A stretch of DNA of 45,807 nucleotides from NCBI GenBank assembly GCA_026388415.1, contig JAPLJV010000065.1, positions 1 through 45,807 of the forward strand, read 5' to 3'. Below the pieces are notes generated by a model. It worked only from the letters and a program-made list of their open reading frames with translations. It was not told the DNA's origin and ran no database searches. Position numbers and translations under genes: made by a program. This DNA comes from Deltaproteobacteria bacterium. GTDB taxonomy: Bacteria > Desulfobacterota > Syntrophia > Syntrophales > JACQWR01. Within the stretch, counting starts at the first letter, position 1. The number at the start of each line of letters is the position of its first letter. Positions 1 through 45,807 of the stretch are shown here, piece after piece.

Positions 1-73
1 TCGTCTCTGTCTTTGACAATAGATGCTCTAATCGCTCCTTCTGGTCATCGCTTAATAATGTCGGTGGTCGCAT
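1..73 (-). CDS. Partial transposase-like protein, N-terminus only
   Basis: Reading the minus strand from the ATG at 73-71 gives 24 codons open to the window edge, beginning MRPPTLLSDDQKERL. This style of opening (short basic stretch, then a 'T-D-E/D-x-x-x-x-L' helix) resembles the N-terminal helix-turn-helix of IS630-type transposases, but 24 residues cannot prove a family. A GGAGGGAG Shine-Dalgarno run lies 3-10 bases upstream of the ATG. The gene is divergent from the membrane protein at 118 and shares with it an upstream region containing an inverted repeat. It could instead be any small DNA-binding protein. Confidence 0.4.
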   Translation of the reverse strand, partial: MRPPTLLSDDQKERLEHLLSKTET

Positions 74-78
74 ATCTC

Positions 79-100
79 CCTCCATAGTTTTTTATGGAGG
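79..100. repeat. 8-bp perfect inverted repeat in the divergent upstream region
   Basis: CCTCCATA at 79-86 is the reverse complement of TATGGAGG at 93-100, with a 6-base T-rich loop. Each arm carries a Shine-Dalgarno-like GGAGG, one per strand, so it may be two ribosome binding sites in mirror image. It could also be the edge of an insertion sequence whose transposase starts at 73. Confidence 0.5.
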
Positions 101-117
101 ATATTATATATTAGTTT

Positions 118-1806
118 ATGTATGAATGCAACTTAGTATTAGTTGCCGTCGCGTCGCATTCGGACAAAAAGTCAGTGAAGCGTGGTTTACCGCATGTATT
201 CTGGATCCTGTATCTTCCTATAGCCGCAGCAGCGATATTGACAGGGACGATATATTTTAACAATATCGAACCCCAGTGGCCGTTCTGGTACACGCTATCA
301 CTGCTGCTGGGCATTACCATCGGCTATTTTCTCATTAACCGAAAGGGTATGAGATTGCCCCTAGGCGAAGAGGGATCAACAGAGAAAACCTGGCTGTTGA
401 AAGTAAGGAATATTCTGAGACTGAAAAAGGAAGCACAAGTTCCCGCCTGGCCACGGATGAAGCTTGGTGCAGCCTTCCTGATCGTATCGGTCTTCGCTGT
501 CGCCACTTATATCTATATTGACAACAGTGCCCGTGAAGAACTTGCCCGGTTCCAAACGGAAACGACAGATCTATTGCAGCAGATGACGCCACCTCGTGCG
601 CCCGATGCCCAGAACGCGCGCCTGGTTTATGAACAGGCATCAAAATCACTGGGGGCGGAGAAAGACCTTCCAAAGTGGATTAAAGACAAGCCGGCCGATG
701 TATCCAGGCAGGAGATTGCCGATTTCGTGGAGAAGAACCGGAAAACGCTGGAGCTCCTCTATAAGGCCGCCGCTCTGCCGAACTTCAGCTACGATGTGGA
801 TATGACAAAACCTGCCTATGCATGGCCCCTTCCTCAATACGGTTCTTATCGCAGGATGGGTGACTTGCTCTATCACTCGGCCTGTCTGAAAGCCGATGCC
901 GGGGATGCGGCAGGCGCCATGAAAGATCTGTCGGTGATAGAAACAATGTCAAACCATTTCCGAACGGATCGGACCCTTATCGCGACATTGGTCAGCTTTG
1001 CCATAGATAATGGACGAGTGCGGGGAGCAGAGTATGTTCTTTCCCGTCTGCCCGATCGTGCCTTGAGGCAGCCCTTACCCGTAAAGACACACGCAACAGC
1101 CCTTGAAACTATCTATAAGGCGTTGCGATATGAGTATGCAATGATGAGCCAGGGGCTTCCTGCCGTTGCTTTAGGAGGCTCGTTTTCGGATGTGTCGTCA
1201 TGGGCGCCTCTCATGAGCTTTTATCGGGTTTTTTTCGTCACCGGTGACATGAAGGCACAGAAAGTACAAAGCTCAATCATGTCCAGGCCGGTCTGGACGT
1301 ACGAAGAACTCCAACGCAATAACAAGGAAGCAATTCAGGCCGTGAAAAACACAAGAGGGCTTCTAACCGCAGTAAATCTTGGTTCTGCTGGATACGATCG
1401 TTACATTCATCGAGCCATGTCCTATGAAACCAATCAAGGACTGGCCGATCTCGGTTTTGCAATGAATGCATACAAATCAACAAAAGGAAACTATCCGGAA
1501 AAGCTCGATGAACTTGTTCCGGACTACATAGACCGGATTCCCAACGATTCCTTTGACGGAAAGCCTCTCAGGATGAAATCCGTCAAGGGCGGACTGGAGC
1601 TTTACAGCATGGCCTCTCATCCGGATATCAAGCCATCTGGAGGCACCCAAGATCCGATCAACTTCTACCTCGGCAAAGAAGTCTATGAGGAATTTCGTGT
1701 GCAGCCGGCACGGGAAAAGCGGATCAAGGCAGAACAAATGAAATCGCAGCCGCCCGAGGCCAGGAAGGGAGATGAAGGCGCAAAAAAGTCTGAAGCGAGT
1801 AAATAA
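118..1806 (+). CDS. Membrane-anchored protein with pseudopilin-like C-terminal segment
   Basis: The 562-residue protein is of unknown function. Three hydrophobic helices are visible near residues 27-47, 56-74 and 115-135, followed by a long soluble region, probably periplasmic. Near residues 455-505 it carries a pattern close to the end of GspG-type pseudopilins: KGNYPEKLDELVP, then YIDRIPNDSF and ELYSMA. The tail is Lys/Glu/Ala-rich. That C-terminal pattern also occurs in large uncharacterised membrane proteins, and no N-terminal prepilin cleavage site is present, so it is not itself a pilin. The ATG is chosen because the frame opens there, but the nearest GGAGG (96-100) is 17 bases away, longer than usual. 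No neighbour suggests an operon. Confidence 0.65.
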   Translation: MYECNLVLVAVASHSDKKSVKRGLPHVFWILYLPIAAAAILTGTIYFNNIEPQWPFWYTLSLLLGITIGYFLINRKGMRLPLGEEGSTEKTWLLKVRNILRLKKEAQVPAWPRMKLGAAFLIVSVFAVATYIYIDNSAREELARFQTETTDLLQQMTPPRAPDAQNARLVYEQASKSLGAEKDLPKWIKDKPADVSRQEIADFVEKNRKTLELLYKAAALPNFSYDVDMTKPAYAWPLPQYGSYRRMGDLLYHSACLKADAGDAAGAMKDLSVIETMSNHFRTDRTLIATLVSFAIDNGRVRGAEYVLSRLPDRALRQPLPVKTHATALETIYKALRYEYAMMSQGLPAVALGGSFSDVSSWAPLMSFYRVFFVTGDMKAQKVQSSIMSRPVWTYEELQRNNKEAIQAVKNTRGLLTAVNLGSAGYDRYIHRAMSYETNQGLADLGFAMNAYKSTKGNYPEKLDELVPDYIDRIPNDSFDGKPLRMKSVKGGLELYSMASHPDIKPSGGTQDPINFYLGKEVYEEFRVQPAREKRIKAEQMKSQPPEARKGDEGAKKSEASK

Positions 1807-1960
1807 ATGTATTTGGGCCGGCCCAGACTTGAGATCACTCTCGGAAATCTCAGATTTAGGCCATATACGGGTTTAATTTTAAACTGGCTCAGCTAAAGAC
1901 TATAAACTTTTCAATAGGTTTGACGGGCATAAGCAAAGCTTTTATAAAAAGGAGGGGAAA
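1807..1960. other. Intergenic region with palindrome and weak hairpin
   Basis: This spacer holds a perfect 12-base palindrome, TGGGCCGGCCCA, at 1814-1825. It is followed by a 6-bp inverted repeat (TGAGAT at 1830-1835, ATCTCA at 1847-1852). Neither has a good U-tract, so a terminator is possible but not convincing. The end of the spacer carries the strong AAGGAGGGG ribosome binding site of the next gene. Confidence 0.35.
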
Positions 1961-2278
1961 ACGAGCGAGGCAACGTACTTCTTCACGCGAACGATGGGTG
2001 AGGGAAAGGGCACTCTCGAAGGCAAATTCGCCTCATCAGGATCTCCGAACATCCAAGCCGCTGAAGCTGCAATTATTCCGCTGAAGAATCTTGCCGGACT
2101 CTACTGGTTCGTAGAACTAGCGGGGGAACACAGGTCTTTGTCAACCGAAGAAATTGCCTTTGCTCTGGAAAGCGGCGGCCAGGCAAGGGCCATCAGTGGG
2201 CCGTTTCTGACTATGGGGGAAGCAGAACAAAGCTTGGAGCGTTATTGGGATATGATCCTGAGCGATGATGACGACTGA
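1961..2278 (+). CDS. Hypothetical protein, probable ACG start
   Basis: This small acidic protein (105 residues from ACG, 94 from the first ATG at 1994) is not recognised. The ATG at 1994 has no Shine-Dalgarno. A textbook AAGGAGGGG sits at 1949-1957, only a few bases before the in-frame ACG at 1961. Starting there adds the plausible N-terminus (M)SEATYFFTRT. The frame is open back to the TAA at 1880-1882, and no ATG, GTG or TTG lies between that stop and 1961. The real start is therefore either a rare ACG codon or a mutated ATG. The C-terminus ends in a run of aspartates. The neighbours are also small unknown proteins. Confidence 0.55.
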   Translation, partial: TSEATYFFTRTMGEGKGTLEGKFASSGSPNIQAAEAAIIPLKNLAGLYWFVELAGEHRSLSTEEIAFALESGGQARAISGPFLTMGEAEQSLERYWDMILSDDDD

Positions 2279-2440
2279 CAACGGCTCGGAGCTACTTTAA
2301 ACCCGCTCCTGCCTCCCAGGCCTACAAAGAAAGAAGCCATGTATTATTCATTACTGACCTTGACGTTTGTATTGTGTTGCCATAGTGATAATAACATGAA
2401 TTGGGGACGCTGTTGATAATACCATAGGGTGAGTTGCCAT

Positions 2441-2779
2441 ATGCCTGCGATGTCTGAAAGAATCTATATTTTCCCATACAGAAATGGTGACCCCGGCTTG
2501 ACGATGCCATTCCCCTATTGGTGGAACCGTAGTGAATTTATCAAAAGATATCAGGAGCGCGAAATTGATCTCGGTAATCCCATTGATGCCAATTTTGTAT
2601 GGGTACTGAATTCGGCAGAAGCCGTGGCCTGGAACGAAGAGTGTGTTAAGCGCTTTACCAGCGATCCGCTCAGTCAAAATCCGCAAATAATCGAGAAGCA
2701 ATATAAGTTGGAGGATGCGCTGATGCAATCGCAGTGGCTGCTTGTAGAATCTTACGAATGGGAGTCCGGTTTTGATTAG
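2441..2779 (+). CDS. Hypothetical protein, small and aromatic-rich
   Basis: The 112-residue soluble protein is unrecognised. It begins MPAMSERIYIFPYRNGD and is rich in Trp, Tyr and Phe (for example PFPYWWN), with no signal peptide or membrane helix. The ATG at 2441 is preferred over the GTG at 2429 because AGGGTGAG at 2426-2433 is well spaced for it; a third possible start is the ATG at 2450. Small, acidic, aromatic-rich single-domain proteins of this kind are often immunity proteins or phage-derived proteins, but no toxin partner is visible here. Confidence 0.55.
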   Translation: MPAMSERIYIFPYRNGDPGLTMPFPYWWNRSEFIKRYQEREIDLGNPIDANFVWVLNSAEAVAWNEECVKRFTSDPLSQNPQIIEKQYKLEDALMQSQWLLVESYEWESGFD

Positions 2780-2861
2780 ACCATGTAAAGGCCTTATGCG
2801 AAACTCGTTACAAACAGTAGACGTATGCGATAGGCTGAAAGAAAAAGGGGGTGTAAATACC

Positions 2862-3158
2862 ATGATTGAGAGTCAGGGGGAGTTAAAGCGGATTGATGTT
2901 CCTTCTTTTGTGAAAGCAATGACATTCTTTTCCATTGTTATCGGATTGATAGTAATCGTTTTGAATGTCCTTTATTCAATTACGTTTGATGCTCCTGTAT
3001 TATTTTGGATGGACAAACTGTCAGTTATTGAGGCGATTATTCTCATCATAGCTGGACCTGCAATTATTGGGTTCGATGTGGCCATCGTTTCTTTCATTAG
3101 CTGCCTTATATTCAACTATTCTCTTAAGATTTGCGGGGGGATCAAGTTTCAAATATAA
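2862..3158 (+). CDS. Small membrane protein, DUF3566-like
   Basis: This 98-residue protein has a short polar N-terminus ending in DVPSFVKA and two strongly hydrophobic segments (about residues 20-43 and 58-88). The layout 'short cytoplasmic lead, two helices, Gly-containing hydrophobic tail' resembles DUF3566-type membrane proteins; this is a guess from pattern. The ATG at 2862 is used instead of the longer frame from 2772 because AAAAGGGGGTG lies just upstream and the extra 30 residues look non-coding. It follows the unknown protein at 2441 by 82 bases and may be cotranscribed. Confidence 0.5.
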   Translation: MIESQGELKRIDVPSFVKAMTFFSIVIGLIVIVLNVLYSITFDAPVLFWMDKLSVIEAIILIIAGPAIIGFDVAIVSFISCLIFNYSLKICGGIKFQI

Positions 3159-3207
3159 AGCGCGATTGTAATCTTCCGAAGGCGTTATCGTTGATTGGAG
3201 GGATTTT

Positions 3208-3270
3208 ATGAAAACGCATGCAATAACCCTTGCGACATTTCTATTTTTTCTGCCAGGTAGTGTGGGATAG
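3208..3270 (+). CDS. 20-residue hydrophobic peptide or truncated signal peptide
   Basis: A GGAGGG at 3197-3202 is ideally spaced before an ATG that encodes MKTHAITLATFLFFLPGSVG and then stops. The peptide looks like a signal sequence cut off right after its hydrophobic core. It is either a remnant of an exported protein whose body is lost, or a real tiny membrane peptide. The frame downstream of the stop shows no clear continuation, so decay is the simpler reading. Confidence 0.3.
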   Translation: MKTHAITLATFLFFLPGSVG

Positions 3271-3337
3271 AGGGATATTCCAAAAGGAAGAGGGCAGAAT
3301 AGCAGCCGTGCCCGCCTGCCGGTTTTCGAGAAAAGAT

Positions 3338-3365
3338 TTGACAAAACAAGGATATAAATTATAGC
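3338..3365 (+). promoter_or_regulatory. Candidate sigma-70 promoter for the heptose kinase operon
   Basis: TTGACA at 3338-3343 is a perfect -35 hexamer. TATAGC at 3360-3365, after a 16-base spacer, is a 4/6 match to the -10. It lies 34 bases before the start of the heptose kinase gene, the first gene of a tight same-strand run. Confidence 0.5.
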
Positions 3366-3399
3366 ATGACCCCAAAAAAGCATTTGGGCCGTTGCTGCA

Positions 3400-4434
3400 A
3401 TGATGAAGAAAACTGAAGACATTAAAATCTTGGGGACCCCTCGCGTCGCAAATTTACTGAATAAGGATAGAGCGTTGGAAATAATCGCCAACTTCTCCGA
3501 GGCGGCGGTTCTGGTCGTGGGAGACATTATGCTCGACCACTTTATATGGGGAAAGGTGGCGCGTATTTCACCGGAGGCGCCTGTCCCGGTGGTGGATGTC
3601 CAGGCTGAGAATATCATGTTGGGCGGCTCTGCCAACGTGCTCAATAATATCCATGCCATTGGCGGCCGGGCCTTGGGGACTGGCGTTGTGGGCGCCGATG
3701 AGATGGGCGAGAGATTGTGCCAGGAATTTCTTGCCCGGCAGATCGAAACCGAGGGTGTGATTGTGGAAAAAGGACGTCCCACGACCTTGAAAACCAGGGT
3801 TGTTGCCCACGGTCAGCAAATAGTCAGATTTGACCGGGAAAGCAGATATCCAGTAGCGAAAGACAGCATTAAGCGGATCATAGCTTATGTAAAATCGCGG
3901 CGTGATCAGATAGGGGCCATCGTCGTTTCCGATTACAATAAAGGTCTCATTACCCAGGATCTGCTCGACGGGATCAGAAAGGTTGTTTTTGGGCGGAAGC
4001 TGGTTGTTTGCGTAGATCCGAAGCGGGACGATTTTTCTTTCTATCGGGGTTTTGACGTTATCACACCTAATCACCACGAGGCAGGGCGGGCGCTGGGCAT
4101 AGAGATAAGCAATGAAGCCGACCTTTGCCGGACGGGCGCCACCCTCATGGAACGATTTGATTTTAAAGCGGTGCTGATCACTAAAGGGGAGGAGGGGATC
4201 AGCCTTTTTGAAAAGGGCAGCACTTTGATCCATACCCCCTTTCCCACGGAGGCCAGGGAAGTATTTGATGTTACGGGCGCCGGGGATACTGTCATAGGAG
4301 TCTTTGCCCTGGCCATGGCGGCCGGCGCGAGCTTCAAGGAAGCGGCTGTGCTGGCAAATCATGCTGCCGGGATCGTCGTGGGGAAGATCGGCACGGCCAC
4401 GGTTTCGCGGGAAGAGCTTGCCAAATCCCTATGA
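3400..4434 (+). CDS. rfaE1: D-glycero-beta-D-manno-heptose-7-phosphate kinase
   Basis: This PfkB/ribokinase-family kinase phosphorylates heptose 7-phosphate at C1 in the ADP-heptose branch of LPS inner-core synthesis, in the cytoplasm. The GGSANV sugar-binding motif is at residues 75-80, and the family signature DVTGAGDT is near 290-297, with Asp296 the expected catalytic base. At 344 residues it corresponds to the N-terminal half of E. coli HldE; the adenylyltransferase half is absent, so RfaE2 must be encoded elsewhere. The start is weak: no clear Shine-Dalgarno, and the first 25 residues are longer than usual, so a downstream start is possible. The ATGA overlap at the end couples it to the next gene. 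Confidence 0.92.
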   Translation: MMKKTEDIKILGTPRVANLLNKDRALEIIANFSEAAVLVVGDIMLDHFIWGKVARISPEAPVPVVDVQAENIMLGGSANVLNNIHAIGGRALGTGVVGADEMGERLCQEFLARQIETEGVIVEKGRPTTLKTRVVAHGQQIVRFDRESRYPVAKDSIKRIIAYVKSRRDQIGAIVVSDYNKGLITQDLLDGIRKVVFGRKLVVCVDPKRDDFSFYRGFDVITPNHHEAGRALGIEISNEADLCRTGATLMERFDFKAVLITKGEEGISLFEKGSTLIHTPFPTEAREVFDVTGAGDTVIGVFALAMAAGASFKEAAVLANHAAGIVVGKIGTATVSREELAKSL

Positions 4435-4967
4435 GCGAACCGAAACCGGCCGAGGTCGTAAAGCTTTTTACCAGTATCCTTTTTTCAGAAAAAGTAGTAT
4501 TGCCCTCTGTACTTTCGGCACTTACCGAGGAATATGGCGTAACCGACTTTATCAGCCCTGCCCGGCCTTTTTTGTATAGCGACTACTACTGCCGGGAGAT
4601 GGGCTTGAACATGGAAAGGCTTTTTGTCGCTTTTGCCGCGTTGATCCGGCCGGAATCACTTCCGGAAGTCAAGCTGCGGACCAATGATATGGAGAAGGAA
4701 TTTTCCCGGGCGGGCGGACGCAGGGTCAACATAGATCCGGGTTATTTATCATCGGCGCACCTTATCCTGGCGACCGGCAAAGGTTATGCGCATCGCCCTT
4801 ATCTGCGCGATGGCATTTATGCCGATCTGACCTTGATGTATTATGAGAAGTCCTTTCAAACGCTTCCCTGGACTTATCCTGATTACGGGGAAAAGGAGAC
4901 CCGGGGGATGTTTAATCGCCTCCGGGCGAAATATGTCGTCCAGGTTAAAGGACATAGACAGGATTGA
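4431..4967 (+). CDS. DUF4416 family protein
   Basis: The 178-residue soluble protein matches the DUF4416 family, recognised from SILFSEKVVL, DYYCREMG, NIDPGYLSSAHLILATGK and LTLMYYEK. Its function is unknown. The gene overlaps the heptose kinase stop by four bases (ATGA), a sign of translational coupling, and is followed after 3 bases by yicC. DUF4416 genes are commonly found in this position in deltaproteobacteria (family knowledge, not shown here). Confidence 0.85.
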   Translation: MSEPKPAEVVKLFTSILFSEKVVLPSVLSALTEEYGVTDFISPARPFLYSDYYCREMGLNMERLFVAFAALIRPESLPEVKLRTNDMEKEFSRAGGRRVNIDPGYLSSAHLILATGKGYAHRPYLRDGIYADLTLMYYEKSFQTLPWTYPDYGEKETRGMFNRLRAKYVVQVKGHRQD

Positions 4968-4970
4968 TAA

Positions 4971-5852
4971 ATGATTAAAAGTATGACGGGTTATGGGCGG
5001 GCCGAAGCCATTGTGGGCGGTAAGAGAATCGTGGTGGAGATCAAGTCTTTGAACCACCGCTTCCTGGAAGTATCCTTGCGTTTGCCCGGCGCTCTTTCTT
5101 CCCTCGAACTGGAGTTAAAGAAGAAGATCAATGCCAAATTCTCCCGCGGCAAGATAGAGGTTGGCGTCCGGATGGACTCCAGTGTTTCCCCTGAAAGAGG
5201 GGCCGGTCTTGATCTCAATATGCCCCTCCTCAGAAACTATCATTCGCTGCTCAGTAAGATGAAAGAGGAGCTTGATCTGCCCGATGAGATAAGCCTGGCT
5301 GTCATGTCCTCATTTAGGGATATTTTTGTTTCCCAGGATGATGACGACCTGGAGGCTGTCTGGCAAAAGCTGGAAGTTTTGCTGGAGGAGGCCGTAGCCA
5401 TGCTGATGGTGATGCGGGCCAAGGAAGGTGAAGCATTGGTCCGGGATCTCCGTTCCAGGATTAATGTGGTGGAGCAGACTGTTGAAATCATTCAGAATCG
5501 GGTGCCTCAGGTGCTTACGGCCTACCAGAAGCGATTGACGGAGAGGATTAAGGAACTGGTGGGGAATATGGAGATTGACGCCGCCCGTTTAATGCAGGAA
5601 GTCGCCATCATGGCTGAAAAAAGCGACATTACCGAAGAGATTGTCCGTTTTCGGAGTCATATCGCTCAATTTATCGAGATGCTGAAAGGCGATGAGGCGG
5701 TGGGAAGAAAGATTGATTTTCTCATCCAGGAGATGGGGCGGGAGGCCAACACCATCGGTTCCAAGAGCAATGATGCGGAAATATCCATAGGGGTCATAGA
5801 AATCAAAAGTGAACTGGCCCGCATACGGGAACAGGTGCAAAATCTTGAATGA
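4971..5852 (+). CDS. yicC: YicC family endoribonuclease
   Basis: The 293-residue protein begins with the family hallmark MIKSMTGYGRAE and ends with the conserved segment around IGSKSNDAEIS. It has the YicC N-terminal domain followed by the helical DUF1732 domain. E. coli YicC is an endoribonuclease acting on small RNAs; that activity is assumed here by homology. The gene lies 3 bases after the DUF4416 gene, and its stop overlaps the start of guanylate kinase, the usual yicC-gmk linkage. Confidence 0.93.
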   Translation: MIKSMTGYGRAEAIVGGKRIVVEIKSLNHRFLEVSLRLPGALSSLELELKKKINAKFSRGKIEVGVRMDSSVSPERGAGLDLNMPLLRNYHSLLSKMKEELDLPDEISLAVMSSFRDIFVSQDDDDLEAVWQKLEVLLEEAVAMLMVMRAKEGEALVRDLRSRINVVEQTVEIIQNRVPQVLTAYQKRLTERIKELVGNMEIDAARLMQEVAIMAEKSDITEEIVRFRSHIAQFIEMLKGDEAVGRKIDFLIQEMGREANTIGSKSNDAEISIGVIEIKSELARIREQVQNLE

Positions 5853-6468
5853 TAATAAAAAAGAGTTGGGCCTATTGGTAGTCATTTCCGCTCCTTCCGG
5901 GGCCGGCAAGACTTCAATCTGTCGGCGTCTGCTTGATAAGTGGCCGAACCTGAGATTCTCCGTGTCCCATACCACCCGAACGCCCCGCCCGGGTGAACAA
6001 GACGGCAGGGATTATTATTTTATTTCCACGGCAGTCTTTAAAGAAAAAATTGCCCAGGGTGAATTTGTCGAGTGGGTGGAAAACTACGGTCAGTTCTATG
6101 GAACGGCGCGGGCCACAATTCAACCCTTGCTGGAGCAGGGCTTTGATCTGCTCATTGACGTGGAACCGCGGGGCGCCAAGGAATTAAAAATAAACTTCCC
6201 GGGTGGTATTCTTGTCTTCATTCTTCCCCCTTCCTGGTTAGAATTGAAAAACAGGTTGATAAAAAGAGGATGCGAGGAAGAAGATGCCATCAAGGAGCGT
6301 CTGCATAAGGCGCGTGAGGAAAGCAGGGCGGTTGTGTGGTATGATTATGTAATATTCAATGACCGCCTCGTTGAGGCGGTGGATCAGATGAACGCCATTT
6401 ATCTGGCGGAAAAAACAAGGCGGGAGCGCTTGATGGGGCGGATTAACAGTCTTTTTGACCAGGGATGA
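5845..6468 (+). CDS. gmk: Guanylate kinase
   Basis: This enzyme phosphorylates GMP to GDP using ATP, part of purine nucleotide salvage and supply. The P-loop SAPSGAGKT is at residues 15-23, followed by the GMP-binding region with SVSHTTRTPRPGE and the GRDYYF motif. A TTG start at 5845 is chosen because AGGTG at 5834-5838 is well spaced and the resulting 207 residues match the usual length; the ATG at 5809 lies inside yicC and adds no conserved sequence. The coding region overlaps the yicC stop by 8 bases. RpoZ follows, as in many proteobacteria. Confidence 0.92.
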   Translation: MNDNKKELGLLVVISAPSGAGKTSICRRLLDKWPNLRFSVSHTTRTPRPGEQDGRDYYFISTAVFKEKIAQGEFVEWVENYGQFYGTARATIQPLLEQGFDLLIDVEPRGAKELKINFPGGILVFILPPSWLELKNRLIKRGCEEEDAIKERLHKAREESRAVVWYDYVIFNDRLVEAVDQMNAIYLAEKTRRERLMGRINSLFDQG

Positions 6469-6508
6469 ATGAACAAATATTGAATATAAATTGGAGGCAG
6501 GAGAAAAG

Positions 6509-6781
6509 ATGGCAAGAATTACAGTTGAGGATTCCTTAAGAAACGCCAAAAACAGATTTGCCCTCGTTTTACTGACGGCAAAAAGGGCCAGGCAACTTTT
6601 GAAAGGATCACAACCTTTGGCGGAGATCAGAAATAACCGGGAAGTTGTGTCGGCGCTGCGTGAAATAGCCGAAGGCAAGGTCATGTACGCTTATCCGGAG
6701 CGTTTGCGGGGGGCTAAGGTGTATTATAGGCAAATCCCGGATGACACTGAATTTATCGGCGATGAAGAATACACGGATTAG
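6509..6781 (+). CDS. rpoZ: RNA polymerase omega subunit
   Basis: The 90-residue omega subunit begins MARITVEDSL and carries the RFALVLLTAKRARQL region that wraps the beta' C-terminus. It assists RNA polymerase assembly and, in many proteobacteria, forms part of the ppGpp site. The ATG at 6509 is preceded by GGAGGCAGGAG; the longer frame from 6491 would put the ribosome binding site inside the gene. Its end overlaps the start of rlmB. Confidence 0.93.
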   Translation: MARITVEDSLRNAKNRFALVLLTAKRARQLLKGSQPLAEIRNNREVVSALREIAEGKVMYAYPERLRGAKVYYRQIPDDTEFIGDEEYTD

Positions 6782-7535
6782 CAACCCGCCGGAGTGCTTG
6801 GCGCCACTTATTATATACGGAATAAATCCACTTTTGGAACGGATAAGACAGGGTGGTCAGGGGATAAGCGAGATTATTGTGGCGGCCGGCAGAAAAGGGG
6901 CGGCAGTTGACAATATCCTGTCGTGGGCGTCGGTAAAGGGCATACCGGTAGCCTGCAAAGACAAGTCCTATCTCGACCAGGTGTCCGGCGACGGCGCCCA
7001 CCAAGGCATTGCTGCTTTGTGCGCAGCCTATGCCTATGTCAATATAGACGCATTGATTGCCAACAGCACGCAGGCAAATCTTATCCTGATGCTTGATGGC
7101 ATAACGGATCCGCATAATCTGGGCGCGCTGATCAGAACAGCTCATTGTCTGGGTGCCAAGGGGGTAGTAATACCGGAAGATAGGGCGGCGGCGATCACGG
7201 CGACGGTAATCAAGGCCTCTGCCGGAGCGGCCTACTGGCTGCCAGTAACTCGGGAGGTAAATCTTGCCCGGACCATTGACTACTTGAAGGAGAAAGGCTT
7301 TTGGATCTACGGCGCCGATGCCGACCAGGGTACGGACGTAAACCAGTTTGCCGATGCAGGGCCGGTTTGCTTGGTAATGGGCAGCGAAGGTAGCGGCATC
7401 AGGCCGCTCGTCAGAAAAAAGTGCGATTTCCTGTTGTCCATTCCCATGGCGGGCAGTCTTCATTCTTTAAACGTTTCCGTTGCCGCAGGTATCATTATGA
7501 ATGAGATAGCGAGAAAACAGGGAAGGAAGAATTAG
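6765..7535 (+). CDS. rlmB: 23S rRNA (guanosine(2251)-2'-O)-methyltransferase
   Basis: This SpoU/TrmH-family methyltransferase modifies the P-loop of 23S rRNA. An N-terminal substrate-binding domain (YGINPLLE) is followed by the SPOUT knot domain with DPHNLGALIRTA, VMGSEGSGIRPLV and SIPMAGSLHSLNVSVA, which carry the conserved Asn, Glu and Ser/Asn residues of the family. From the ATG at 6765 it is 256 residues. That start lies inside rpoZ by 17 bases; a TTG at 6796 after a GGAG is an alternative. The exact tRNA or rRNA target could differ among SpoU paralogues. Confidence 0.88.
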   Translation, partial: KNTRISNPPECLAPLIIYGINPLLERIRQGGQGISEIIVAAGRKGAAVDNILSWASVKGIPVACKDKSYLDQVSGDGAHQGIAALCAAYAYVNIDALIANSTQANLILMLDGITDPHNLGALIRTAHCLGAKGVVIPEDRAAAITATVIKASAGAAYWLPVTREVNLARTIDYLKEKGFWIYGADADQGTDVNQFADAGPVCLVMGSEGSGIRPLVRKKCDFLLSIPMAGSLHSLNVSVAAGIIMNEIARKQGRKN

Positions 7536-7537
7536 CG

Positions 7538-8737
7538 ATGCCGATATTTTTATGGTCAGCAACGACCAAAAAGGGTGAGTCCAAAAAAGGGGAAACGGAA
7601 GCCGCCGACGAGGCAGCGGTCAAAGGAATATTGCGCCGTCAGGGGTACAAGGATTTTACGGTAAAGAAAAAACCGAAAGATCTCTTTGAAAACGTCGCTT
7701 TCATGCAGCAGAAGATCACGGAGAAAGATGTGGTGGTCTTTTGCCGGATATTCTCCACGATGATCAGTGCGGGTCTGCCTCTGATTCAGTGTCTCGACCT
7801 CCTTGGCAGGCAGGAGCAGAACAAGACCTTCTCCAAGGTGATCGGGACCATCAAGGCGGATATTGAAGGAGGCTCAACGCTGACCGACGCCCTCAGGAAA
7901 TATCCGGAAATATTTGACGCCCTTTTCGTCAATCTCGTGGCGGCGGGCGAGGTCGGCGGTATTCTGGACGTGGTTCTCGGGCGTCTGTCCGGTTACATGG
8001 AGAAGGCGCTGAAACTGAAAGGCCAGGTCAAGGGGGCAATGTCCTATCCGATCATCGTTCTGGTCATCGCGACCGCTATCGTGGCCGGACTCCTGATTTT
8101 TGTCGTCCCGACTTTCCAGAAAATGTTCGAAGGGATGGGTGGAGCCCTGCCCGGACCGACGCAGTTTCTGGTGGACGTAAGCCAGGCCTGTCAGAAGTAC
8201 TGGTTCCACGCGATCGTCAGTGTGATGGCACTCCGTTATGGATTAAAAAAGTACTATGCGACCGAAAAGGGGACACTTTTCTTCGATGCGCTGATCTTGA
8301 AAGCCCCGATCTTTGGTCCGCTTCTGAAGAAAGTGGCCGTGTCCAGGTTTTCGAGGACCCTTTCCACGATGATGCAAAGCGGTGTCTCGATCCTGGAAGG
8401 GCTCGACATCGTGAGCAGGACTGCGGGAAACAAAATCATCGAGCTCGCCTTGGTCAAAACGAAGCAGAGCATCAGCGAAGGGAGAACGATTGCCGAACCC
8501 CTGGCGGAAACGGACATCTTTCCCGGAATGGTCGTGCAGATGATTGCCGTCGGTGAGGCGACGGGCGCCTTGGACGCCATGTTAGAGAAAATCGCCGATT
8601 TCTACGATGATGAGGTGGATGCGGCGGTTGCAGGGTTGACGGCGATGCTGGAGCCTCTCATGATGATGATTCTGGGGCCCATAGTAGGCTTTATACTCAT
8701 CGCCATGTATCTGCCCATCTTCAAGGCGGCCGGTTAG
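7538..8737 (+). CDS. pilC: Type IV pilus/type II secretion inner-membrane platform protein (PilC/GspF)
   Basis: The 399-residue protein has the twin T2SSF domain layout (about 65-190 and 265-392). Each domain ends in hydrophobic helices (around 165-195, 215-235 and 370-395). The markers SAGLPLIQCLDLL and SGVSILEGLDIV are the paired signature loops, and VAAGEVGG and IAVGEATG the paired helix motifs. It forms the inner-membrane platform that works with assembly and retraction ATPases. No pilB, pilT or pilin gene is nearby: it starts 2 bases after rlmB, so it is an orphan member here. Its base composition matches its neighbours. Confidence 0.9.
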   Translation: MPIFLWSATTKKGESKKGETEAADEAAVKGILRRQGYKDFTVKKKPKDLFENVAFMQQKITEKDVVVFCRIFSTMISAGLPLIQCLDLLGRQEQNKTFSKVIGTIKADIEGGSTLTDALRKYPEIFDALFVNLVAAGEVGGILDVVLGRLSGYMEKALKLKGQVKGAMSYPIIVLVIATAIVAGLLIFVVPTFQKMFEGMGGALPGPTQFLVDVSQACQKYWFHAIVSVMALRYGLKKYYATEKGTLFFDALILKAPIFGPLLKKVAVSRFSRTLSTMMQSGVSILEGLDIVSRTAGNKIIELALVKTKQSISEGRTIAEPLAETDIFPGMVVQMIAVGEATGALDAMLEKIADFYDDEVDAAVAGLTAMLEPLMMMILGPIVGFILIAMYLPIFKAAG

Positions 8738-8821
8738 CCGCGGGGTAGGTTGGGGGCAATTGTCAAGCGGTGCGCAAGGGAAATGCCAGTGTCCGGCAGG
8801 AAAGATCGTGAATGAAAAAAA

Positions 8822-8898
8822 TGGTCGGGATGGCGCGATTTGAACGCGCGACTCCTGCGTCCCGAACGCAGTGCCCTACCAAGCTGGGCCACATCCCG
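8822..8898 (-). tRNA. tRNA-Pro(CGG)
   Basis: On the minus strand the cloverleaf folds from CGGGATG to a matching CATCCCG acceptor. The anticodon stem CTGCG/CGCAG encloses loop TTCGGGA, giving anticodon CGG (reads CCG). The T-loop is TTCAAAT and CCA is encoded. The C1-G72 pair is typical of proline tRNAs. It is the only complete minus-strand gene before position 44743. Confidence 0.95.
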
Positions 8899-8909
8899 AT
8901 ACCCAGCGC

Positions 8910-8938
8910 ACCATATATAATTTGTATTCAATTGTCCA
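8910..8938 (-). promoter_or_regulatory. Candidate promoter of tRNA-Pro
   Basis: On the minus strand, TGGACA (8938-8933, 5/6 to the -35) is followed after 17 bases by TATGGT (8915-8910, 4/6 to the -10). A GC-rich GCGC discriminator follows, as in stable-RNA promoters. It ends about 11 bases before the tRNA. Confidence 0.45.
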
Positions 8939-8987
8939 TTACTTTTTTTATGTCAGAAGTGTAATGATAACGGATAGGTGAGGGTTT

Positions 8988-9401
8988 GTGATTATTTACG
9001 ATCTGAAATGCGAGAACGCCCACAAGTTCGAGGGCTGGTTCCAGAACAGGAAGGCTTTCGAAGAGCAAAAAGGCCAGAAGCTTATCAGTTGCCCCATCTG
9101 CGGTAGTTCTAATGCAGAGATTGCGCCTTCTTCCCTTACTGTTGTGAGCAGGGACAGCGCGGTAGAGAAAACAAAACAAGAGGAAATTTCTCCTCTGCAA
9201 GCTCTGCAGATGTTAAGTGAATTTATTGATAAAAATTTTGAAGATGTCGGCGCGAGCTTTGCCGAAGTTGCTACCCGCATTCACAATGGTGAGGAGACCG
9301 AGCGGAATATTAAAGGTACTACCACGAGAGATGAAGAAGAGGCGCTCCGGGAAGAAGGTATCCATTTTATCAAAATTCCCGCTCCGAAGTTTGACAGTTG
9401 A
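8988..9401 (+). CDS. DUF1178 family protein
   Basis: This 137-residue protein matches DUF1178: it begins MIIYDLKCENAHKFEGWF and has a CPICG knuckle that, with Cys8, may bind a metal, then a Glu-rich helical part and a C-terminal IHFIKIPAP. Function is unknown. The GTG start at 8988 has AGGTGAGGG immediately upstream and reproduces the family N-terminus. It is divergent from tRNA-Pro and starts the run leading to the AmrB/AmrA genes. Confidence 0.87.
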   Translation: MIIYDLKCENAHKFEGWFQNRKAFEEQKGQKLISCPICGSSNAEIAPSSLTVVSRDSAVEKTKQEEISPLQALQMLSEFIDKNFEDVGASFAEVATRIHNGEETERNIKGTTTRDEEEALREEGIHFIKIPAPKFDS

Positions 9402-9437
9402 TCATGAATGGTTGCCGGTCAAAAAAATGGGGTAATT

Positions 9438-10268
9438 GTGACGTCCGATAAGATTAGAAAATCATCCCTTGCCGGTTCCTGGTATCCAGGTAATCCCAGG
9501 ATCTTGCGGACAAGCATAGACGACTTTTTCCAGCGAGTCCCTGAAGAGTCAATTCAGGGCAAAATTGTTGGTCTGGTGGCGCCGCATGCCGGCTACATTT
9601 ATTCTGGCCAGGTGGCCGCTTATGCTTATAAAATGCTGCAAGGGCATGTTTTTGATGCGGTTATTGTAATCGGTCCGAGCCACCGCCTCTCCTTCCGGGG
9701 GATTTCCATTTATGACCAAGGCGGGTATGAAACGCCGCTGGGTACAGTTCTTGTGGACAGCTCACTTGCCGACCGGATCAAATCGGAAAGTCGTTTGGTG
9801 GCGGCGAATCCTTCTGCCCACCTGCTGGAGCATTCGATCGAAATTCAACTTCCCTTTCTGCAGTATGTGCTGGGTGAATTTTCCTTTGTTCCCCTGCTGA
9901 TGGGAGACCAGGACCGCAAGACCTGTGAGGATTTGGCAGCGGCCATTGTCAAGGCAGTGGGCCAGAAAAAGATTTTAGTTGTAGGTAGTTCCGATCTTTC
10001 CCACTTCCACAGTTATGACCAGGCGCTGAAGTTGGATGCGCTGGCGCTGGGCTATTTAGAGAAAATGGATGCCGAAGGTTTTTTAAAGGGCCTGGAGGAG
10101 CGGCAATTTGAGGCTTGCGGGGGAGGACCGGCCGCCGTGACGATGATGGCGGCAACAAGGATGGGGGCTTCCAGCGCCAAGCTTTTGCGGTATGCCAATT
10201 CGGGAGACGTTACAGGCGATAAGCAAAGTGTCGTGGGCTATGGGGCCGCTATGTTCTGTACCGATTAG
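9438..10268 (+). CDS. amrB: AmmeMemoRadiSam system protein B (MEMO1 family)
   Basis: The protein belongs to the MEMO1 family, a fold related to class III extradiol dioxygenases. Markers are SSLAGSWYPG, LVAPHAGYIYSGQVAAYAY, VIGPSHR, ETPLGTV, EHSIEIQLPFLQ, SSDLSHFHSY and CGGGPAAV; the conserved His residues would line the metal site. Bacterial members co-occur with an AMMECR1 protein and a radical SAM enzyme; the reaction is not established. The GTG at 9438 with GGGG upstream is preferred to the ATG at 9408, which lacks a Shine-Dalgarno. The AMMECR1 gene follows 18 bases later. Confidence 0.9.
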   Translation: MTSDKIRKSSLAGSWYPGNPRILRTSIDDFFQRVPEESIQGKIVGLVAPHAGYIYSGQVAAYAYKMLQGHVFDAVIVIGPSHRLSFRGISIYDQGGYETPLGTVLVDSSLADRIKSESRLVAANPSAHLLEHSIEIQLPFLQYVLGEFSFVPLLMGDQDRKTCEDLAAAIVKAVGQKKILVVGSSDLSHFHSYDQALKLDALALGYLEKMDAEGFLKGLEERQFEACGGGPAAVTMMAATRMGASSAKLLRYANSGDVTGDKQSVVGYGAAMFCTD

Positions 10269-10286
10269 CAATCCGGAGGGACGAAG

Positions 10287-10883
10287 ATGATAGGGAAGTG
10301 TGACGGTGCCGGTGTTGGGTTAACCGCTGCGGATAAAAAATTGCTGCTAAAAATAGTCCGGACCAGAATTGAGGCGGCGCTGGCGGGAAAAGTTGTTTCG
10401 GAACTACCTGAGTTACCGGAAATATTCCAGCAAGAGAGAGGCGCTTTTGTGACTCTCGAAAAACATGGTCAGTTGCGGGGCTGCATTGGTTATATAGAGG
10501 CCAGAAAACCCCTGTATGTTACCGTTGCAGAAATGGCGGTCGCGGCAGCTTTTCACGATCCGAGATTTTCGCCTTTGCAGCAGGAAGAGTGGCCCGATAT
10601 TACAGTGGAAATATCAATTCTTTCGCCTTTGCTGGAAATTAAAGATATTTCCGAAATTGAAGTCGGCCGTCACGGTCTTTACATCGTTCAGGGGGGGCAC
10701 AGTGGCCTGTTGCTGCCGCAGGTGGCAACGGACTATAAATGGGATCGGCTGACCTTTCTCCAGCAAACTTGTCATAAAGCGAGGCTGCCGTCTGATGCCT
10801 GGCAGGATAAGCAGACCAGGATTTTTATATTTTCAGCAGATATTGTCGGTGCTGATGAAGAACAGATTCGCGAAAATACTTAG
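10287..10883 (+). CDS. amrA: AmmeMemoRadiSam system protein A (AMMECR1 domain)
   Basis: The 198-residue protein is an AMMECR1-domain protein, marked by GAFVTLEKHGQLRGCIGYIE, FHDPRFSPL, ISILSPL and GLLLPQVA. It includes the family's LRGCIG hexapeptide with its conserved Cys. CGGAGGGACG precedes the ATG. It pairs with the MEMO-like gene just upstream. The third partner, the radical SAM protein AmrS, is not in this window, so it must be elsewhere or absent. Confidence 0.92.
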   Translation: MIGKCDGAGVGLTAADKKLLLKIVRTRIEAALAGKVVSELPELPEIFQQERGAFVTLEKHGQLRGCIGYIEARKPLYVTVAEMAVAAAFHDPRFSPLQQEEWPDITVEISILSPLLEIKDISEIEVGRHGLYIVQGGHSGLLLPQVATDYKWDRLTFLQQTCHKARLPSDAWQDKQTRIFIFSADIVGADEEQIRENT

Positions 10884-10911
10884 GCTTCAATTAAATAATG
10901 TAAAAATTTGC

Positions 10912-10940
10912 TTGACAAACGGACGCATTCAAACTAAGTT
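10912..10940 (+). promoter_or_regulatory. Candidate promoter of the tRNA-rpmG-secE operon
   Basis: TTGACA at 10912-10917 (perfect -35), a 17-base spacer and TAAGTT at 10935-10940 (4/6 to the -10) lie about 80 bases before the first tRNA. This is the only good sigma-70 match between amrA and the tRNA cluster. Confidence 0.55.
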
Positions 10941-11019
10941 CCGCGATTCGCGGTTTGAGCGGCATTTGTTGTTGCTTGCCGATGACAGAGGGTCAGGAAA
11001 GAGAGCGGTGGTGGATTCG

Positions 11020-11092
11020 GCTGGCGTAGCTCAATCGGTAGAGCAGCTGATTTGTAATCAGCAGGTTGCGGGTTCGAGTCCCATCGCCAGCT
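11020..11092 (+). tRNA. tRNA-Thr(TGT)
   Basis: The acceptor GCTGGCG pairs with CGCCAGC. The anticodon stem CTGAT/ATCAG holds anticodon TGT (reads ACA), and the T-loop is TTCGAGT. CCA is not encoded (the sequence continues TCCGG), unlike the other four tRNAs of the cluster. First gene of the cluster. Confidence 0.95.
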
Positions 11093-11117
11093 CCGGTTAT
11101 TAGTGTATTACTGCGAC

Positions 11118-11202
11118 GGAGGGGTTCCCGAGTGGTTAAAGGGAGCAGACTGTAAATCTGCCGGCGGAGCCTACGGAGGTTCGAACCCTCCCCCCTCCAC
11201 CA
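11118..11202 (+). tRNA. tRNA-Tyr(GTA)
   Basis: This is a class II tRNA with a long variable arm. Acceptor GGAGGGG pairs with CCCCTCC, anticodon GTA lies in loop CTGTAAA, the T-loop is TTCGAAC and CCA is encoded. Confidence 0.96.
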
Positions 11203-11210
11203 GTTTTTTA

Positions 11211-11286
11211 GCGGGAGTAGCTCAGGGGCTAGAGCGTCAGCCTTCCAAGCTGAGGGTCGCGGGTTCGAATCCCGTTTCCCGCTCCA
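11211..11286 (+). tRNA. tRNA-Gly(TCC)
   Basis: Acceptor GCGGGAG pairs with TTCCCGC, including one G-T pair. Anticodon TCC (reads GGA) lies in loop CTTCCAA, the T-loop is TTCGAAT and CCA is encoded. Confidence 0.95.
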
Positions 11287-11302
11287 TAATTGATGGTGAT
11301 TT

Positions 11303-11378
11303 GCCCACGTAGCTCAGTCGGTAGAGCACATCCTTGGTAAGGATGAGGTCACCAGTTCAATCCTGGTCGTGGGCTCCA
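11303..11378 (+). tRNA. tRNA-Thr(GGT)
   Basis: Acceptor GCCCACG pairs with CGTGGGC. Stem CATCC/GGATG holds anticodon GGT (reads ACC and ACT), the T-loop is TTCAATC and CCA is encoded. In many proteobacteria the next gene would be tuf; here it is rpmG. Confidence 0.95.
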
Positions 11379-11409
11379 TTACAGAGAATTGGGAGTGAAT
11401 GGGTTAATT

Positions 11410-11559
11410 ATGAGAAACATCATTACCTTGGCTTGCACGGAGTGTCGGCAACGGAATTACACAACGACTAAAAATAAAAGGACCATGCAGAACCGTTTGG
11501 AATTAAAGAAATATTGTCGGTTCTGCCGGTCCCATAAAGTGCATCGGGAAACAAAATAG
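11410..11559 (+). CDS. rpmG: 50S ribosomal protein L33 (bL33)
   Basis: The 49-residue protein begins [17 protein letters not shown] and has two Cys pairs, CTEC and CRFC, so it is the zinc-binding form. It sits between tRNA-Thr and tRNA-Trp, the usual deltaproteobacterial place just before secE. The Shine-Dalgarno is weak (GGGAGTG about 15 bases upstream), and transcription is presumably with the tRNAs, so RNA processing would free this mRNA. Confidence 0.96.
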
Positions 11560-11580
11560 CTGGTGTTTTGGCGTGAAAAC

Positions 11581-11657
11581 AGGCCAGTAGCTCTAATGGC
11601 TAGAGCGCCGGACTCCAAATCCGGATGTTGGGGGTTCAAGTCCCTCCTGGCCTGCCA
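11581..11657 (+). tRNA. tRNA-Trp(CCA)
   Basis: Acceptor AGGCCAG pairs with CTGGCCT. Stem CCGGA/TCCGG holds anticodon CCA in loop CTCCAAA, the T-loop is TTCAAGT and CCA is encoded. It lies between rpmG and secE. Confidence 0.96.
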
Positions 11658-11683
11658 TTTATTGTTTTGTAAGAAGGTGAGGG

Positions 11684-11887
11684 ATGGTAAAGCTAAGCGA
11701 AATTTTGGCCCGTGTGAAGCGCTTTTTGAGCGAAGCCAGGGCGGAACTGAAAAAGGTGACGTGGCCTACCCGCAAGCAGGCCTTGGCCTCAACGGCAGTG
11801 GTAATCGTGGTCGTGATTATTGTGTCGGTATTTCTGAGTTTGGTGGATTTAGGGTTGACGAAAATAATAAAATTAATACTGGGTTAA
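11684..11887 (+). CDS. secE: Preprotein translocase subunit SecE
   Basis: The 67-residue protein has the single-helix short SecE form. An amphipathic cytoplasmic helix carries ELKKVTWPTRK, the conserved hinge motif, followed by one membrane span (about residues 36-58). It clamps SecY in the inner membrane. AAGGTGAGGG precedes the ATG. nusG follows 4 bases later, the near-universal secE-nusG pair. Confidence 0.96.
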   Translation: MVKLSEILARVKRFLSEARAELKKVTWPTRKQALASTAVVIVVVIIVSVFLSLVDLGLTKIIKLILG

Positions 11888-11891
11888 GTAA

Positions 11892-12422
11892 ATGGCCTTC
11901 AGGTGGTATGTCGTTCATACGTATTCCGGTTTTGAAAATCGGGTCAAGGTTTCCTTGCAGGAAAGGGTTGCCTCTGCGGGCATGGAGGAATTTTTCCCCG
12001 ATATTCTTATCCCGGAAGAAGACGTTGTGGAATTGGTATCAGGAGAAAAAAAGACTTCCAAAAGGAAGTTTTTCCCGGGCTATATACTGGTCAGAATGGA
12101 GTTGAACGACGAAACCTGGCATGTGGTGAAGGACACCCCAAAGGTGACCGGCTTCATCGGCAGCAAGGATAAACCATTTCCCATCTCGGACAAGGATGTG
12201 GATCTGCTGCGTACGAGGATTGATGAGGGGACATTGAAGCCCAAGCCCAAATTCAAATTTGAAGTGGGTGATCATGTGAAAATCATTGACGGCCCCTTCA
12301 CGAACTTTGACGGTGTCATTGATGAGGTGAAGGCAGAGAAGGGCAAGTTGCGCGTTATTGTAAGCATTTTTGGCAGGCAAACGCCGGTGGAATTGGATTT
12401 TATTCAGGTTACTCAAGTGTGA
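11892..12422 (+). CDS. nusG: Transcription termination/antitermination protein NusG
   Basis: The 176-residue protein has the NGN domain ([16 protein letters not shown] near the start; FPGYILVRM) and a C-terminal KOW domain ([19 protein letters not shown]). It binds the beta' clamp helices of RNA polymerase to suppress pausing and links to Rho or S10 through KOW. It lies directly between secE and the L11 operon. Confidence 0.97.
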
Positions 12423-12462
12423 GTGGCAGGCGTTACTATTTACTACGGATAGGGTGATCAGC

Positions 12463-12888
12463 ATGGCAAAGAAGATTATAGCGAATATTAAACTCCAGCT
12501 CAAGGCAGGCAAAGCGACGCCATCTCCTCCCGTCGGGCCGGCTTTAGGGCAGCACGGGGTAAACATTATGGAATTCTGCAAGGCGTACAACGCCATGACG
12601 CAGAATCAGGAAGGAACGGTAATCCCCGTCGTTATAACTGTCTATGCCGATCGGTCGTTTACCTTTATAACCAAGACTCCGCCGGCCTCCGTCCTGCTGA
12701 AACAGGCTGCCAAGATAGCCAAGGGGGCCGGCAATCCGAAAAAAGAAAAAGTAGCTCTGTTAACGGGAAGTCAGATCAGGGAGATTGCCGAATTGAAATA
12801 CAATGATCTGAATGCCATTGATATGGCTGGCGCCATCAGGATTGTTGAAGGTACGGCGCGGTCTATGGGGATTGAAATCGCCGGATAA
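12463..12888 (+). CDS. rplK: 50S ribosomal protein L11 (uL11)
   Basis: The 141-residue protein starts [13 protein letters not shown] and contains the proline-rich [11 protein letters not shown] of the N-terminal domain, where thiostrepton acts, and the C-terminal rRNA-binding domain. It is part of the GTPase-associated centre and needed for RelA response. The ATG at 12463 follows AGGGTGA and gives exactly the family length; the frame open from 12370 overlaps nusG and is not used. Confidence 0.97.
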
Positions 12889-12920
12889 TGGATAAATGAA
12901 ATTGATGTCGAGGTTTTATC

Positions 12921-13616
12921 ATGTCTAAAGGAAAAGGTTTTTTAGAAGCAAAGAGCAAGGTGGAGGCGGGGAAAAGGTACAGCCTTCAGGAGAGCGTGGC
13001 CCTCGTGGTTGGAGCGGCCCGGGTGAAATTCGATGAAACAGTGGATGCGGCCATCCGTCTGGGAGTGAACCCGGCGCATGCCGACCAGATGGTCAGAGGA
13101 AGCGTGGTTTTACCCAACGGGTTGGGCAAGACGGTCCGAGTGCTGGCTTTTGCCAAGGGTGAAAAGGAAAAGGAGGCTCTGGATGCCGGTGCGGACTATG
13201 TCGGCGCTGACGATATCATCGAGAAAATAAAATCAGGATGGCTGGAGTTTGACCGCGTGGTCGCCACTCCCGATATGATGGGAAGTGTCGGCAAACTGGG
13301 TAAGATATTGGGCCCTCGGGGTCTGATGCCCAATCCCAAGGTAGGTACGGTTACCTTTGACGTGGCAACCGCCGTCAGAGAGCTGAAAGCAGGTAAGGTG
13401 GAATTTCGTGTAGAAAAGGCGGGGATTGTGCACAGCCCCGTAGGCAAGGTTTCCTTTGGGGCGGATAAGTTGCGGGAAAATGTCCTGGCCCTCCTCGATG
13501 CTGTCATCAAGCTGAAGCCGTCTTCCAGCAAGGGCACCTATGTTCGGGGCATATCGCTGTCCAGTACGATGGGGCCTGGGGTAAAGGTTGACCCCTTAGA
13601 TGTGAGAAGTGTTTAA
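12921..13616 (+). CDS. rplA: 50S ribosomal protein L1 (uL1)
   Basis: The 231-residue protein matches full-length L1, with the conserved [15 protein letters not shown] segment and a C-terminal [11 protein letters not shown]. It forms the mobile L1 stalk near the E site and is classically the translational repressor of its own rplK-rplA mRNA. GAGG lies 8 bases before the ATG. It is followed by the long untranslated leader of rplJ. Confidence 0.97.
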
Positions 13617-13629
13617 TAGTTTTACTTAA

Positions 13630-13740
13630 GTCTGAGACAGCAGGTACAGGAGTTTAAACGGTATAAGGCCTGCCGAGACCCGTCATGCTTGATTGTGAGG
13701 TCAAAACGTCATCATCGTTTCTGTCTTTCACAATGCGGTG
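13630..13740 (+). ncRNA. Ribosomal protein L10 leader (autoregulatory mRNA structure)
   Basis: The 236-base gap between rplA and rplJ holds structured RNA. GCAGG (13640-13644) pairs with CCTGC (13669-13673), flanked by GAGAC-type purine elements on both sides (13634-13638 and 13675-13679), the layout of the bacterial L10 leader. A second compound hairpin follows: ATTGTGA (13692-13698) with TCACAAT (13728-13734), enclosing AAACG/CGTTT. In E. coli the L10-(L12)4 complex binds such a leader and represses rplJL translation; the same is inferred here. Exact borders are uncertain. Confidence 0.6.
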
Positions 13741-13852
13741 CCCGTGCGGTGCTTGATTAATTCCTGTATGTTGTCCTGTTCTCTGATGTTAGATTATTTG
13801 CTGATCGTGGTTTTGGAAATCAAGACATAACGGTAGGAAGGAGGCGGAAAGA

Positions 13853-14377
13853 TTGGATCGGAGGACGAAGGAGCTGGTTGCTGCTGAGCTTCATGAAAAA
13901 TTGAAGGAGTCGAAAATGGCAATTTTTGCCAATTTCAGCGGCTTGAGCGTGCGAAAGATGACGGAGCTGAGGAATGCCCTGCGTAAATCAGATGCGGAAC
14001 TAAAGGTGGTCAAGAATACACTCTTGAGGATCGCATCCCAGGAAACACCCTATGGGACGATGCAAGAGCATTTTAAAGGTCCCCTGGCTGTAACCTTGAA
14101 TCATGGGGATGTTGTTCAGTCAACGAAGGTCTTGGTGGAGTTTGCCAAGAAAAACGCTGAAATCGAGATTAAGGGAGGCATGCTGGATGGCAAGTTTCTG
14201 ACCAGGGAACAATTGGGTCAGTTGGCCGAGTTGCCGAGCCGGGAAGTCCTGCTGGGTAAACTGCTCTCTATCTTTGTTGCCGTTCAGACGTCGCTTGTCA
14301 ATGTGCTCAGTGCAGTGCCAAGAGGTTTTGTTCAGGTGCTCGATGCTTATCGAGTTAAAAAAGAACCGGAAAACTAA
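13853..14377 (+). CDS. rplJ: 50S ribosomal protein L10 (uL10)
   Basis: The 174-residue protein has the L10 rRNA-binding domain (MAIFANFSGLSVRKMTELR, LKVVKNTLLRIA) and a C-terminal helix that holds L7/L12 dimers of the stalk. A TTG start at 13853 is read because GGAAGGAGGCGG lies just before it and the protein matches the family N-terminus. It should be regulated through the leader upstream. Confidence 0.96.
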   Translation: MDRRTKELVAAELHEKLKESKMAIFANFSGLSVRKMTELRNALRKSDAELKVVKNTLLRIASQETPYGTMQEHFKGPLAVTLNHGDVVQSTKVLVEFAKKNAEIEIKGGMLDGKFLTREQLGQLAELPSREVLLGKLLSIFVAVQTSLVNVLSAVPRGFVQVLDAYRVKKEPEN

Positions 14378-14401
14378 AACATATAGGAAGGAATTAGTGT
14401 C

Positions 14402-14782
14402 ATGAGTGAGATTACAAAAGACGATGTGGTAAAATTTATTGAGGGTATGACGGTCCTGGAACTTTCTCAACTGGTGAAGGAATTGGAGGCACGGTTTGGC
14501 GTTAGCGCTGCCGCTCCCGTGGCGATGGCGGCCGCCGGCGGTGGAGAACAGGCCGCGCCGGCCGAGGAGAAAACTGAATTTGATGCCGTTTTAACTGGTT
14601 TTGGTGAGCAGAAGATACAGGTTATTAAAGTTGTCCGCGCCATCACCGGTTTGGGTCTCAAGGAAGCCAAGGATTTGGTAGAAGGGGCGCCCAAGGCAAT
14701 CAAGGAAGCAGTTTCCAAGGATGAAGCCGCCGATATTAAAAAGAAAATTGAAGAAGTTGGCGGTACCGTCGAAGTAAAGTAG
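14402..14782 (+). CDS. rplL: 50S ribosomal protein L7/L12 (bL12)
   Basis: The 126-residue acidic stalk protein has a helical N-terminal dimerisation domain, an Ala/Gly/Glu-rich hinge (about residues 36-56), and the C-terminal factor-binding domain with [20 protein letters not shown]. It recruits EF-Tu and EF-G. AGGAAGG is upstream. An 88-base gap with an inverted repeat separates it from rpoB. Confidence 0.97.
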
Positions 14783-14784
14783 GC

Positions 14785-14839
14785 ATTGGTCAATAGTTGA
14801 TGGCACAAGGTTGTGTTTGCGGGTAGACCAGTGACCAAT
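14785..14839 (+). repeat. Inverted repeat in the rplL-rpoB spacer
   Basis: ATTGGTCA at 14785-14792 is the exact reverse complement of TGACCAAT at 14832-14839. Together they could close a 39-base loop just before rpoB. In E. coli the same spacer holds an attenuator and an RNase III site that set the ratio of stalk protein to polymerase. A similar role is only inferred; there is no U-tract. Confidence 0.4.
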
Positions 14840-14870
14840 CGGCAATGGCAGCAGTGGCAATAAGGATACT

Positions 14871-17800
14871 ATGGGTGAACTAAGAAAATATTTTGGCCGT
14901 ATTAAAAAGGTATGGGATATCCCTAACTTGATTGACATCCAGCTCAAGTCTTATGAAAGGTTTCTGCAGAAGGACGTGGCGCCGGCCAAGAGGGTGAATT
15001 ACGGTCTCCAGGGTGCGTTCAAAAGCGTTTTTCCCATTTCCGATTTCAGCCGGAAATGTTCGCTTGAATTCGTAAGTTATAAGATCGGCGATGTCCGGTA
15101 TGATGTCAAGGAATGTCTCCAGAAGGGGATGACTTACGCGGCGCCCTTGAAGATAGTGGCCAGATTGGTTGTCTTCGATACCGATCGCAGTTCCGAGCAA
15201 CGGCCTATCAGGGACATCAAGGAACAGGAGATATACTTCGGTGAATTACCCTTGATGACCGAAAACGGTACCTTCATCGTCAACGGGACGGAGAGGGTTA
15301 TTGTCAGTCAGTTGCACCGGTCTCCGGGCATCTTCTTTGACCATGACAAGGGGAAAACGGTTGCCAGCGGGAAAGTCATCTATTCATCCCGGATCATTCC
15401 GATTCGTGGTTCCTGGCTTGATTTCGAGTTCGATTCCAAAGATATCCTTTATGTGCGGATAGACAGAAGAAGAAAGATGCCCGTTACCATCCTGCTCAAG
15501 GCCATTGGTAATTCTAACGAAGAAATACTCAACTATTTTTATAATATCGAGCGTGTTTTTTTCAAGGGCGAACAGTTATTCCTGGCTGTTGACGACTCGC
15601 TGGTCGGACGCAAGGCGCCTGAAGATATAACGATGCCTGGTGCAAAAGAAGTGCTGGCAAAAAAAGGAAGAAAATTAACCAAACCCCTGATCAGGAAAAT
15701 GTTAGAAACCGGTATCAAGCGCATTAAACTGAAACATGAAGATGTTGTTGGCAAAATTATTGCTGCCGATATCAATGACCTGGAAACGGGAGAAGTCCTG
15801 CTGCACAGCAATGAGGAGTTAACCGACGGCGCTTTGGAGCTCTTGCTGGAAAAAGGACTGGGGGAGATACGTCTAATCCAGATAGATGAGGAGAAGGAAA
15901 ACGCCTCCATAAGAGAGACTATGCTTCTGGATAGAGTTACCTCAGCCGACGAAGCAATTATCGAGATCTACCGGCGGCTGAGGCCCAGCAATCCCCCCAC
16001 CATGGAGACGGCCAGAAAATTTTTTAATAGTCTGTTTTTTGAGCCGGAGAGTTATGACCTTTCCGATGTGGGAAGGGCGAAGATGAATTATAAACTGCGC
16101 CTCAACGTGCCCACCGATGTCACGGTTTTGTTGAAGGAGGATATCCTGGCGGCCGTCAAGTATCTCCTTGATCTGAAGAGGGGCGCGGGTGATTGCAGCG
16201 TTGATGACATTGATCACCTGGGTAACAGGCGCGTCAGGTCCGTAGGAGAGCTGATAGAAAACCAGTATCGGATCGGTTTGGTGAGGATGGAGCGGGCCAT
16301 CAAGGAAAAGATGAGTCTCCAGGACATTGAAACATTGATGCCCCATGACCTGGTAAATGCCAAGCCCGTTTCGGCGGTGGTGAATGAGTTTTTCGGCAGC
16401 AGTCAATTGTCGCAGTTTATGGATCAGACCAACCCCCTGTCCGAGATTACCCATAAGAGGAGACTTTCGGCCCTTGGCCCCGGTGGTCTTACGCGGGAGC
16501 GGGCCGGCTTTGAAGTGCGGGATGTCCATCCCACCCACTATGGTCGCATCTGCCCGGTAGAGACCCCGGAAGGTCCTAATATCGGTCTCATCGTTTCGCT
16601 TAGCACCTATGCCCGGGTCAATGAGTTCGGCTTTATAGAAACGCCCTATCGTGTCGTAAAAGACGGGAAAGTGCTGGAGGATGTCCGTTTTCTGACGGCT
16701 ATCGAGGAAGAAAATCTGATTATAGCTCAGGCGGACAGACCGCTCGACAAGCAGGGGAGGTTTGTCGGAGAACTGATTTCGGCCAGGAGAGGCGGTGATT
16801 TTCTCACTGTCGTACCGCAAGATATAAACATGATGGACGTATCGCCCAACCAGTTAGTCAGCGTGGCCGCCACCCTTATTCCTTTTTTGGAACATGATGA
16901 TGCCAACCGGGCGCTGATGGGTTCCAACATGCAGCGGCAGGCCGTACCGCTCATGAAACCCGAGATTCCCCTGGTCGGCACGGGTATGGAGGCAATTGTA
17001 GCCAGGGATTCCGGCGCTGTTGTTGTGGCCAGGCGGAATGGTATTGTCGAGAGCGTGGATGCTAATCGCATCGTCATCAAATGTCAAAATGTACAAAACA
17101 GTGGGTTCGATACGGGGGTTGATATATACAATCTTGTCAAGTACCAGCGTTCCAATCAGGATACCTGCTTCAATCAAAAGCCCATTGTTGATGTCGGACA
17201 CCAGGTAAAGAAAGGTGAGATTATTGCCGACGGTCCGGCCACCGATAATGGAGAGCTGGCCCTGGGAAGAAATGTCATGGTGGCGTTTATGTCCTGGGGA
17301 GGATACAATTACGAGGACTCGATCCTGATCAGTGAAAGAATTGCCAAGGAGGATATCTATACCTCTATCCATATCGAGGAATTTGAAACCATGGCCCGGG
17401 ATACAAAGCTCGGCATAGAGGAGATAACAAAAGATATTCCCAACGTTGGGGAAGAGGCGCTTCGAAACCTTGATGAAAGTGGTATCATTCGTATCGGCAT
17501 GTCGGTAAATCCCGGTGATATTCTGGTGGGCAAGATAACCCCGAAGGGTGAGACGCAACTTTCTCCCGAGGAGAAGCTGCTGCGTACCATATTCGGCGAA
17601 AAAGCCAGCGATGTTCGCGATACTTCTTTGCGGGTGCCCCCTGGTGTGGAAGGTACAATCATTGATGCGAAGATTTTCTCCCGCAAAGGGACAGAACGTG
17701 ATCAAAGATCGCAAGCCATTGAGAATGAAGCCATCCAGGCTCTGAGCAAAGATAGAGATGATGAGGTGAGAATTCTCACAGAGACGGTCAGAAGTAAAGT

Positions 17801-18959
17801 GGCCGGGATGCTGATCGGGAAGGTTTGCTCCGCACGGGTATCCGATCCGAAAAAGAAGAAGATCCTGCTGAAAAAAGGTGACGTGATCTCGGCCGGACTG
17901 CTGGGAGCTATCCCCTTCGAATTCTGGAGTAACATCGCCCTTGTGGAAGAAGAGGCCACCGAGGAAAATATCAGGGTTTTGCTGGCCAATCTGGAAAGAA
18001 AAGTGGCGGCCGTCGAGGCCCTTTTTGAAACAAAACTGGAAAAGCTCAAAGCCAGCGACGAACTGCCGCCCGGTGTGATCAGATTAGTCAAGGTTTATGT
18101 GGCAATCAAGAGAAAGCTTTCCGTCGGGGATAAGATGGCCGGTCGGCATGGCAACAAGGGCGTTTTGTCCCGCATCCTGCCCGAGGAAGATATGCCTTAC
18201 TTCGAGGATGGCACTCCGGTGGATATAGTCTTAAATCCGCTGGGTGTTCCTTCCCGCATGAATGTCGGTCAGATACTGGAGACGCATCTCGGTTGGGCGT
18301 CGAAAGGTCTGGGAGACGGTATCAACGACCTGCTGGCTAAAAAGACGGATCATAAGGGGTTGAAGCAGAAGTTGAAAAATATTTATGCCTCGCCGGCCTT
18401 TGAAAGTTTTGTCGATGGGGCGAGCGAGGAAGAGGTCGGACAACTGGCCATTCGTTTGAAGAAGGGCATCCCGATGGCATCTCCTGTTTTTGATGGCGCC
18501 AATGAGGGTGATATCCGGGAAATGCTTCATAAGGCCGGTCTTTCCGAAACAGGACAAACCACCCTCTACGACGGTCGCACGGGGGAGCCCTTCGATCAGG
18601 AAATAACCGTGGGCATGATTTACATGTTAAAGCTGCACCATCTGGTGGATAACAAGATTCACGCCCGCTCCATTGGTCCTTATTCCTTAGTGACCCAGCA
18701 GCCGCTGGGAGGAAAAGCGCAATTCGGCGGTCAGAGGCTGGGCGAGATGGAGGTCTGGGCCATGGAGGCCTATGGCGCCGCCTATTCCCTCCAGGAATTC
18801 CTGACCATCAAGTCCGATGATGTTGTCGGCAGAACGAGGATTTATGAGGCAATAGTCAAGGGAGAACATACTTTTGAACCAGGGCTTCCCGAGTCCTTTA
18901 ACGTTCTTGTCAAGGAGCTGCAAAGCCTTTGCCTGAACGTGGATTTGATTGAAGAGTAG
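14871..18959 (+). CDS. rpoB: DNA-directed RNA polymerase subunit beta
   Basis: The 1362-residue beta subunit is full length (E. coli 1342). The rifampicin pocket near residues 505-535 reads [17 protein letters not shown] and [14 protein letters not shown], with the usual contact residues intact. Further markers are [20 protein letters not shown], the catalytic-face lysines in [16 protein letters not shown], and the C-terminal [20 protein letters not shown] that contacts beta'. AAGGA lies 5 bases before the ATG. It is followed by rpoC after 65 bases. Confidence 0.98.
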
Positions 18960-19024
18960 TTAGACAGCCGGAACCATTCGTTATTGCATCACAATAATGA
19001 TCGCTGTTTTGGAGGAGACAATAA

Positions 19025-23179
<4,155 letters not shown>

Positions 23180-23243
23180 TAGTTAAACCATCTTTTGCAG
23201 CACCAAAAAGTAATAGAGCAATGCAACAGCAAGGGGAAGAGTA

Positions 23244-23615
23244 ATGCCGACAGTCAATCAGTTAGTCCGCAAGGGAAGAGCGAAGATAGGGCAAAAGGTG
23301 ACGACACCGGCGCTTGCCAGTTCTCCTCAGAGAAGAGGCGTTTGTGTCCGGGTATATACGACGACACCCAAAAAGCCGAATTCGGCATTGAGGAAAGTGG
23401 CAAGAGTTCGCCTCACCAGCGGTTATGAAGTGACTTCCTATATCCCCGGAGTAGGTCATAATCTTCAGGAGCATTCCGTCGTTCTGGTGCGGGGGGGGAG
23501 GGTGAAGGATCTTCCCGGTGTGCGGTATCATATTATAAGAGGTACGCTTGACGCCGTGGGCGTTCAAGATAGAAAACAGAGCCGGTCCAAATATGGGGCC
23601 AAAAGGCCGAGTTAA
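23244..23615 (+). CDS. rpsL: 30S ribosomal protein S12 (uS12)
   Basis: The 123-residue protein lies at the decoding centre. It begins [16 protein letters not shown] and includes [13 protein letters not shown] and [15 protein letters not shown]. Lys43 and Lys88, whose changes give streptomycin resistance, are both present, so the sequence reads as drug-sensitive wild type. Asp89, the usual methylthiolation site, is conserved. AAGGGGAAGAG precedes the ATG. The str operon starts here without a break from rpoC. Confidence 0.97.
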
Positions 23616-23640
23616 TTAGTCTGGGTTAGGAAACAGCATT

Positions 23641-24111
23641 ATGCCGAGAAGAAGAGAGATAGCCAAAAGAGAGATATTGCCGGACCCGAAGTATAATAAC
23701 GAGCTCGTGGCAAAGTTTATCAACAGCCTCTTGAAGAGAGGTAAAAAGAGCATTGCCGAGGCGATACTTTATGGCGCTTTTGATCTCATTGAAAAAAAGA
23801 GCAAAGAGGCGCCGGTGGAGGTGTTTGAAAAGGCAGTAAGCAATGTGAAGCCGGTTATTGAAGTTAAAGCCAGGCGCGTAGGAGGTTCCACCTACCAGGT
23901 TCCCACCGAGGTGGCATCGCCCCGGCGGGTGGCCTTGGGCATCCGCTGGTTGATCCTGCATGCCCGTGAGCGTGGTGAGAAGACCATGAGAGAGAAGCTG
24001 GCGGCAGAGTTGATGGATGCGGCCAACAACAGGGGTGCGGCGATCAAAAAGAAGGAAAGCGTTCATAAAATGGCGGAAGCAAATAAAGCGTTTGCGCATT
24101 ATAGATTTTAG
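23641..24111 (+). CDS. rpsG: 30S ribosomal protein S7 (uS7)
   Basis: The 156-residue protein begins [16 protein letters not shown] and contains [13 protein letters not shown] and [11 protein letters not shown], the beta-hairpin region at the E site. It nucleates folding of the 16S rRNA 3' domain. In most relatives the next gene is fusA; here tuf starts after only 19 bases. Confidence 0.97.
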
Positions 24112-24130
24112 CATAAGGAGGTAAACGGAA

Positions 24131-25324
24131 ATGGCCAAGAAAAAATTTGAAAGGAACAAGCCGCATCTCAATATCGGAACGATAGGGCACGTGGATCACG
24201 GCAAGACGACCTTAACGGCAGCGATTACGAAGCATCTGGCCAAGAGAGGTTTGGCGGAATTCAGGCCTTTTGATTCCATAGATAATGCCCCTGAAGAAAA
24301 GGAAAGGGGTGTAACCATCAACATTGCCCATGTGGAATATGAAACCACCAAGCGTCATTACGCGCATGTTGATTGTCCGGGACACGCCGATTACATAAAG
24401 AACATGATTTCGGGAGCGGCGCACATGGACGGCGCCATTCTTGTGGTTGCGGCCTCCGATGGTCCCATGCCACAGACCAGAGAGCACATCCTTTTGGCGC
24501 GTCAGGTGCAGGTTCCTTATATGGTAGTATTTTTAAATAAAGTTGACCTGGTTGATGATCCGGAGCTTCTGGATCTGGTGGAACTGGAGTTAAGAGAGCT
24601 TCTTACTGCTTATGAATTCCCGGGCGACGACATTCCTATCATCCGCGGTTCAGCGTTGAAGGCCTTGGAGCAGGAAGATACGAAGGCCCCGGATGTCAAG
24701 TGCATTGACGAGTTAATGGATGCCATAGATAACTACATTCCCCAACCCGTACGTGACCTTGACAAACCATTCCTGATGCCGGTGGGCGATGTGTTTACCA
24801 TCTCTGGGCGCGGCACTGTGGTTACGGGCAGGATTGATCGCGGTATCGTCAAAGTCGGTGAAGAGGTTGAAATTATTGGCATCAGGCCCACGATAAAGAG
24901 CGTCTGCACTGGTGTGGAAATGTTTCGCAAGACACTGGATGAAGGCCGGGCCGGAGACGATGTCGGTTTGTTGATCCGCGGCATTAAGCGTGAAGAGGTA
25001 GAGAGAGGCCAGGTGGTGGCCAAGCCCGGCTCCATAACGCCGCATACCAAGTTCCAGGCGACGGTTTATATATTGACCAAGGAAGAAGGCGGTCGGCACA
25101 CGCCCTTCTTTAACGGTTATCGTCCCCAGTTTTATTTTCGGACGACCGATGTGACGGGCATAGCAACCTTACCGCAGGACGTGGAAATGGTGATGCCCGG
25201 TGACAATGTAAATATGGAAATTGAGTTGATTACGCCCATTGCCATGGAAGAGCAGCTCCGTTTTGCCATCCGGGAAGGCGGCAGGACCGTAGGGGCGGGA
25301 GTAGTAAGTAAGGTTATTGCGTAA
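24131..25324 (+). CDS. tuf: Elongation factor Tu
   Basis: The 397-residue GTPase delivers aminoacyl-tRNA to the ribosome. The P-loop GHVDHGKTT is at residues 19-27, the G3 motif DCPGHADY near 81-88, NKVD near 136-139 and the SAL motif near 174-176. Domains II and III follow, including the kirromycin-contact region [15 protein letters not shown] precedes the ATG. This is the only tuf in the window: the common second copy next to the tRNA cluster is missing. Confidence 0.98.
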
Positions 25325-25371
25325 CCGGTTCGTTAACTTATCCCGTTTATCGGGGTTAAGGTTGAGTGGAA

Positions 25372-25680
25372 ATGAAAGAACAGAAGATTAGAATCCGTCT
25401 TAAAGCCTACGATTCCAAATTGTTGGACAGGTCTGTCGGGGAAATTATTGAAACCGCCAAGAGGACCGGTGCCAGGATAGCCGGTCCCGTGCCGCTGCCT
25501 ACGGAGATAAATAAGTACTGCGTAAACCGTTCACCGCACGTGGACAAGAAATCGAGGGAACAATTCGAGATCCGGACACATAAGAGATTAATTGATATCA
25601 TCGAGCCGACGCAATCAACAGTAGATGCGCTTATGAAACTGGACCTTTCGGCAGGAGTTGATGTAGAGATCAAGGCTTAG
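25372..25680 (+). CDS. rpsJ: 30S ribosomal protein S10 (uS10)
   Basis: The 102-residue protein begins [15 protein letters not shown], aligning with the usual S10 start, so the ATG at 25372 is preferred to the GTG six bases upstream. It contains [21 protein letters not shown] and the [18 protein letters not shown] segment. S10 is also NusE, a partner of NusB and NusG in antitermination. It opens the S10 gene set directly after tuf. Confidence 0.96.
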
Positions 25681-25710
25681 CTTCCATAGAGGGAATAAAA
25701 GAGTGAAGTT

Positions 25711-26343
25711 ATGAAAATGGGAATCATTGGTAGAAAATTGGGTATGAGCCAGATGTTTTCCGAGGATGGAGGCACTGTACCGGTAACGGTAATTGAGATG
25801 GAGCCTTCGCTCGTGATACAGAAAAAAACTAAAGAAAACGATGGCTACGATGCCCTGCAACTCGGCTATGGGCGGGTAAGCCAAAAGAAGGTAACTAAGC
25901 CCCTGTTAGGTCATTTCCAGAAGGCCGATAAGGGATGCTTTAAAGTTCTGGCAGAATTCAAAGCTGATACCGCTGGCTACGAGCTGGGCCAGGAAATAGG
26001 CGTGGATTTTTTTAAAGCCGGAGAGCGGGTGGACATTGTCGGAACATCCAAGGGCAAGGGATTTGCGGGTGTTGTCAAAAGGCATGGATTCAGTGGCGGG
26101 CGCAAGACGCATGGCTCCATGTTTCACCGTGCTCCAGGCTCTATCGGCGCCAGTGCTGAGCCGTCCCGAGTCTTCCGGGGTCAAAAACTGCCCGGGCACA
26201 TGGGCAGCGAGCGGAAAACGGTACAGAATCTGTTAGTATGGGCGGTTGATCCGGGCCGCCATCTTTTACTGGTTAAAGGAGCTGTGCCGGGAAGCAAAAA
26301 AGGTTATTTGCTGGTTAAGCAGGCGATAAAGAATGCCGACTAA
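25711..26343 (+). CDS. rplC: 50S ribosomal protein L3 (uL3)
   Basis: The 210-residue protein begins MKMGIIGRKLGMSQMF and carries the long loop KGKGFAGVVKRHGFSGG and HGSMFHRAPGSIG, which reaches the peptidyl transferase centre, then RVFRGQKLPGHMG. It is an early assembly protein of the large subunit. A run of S10-operon genes follows. Confidence 0.97.
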   Translation: MKMGIIGRKLGMSQMFSEDGGTVPVTVIEMEPSLVIQKKTKENDGYDALQLGYGRVSQKKVTKPLLGHFQKADKGCFKVLAEFKADTAGYELGQEIGVDFFKAGERVDIVGTSKGKGFAGVVKRHGFSGGRKTHGSMFHRAPGSIGASAEPSRVFRGQKLPGHMGSERKTVQNLLVWAVDPGRHLLLVKGAVPGSKKGYLLVKQAIKNAD

Positions 26344-26404
26344 GTTGCTCTGGGAGTAATACTTCCCGGTAACTATGCGATTATAAGAAACTTGGGTGGT
26401 TACG

Positions 26405-27028
26405 ATGCCGATTGCTGGTGTGTTTGACATAGAAAAAAATAAAGTGTCGGAAATCGAATTAAGTGACGCTGTATTTGATGCAGAAGTAAACGAAGCGGTC
26501 CTGTACGAAGTGGTCAAGATGCAAATGGCGTTGAGAAGGCGCGGCACTGCGGATACCAAAGAGCGCGGAGAAATTTCGGGCGGCGGTAAAAAGCCGTGGC
26601 GCCAGAAGGGGACAGGCCGGGCACGATCCGGTACGAGCCGTTCGCCCCTTTGGCGCGGTGGTGGTACGGTTTTCGGACCCCATCCGCGCGATTATTCATT
26701 TAAGGTCCCGAAAAAAGTGCGCCGGAAGGCCTTGATGTCCGCCTTGACCTTGAAGTATCGGGGGAATCAGATGGTCATCCTCCGGGATTTCCCGTTGACG
26801 GAAATAAAGACGAAAAAATTTGTAGAAGTTGTGAACAGATTCGGCTGGGAAAAGGTTCTGATTATTCTGGACAAATCTTATCCGGTGCTGGAGAAGTCAT
26901 CTAAAAACATCAAAAATGTAAAAATGATGAGATCAGAGGGGCTGAACGTCTATGATCTGCTTAATTATGAGCACGTTGTTTTGCTCGAACCCTCTGTTAA
27001 GTTGATCGAAGGGATATTGATTTCATAA
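26405..27028 (+). CDS. rplD: 50S ribosomal protein L4 (uL4)
   Basis: The 207-residue protein has the extended loop with KKPWRQKGTGRARSG and WRGGGTVFGPHPRDY, which lines the exit tunnel. The ATG at 26405, shortly after GGGTGG, gives a normal N-terminus (MPIAGVFDIEKN); the GTG at 26396 is an alternative. In E. coli L4 represses the S10 operon; that role is not shown here. Its stop overlaps the rplW start by one base. Confidence 0.96.
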   Translation: MPIAGVFDIEKNKVSEIELSDAVFDAEVNEAVLYEVVKMQMALRRRGTADTKERGEISGGGKKPWRQKGTGRARSGTSRSPLWRGGGTVFGPHPRDYSFKVPKKVRRKALMSALTLKYRGNQMVILRDFPLTEIKTKKFVEVVNRFGWEKVLIILDKSYPVLEKSSKNIKNVKMMRSEGLNVYDLLNYEHVVLLEPSVKLIEGILIS

Positions 27029-27315
27029 TGGAAATGCATCGTGTTATAAAAAAGTATCTGGTCACCGAAAAAACTACGGCCTCCAAGGAACAAGGCAACA
27101 AGTATATTTTCCAGGTGGACAGGGGCGCCAACAAAATAGAAGTCGGTAGAGCGGTAGCAAGCCTTTTCAAGGTCAAGGTACTCGACGTTCATATCATGAA
27201 TGTGCTGGGCAAGAAAAAGCGCGTCGGCAAGGTAGTCGGTGAGAAGAGCTCCTGGAAAAAGGCGATTGTGACGGTGGCCAAAGATAACCGGATTGAGATC
27301 ATTGAAGGGGTATGA
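27028..27315 (+). CDS. rplW: 50S ribosomal protein L23 (uL23)
   Basis: The 95-residue protein sits at the tunnel exit, where trigger factor and SRP dock. It shows LVTEKTTASKEQGNKYIF and KVKVLDVHIMNV. The start codon shares its first base with the L4 stop (TAATG), so translation is coupled. Confidence 0.96.
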   Translation: MEMHRVIKKYLVTEKTTASKEQGNKYIFQVDRGANKIEVGRAVASLFKVKVLDVHIMNVLGKKKRVGKVVGEKSSWKKAIVTVAKDNRIEIIEGV

Positions 27316-27365
27316 GCCCCATCTCCAAGGTACCAAGACTTTAAGTGACTTAAGGAATAAAGCCG

Positions 27366-28187
27366 ATGGCGATAAGAAAATACAAACCAACATCACCGGG
27401 AAGAAGATTTCAGACCTGTTCCGACTTCAAGGAAATTACTTCCACCGAGCCGGAAAAGAAACTGCTGAAGGCTATCAGCAGGACGGGGGGACGCAACAGC
27501 TACGGCCGAATGACCATGAGGCACATTGGCGGCGGGCACAAGAGGCGTTACCGGCTGATTGATTTCCGGCGCGACAAGTTGGATATCCCGGCCAAGGTGG
27601 CGGCGATCGAATATGATCCGAATCGCTCGTCCCGGATTGCCCTGCTGAATTATGCTGATGGAGAGAAACGTTATATCATTGCGCCGGCCAAATTAGATGT
27701 GGGCGCCCAGATCGTCAGCGGCGAAAGTGTGGACATTAAAGTGGGAAATACGGTGCCGCTGAAAAATTTGCCGCTGGGGTCTTTGATTCACAACCTGGAA
27801 GTCAAGGTGGGACGCGGTGGACAGATGATCCGCAGCGCCGGCACCCTGGGTCAGCTCATGGCCAAGGAAGGGCGGTATGCCCAGGTAAGGCTGCCTTCCG
27901 GTGAAGTCAGGAAGGTCTTCATGGAATGCAAGGCGACTATTGGTCAGGTGGGCAATATTGATCATGAAAACGTCAGTTTGGGCAAGGCGGGGCGTTCGCG
28001 ATGGCTGGGAAGACGTCCCAAGGTAAGGGGTGTGGCCATGAATCCCGTTGATCACCCCATGGGCGGCGGCGAGGGTAAGTCATCGGGCGGCAGGCATCCT
28101 TGCACCCCTTGGGGTGTACCGACAAAGGGCCATAAGACAAGAACGAATAAGAGCACGGATAAATATATCGTAAAGAGAAGAGGTTAA
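27366..28187 (+). CDS. rplB: 50S ribosomal protein L2 (uL2)
   Basis: The 273-residue protein begins [17 protein letters not shown] and ends with the highly conserved [18 protein letters not shown] segment, whose His lies close to the peptidyl transferase centre. It joins the subunits through bridge B7b. It is followed 4 bases later by rpsS. Confidence 0.98.
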
Positions 28188-28191
28188 GAAG

Positions 28192-28473
28192 GTGGCGCGT
28201 TCGATTAAGAAGGGTGCGTACGTTGAGGGCAGGCTCCTGACAAAGGTAAGAGCGGCGGAAGCAGCGGGCAGTAAGGGCGTCCAGAAGACGTGGTCGCGCC
28301 GTTCCACAATAACGCCGGAATTAATAGGTAATACCTTTGCCGTACATAATGGCAAGAAGTTTATCCCGGTCTTCGTTACCGAAAATATGGTAGGGCATAA
28401 GTTAGGTGAGTTTTCACCCACCAGGACTTTCTACAGTCACGCCGGTGATCGGAAAACAAAAGTTCGTAAATAA
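28192..28473 (+). CDS. rpsS: 30S ribosomal protein S19 (uS19)
   Basis: The 93-residue protein begins [16 protein letters not shown] and has [13 protein letters not shown] and [15 protein letters not shown]. It lies in the small-subunit head. The start is GTG at 28192, with AAGAAG upstream and within 5 bases of the rplB stop. A 103-base GC-rich spacer separates it from rplV. Confidence 0.97.
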
Positions 28474-28576
28474 AATGGCTGATCGTGGCCTGGAATTCAG
28501 GCATACAGCGCGGGTGTCGCGCCCTGCAGGTGTTCAAGGTGTTTGCGGCCGCGGCTGATGTTGGTTGGGAGAAAAT

Positions 28577-28909
28577 ATGGAAGCAAGGGCAACTGCTAAA
28601 TATATTCGGATTTCACCACAGAAGGTAAGATTAGTGGTGGATCTGGTGCGGGGCAAGAAAATTGGTGATGCTAAGAAAATACTCATGTTTACAAGGAAGT
28701 ATGCCGCCTCGGCAGTGGGGAAGGTGTTGAACTCAGCCGTGGCCAACGCGAGGCAAAATGCCAGCATGGACGAGAATATTCTCTATGTAAAAGAGATATT
28801 TGTTGACCAGGGCCCCTCTTTGAAGAGATGGCGAGCGAGGGCGCAGGGGCGGGCCGCGGCTATTAAAAAGAGGATGAGTCACATTACGGTAATTCTTACG
28901 GAAGTATAA
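28577..28909 (+). CDS. rplV: 50S ribosomal protein L22 (uL22)
   Basis: The 110-residue protein begins MEARATAKYIRISPQKVRLV and has the tunnel-lining hairpin with RARAQGRAAAIKKRMSHI. The ATG at 28577 follows GGGAGAA and gives the same length as E. coli L22; the TTG at 28565 would start inside the ribosome binding site. Confidence 0.97.
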   Translation: MEARATAKYIRISPQKVRLVVDLVRGKKIGDAKKILMFTRKYAASAVGKVLNSAVANARQNASMDENILYVKEIFVDQGPSLKRWRARAQGRAAAIKKRMSHITVILTEV

Positions 28910-28972
28910 TTGGTGGTCTTGTCACTACGACAAAAAGCGCAGATAAAGTGTTACGATTGAGGAGGTGAAGGG

Positions 28973-29617
28973 TTGGGGCAGAAGGTAAACCCGATCGGGT
29001 TCAGGTTAGGCGGAATTAAGACATGGCGTTCATTGTGGTTTGCTGAAAAGGGTTACAGTGAGTTGCTCCACGAGGATATCCGTATCCGAAAATTTCTCAA
29101 AAAGAAGCTTTATAATGCCGGTGTTTCCAGAATCGAAATTGAAAGAGCCTCTAACAAGTCCAAGATAAATATTTATGCGGCCCGTCCGGGAATAATTATC
29201 GGTAAAAAAGGCGCAGATATTGAGAAGCTTAAGAAGGAAATTGAACAAGTAAGCTCGGGAGAGACGATTATCAATATTCTGGAGGTGCGCAAACCGGAGG
29301 TTGACGCTCAATTGGTGGCGGAGAACATTGCCCAGCAATTAGAGCGGCGGGTGGCCTTCCGCAGGGCGATGAAAAAGTGTGTTACCTCCGCCCTCAAATT
29401 CGGTGCCAAAGGCATCCGGGTAAGTTGTTCAGGAAGGCTGGGAGGCGCAGAAATGTCGCGCTCGGAGTGGTATAGAGAGGGAAGGGTCCCCTTGCATACC
29501 CTGAGAGCTGATATAGATTACGGATTTACCGAGGCCCATACCGCCTATGGACTTATCGGGATAAAAGTTTTGATGTTTCATGGCGAGGTGTTGCCGACGA
29601 AAAGCGCCGCAGTTTAG
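28973..29617 (+). CDS. rpsC: 30S ribosomal protein S3 (uS3)
   Basis: The 214-residue protein begins with a TTG start (GAGGAGGTGAAGGG upstream) as [14 protein letters not shown]. It has the type II KH domain motif [15 protein letters not shown] and the C-terminal [23 protein letters not shown]3 forms part of the mRNA entry channel. The chosen start exactly recreates the family N-terminus. Confidence 0.97.
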
Positions 29618-29659
29618 TAAGGACTTATCATCCTTTCTGGATAGGGGAGATTTTGCATT

Positions 29660-30073
29660 ATGTTAATGCCGAAGAGAGTTAAACATAGAAAGCTGCAGAA
29701 GGGTCGTATGGGCGGCAAGGCCGGCCGGGGCGCAACCGTGGCTTTCGGGGAATTTGGTCTCCAGGCCGCCGAGTGTGGTTGGCTTACGGCAAGACAAATT
29801 GAGGCCGCCCGTATAGCCATGACGCGTTATGTCAAGAGGGGCGGTAAGATATGGATAAGGATATTCCCCCATAAATCAGTTACCAAGAAGCCGGCAGAAA
29901 CCAGAATGGGAAAGGGCAAAGGGGCCCCTGAAGAATGGGTGGCCGTTGTCAAGCCCGGCGTGGTGTTATACGAAATGGATGGAGTGACGTCGGAGGTGGC
30001 ACACGAGGCCTTCCGGCTGGCGGCGCACAAACTTCCCATAGCAACGAAGTTTTTGGCGAGGGAGATGCTTTAA
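29660..30073 (+). CDS. rplP: 50S ribosomal protein L16 (uL16)
   Basis: The 137-residue protein begins [19 protein letters not shown] and contains FGEFGLQA and the [16 protein letters not shown] segment near the A site. Arg at the usual hydroxylation position (in [10 protein letters not shown] region) is not assigned here. Its stop overlaps the rpmC start by one base. Confidence 0.96.
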
Positions 30074-30270
30074 TGAAGATAAAGGAGATTCGCGATCTGG
30101 GCACTGACGAAGTGAAGCGGAAGAACCTGGATTTGGTCGAGGAACTATTCAGACTGCGCCTCAGGCATACGTCGGGACAATTGGAGACTTCATCCGCGCT
30201 GGGACGGGCAAGAAAAGACATCGCCAGAATTAAAACGGTGTTGAGGGAGAGGGAGGCTCAATTAGGATGA
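30073..30270 (+). CDS. rpmC: 50S ribosomal protein L29 (uL29)
   Basis: The 65-residue two-helix protein begins [16 protein letters not shown] and has [15 protein letters not shown]. It sits beside L23 at the tunnel exit. The ATG at 30073 overlaps the L16 stop (TAATG), and the gene ends in an ATGA overlap with rpsQ; the longer frame from 29935 lies inside rplP and is not used. Confidence 0.96.
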
Positions 30271-30524
30271 CCGAGCGTGGCAACAAAAGGCTGATTACAG
30301 GCGTGGTTATAAGCGACAAGATGGAAAAAACCATTATCGTGCGTACGGAGAGATTAGTCAAGCATCAAGTCTTCAAGAAATATATCCGCAGGCACGTAAA
30401 GTATAAAGCTCACGATGAGAGAAATGAGTGTAAGGCCGGCGATAAAGTGCTTATTATGGAGTCGAGGCCGATAAGCAAGGACAAACGCTGGCGGGTGCGT
30501 GAGATACTGGAGAAAGCGAAATAG
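30267..30524 (+). CDS. rpsQ: 30S ribosomal protein S17 (uS17)
   Basis: The 85-residue OB-fold protein has [23 protein letters not shown] and the C-terminal [13 protein letters not shown]. It binds the 5' domain of 16S rRNA early in assembly. It starts within the ATGA overlap with rpmC. Confidence 0.97.
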
Positions 30525-30547
30525 CGTTCGTTTAGCGGGGTGTTATT

Positions 30548-30916
30548 ATGATTCAAATGCAGACCATATTAAATGTAGCCGACAATTCCGGTGCCAAGAA
30601 GGTCTTGTGCATTAAGGTGCTGGGTGGGTCAAAGAGAAGATATGCCAGTGTAGGTGATGTCATCGTTGTCGCTGTGCAGGAGTCTATCCCTAATTCCAAG
30701 GTGAAAAAAGGCGACGTGATGAAGGCCGTTGTCGTCCGTACCGTGAAAGAGGTCAGAAGACAGGATGGTTCATATCTCAAGTTTGATGATAATTCCGCCG
30801 TGCTGATTACGAACCAGATGGAACCGGTGGGGACAAGGATATTCGGCCCGGTGGCACGTGAGCTGCGGGCCAAGCAGTTTATGAAAATCATCTCTTTGGC
30901 ACCGGAGGTCTTGTAG
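30548..30916 (+). CDS. rplN: 50S ribosomal protein L14 (uL14)
   Basis: The 122-residue protein begins [19 protein letters not shown] and has [12 protein letters not shown] and [19 protein letters not shown]. It takes part in bridges B5/B8 and binds the silencing factor RsfS in other bacteria. Full family length. Confidence 0.98.
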
Positions 30917-30991
30917 CGGGCGTGGTTTTAGATCCGCGGGGATGTAAAGGCATAATTAAATATCAAATGGTTTTTTCGCTGGGGATGGGAG

Positions 30992-31312
30992 ATGCAGGGA
31001 ATGCGGTTGAAGAAAGGTGACATGGTCAAGGTTGTGGCCGGTAAGGAAAAGGGGAAGACCGGCAAGGTCCTGAAGGTTGTTGCCGAGAAAAATAAAGTTG
31101 TTGTGGAGAAATTGAACTTTGTCAAGAGACATCAGAAAGCTGATGCCAAAGGCAAGGGCGGGATTGTGGAGAAAGAAGCCCCCATCCACGCTTCCAATGT
31201 CATGCTGCTTTGTGACAAGTGTGATGCTGCGGTCCGGTTTGGACACAAGCTGTCGGATGATGGGAAGAAAGAGCGTGTTTGCAGTAAATGTCATGAAGTA
31301 CTGAATGCTTAA
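30992..31312 (+). CDS. rplX: 50S ribosomal protein L24 (uL24) with C-terminal zinc-ribbon-like tail
   Basis: The 106-residue protein has the KOW domain of L24 (LKKGDMVKVVAGKEKGKTGKVL) that starts 50S assembly. The last 40 residues contain two Cys pairs, CDKCDAA and CSKCHE, about 28 residues apart, a likely zinc ribbon absent from E. coli L24. Some lineages carry such tails. The start could be the ATG at 30992 or the one at 31001; the first has a GGGGATGGGAG stretch in better position. Confidence 0.94.
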   Translation: MQGMRLKKGDMVKVVAGKEKGKTGKVLKVVAEKNKVVVEKLNFVKRHQKADAKGKGGIVEKEAPIHASNVMLLCDKCDAAVRFGHKLSDDGKKERVCSKCHEVLNA

Positions 31313-31336
31313 GTATCTTATAAAGGTCTATAAACA

Positions 31337-31876
31337 ATGACGAGATTGGAAGCCTATTATCTAAAAGAAGTCGTCCCTGCTTTGATCGCTGAGCTGGGTT
31401 ATAAAAATCGCATGCAGGTACCCAAGATGGAGAAGATTGTCGTCAATATGGGTGTCGGCGAAGCGATTCAGAATGCTAAAATCCTGGACAAGGCGGCGGA
31501 AGAGCTGGCCCTAATCACTGGTCAGAAACCCGTGATTACCAAGGCGAAGCGCTCTATCGCTACCTTTAAGTTGCGCCAGGGCATGCCGATCGGATGTTGT
31601 GTAACCCTGAGAAAGGACATAATGTACGAATTTTTTGACCGGCTGGTTAATGCAGCAATTCCCCGGATCAGGGATTTTCGTGGCATAGCACCGAGTTCAT
31701 TTGACGGCCGGGGTAATTTTGCCATGGGACTTCAGGAGCAGCTTATCTTCCCGGAAATAGATTACGATAAGGTTGACAAGGCGCGGGGTATGAACATTGT
31801 GATCGTTACTTCGGCCAAGACCGATGAAGAAGGCCGGAAACTCTTGAAATGCATGGGAGTTCCGTTTAAGAGTTAA
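31337..31876 (+). CDS. rplE: 50S ribosomal protein L5 (uL5)
   Basis: The 179-residue protein has the 5S-rRNA binding region [34 protein letters not shown] and [20 protein letters not shown]. It contacts P-site tRNA and bridges to S13. Full family length. Confidence 0.97.
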
Positions 31877-31926
31877 AGGGCAAAGAGCGCCCGTGATGGC
31901 CGGGCTGTGACCTTGGAGGGCTTAGT

Positions 31927-32112
31927 GTGGCAAAGAAATCCTTAATTGCGAAAGCTAAAACTAAAATGAAGTTTGCGGTGCGGCAGTATAATCGGTGTCC
32001 GCTTTGTGGCCGGCCGAGAGCGTATTACAGAAAATTTGACATGTGCAGGATATGCTTGAGAAACCTTTCCCTGAGGGGAGAAATCCCGGGTGTTATAAAG
32101 TCCAGTTGGTAG
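31927..32112 (+). CDS. rpsN: 30S ribosomal protein S14, zinc-binding type (uS14)
   Basis: The 61-residue short form has [20 protein letters not shown], four cysteines for one zinc, so it is the C+ type. The GTG start at 31927 follows TTGGAGGGC. It lies between L5 and S8, the usual order. Confidence 0.97.
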
Positions 32113-32128
32113 AGTAAAGGAGCAAAGT

Positions 32129-32530
32129 ATGGGAGTAAGCGATCCAATTGCCGATATGTTGACCAGGATCAGAAATGCCAACAGGGTGCATTTTAAATCG
32201 GTGGATGTAATATTGTCTCGCACCAATCAGAATATCTGCAAAGTGCTGAAAAAATCCGGCTATATAAGCGGCTTTGACGTTAAGAAGGACAGTGCAGGGC
32301 ATGAAATGCTGAGGGTGTATCTGAAAAATCCAGTCTTGAAGCAGACAAGTATCACGGATATACAGAGAATCAGCAAGCCAGGCCGCAGGGTTTATGTGCA
32401 TTGCGATAATATCCCCAAGGTATTGGATGGTTACGGAGTAGCTGTTATCTCTACCTCCAGAGGGGTCATGACGGACAAAGAGGCGAAGACGCTGAATATC
32501 GGCGGCGAGCTTCTCTGCAGCGTTTGGTAG
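32129..32530 (+). CDS. rpsH: 30S ribosomal protein S8 (uS8)
   Basis: The 133-residue protein begins MGVSDPIADMLTRIRNA and ends with the conserved GVMTDKEAKTLNIGGELLCSVW. S8 binds the 16S central domain and in E. coli represses the spc operon at the rplE start. A 50-base spacer with a 6-bp hairpin (32539-32553) separates it from rplF. Confidence 0.97.
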   Translation: MGVSDPIADMLTRIRNANRVHFKSVDVILSRTNQNICKVLKKSGYISGFDVKKDSAGHEMLRVYLKNPVLKQTSITDIQRISKPGRRVYVHCDNIPKVLDGYGVAVISTSRGVMTDKEAKTLNIGGELLCSVW

Positions 32531-32538
32531 TCTGCCCC

Positions 32539-32553
32539 AGGGGGATTCCCCCT
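32539..32553 (+). repeat. Small hairpin between rpsH and rplF
   Basis: AGGGGG at 32539-32544 pairs with CCCCCT at 32548-32553 around a 3-base ATT loop. A CCG-TTTTT-CGG mini-hairpin follows at 32558-32568. It sits just before the rplF ribosome binding site and could slow polymerase or stabilise the mRNA; there is no evidence that it terminates. Confidence 0.45.
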
Positions 32554-32580
32554 CGGTCCGTTTTTCGGGAGATTGATGAA

Positions 32581-33120
32581 ATGTCAAGAATTGGAAAAAA
32601 ACCGATAGAGTTTCCTGCCGGGGTAAAATTGGTGCAGGATAAATCTGTTATCAAGATCAATGGTCCCAAAGGAAACTTGTCCATGACGCTGCCGCCGGGT
32701 GTTGAGATCAGCCAGGACAGCGGCACTATTGTTGTCAAGTGCATTTCGGAAGACAGGAAGGAAATGGCCTATCACGGGTTAGTGCGCACTCTCCTCGGGA
32801 ACATGGTGACGGGGGTGAGCAAGGGCTTTGAAAAGGGTCTGGAAATATCCGGCGTGGGTTATCGCGCCGAGGTTAAGGATGGCATGATCAAGATGCTGCT
32901 GGGATATTCAAATCCCGTGGAATATGCAATCCCGCCCGGTATTGACATCAAGGTGGATAAGCAGGTTAATATCGTTGTCGGCGGTATAGATAAAGAGTTG
33001 GTAGGCAGGGTGGCGGCCGAGATTCGATCTTTGAAGAAACCGGAACCTTACAAAGGCAAGGGGATAAGGTATGTCGGCGAGAAGATCAGGCGAAAAGTCG
33101 GCAAATCTGTGGGGGCTTAG
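32581..33120 (+). CDS. rplF: 50S ribosomal protein L6 (uL6)
   Basis: The 179-residue protein begins MSRIGKKPIEFPAGVKL and has two similar domains, the second with KKPEPYKGKGIRY, the family signature. The ATG at 32581 follows GGGAGATTGATGAA and gives the standard start; the longer frame from 32524 overlaps rpsH. Confidence 0.97.
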   Translation: MSRIGKKPIEFPAGVKLVQDKSVIKINGPKGNLSMTLPPGVEISQDSGTIVVKCISEDRKEMAYHGLVRTLLGNMVTGVSKGFEKGLEISGVGYRAEVKDGMIKMLLGYSNPVEYAIPPGIDIKVDKQVNIVVGGIDKELVGRVAAEIRSLKKPEPYKGKGIRYVGEKIRRKVGKSVGA

Positions 33121-33171
33121 TAAAGCGAGTTATTCCCGATAATATTTCTGTGGTGTGGAAGAGGTAGGACA

Positions 33172-33537
33172 TTGGCAACGAAGAAGGTAGAAAAGATCAG
33201 GGCCAAGCGCAAGGCAAGGGTAAGCGGCAAGTTAACGGGCAGTGAAACCAGACCGAGACTTGCTGTTTTCCGGAGCGCCAGACACATCTATGTTCAGGCC
33301 ATTGCCGATGATACGGCAAGTACCCTGGCTGCGGCGTCAACACTAAGCAAAGATATAAAAGACACTGTTGCGGGCATGAAGAAGGTTGACGCGGCCAAAG
33401 AAGTAGGAAAATTGTTGTCACGGCGTCTCATGGCCCGCGGCATAGGGACGGTTATTTTTGACCGGGGGCGTTTCCTCTATCACGGTCGGGTAAAAGCGCT
33501 GGCCGAAGCCGCGCGCGAGGCGGGTTTGAAGTTTTAA
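33172..33537 (+). CDS. rplR: 50S ribosomal protein L18 (uL18)
   Basis: The 121-residue 5S-rRNA binding protein has [18 protein letters not shown] and [23 protein letters not shown]. The start is TTG at 33172, following AAGAGGTAGG; no ATG or GTG further upstream gives the family N-terminus. Confidence 0.97.
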
Positions 33538-33590
33538 TGCCCAGCTTGGGATGGTAATTTCTAACTTACTAATTTAATAAGGATCGAGCA

Positions 33591-34085
33591 TTGAATACCA
33601 GAGAAGTAAAGGAATCGGAACTTCAGGACAGGGTGATAGCAATCAACAGAACCGCCAAAGTTGTCAAAGGTGGAAGAAGGTTCAGATTCAGCGCCATAGT
33701 GGTTGTCGGCGATGGAAAGGGCTCTGTTGGCGCCGGATTGGGGAAGGCGCATGAAGTCCCGGAGGCGATCAGGAAGGGCATGGAGCAGGCTAAAAAAAGC
33801 ATGCTTAAGTGCGCTATCATGAACAGGACGATTCCCTACGGCGTCGTAGGGCACTTCGGCGCCGGCAAGGTTATGCTAAAGCCGGCCTCGGAAGGGACGG
33901 GCCTTATTGCCGGGGGTGCTGTCCGGGCGGTGCTTGAGGTTGCCGGGATACACAATATATTGACCAAATGTCTGGGCTCCCATAATCCGCATAATTTGGT
34001 TAAAGCAACGATAGATGGACTGTGCCAGTTACGCTCACCGGCGGACATTGCCCTGCTGAGAGGCCGGGAGCTTGCGGAAATATAA
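33591..34085 (+). CDS. rpsE: 30S ribosomal protein S5 (uS5)
   Basis: The 164-residue protein has the double-stranded RNA-binding fold with [19 protein letters not shown] and [17 protein letters not shown], then [12 protein letters not shown]. It guards translational fidelity with S4 and forms the mRNA entry helicase. The start is TTG at 33591 with AAGGA upstream. Confidence 0.97.
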
Positions 34086-34124
34086 CGGCGCCCACAGGGT
34101 ATATCTGTAAAAAGAGGGTTTGCA

Positions 34125-34319
34125 GTGAAAAAATTAAAGATAAAACAGATAAGAAGTTATATCGGCCGACCGGAAAAGCATCGGCGCGTTTTGCGTGGCC
34201 TCGGATTGGGTAAATTAAACAGAACCGTCCTTCTTAATGACACCCCGGAGATCCGGGGCATGGCGCAAAAGGTCATACACTTAATTGCATTGGAAGAAGT
34301 TGAGGGGAACGAAATATGA
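34125..34319 (+). CDS. rpmD: 50S ribosomal protein L30 (uL30)
   Basis: The 64-residue protein begins [20 protein letters not shown] and has [21 protein letters not shown]. The start is GTG at 34125 after AAAGAGGG. It ends in an ATGA overlap with rplO. Confidence 0.96.
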
Positions 34320-34753
34320 ATTTAGGTGCCTTAAAACCGCCGGCCGGTTCCCGGAAGAAGAGAAAAAGAGTGGGACGGGGCGGCGACCATGGCGGCACGT
34401 CCTGCAGGGGTAATAAGGGCCAGAACGCCCGTTCCGGAGGAGGGGTGAGGCCGTCTTTTGAAGGCGGGCAGATGCCGATTACCCGGAGGTTGCCCAAGCG
34501 CGGTTTCCATAACAAATTCCGCCGCATTGTTGGCGTTGTTAACGTCGGGCAGTTGGAACAGTTTCCGCAAGGGACTGTTATTGATGAGGAACTGTTGCTT
34601 AATTGCGGCTTGATCAAGAGAAAAGTTGAGGCGGTAAAGATCCTCGGCAAGGGTGAGATCGAACGTGCCCTGTCCGTCAAGGTAGGCTTGATCAGCAAAG
34701 GCGCCCGGGATAAGATAATCGCCGCCGGCGGCTCAATTGTAGAGGTTAACTGA
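34316..34753 (+). CDS. rplO: 50S ribosomal protein L15 (uL15)
   Basis: The 145-residue protein begins [20 protein letters not shown] and has [20 protein letters not shown] and [17 protein letters not shown]. It overlaps rpmD by 4 bases and is followed after 2 bases by secY. Confidence 0.97.
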
Positions 34754-34755
34754 CT

Positions 34756-36063
34756 TTGTTAGACGGATTCGGAAATATTTCCAAGGTACCGGAGCTGCAA
34801 AAGAGAATCCTCCTTACCTTTTTGCTGCTGGCGGTTTATCGGATCGGCGCACATGTGCCGACTCCCGGAATTGACACGGCAGCGCTGGCGGCTTTTTTTG
34901 ATCAGAACAAGGGATCGCTGCTGGGATTTTTCGACATGTTTGCCGGCGGCGCCCTGAGCAAGCTCTCCGTATTTGCTTTGGGGATTATGCCTTACATCAG
35001 CGCCTCCATCATTCTGCAGTTGCTGACGGTGGCCGTACCTCATTTAGAAAGGCTGTCCAAGGAAGGTGATGCGGGCCGAAGAAAGATCACCCAGTACACC
35101 CGCTATGGCACCGTTGGGCTCAGCATGATTCAGGGGTTCGGTATCGCCATTGGGCTGGAGAATATGGCCGGTCCGACGGGGGCAGCCATTGTCATACAGG
35201 CCGGCTGGTGGTTTCGGTTGTTAACGGTCATTACTTTGACGGCTGGAACGGCATTCATCATGTGGCTGGGCGAACAGATAACGGAAAAAGGGATCGGCAA
35301 CGGCATATCCCTGATTATATTTGCCGGTATTGTGGTGCGGGGGCCGGAGGCGATCGTTAACACCTTCCGTCTACTGGCGAGCGGTGAGATGGGAATCATT
35401 TTCATCCTGCTTTTGATCATTTTGATGGTGGCTGTGGTTGGCTTCATAGTATTTGTAGAAAGTGGTCAGCGTCGGATACCCATTCAATATGCCAAGCGCG
35501 TGGTGGGCAATAAGATGTACGGCGGACAAACGACGCATCTGCCTCTCAAGGTGAATACCGCCGGAGTTATCCCGCCTATTTTTGCCTCTTCCCTCATCAT
35601 GTTCCCGGCGACGATCGCCAATTTCATTCCTCATCCCTGGATGAAGGCGGTCTCGGGTCTTTTGATGCCGGGCCGGTTGGGTTATGAGCTCCTGTTTGTG
35701 GCTTTTGTGGTTTTTTTCTGCTATTTTTACACGGCGGTCACGTTTAATCCCGTGGAAGTATCAGATAATATAAAGAAATATGGTGGATACGTTCCCGGCA
35801 TCAGGCCCGGCAAGAAAACGGCCGAGTACATGGATGAAGTTCTGACCAGATTGACCTTTAGCGGCGCCATCTACGTTTCTGCGGTCTGCGTGCTACCGAG
35901 CGTTCTCATCAGCAATTTCAACGTGCCCTTTTACTTCGGCGGCACGGCCCTGCTGATTGTGGTGGGAGTCGCCCTCGATACCGCGTCGCAGATAGAAACT
36001 CATTTGTTGACCAGACAGTATGAAGGTTTTATGAAAAAGGGCCGTATTGCGCGCAGGCGCTGA
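34756..36063 (+). CDS. secY: Preprotein translocase subunit SecY
   Basis: The 435-residue protein forms the ten-helix protein-conducting channel. It shows GIMPYISASIILQLL near helix 2 and plug, GIGNGISLIIFAGI, RRIPIQYAKRVVG in the cytoplasmic loop that binds SecA and the ribosome, and NPVEVSDNIKKYGGYVPGIRPG. The start is TTG at 34756, immediately after L15. With SecE at 11684, two parts of the translocon are encoded in the window. Confidence 0.97.
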   Translation: MLDGFGNISKVPELQKRILLTFLLLAVYRIGAHVPTPGIDTAALAAFFDQNKGSLLGFFDMFAGGALSKLSVFALGIMPYISASIILQLLTVAVPHLERLSKEGDAGRRKITQYTRYGTVGLSMIQGFGIAIGLENMAGPTGAAIVIQAGWWFRLLTVITLTAGTAFIMWLGEQITEKGIGNGISLIIFAGIVVRGPEAIVNTFRLLASGEMGIIFILLLIILMVAVVGFIVFVESGQRRIPIQYAKRVVGNKMYGGQTTHLPLKVNTAGVIPPIFASSLIMFPATIANFIPHPWMKAVSGLLMPGRLGYELLFVAFVVFFCYFYTAVTFNPVEVSDNIKKYGGYVPGIRPGKKTAEYMDEVLTRLTFSGAIYVSAVCVLPSVLISNFNVPFYFGGTALLIVVGVALDTASQIETHLLTRQYEGFMKKGRIARRR

Positions 36064-36071
36064 ATGTAAAT

Positions 36072-36821
36072 ATGGTCATCTTGAAGCAACCGGAGGAGAT
36101 CGAAAAAATAAGGGCGAGTAACCGAGTGGTGGCGGAAGTCCTGAAAGAATTGAAAAAGGCTGTCATACCAGGTATCACGACCAGAGAATTAGATAGGCTG
36201 GCAGAAAGCCTGTCGGTAAGCAAGAAAGTCCGGCCCGCCTTCAAGGGTTATAAGGGGTATCCGTTTTCACTCTGCACCTCGGTTAATGAAGAGGTGGTCC
36301 ACGGGCTCCCGTCTGACAGAGTGCTCATTGAGGGAGATATAATCAGCCTGGACTTTGGGGTTTTCCACGCCGGGTACTATGGTGATGCGGCGATAACGGT
36401 CCCCGTGGGGAAGATAGCGGGGAGTGCGGCCGGGTTGTTGCAGACAACCGAGAGCGGTTTATACGCCGGCATCAAGGCGGCCAGGGCAGGCAACAGATTG
36501 GGGGATATTTCCTTTGCGGTTCAAAGTATAGTGGAAGCCGCTGGTTATTCAGTCGTAAGAGATTTTGTCGGCCATGGCATCGGGCGAAGCTTGCACGAAG
36601 ATCCCCAGATACCGAATCATGGGGTGCGGGGCCGCGGCATAGAGCTTAGGGTCGGGATGGTTTTGGCGATCGAACCGATGGTCAACGCCGGGACTTATAG
36701 AGTTAAAGTAAAACCGGATGGTTGGACTGTGGTTACCGAAGACGCGGGTCTTTCCGCTCATTTTGAGCATTCGGTGGCAATTACTGAGGCGGGGCCGGCT
36801 ATCCTGAGTCAGTTGCAGTAA
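36072..36821 (+). CDS. map: Methionine aminopeptidase, type I
   Basis: The 249-residue metalloprotease removes the initiator Met after deformylation. The five metal ligands can be matched: Asp in LDFGVFHAGYYGDAA (two Asp), His in GHGIGRSLHEDP, Glu in IEPMVN and Glu in FEHSVAITEAG. Its place after secY in the spc operon is standard for many bacteria. Confidence 0.96.
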   Translation: MVILKQPEEIEKIRASNRVVAEVLKELKKAVIPGITTRELDRLAESLSVSKKVRPAFKGYKGYPFSLCTSVNEEVVHGLPSDRVLIEGDIISLDFGVFHAGYYGDAAITVPVGKIAGSAAGLLQTTESGLYAGIKAARAGNRLGDISFAVQSIVEAAGYSVVRDFVGHGIGRSLHEDPQIPNHGVRGRGIELRVGMVLAIEPMVNAGTYRVKVKPDGWTVVTEDAGLSAHFEHSVAITEAGPAILSQLQ

Positions 36822-36866
36822 TGATAAGTAAAAAATGGTTATGATCCGGTATATGAGCGGCAGGTT

Positions 36867-37085
36867 ATGGCAAAAGAAGAGGCAATCGAGGTTGAAGGTA
36901 AGGTAATAGAGCCGCTGCCCAATGCCATGTTCCGCGTGGAACTGGAGAACGGGTATAAGGTACTGGCGCATATCTCCGGGAAAATGCGGATGCATTTTAT
37001 CAAGATTCTGCCGGGTGACAAGGTGACGGTGGAGTTGTCTCCCTACGACTTGTCGCGCGGGAGAATAATATACAGGACGAAATAA
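36867..37085 (+). CDS. infA: Translation initiation factor IF-1
   Basis: The 72-residue OB-fold protein begins [19 protein letters not shown] and has [22 protein letters not shown]-type conserved core. It occupies the 30S A site during initiation. It lies between map and rpmJ. Confidence 0.97.
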
Positions 37086-37152
37086 GGGTGTGGTCGAGGC
37101 TGGCGCCGTGACAGGTAGCGGCGGCGGCAGAACGTGCAATCGAGGTGATGCG

Positions 37153-37266
37153 GTGAAAGTCAGGTCGTCAATAAAAAAGATATGTGATAAATGTAAAATT
37201 CTCAAGCGGAAGGGCGTATTGAGAGTGATTTGCGAAAACCCCAAGCACAAGCAGCGGCAGGGGTAA
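37153..37266 (+). CDS. rpmJ: 50S ribosomal protein L36 (bL36)
   Basis: The 37-residue protein begins [15 protein letters not shown]. Its zinc ligands are C-x2-C, a later Cys and a His (CDKC, ICENPKH), so it is the C+ type. The start is GTG at 37153 after GAGGTGATGCG. Confidence 0.97.
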
Positions 37267-37295
37267 GTCATTGAGTTTCTCCAGGAGGTAGTAAG

Positions 37296-37664
37296 GTGGC
37301 AAGAATTGCGGGGGTGGATTTACCCAAGAATAAAAGGATGGAGATCGCGCTTACTTATATATATGGTATTGGGCGCAGCAAGTCGGTCTATATCCTTGAC
37401 AAAGCCGGTGTGAGCAACGATACCAAGACGGACAATCTTGCCGATTCGGAGATCACGGCCATAAGAAATGTTATTGACAAGGAACTCAAGGTGGAGGGCG
37501 ACCTGAGGCGGGAGATATCAATGTCCATCAAGCGTCTCATGGACATCGGCGCCTACCGGGGCTTGCGACACCGCAAGGGACTGCCTGTCCGGGGGCAAAG
37601 GACAAGCACTAATGCGCGGACCAGAAAAGGACCGCGGCGGGCCGTGGCGTCCAAGAAGAAGTAG
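37296..37664 (+). CDS. rpsM: 30S ribosomal protein S13 (uS13)
   Basis: The 122-residue protein begins [20 protein letters not shown] and has [17 protein letters not shown] with the basic tail that contacts P-site tRNA. The start is GTG at 37296 after AGGAGGTAGTAA. It opens the alpha operon. Confidence 0.97.
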
Positions 37665-37759
37665 TAATATCAGATAAATGCAAGGTGTGAGATTGGCCGA
37701 CAGGCTGAAATCATGGCAGATGGGTTGCAGATGGGTGATTAACCCGACCCGGAGGTAGA

Positions 37760-38152
37760 ATGGCAAAGACAGTCAGGAAAACAGGCAAGAAGAAGGAAAA
37801 AAAGAATATTACCGAGGGTGTTGCGCATATCCAGTCCACATTCAATAATACCATTGTGACCATTACTGATCTCAGTGGCAATGTGATTGCCTGGTCATCC
37901 TCGGGAACGGAAGGATTTAAGGGGTCGCGGAAGAGCACTCCCTTTGCGGCCCAGATGGCGGCCGAGAGCGCCGTCAAGAAGGCTAAAGAACACGGATTAA
38001 GGAACGTGCAGGTGTTCGTGAAAGGTCCGGGGGCGGGAAGAGAGTCGGCGCTCAGGTCCCTGCAGTTGGCCGGTCTTAAAATCAGCCTCATCAGGGATGT
38101 TACTCCCGTTCCGCACAACGGCTGCCGTCCACCAAAAAGAAGAAGGGTGTAG
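37760..38152 (+). CDS. rpsK: 30S ribosomal protein S11 (uS11)
   Basis: The 130-residue protein has [18 protein letters not shown] and [15 protein letters not shown], then the C-terminal [18 protein letters not shown]. It forms part of the platform near the E site. GGAGG precedes the ATG. An unusual perfect hairpin lies just downstream. Confidence 0.97.
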
Positions 38153-38165
38153 CAAATAACAAACA

Positions 38166-38210
38166 CCGCTGATCAATTGTCAATAGTCGGAATTGACAAT
38201 TGATCAGCGG
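38166..38210. repeat. Perfect 19-bp inverted repeat between rpsK and rpsD
   Basis: The arm at 38166-38184 is the exact reverse complement of 38192-38210, with a 7-base loop. It lies in the 86-base rpsK-rpsD gap, with no T-run behind it, so it is not a standard terminator. It may stabilise the mRNA end, act as a regulatory site for S4, or be a small inserted repeat. AT-rich arms differ from the surrounding GC. Confidence 0.8.
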
Positions 38211-38238
38211 TAATAGATCACTGATCAGGGAGGCTTTT

Positions 38239-38868
38239 TTGGCAAGATATTTAGATTCCGCGTGCCGGTTATGCCGGAGAGAAGGACTGAAGTTATTTCT
38301 CAAAGGGGACAGGTGCTATAGTGAGAAGTGCGCCTTTGAGCGGCGGGGATATGCGCCGGGCGATCACGGTCAGATGCGCCGGAAGCAGCCGTCTGATTAC
38401 GGCATCCAGTTGCGTGAGAAGCAGAAGCTCAAGAGGATGTACGGGCTGCTGGAAAAGCAGTTCCACGGCAGCTTTGAAACGGCCGAGAAAAAAAAGGGCA
38501 TTACGGGCGCCAATCTTTTGATTGGTCTGGAGAGGCGTCTGGACAATATGGTTTTCCGCATGGGTTTTGCCAGTTCGAGAAATGAAGCGCGCCAGTTGGT
38601 CACGCATCGGCATTTCCTCGTGAATGGCAAGGCGGTGAATATACCTTCTTATCTGCTCAAGGCCGGGGACGAAATTACCCTGAAGGAAAAAAGCCGGAAA
38701 GTGGCCTGCATCCTGGAAGCCATGGGAACGGTGGCCAGGAGAGGCGTGCCGCAGTGGCTGGCGCTGAACAAAGAGGGTTTTCAAGCCAGTGTAAAGATGC
38801 TTCCTACCCGGGAAGAATTGACCATGCCGGTTCAGGAACAGTTGGTTGTTGAACTTTACTCGAAGTAA
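38239..38868 (+). CDS. rpsD: 30S ribosomal protein S4, zinc-binding type (uS4)
   Basis: The 209-residue protein begins at a TTG (38239), with GGGAGG 5 bases upstream, as [16 protein letters not shown]. The four Cys (CRLC and CYSEKC) mark the zinc-bearing form. It has the S4 RNA-binding domain with [20 protein letters not shown]. In E. coli S4 represses the alpha operon; the frame open from 38200 adds unrelated residues and is not used. Confidence 0.97.
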
Positions 38869-38907
38869 AGAATTGATGCCGCATAACAAGGGTAGGGAAT
38901 AGAAATT

Positions 38908-39870
38908 ATGCAAAAAAACTGGGATAGTCTCATCCGACCAAAGCGTATTGATATTGATGAAAGCACACATACCCGTTTTTATGGGGAGTTTAGCTGCCAG
39001 CCGTTAGAGCGGGGGTTCGGCATTACCTTGGGCAATGCCCTGCGGCGGGTCTTGCTGTCTTCCATCCAGGGGGCGGCAATAGTTTCCCTTCAGATTGACG
39101 GGGTGTTGCACGAATTTTCTACCGTGCCCGGAGTTAAGGAAGATGTGACGGACATCATCCTTAACTTGAAGGGAGTTCGGATGAAAATTCATCAGGACGG
39201 GCCGCAGGAGATAAGAATTGACGCCAAAAAAGCGGGCGTCGTCACGGCGGGCGATATCATAACGGATGGTACAGTGGAAATACTCAATCCCGACCATCAC
39301 ATTGCCACTCTTTCCGGAGAAGCGCCTTTTCGGGCTTTGATGGTTGCCAAGATGGGCAAGGGTTATATACCGGCCGGCAGTGGCAAGGATATTGATCAGC
39401 CTGAGGGCGTCATCAATATGGACGCCTTATTTTCGCCCGTAACAAAGGTCAATTATACGGTTACCTATGCGCGTGTTGGTCAGATCGCCGATTACGACAG
39501 GCTTATTCTGGAGGTCTGGACGGATGGCAGCGTGTTGCCGGAAGACGCAGTTGCTTATTCGGCCAAGATTTTGAAATATCAGCTTGATATATTGATCAAT
39601 TTTGATGAAGCTGATGAAGAGGAAGAGCAACGGGGTGCGGAGGAAGGCGGTACTATTAATGATCAACTGCTGCGTCAGGTTGACGAACTGGAGCTTTCCG
39701 TAAGATCGGCCAATTGTCTGAAAAATGCCGGAATTAATATGATCGGGGAGCTCGTGCAAAAATCGGAAGCAGAGATGCTGAAGACCAAAAATTTTGGCCG
39801 CAAGTCTCTCAGTGAGATCAAGGAAGTGTTGGGTGAGCTGGGACTTGGTTTCGGTATGAAGCTTGGATAA
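38908..39870 (+). CDS. rpoA: DNA-directed RNA polymerase subunit alpha
   Basis: The 320-residue subunit has the N-terminal assembly domain ([19 protein letters not shown]) and the C-terminal domain that binds UP elements and activators ([30 protein letters not shown]). The linker near 232-250 is rich in Asp and Glu. It dimerises to start core polymerase assembly. Confidence 0.98.
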
Positions 39871-39941
39871 TCATATCGGCAGCGGTAGGGGCGCGTTTGA
39901 AACCTGCTCCTGCCGATCTGGGTGGGAAAGGAAGAATAGTA

Positions 39942-40295
39942 ATGCTTTACGGGAAATCAGGCAGTAAACTGGGAAGAACGACGAGCCACAAAAAAGCCAT
40001 GTTACGCAACATGGCAACTTCTATTATAAAGTATGAAAAGATTAGAACCACTGATTCGAAGGCCAGAGAAATAAAGAGGGTGGCCGATAAATTAGTGACG
40101 TTAGGCAAGAGAGGCGATCTTCATGCCCGGAGACAAGCCGCGTCTTTTGTAAGAGACCGGGCGATGGTGGGTAAACTGTTTGATGAATTGTCGGCTCGTT
40201 ATCGCGACCGGGCCGGCGGTTATACGCGGGTCATCAAGGTGGGTTGCCGGATCGGCGATAATGCGCCCATGTCCATTGTAGAATTTATTCAATAA
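39942..40295 (+). CDS. rplQ: 50S ribosomal protein L17 (bL17)
   Basis: The 117-residue protein begins [20 protein letters not shown] and has the conserved [16 protein letters not shown] and [17 protein letters not shown]. The ATG at 39942, after GGAAAGGAAG, gives the normal start; a TTG at 39897 would add 15 non-conserved residues. It closes the ribosomal protein array. Confidence 0.96.
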
Positions 40296-40355
40296 ACGAC
40301 GAGGGAACAATTCTTCCTCTGCTATCATCTCTGTTCAGTAGGGAGGAACGGGAAG

Positions 40356-41135
40356 ATGGAGATCAGGGTCCTTGGTTGCCACGGATCGCAGCTTCCTGGT
40401 TATAATACGACCTGCTTTTTGCTGGACGGCAAGATCCTGCTGGACGGCGGGACCATCACATCAGTCCTCACTGCCGAAGAGCAACTAAACATCGAGTATG
40501 TTTTTGTCACCCATGCCCACCTCGATCACATCAGCGACATCATGTTTCTGGCCGACAACCTTTGCTATTCGCAAAGAGAACGGCCCTTAGTTGTTTTGAG
40601 CACCCCCCAGATCATCGCCACATTACGGTATTACCTGTTTAATGGTGTCATCTGGCCGGATTTCTCCGGCATTCCCAGTGCGGAAAATCCCGTTATAAAA
40701 TTCGAGGCCATCTCACCGGGGGGAACCGTCACGACCGCCGGGTTGGACATTACCGCTGTCAAGGTCAGTCACTCTGTGGAAACGGTAGGTTATGTTATTG
40801 AAGCTGACGAGGGAACCGTCATCTTTATGGGTGATACCGGGCCTACGGATGAAATCTGGCGGATCGCCAGGAAGAAAAAGAAGAAGCTGCAGGCAGTATT
40901 CATTGAAACTTCTCTCCCCAACGACATGCAGACCCTGGCCGACATGACGGGGCACTTAACGCCTGCCTCCCTGGAGCAGGAGCTGAGTAAATTGGGCGAT
41001 CTCAACGTTCCGATCTATCTATACCATATGAAGACCCATCTTCAGGAAGTGATAAGAGAAGAGCTGGCCCTCCTGATGAACGACAACCTGCGTGTCCTTG
41101 AGGATGGTCAGATCCTGCAAATCGGGGCGTTATGA
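40356..41135 (+). CDS. Class II cyclic-nucleotide phosphodiesterase-like metallo-hydrolase
   Basis: The 259-residue metallo-beta-lactamase-fold protein has the metal motif THAHLDH near residues 52-58. A metal-site SHSVETVGYVIE, the FMGDTGPT bridging Asp, then FIETSLPN and TGHLTPASLEQEL follow. This set, HxHLDH plus IE-x-S-x-PN and GHLTP, is the class II cAMP/cGMP phosphodiesterase pattern (yeast PDE1, CpdP), but the substrate here is not proven. GGGAGGAACGGG precedes the ATG. It overlaps folC by 4 bases (ATGA). Confidence 0.82.
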   Translation: MEIRVLGCHGSQLPGYNTTCFLLDGKILLDGGTITSVLTAEEQLNIEYVFVTHAHLDHISDIMFLADNLCYSQRERPLVVLSTPQIIATLRYYLFNGVIWPDFSGIPSAENPVIKFEAISPGGTVTTAGLDITAVKVSHSVETVGYVIEADEGTVIFMGDTGPTDEIWRIARKKKKKLQAVFIETSLPNDMQTLADMTGHLTPASLEQELSKLGDLNVPIYLYHMKTHLQEVIREELALLMNDNLRVLEDGQILQIGAL

Positions 41136-42394
41136 CCACCCCGGGCGATTACCTTTCCCAGTTGAACAGTTCAATTATTCGTTTAGGTCTCGGTCCGGTC
41201 CGGAAACTGCTGGCGTCTTTGCATAATCCCCAGAATCGCTACGCGAGCGTCCTGATCGGCGGCACAAACGGCAAAGGTTCCATCGCCGCTACGACGGCAG
41301 CCATTATGCAGGCAGCCGGCTACCGCGTCGGTCTCTATACCTCGCCGCATCTAATTGACATCCGGGAGCGAATTCGCGTCAACGGCGACATGATAGCCGT
41401 AAACGAACTGGATGGTCTGATTGACGAGGTGAGGGGACAGGTCGGCGAGGAGATTACCTATTTCGAATTTCTCACGGCGGTGGCCTTTCTGTATTTTTAC
41501 CGGAGGCAGGTGGAGGTGGCAATCCTGGAAGTAGGTCTGGGGGGCAGGTTGGACGCAACCAACGTTGTTATCCCGGTTCTCTCTGTGATATCCAACATTT
41601 CCCTTGAACATGGTGATTATTTAGGCAAGGGGCTGGCGAATATAGCGCGGGAAAAGGGGGGGATTATCCCGGTCGGCGGGGTGTGCGTGACGGCGGCCAG
41701 GCAGAAGCCGGTGCGGGAGATACTCGCCGGGATCTGCCTTGACCGCCAGGCGCAGCTCTATCAGTTGGGTAGAGATATCAGCGTCCGACGCCACCATGAC
41801 GGGACCTTCTCCTATCGGGGGATCAAGAAAAATTATCCGCGGTTGGCCTGTTCTCTCAGGGGAAGGCACCAGGTGGAAAATACCGCCCTGGCGCTGGCGG
41901 CCATAGAGCTGCTGGCGGACAGAGGCGGACTGCCTGTCAGTGACGCTGCCGTTTACCGGGGGATGCAGAACACCCGGTGGGAAGGACGGCTGGAGGTCCT
42001 GCAGTCGGATCCGCAAATTATCGTGGATGGCGGCCATAATCCGGCCGGGATCGCCGTCCTGGGCCGGGCCTTGCGGGAGGATTTCTCCTATCGCCGTCTG
42101 ATCCTAATCTTTGGCGTGCTGCGGGATAAAAATTTCCAGTTGATGTTGAAAAAAATTGCGCCGCTGGCGGATGTGGTTATCATCACCCGGCCGGATACGG
42201 CAAGGGCCGTCCCGCCGGGCGAACTGACAGCAGCAGCCAGGCTTTATTGCGACCATGTCGAGATCGTCGCCGATACCCGTCAGGCCCTCTACAGGGCCAT
42301 GGCGGTGGCCGCCAGGGAAGATTTGATCTGTGTTGCCGGGTCACTTTATCTGATCGGAGAAATCAAGCAGGCATACGCGGCGACGCATGCGTAG
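41132..42394 (+). CDS. folC: Bifunctional folylpolyglutamate/dihydrofolate synthase
   Basis: The 420-residue Mur-ligase-family enzyme adds Glu to dihydropteroate or folate. The ATP-binding GTNGKGSIAAT is near residues 44-54, followed by TSPHLIDIRERI, EVGLGGRLDATNV, the SLEHGDYLG segment, and IVDGGHNPAG in the C-terminal domain. It is coupled to the phosphodiesterase-like gene by an ATGA overlap, and lptD begins 49 bases after its stop. Bifunctionality is assumed from the family; monofunctional action is possible. Confidence 0.94.
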   Translation: MTTPGDYLSQLNSSIIRLGLGPVRKLLASLHNPQNRYASVLIGGTNGKGSIAATTAAIMQAAGYRVGLYTSPHLIDIRERIRVNGDMIAVNELDGLIDEVRGQVGEEITYFEFLTAVAFLYFYRRQVEVAILEVGLGGRLDATNVVIPVLSVISNISLEHGDYLGKGLANIAREKGGIIPVGGVCVTAARQKPVREILAGICLDRQAQLYQLGRDISVRRHHDGTFSYRGIKKNYPRLACSLRGRHQVENTALALAAIELLADRGGLPVSDAAVYRGMQNTRWEGRLEVLQSDPQIIVDGGHNPAGIAVLGRALREDFSYRRLILIFGVLRDKNFQLMLKKIAPLADVVIITRPDTARAVPPGELTAAARLYCDHVEIVADTRQALYRAMAVAAREDLICVAGSLYLIGEIKQAYAATHA

Positions 42395-42443
42395 CCCCTG
42401 CATATGCCGACGCCACGAACTCAAGCTGGCTGACGGTGGTATA

Positions 42444-44651
42444 ATGAATAAAATTTTCCCTTGGCATTTTATCTGTTTTCTCACGATCGTTTTCTGGGGC
42501 GCCGCCTTTTCCGGTTGGGCGTTGGAGGGGCTTCCCACGACAGGAGGGCCGTTCACCATTGAAGCCGACCGTATCTCCTACGACCAGGGGGAAGATATCT
42601 ACCGTGCCTCGGGCCAGGTCAGCATTGTTTTTTCGGGCGGCACGCTGCGAGCTGATTCCGTAATGCTGGCCAAGGGCAGCAACACCGCCTCAGCCGAGGG
42701 CCGGGTAAGGCTCCAGACGGCAAGCGATCTCCTGGAAGGCGACAAGGTTGATTTTGATCTGACGACGAACACCGGGGTCGTATCTTACGGGAAGATGTTT
42801 ATTGCCCGGAACCACTTCTATCTGAAGGGCGATAAGATTGAAAAAAGGGGGGAGGCCACCTACCGCATCCAAGGGGCGTGCCTGACCACCTGTGACGGCG
42901 AGACGCCGGACTGGCGCCTCACGGCCCGGGAAATGGACGTCACCGTAGATGGTTACGGAAAGCTCAGAGACGGCAAATTTTTCGCTAAAGATGTGCCTAT
43001 TTTGTACCTCCCCTATTTCATTTTTCCCGCCAAAACGACGCGCCAGACCGGTTTTCTTTTCCCCAGGCTGGCCTACTCGCGCGATAAACTGGGTTGGGAT
43101 ACGGAGATTCCCTTCTATGTAGCCATCTCGAACAGCACCGATGCGACCTTTTATCAGCGCTACATGGATAAGCGAGGATTCAAGGAGGGCGCCGAGTTCC
43201 GGTACTTCCTCAATAAAGATTCCTATGGCACCATTTATGGCGATTACCTGCGCGACTCCGCCCAAATCACGGAACAGGCGGGAGCTCTGAGCAGAGACTG
43301 GCAGACGCCTCAGAACCGCTGGTCTTTCTACCTGCAAAATTATACCGCCCTGCAACCGGGTTTATACCTGCGGGCCGACATCGCGAAGGTTTCCGACAAA
43401 TGGTATTTCCGGGATTTCTCCTCGCACAATTATTACCAGGACCATTACGCGCAGAATTCTGATGAACGCTTCCGCAGGGTGTCCTTTACAGCCGACGAAT
43501 CCCTGGCTTTCCTGGAATCAAAAGTGCGCCTCGTTAAAGACTGGTCTTTATATAATCTCACGGCCCTCCTGAGCTATACGGATGATTTAACGAGAAATTC
43601 CAATGACGCCACCTTGCAGAAATATCCCGAGATTACCTTAAGCGGGGTGAAGCAATCTTTCCTGGGTACGCCCGTCAATTTTGTCCTGAATGCTTCCTAC
43701 AGCGGCAATTACCGGCAGGCGGGACAGGGGGGTAATCTGGGCGATGTTAAGCCGGTTTTTTCGCTGCCCCTGGATGTGGGTGGCTTTTTCAGTTTGATAC
43801 CGGAGGCGGAGGTCCGGGGGTCGTTCTGGGAAAGGAACGACGACCTGGTGACGGACGACAATAAGCGCGGCCAACGTACCGCCTATCGCCTGGGGATGGA
43901 CGCGACGACGTCCTTTTTCCGTGATTTTACCCTGGCAGGCCAGGCAAAGGACCCAACGAAGGGCTCAACAAAGGACCCGGTCATGGATAAAATTCGCCAT
44001 GAAATTAAACCGGAATTGATCTATACCTATCTCCCCTATGTAGAGCAGACAGACCTGCCTGATTTTGCAGACGTTATTGCCGAGCAGCATTCCGTCACAG
44101 CGGCCATCACCAATACGCTGGTGGCCAGGATGAAAGACAAGAACGGTGCGACGAGTTATCAGGAAATACTGCGCTTCAAGGTGGCCCAAGGTTATGACAT
44201 CAAGGAGGCGAGGCGGAATGGCAATGGTTCTGTCGCTCCCCGGCGCCCCTTCGGCGGCGTAGATATGGAGCTGGACTTAACACCTTCTGCTGTCATTGCC
44301 TTTTACGTTCGCAACCGGCTCAATGTCAATTCCGGCCGCTGGGAGAAATCCAACTACGATCTCAAAATGACCGATACGCGGGGCGATACCGCGACGATAG
44401 GCTACCGCTATACAGCCGATTTACTGGAAGGAATCAATCTTTCCTTCCGGGCCTTTGTAACAAAATCCCTGGACCTGTCCTATGAGCTCAAGAGAAACTT
44501 GTTTGACGGGCAGGATATCAGCAATGTCGTCGGCTTTAACTACAGCCGCCAGTGCTGGAGCATCGGTTTAAGCTTTGCTGATGCGGCGAGCGACCGGACG
44601 GTAATGCTTTCCTTCTCCCTCAATGGTTTGGGCGGCGTGGGGAAAAAATAG
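42444..44651 (+). CDS. lptD: LPS-assembly outer-membrane protein LptD
   Basis: The 735-residue protein has a signal peptide (MNKIFPWHFICFLTIVFWG, cleavage likely after SGWA). Then comes the OstA/LptA-like N-terminal domain (ADRISYDQGEDIYRASGQV) and a conserved Cys pair in GACLTTCDGETPDW. A long beta-barrel follows, with LYLPYFIFPAKTTRQTGFLFP at its border. It inserts LPS in the outer leaflet with LptE. The ATG at 42444 after ACGGTGGT is preferred; the frame open from 42387 overlaps folC and masks the signal peptide. It fits with the heptose kinase gene of this window. Confidence 0.94.
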   Translation: MNKIFPWHFICFLTIVFWGAAFSGWALEGLPTTGGPFTIEADRISYDQGEDIYRASGQVSIVFSGGTLRADSVMLAKGSNTASAEGRVRLQTASDLLEGDKVDFDLTTNTGVVSYGKMFIARNHFYLKGDKIEKRGEATYRIQGACLTTCDGETPDWRLTAREMDVTVDGYGKLRDGKFFAKDVPILYLPYFIFPAKTTRQTGFLFPRLAYSRDKLGWDTEIPFYVAISNSTDATFYQRYMDKRGFKEGAEFRYFLNKDSYGTIYGDYLRDSAQITEQAGALSRDWQTPQNRWSFYLQNYTALQPGLYLRADIAKVSDKWYFRDFSSHNYYQDHYAQNSDERFRRVSFTADESLAFLESKVRLVKDWSLYNLTALLSYTDDLTRNSNDATLQKYPEITLSGVKQSFLGTPVNFVLNASYSGNYRQAGQGGNLGDVKPVFSLPLDVGGFFSLIPEAEVRGSFWERNDDLVTDDNKRGQRTAYRLGMDATTSFFRDFTLAGQAKDPTKGSTKDPVMDKIRHEIKPELIYTYLPYVEQTDLPDFADVIAEQHSVTAAITNTLVARMKDKNGATSYQEILRFKVAQGYDIKEARRNGNGSVAPRRPFGGVDMELDLTPSAVIAFYVRNRLNVNSGRWEKSNYDLKMTDTRGDTATIGYRYTADLLEGINLSFRAFVTKSLDLSYELKRNLFDGQDISNVVGFNYSRQCWSIGLSFADAASDRTVMLSFSLNGLGGVGKK

Positions 44652-44670
44652 GTAATTTATATGAGAATCC

Positions 44671-44706
44671 ACCCCTTTACCAAAGGGGGGTTAAGGGGGG
44701 ATTTTC
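44671..44706. repeat. G-rich dispersed-repeat-like element with small hairpin
   Basis: Just after lptD, CCCCTTT (44672-44678) pairs with AAAGGGG (44682-44688) around a 3-base loop, and a second GGGGGG-ATTTT block follows at 44695-44705. This spacing of AAAGGGGGG, TTAA and GGGGGGATTTT matches a short intergenic repeat pattern seen scattered in many bacterial genomes (from memory). Only one copy lies in this window. It has no T-run for either strand, so a terminator is unlikely. Confidence 0.45.
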
Positions 44707-44742
44707 ATGTTTCGTTGTGCCCGCGCCGGTCATGGGGGTTAA

Positions 44743-45681
44743 TCAGGGGGAAATATCGAGCAGCACCTTCAGGGCGTCACTCTGAACGGCGCGTGTGAAG
44801 GCATCTTCCACCTCGGCGAGGGGATAACAGGCCGTAATCATCTTGGAAAGCGGCATGTCGGGATAGTCCTGCATCATGCGCAGGCCGTCGCCGAGCCGCC
44901 CGCAGCGGGAACCGATGACGGATATTTCATTGATGACGATGGGTGCCAGGTTGATATTTTGCGGCTGGGCTGCCGTGGTTTTGAGAACGATTACGCCCCG
45001 TGGCCGGCAGAGCTGGATGGCCTCCGAGATTCCCTGACCCGAACCAGTGGCCTCGACGACGATATCCGCCCCATCAGGCGCGGTAAAGTTGGCAGCCAGA
45101 GCCGTCTTGATCCCCCGCCACTGAGCCAGCGCCAGTTTCCCGGCATGATGTCCCAGAAGCGTAACATCGGAGCAAACGGTAGCGAGCGCCCAGGCACAGA
45201 GAATACCCAAACGGCCGTCACCAATGACGACGATGCGCTCCTCGCCATGGACAGGAAGCTGTTCCAGTATCTCGCAGGCCGCCGAGAGCGGCTCGATTAG
45301 AATGGCCCGTTCGTCAGGAATCGCGGCCGGAATTTCCAGCAGATTGGCGATGGGCAGGACGCAGTAATCAGCCAGGCAGCCATCAAGATTAACGATTCCC
45401 AGGGTAGTGCGTTGCGGACAATGACGGCCCAACCCTCGGGCGCACCACTCGCAGCAGCCACAGGCGGCGTTAATGTCGCCGGAAACTCTTCTGCCGATCC
45501 AGGCAGGATCGTCGCTCTCGGCCACCACGCCGATAAACTCATGCCCCATAACTCCCCGGAAGCCCAAGTAGCCCTGCATGATCTCCATATCGGTCCGGCA
45601 GATTCCCGCGATGCGAACCTTAATCAACGCCCATCCCGGCTCCCTCGCCGGTACAGGATAGTCTGTAATACTAATTTGCAT
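44743..45681 (-). CDS. Zinc-dependent MDR-family alcohol dehydrogenase
   Basis: The 312-residue protein is a medium-chain dehydrogenase/reductase. Catalytic zinc ligands are Cys28 (AGICRTD), His47-Glu48 (MGHEF) and Glu130 (IEPL). The structural zinc is held by Cys74, Cys77, Cys80 and Cys88, and the Rossmann GDGRLG is at 154-159. The first beta-strand normally preceding the DYPVP segment is missing: an in-frame TGA sits directly before the ATG (TGAATG). The start may therefore be truncated, or the gene is naturally short. Substrate is unknown. It is convergent with lptD. Confidence 0.85.
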   Translation of the reverse strand: MQISITDYPVPAREPGWALIKVRIAGICRTDMEIMQGYLGFRGVMGHEFIGVVAESDDPAWIGRRVSGDINAACGCCEWCARGLGRHCPQRTTLGIVNLDGCLADYCVLPIANLLEIPAAIPDERAILIEPLSAACEILEQLPVHGEERIVVIGDGRLGILCAWALATVCSDVTLLGHHAGKLALAQWRGIKTALAANFTAPDGADIVVEATGSGQGISEAIQLCRPRGVIVLKTTAAQPQNINLAPIVINEISVIGSRCGRLGDGLRMMQDYPDMPLSKMITACYPLAEVEDAFTRAVQSDALKVLLDISP

Positions 45682-45807
45682 TCATAGATATACTAACGAT
45701 CCATTCGAAACCGGTTAGCCCTGCCACTGTATGATTATCCTTTTCCAAAGTCGCCAGGGAAGTGACAAGTTCATCTTCAACTGCATTCAGGCTATGGAAC
45801 ACCTTAT
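45671..45807 (-). CDS. C-terminal end of an unidentified protein
   Basis: On the minus strand, 45 codons are open from the window edge to the TAG at 45673-45671. They read like real protein (NAVEDELVTSLATLEKDN, then GLTGFEWIV), followed by a stop overlapping the dehydrogenase start by 11 bases. No family could be recognised. Tight overlap would be typical of an operon partner, but a chance open frame of this length cannot be excluded. Confidence 0.4.
   Translation of the reverse strand, partial: KVFHSLNAVEDELVTSLATLEKDNHTVAGLTGFEWIVSISMNAN

Follow-up and report, generated by a model that had tools for sequence, protein, structure and literature searches.

How did a flawless and highly stable hairpin come to lie in the alpha operon of a Syntrophales bacterium, and does it regulate the genes on either side of it? 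The window, which is the whole stretch of 45.8 kb that was analysed, features a plus-strand cluster rpsM-rpsK-rpsD-rpoA-rplQ, whose products S13, S11, S4, alpha and L17 were all found above the NCBIfam cut-offs. The hairpin is located in the 86-nt spacer between rpsK and rpsD, where it starts 12 nt past the rpsK stop codon and ends 27 nt upstream of the TTG start of rpsD, a start that is also present at the spacer ends of relatives. An earlier note on this DNA had described a perfect 19-bp stem at 38166-38210 that would be very stable in RNA, and both statements hold. The inverted-repeat search determined that the arms are 20 nt long and paired at 20/20 positions, one pair more than had been claimed, around a loop of 7 nt (Table 1). 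The RNA fold of 38152-38245 has a free energy of -36.1 kcal/mol (z -7.98), which was equalled by 0 of 200 shuffled sequences, and the stem alone is computed to account for about -31 kcal/mol in the mRNA.

Table 1. Features of the rpsK-rpsD spacer and of the surrounding operon (positions in the window)
Feature	Position	Strand	Basis	Remark
S13 (rpsM)	37296-37664	+	NCBIfam above cut-off	
S11 (rpsK)	37760-38152	+	NCBIfam above cut-off	stop codon TAG 38150-38152
5' arm of the inverted repeat	38165-38184	+	inverted-repeat search	perfect, 20 bp
Loop AGTCGGA	38185-38191	+	inverted-repeat search, RNA fold	7 nt
3' arm of the inverted repeat	38192-38211	+		like ATTGATAATTGATCATCG, an SD-proximal spacer sequence of family f13 relatives, 16/18
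GATCACTGATCAGGGAGG-type SD-proximal element	38217-38233	+		family f13 version TGATCANNGATCAGGGAGG
Shine-Dalgarno (SD) sequence GGGAGG of rpsD	38228-38233	+		16 nt past the stem
S4 (rpsD)	38239-38868	+	NCBIfam above cut-off	TTG start at 38239
RNA polymerase alpha (rpoA)	38908-39870	+	NCBIfam above cut-off	
L17 (rplQ)	39942-40292 (as scanned)	+	NCBIfam above cut-off	

The chance expectation for perfect arms of at least 20 nt with loops of 3-20 nt is about 6e-7 in a window of this base composition. Among the 9 close-armed inverted repeats listed in the window, the rpsK-rpsD repeat is the longest and the sole perfect one. A sample of 394 kb, made up of the window and 20 stretches of the same genome, contains 7 perfect hairpins with arms of at least 12 nt and loops of 3-20 nt; here too the rpsK-rpsD arms are the longest, and the next reach 15. 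With mismatches and G-T pairs allowed, 6 hairpins of the sample lie over the cut-off. One of them outdoes the rpsK-rpsD stem at 31 pairs, though with 6 G-T pairs and 2 mismatches, and another equals it at 20, with one G-T pair. The hairpin is therefore exceptional as a perfect stem, while strong intergenic hairpins are not unique in this genome. Other palindromes were noted in non-coding DNA. Two hairpins with perfect 15-bp stems, of the pattern GAAAT...TTCT(G)...ATTTC and free of T tracts, are present at L129 952-989 and L145 7037-7075 and possibly belong to one operator or repeat family. Additionally, TGTTTCACGTGAAACA at L132 7869-7898 lies inside a perfect 13-bp palindrome and is presumably a parS-like motif.

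Comparison with relatives determined whether the stem has counterparts. The rpsD gene was found in 57 of 60 relatives, and 30 loci, the window's own included, were read. Further loci were taken from GTDB contigs as the best 80 of 436, mostly Syntrophaceae, Smithellaceae and Deltaproteobacteria records. All of the 124 rpsD loci (124/124) gave a rpsK-rpsD spacer, 92 of them distinct by spacer and gene start, with a median length of 49 nt and a range of 29-182 nt. The longest perfect arms with loops of 3-24 nt are 20 nt in the window, 12 in L030, 8 in L119 and at most 7 in the rest of these 92 spacers. The fold z-scores are -8.1 for the window, -5.0 for L012 and -4.7 for L030, all others lying above -3. 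The mean for the 91 spacers other than the window is -0.03, which means that stable structure is not a general property of this spacer and that there is no conserved structured leader. No homologous stem, and thus no compensatory change, was found among these 91 spacers. The stems of the window, L012 and L030 are unrelated to each other, and congeners are without them. The suggestion of a conserved regulatory element, which had been raised in the earlier note, is thus not supported: there is no counterpart in the 91 spacers, no sequence copy in the other genomes of the order that were searched and no Rfam S4 or alpha-operon leader. The same note had proposed that absence in close relatives, together with no effect on RNA coverage, would speak for a neutral insertion. 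The stem is indeed absent and the result leans that way, with the limit that the closest relative compared belongs to another genus of the same family. This genome (G001, locus L010) is the only other one of the family that was compared, and its 131-nt spacer has no such stem. In a tree of S11, S4 and S13 the window forms a long branch and lacks a close sister. The stem looks like a lineage-specific feature of a fast-evolving, non-coding spacer.

On balance, the stem is probably a lineage-specific inverted repeat that was born by replication template switching in this fast-changing spacer, and probably not a dedicated regulator. In the proposed replication event, the nascent strand would have changed template at a local stretch rich in TGATCA/AATTG, and the existing SD-proximal sequence, which is the present 3' arm, would have been copied backwards to give the 5' arm. 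One such copying event would close a perfect stem. The two arms were scored against the 91 spacers of relatives. The 3' arm reaches a best score of 28, which 0 of 400 dinucleotide shuffles attain, and the 5' arm a best score of 22, which is attained by 20 of 400; for the reversed 3' arm, 346 of 400 shuffles attain its best score. These counts suggest that the 3' arm is old and that the 5' arm is the newer sequence, probably a reverse-complement copy. The ATTGATAATTGATCATCG that the 3' arm resembles (16/18 positions) lies directly before the rpsD Shine-Dalgarno sequence in L092, L101 and L104. These three best-scoring spacers come from genomes closely related to one another, none of which is a sister of the window; they belong to a different family, and in the tree the window stands apart from those f13 genomes whose sequence is like its 3' arm. 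The closest relative compared is from another genus of the family, and so the ancestral state is drawn from distant genomes. When the 5' arm and the loop were left out, alignment to the spacers of 12 relatives was better in 3 cases, equal in 2 and worse in 7, which gives no support to a model of the spacer before the event. The test between the arms is blurred by TGATCA and AATT, which are self-complementary. Additionally, that all 20 pairs have stayed perfect would also be consistent with selection for the stem.

The congeners L012 and L021 (genus g12) provide a second case at the same locus. Their spacers are 125 and 55 nt long and have an exact 20-nt start in common. L012 holds an exact 13-nt inverted copy, in reverse complement, of the CTAAAGTGAACTA of L021, and its direct copy of CTAAAGTGAACTA reads CTAAAGTGCACTA, with one base changed. 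The inverted score of L012 was reached by 0 of 1000 simple shuffles, part of the score being due to L012 itself being palindromic. These spacers would support, independently of the window, inverted copying in the rpsK-rpsD spacer. A strong hairpin has been gained or lost here within genus g12. That one template switch can create a perfect stem is an established mechanism according to Monttinen and Loytynoja (PMC8794818), and a review describes quasi-palindromes as enabling template switching in bacteria (PMC10710837). The rpsK-rpsD stem is like the quasipalindrome-associated template-switch mutations that create perfect hairpins (PMC8794818) in being a perfect reverse-complement repeat that adjoins its source. 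It is also like template-switch hairpins in being lineage-specific and single copy, with a congeneric case (L012/L021) at the same locus. It differs in that its ancestor is sampled only from another genus or farther, too distantly for the four switch points to be reconstructed.

The stem would fold in the mRNA between the rpsK stop codon and the rpsD Shine-Dalgarno sequence. Ribosome footprint sizes suggest that the terminating ribosome and the initiating 30S subunit could both bind with the stem folded. Both would fit beside it, and so the stem would be tolerated. The predicted probability that the Shine-Dalgarno sequence is unpaired is 0.02-0.11 when the stem is present, and leaving out the 5' arm and loop changes it to 0.04-0.16. 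Predicted pairing of the start codon together with the Shine-Dalgarno sequence is likewise about equal in the two states. These near-equal values indicate that the stem neither hides nor frees the rpsD ribosome site. A separate element was observed at this site. TGATCANNGATCAGGGAGG lies directly 5' of rpsD in 10 of the 155 genomes of the order, all from family f13, once in each and always at rpsD (L030, L092, L095, L097, L100, L101, L104, L108, L117 and L148). Its TGATC/GATCA arms are constant and its two N positions variable, and the window version reads AGATCACTGATCAGGGAGG. At the ribosome site of rpsD this element may form a small conserved hairpin or serve as an operator.

An alternative is that the stem is a functional element of RNA processing or stability: if it were cleaved by RNase III, or if it stopped 3'-5' exonucleases, it would determine how much rpsM-rpsK mRNA there is relative to rpsD-rpoA-rplQ mRNA. 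RNase III processing stems occur in rRNA and ribosomal protein operons, and the rpsK-rpsD stem resembles them in being long and double-stranded and in belonging to a highly expressed operon; it differs in being unconserved, and its cleavage would be putative. A stable perfect stem in an operon spacer fits such a role, as do the rpsD ribosome site, which is predicted not to be sequestered, and the stable hairpins, unrelated to this one, that L012 and L030 carry in their rpsK-rpsD spacers. The genome encodes RNase III (237.6 bits against a cut-off of 166.25), but the enzyme is near-universal and the presence of its gene says little. The lack of conservation across the 91 other distinct spacers also counts against this explanation, which is considered unlikely. 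On the template-switch reading, the stem would at most be a passive feature of the mRNA, as a putative 3'-5' decay brake on the rpsM-rpsK part of the message or a putative RNase III site. Rather more speculative is the idea that the rpsK-rpsD spacer of Syntrophales repeatedly gains template-switch hairpins and that some lineages keep a stem for mRNA processing or insulation, which uncouples the output of S4-alpha-L17 from that of S13-S11; this is conceivable but quite improbable.

On the sense strand the hairpin is no terminator, as the earlier note had recognized: the stem is followed by AATAGATCACTG, with no T tract. In the minus-strand reading, GTTTGTTATTTGC comes after the stem, which raises the possibility of an intrinsic terminator for antisense transcription. 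The minus strand from 38211 to 38165, with the tail GTTTGTTATT, passes a simple terminator scan as a match to the consensus only, and it is the only one of 3 regional matches with 20 pairs, where shuffled sequences averaged 1.6 matches. However, all of the operon genes are on the plus strand and no minus-strand promoter is known there, and the T-rich tract is simply what the A-rich first part of the spacer gives on the opposite strand, A-rich spacers being common in relatives. Antisense termination is accordingly given very little probability.

The hairpin could also be a dispersed palindromic repeat or a miniature mobile element that was inserted in the spacer, and its inverted-repeat form and its absence from relatives agree with this. 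REP/ERIC-type intergenic palindromes form stable hairpins in operon spacers and could slow 3'-5' decay. The rpsK-rpsD stem is like them in being a stable hairpin in an operon spacer and differs from them in being single copy and in having no family. The genome of origin (G000) is a 2.79-Mb draft of 66 contigs that is 98.1% complete and 2.59% contaminated, and the hairpin is present in it once. The 89-nt spacer query recovered its own locus in direct and reverse-complement orientation and, besides, six short matches (14-22 nt, E of 0.4 or worse), and no second copy of the hairpin was found in this genome even at E up to 10. Many copies had been proposed as the sign of a dispersed repeat, and the genome has one. 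The 11-mer CAATTGTCAAT is present at five places in the genome, two of them inside the hairpin element. No copy of the hairpin sequence was found outside its own genome in the 155 genomes of the order (own included), nor in plasmids, phages or viral contigs, the viral scan being for an exact 39-mer. In 6 other genomes of the 155 the spacer is matched at E 0.01 or better, and in 5 of these 6 the match is limited to the SD-proximal 26-28 nt. The remaining match, in G066 (L151, E 0.003), overlaps a 200-aa reverse-strand coding frame, which on reading looks like superoxide dismutase, and was judged to be chance. The flanks, read by eye, show no target-site duplication.

A shared 9-mer, GTCAATAGT, had been taken as a hint of a dispersed element linking the hairpin to the rplL-rpoB spacer. 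The 9-mer does recur there, at 14789-14797, one base off the earlier position; the dispersed element that it was thought to indicate does not follow. The 9-mers of the hairpin element occur 22 times elsewhere in the window when overlapping words are counted separately, which merge into 16 places. First-order Markov simulations gave a mean of 11.3 and a range of 4-21 over 30 runs, so that the observed 22 is just above this range. The match to the rplL-rpoB spacer, being only one of these 22 occurrences, is unremarkable, and the total is a small excess of AATTG/TTGAC-type words and not a dispersed element. Insertion of a dispersed or mobile element is thus largely refuted and must be regarded as most improbable; the earlier suggestion of an inserted palindrome stands only in the broad sense. 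Repeated words were also found in the sampled non-coding DNA. Heptamer-type spacer repeats were tried and rejected: TTGACA/TTGTCAA words number 29 where 6.2 are expected, and these were read as ordinary -35 promoter boxes and not as a repeat family. Intergenic stretches rich in AAATCCCCC/GGGGGATTT were observed in the window at about 44660-44710 and at L133 1275-1352. Words of the CCCCCTTT type rank near the top for enrichment in the non-coding sample, and a loose pattern gives 15 sites in a 348-kb sample. Such stretches do have the look of a repeat that is dispersed in this genome.

An S4-binding leader within the operon, by which S4 would autoregulate rpsD-rpoA-rplQ, has position in its favor. 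A paper on ribosomal leaders (PMC7247131) lists, for Bacteroidia and Flavobacteria, S4 leaders that immediately precede rpsD-rpoA-rplQ, and the stem is like the S4 leaders upstream of rpsD or rpsM in that paper in lying in the alpha operon upstream of rpsD-rpoA-rplQ. It is unlike them in having no Rfam match, no conservation and no complex fold, and in leaving the ribosome site uncovered. Rfam at gathering scores matched nothing at the spacer and only tRNAs elsewhere in the window, and relaxing the E limit to 1 brought up nothing at the spacer but eukaryotic microRNA families, which scored far under their gathering thresholds, as is expected of a perfect stem. The Rfam S4 leader had 0 matches in the loci of seven relatives. 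A full-text literature search for this stem returned that ribosomal-leader paper as its sole match. Known S4 targets have a multi-helix or pseudoknot form. The rpsK-rpsD hairpin is a plain perfect stem without such a form, and an S4 leader here is hardly credible. A chimera or assembly artefact would be conceivable for a draft in 66 contigs of this completeness and contamination but is just as hard to credit, because the stem lies in mid-contig with the operon sequence unbroken on either side, and an inverted chimera normally covers much more than 20 bp.

As this case shows, a hairpin can be flawless, highly stable and part of a core operon without having to be a conserved regulator. Local inverted copying explains a single-copy, lineage-specific stem well, and a role in mRNA decay or processing, passive or active, is possible beside such an origin. 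If the rpsK-rpsD spacer truly gains and loses hairpins within genera, it would offer a natural series on how RNA stems originate in essential operons and on whether any of them are recruited.
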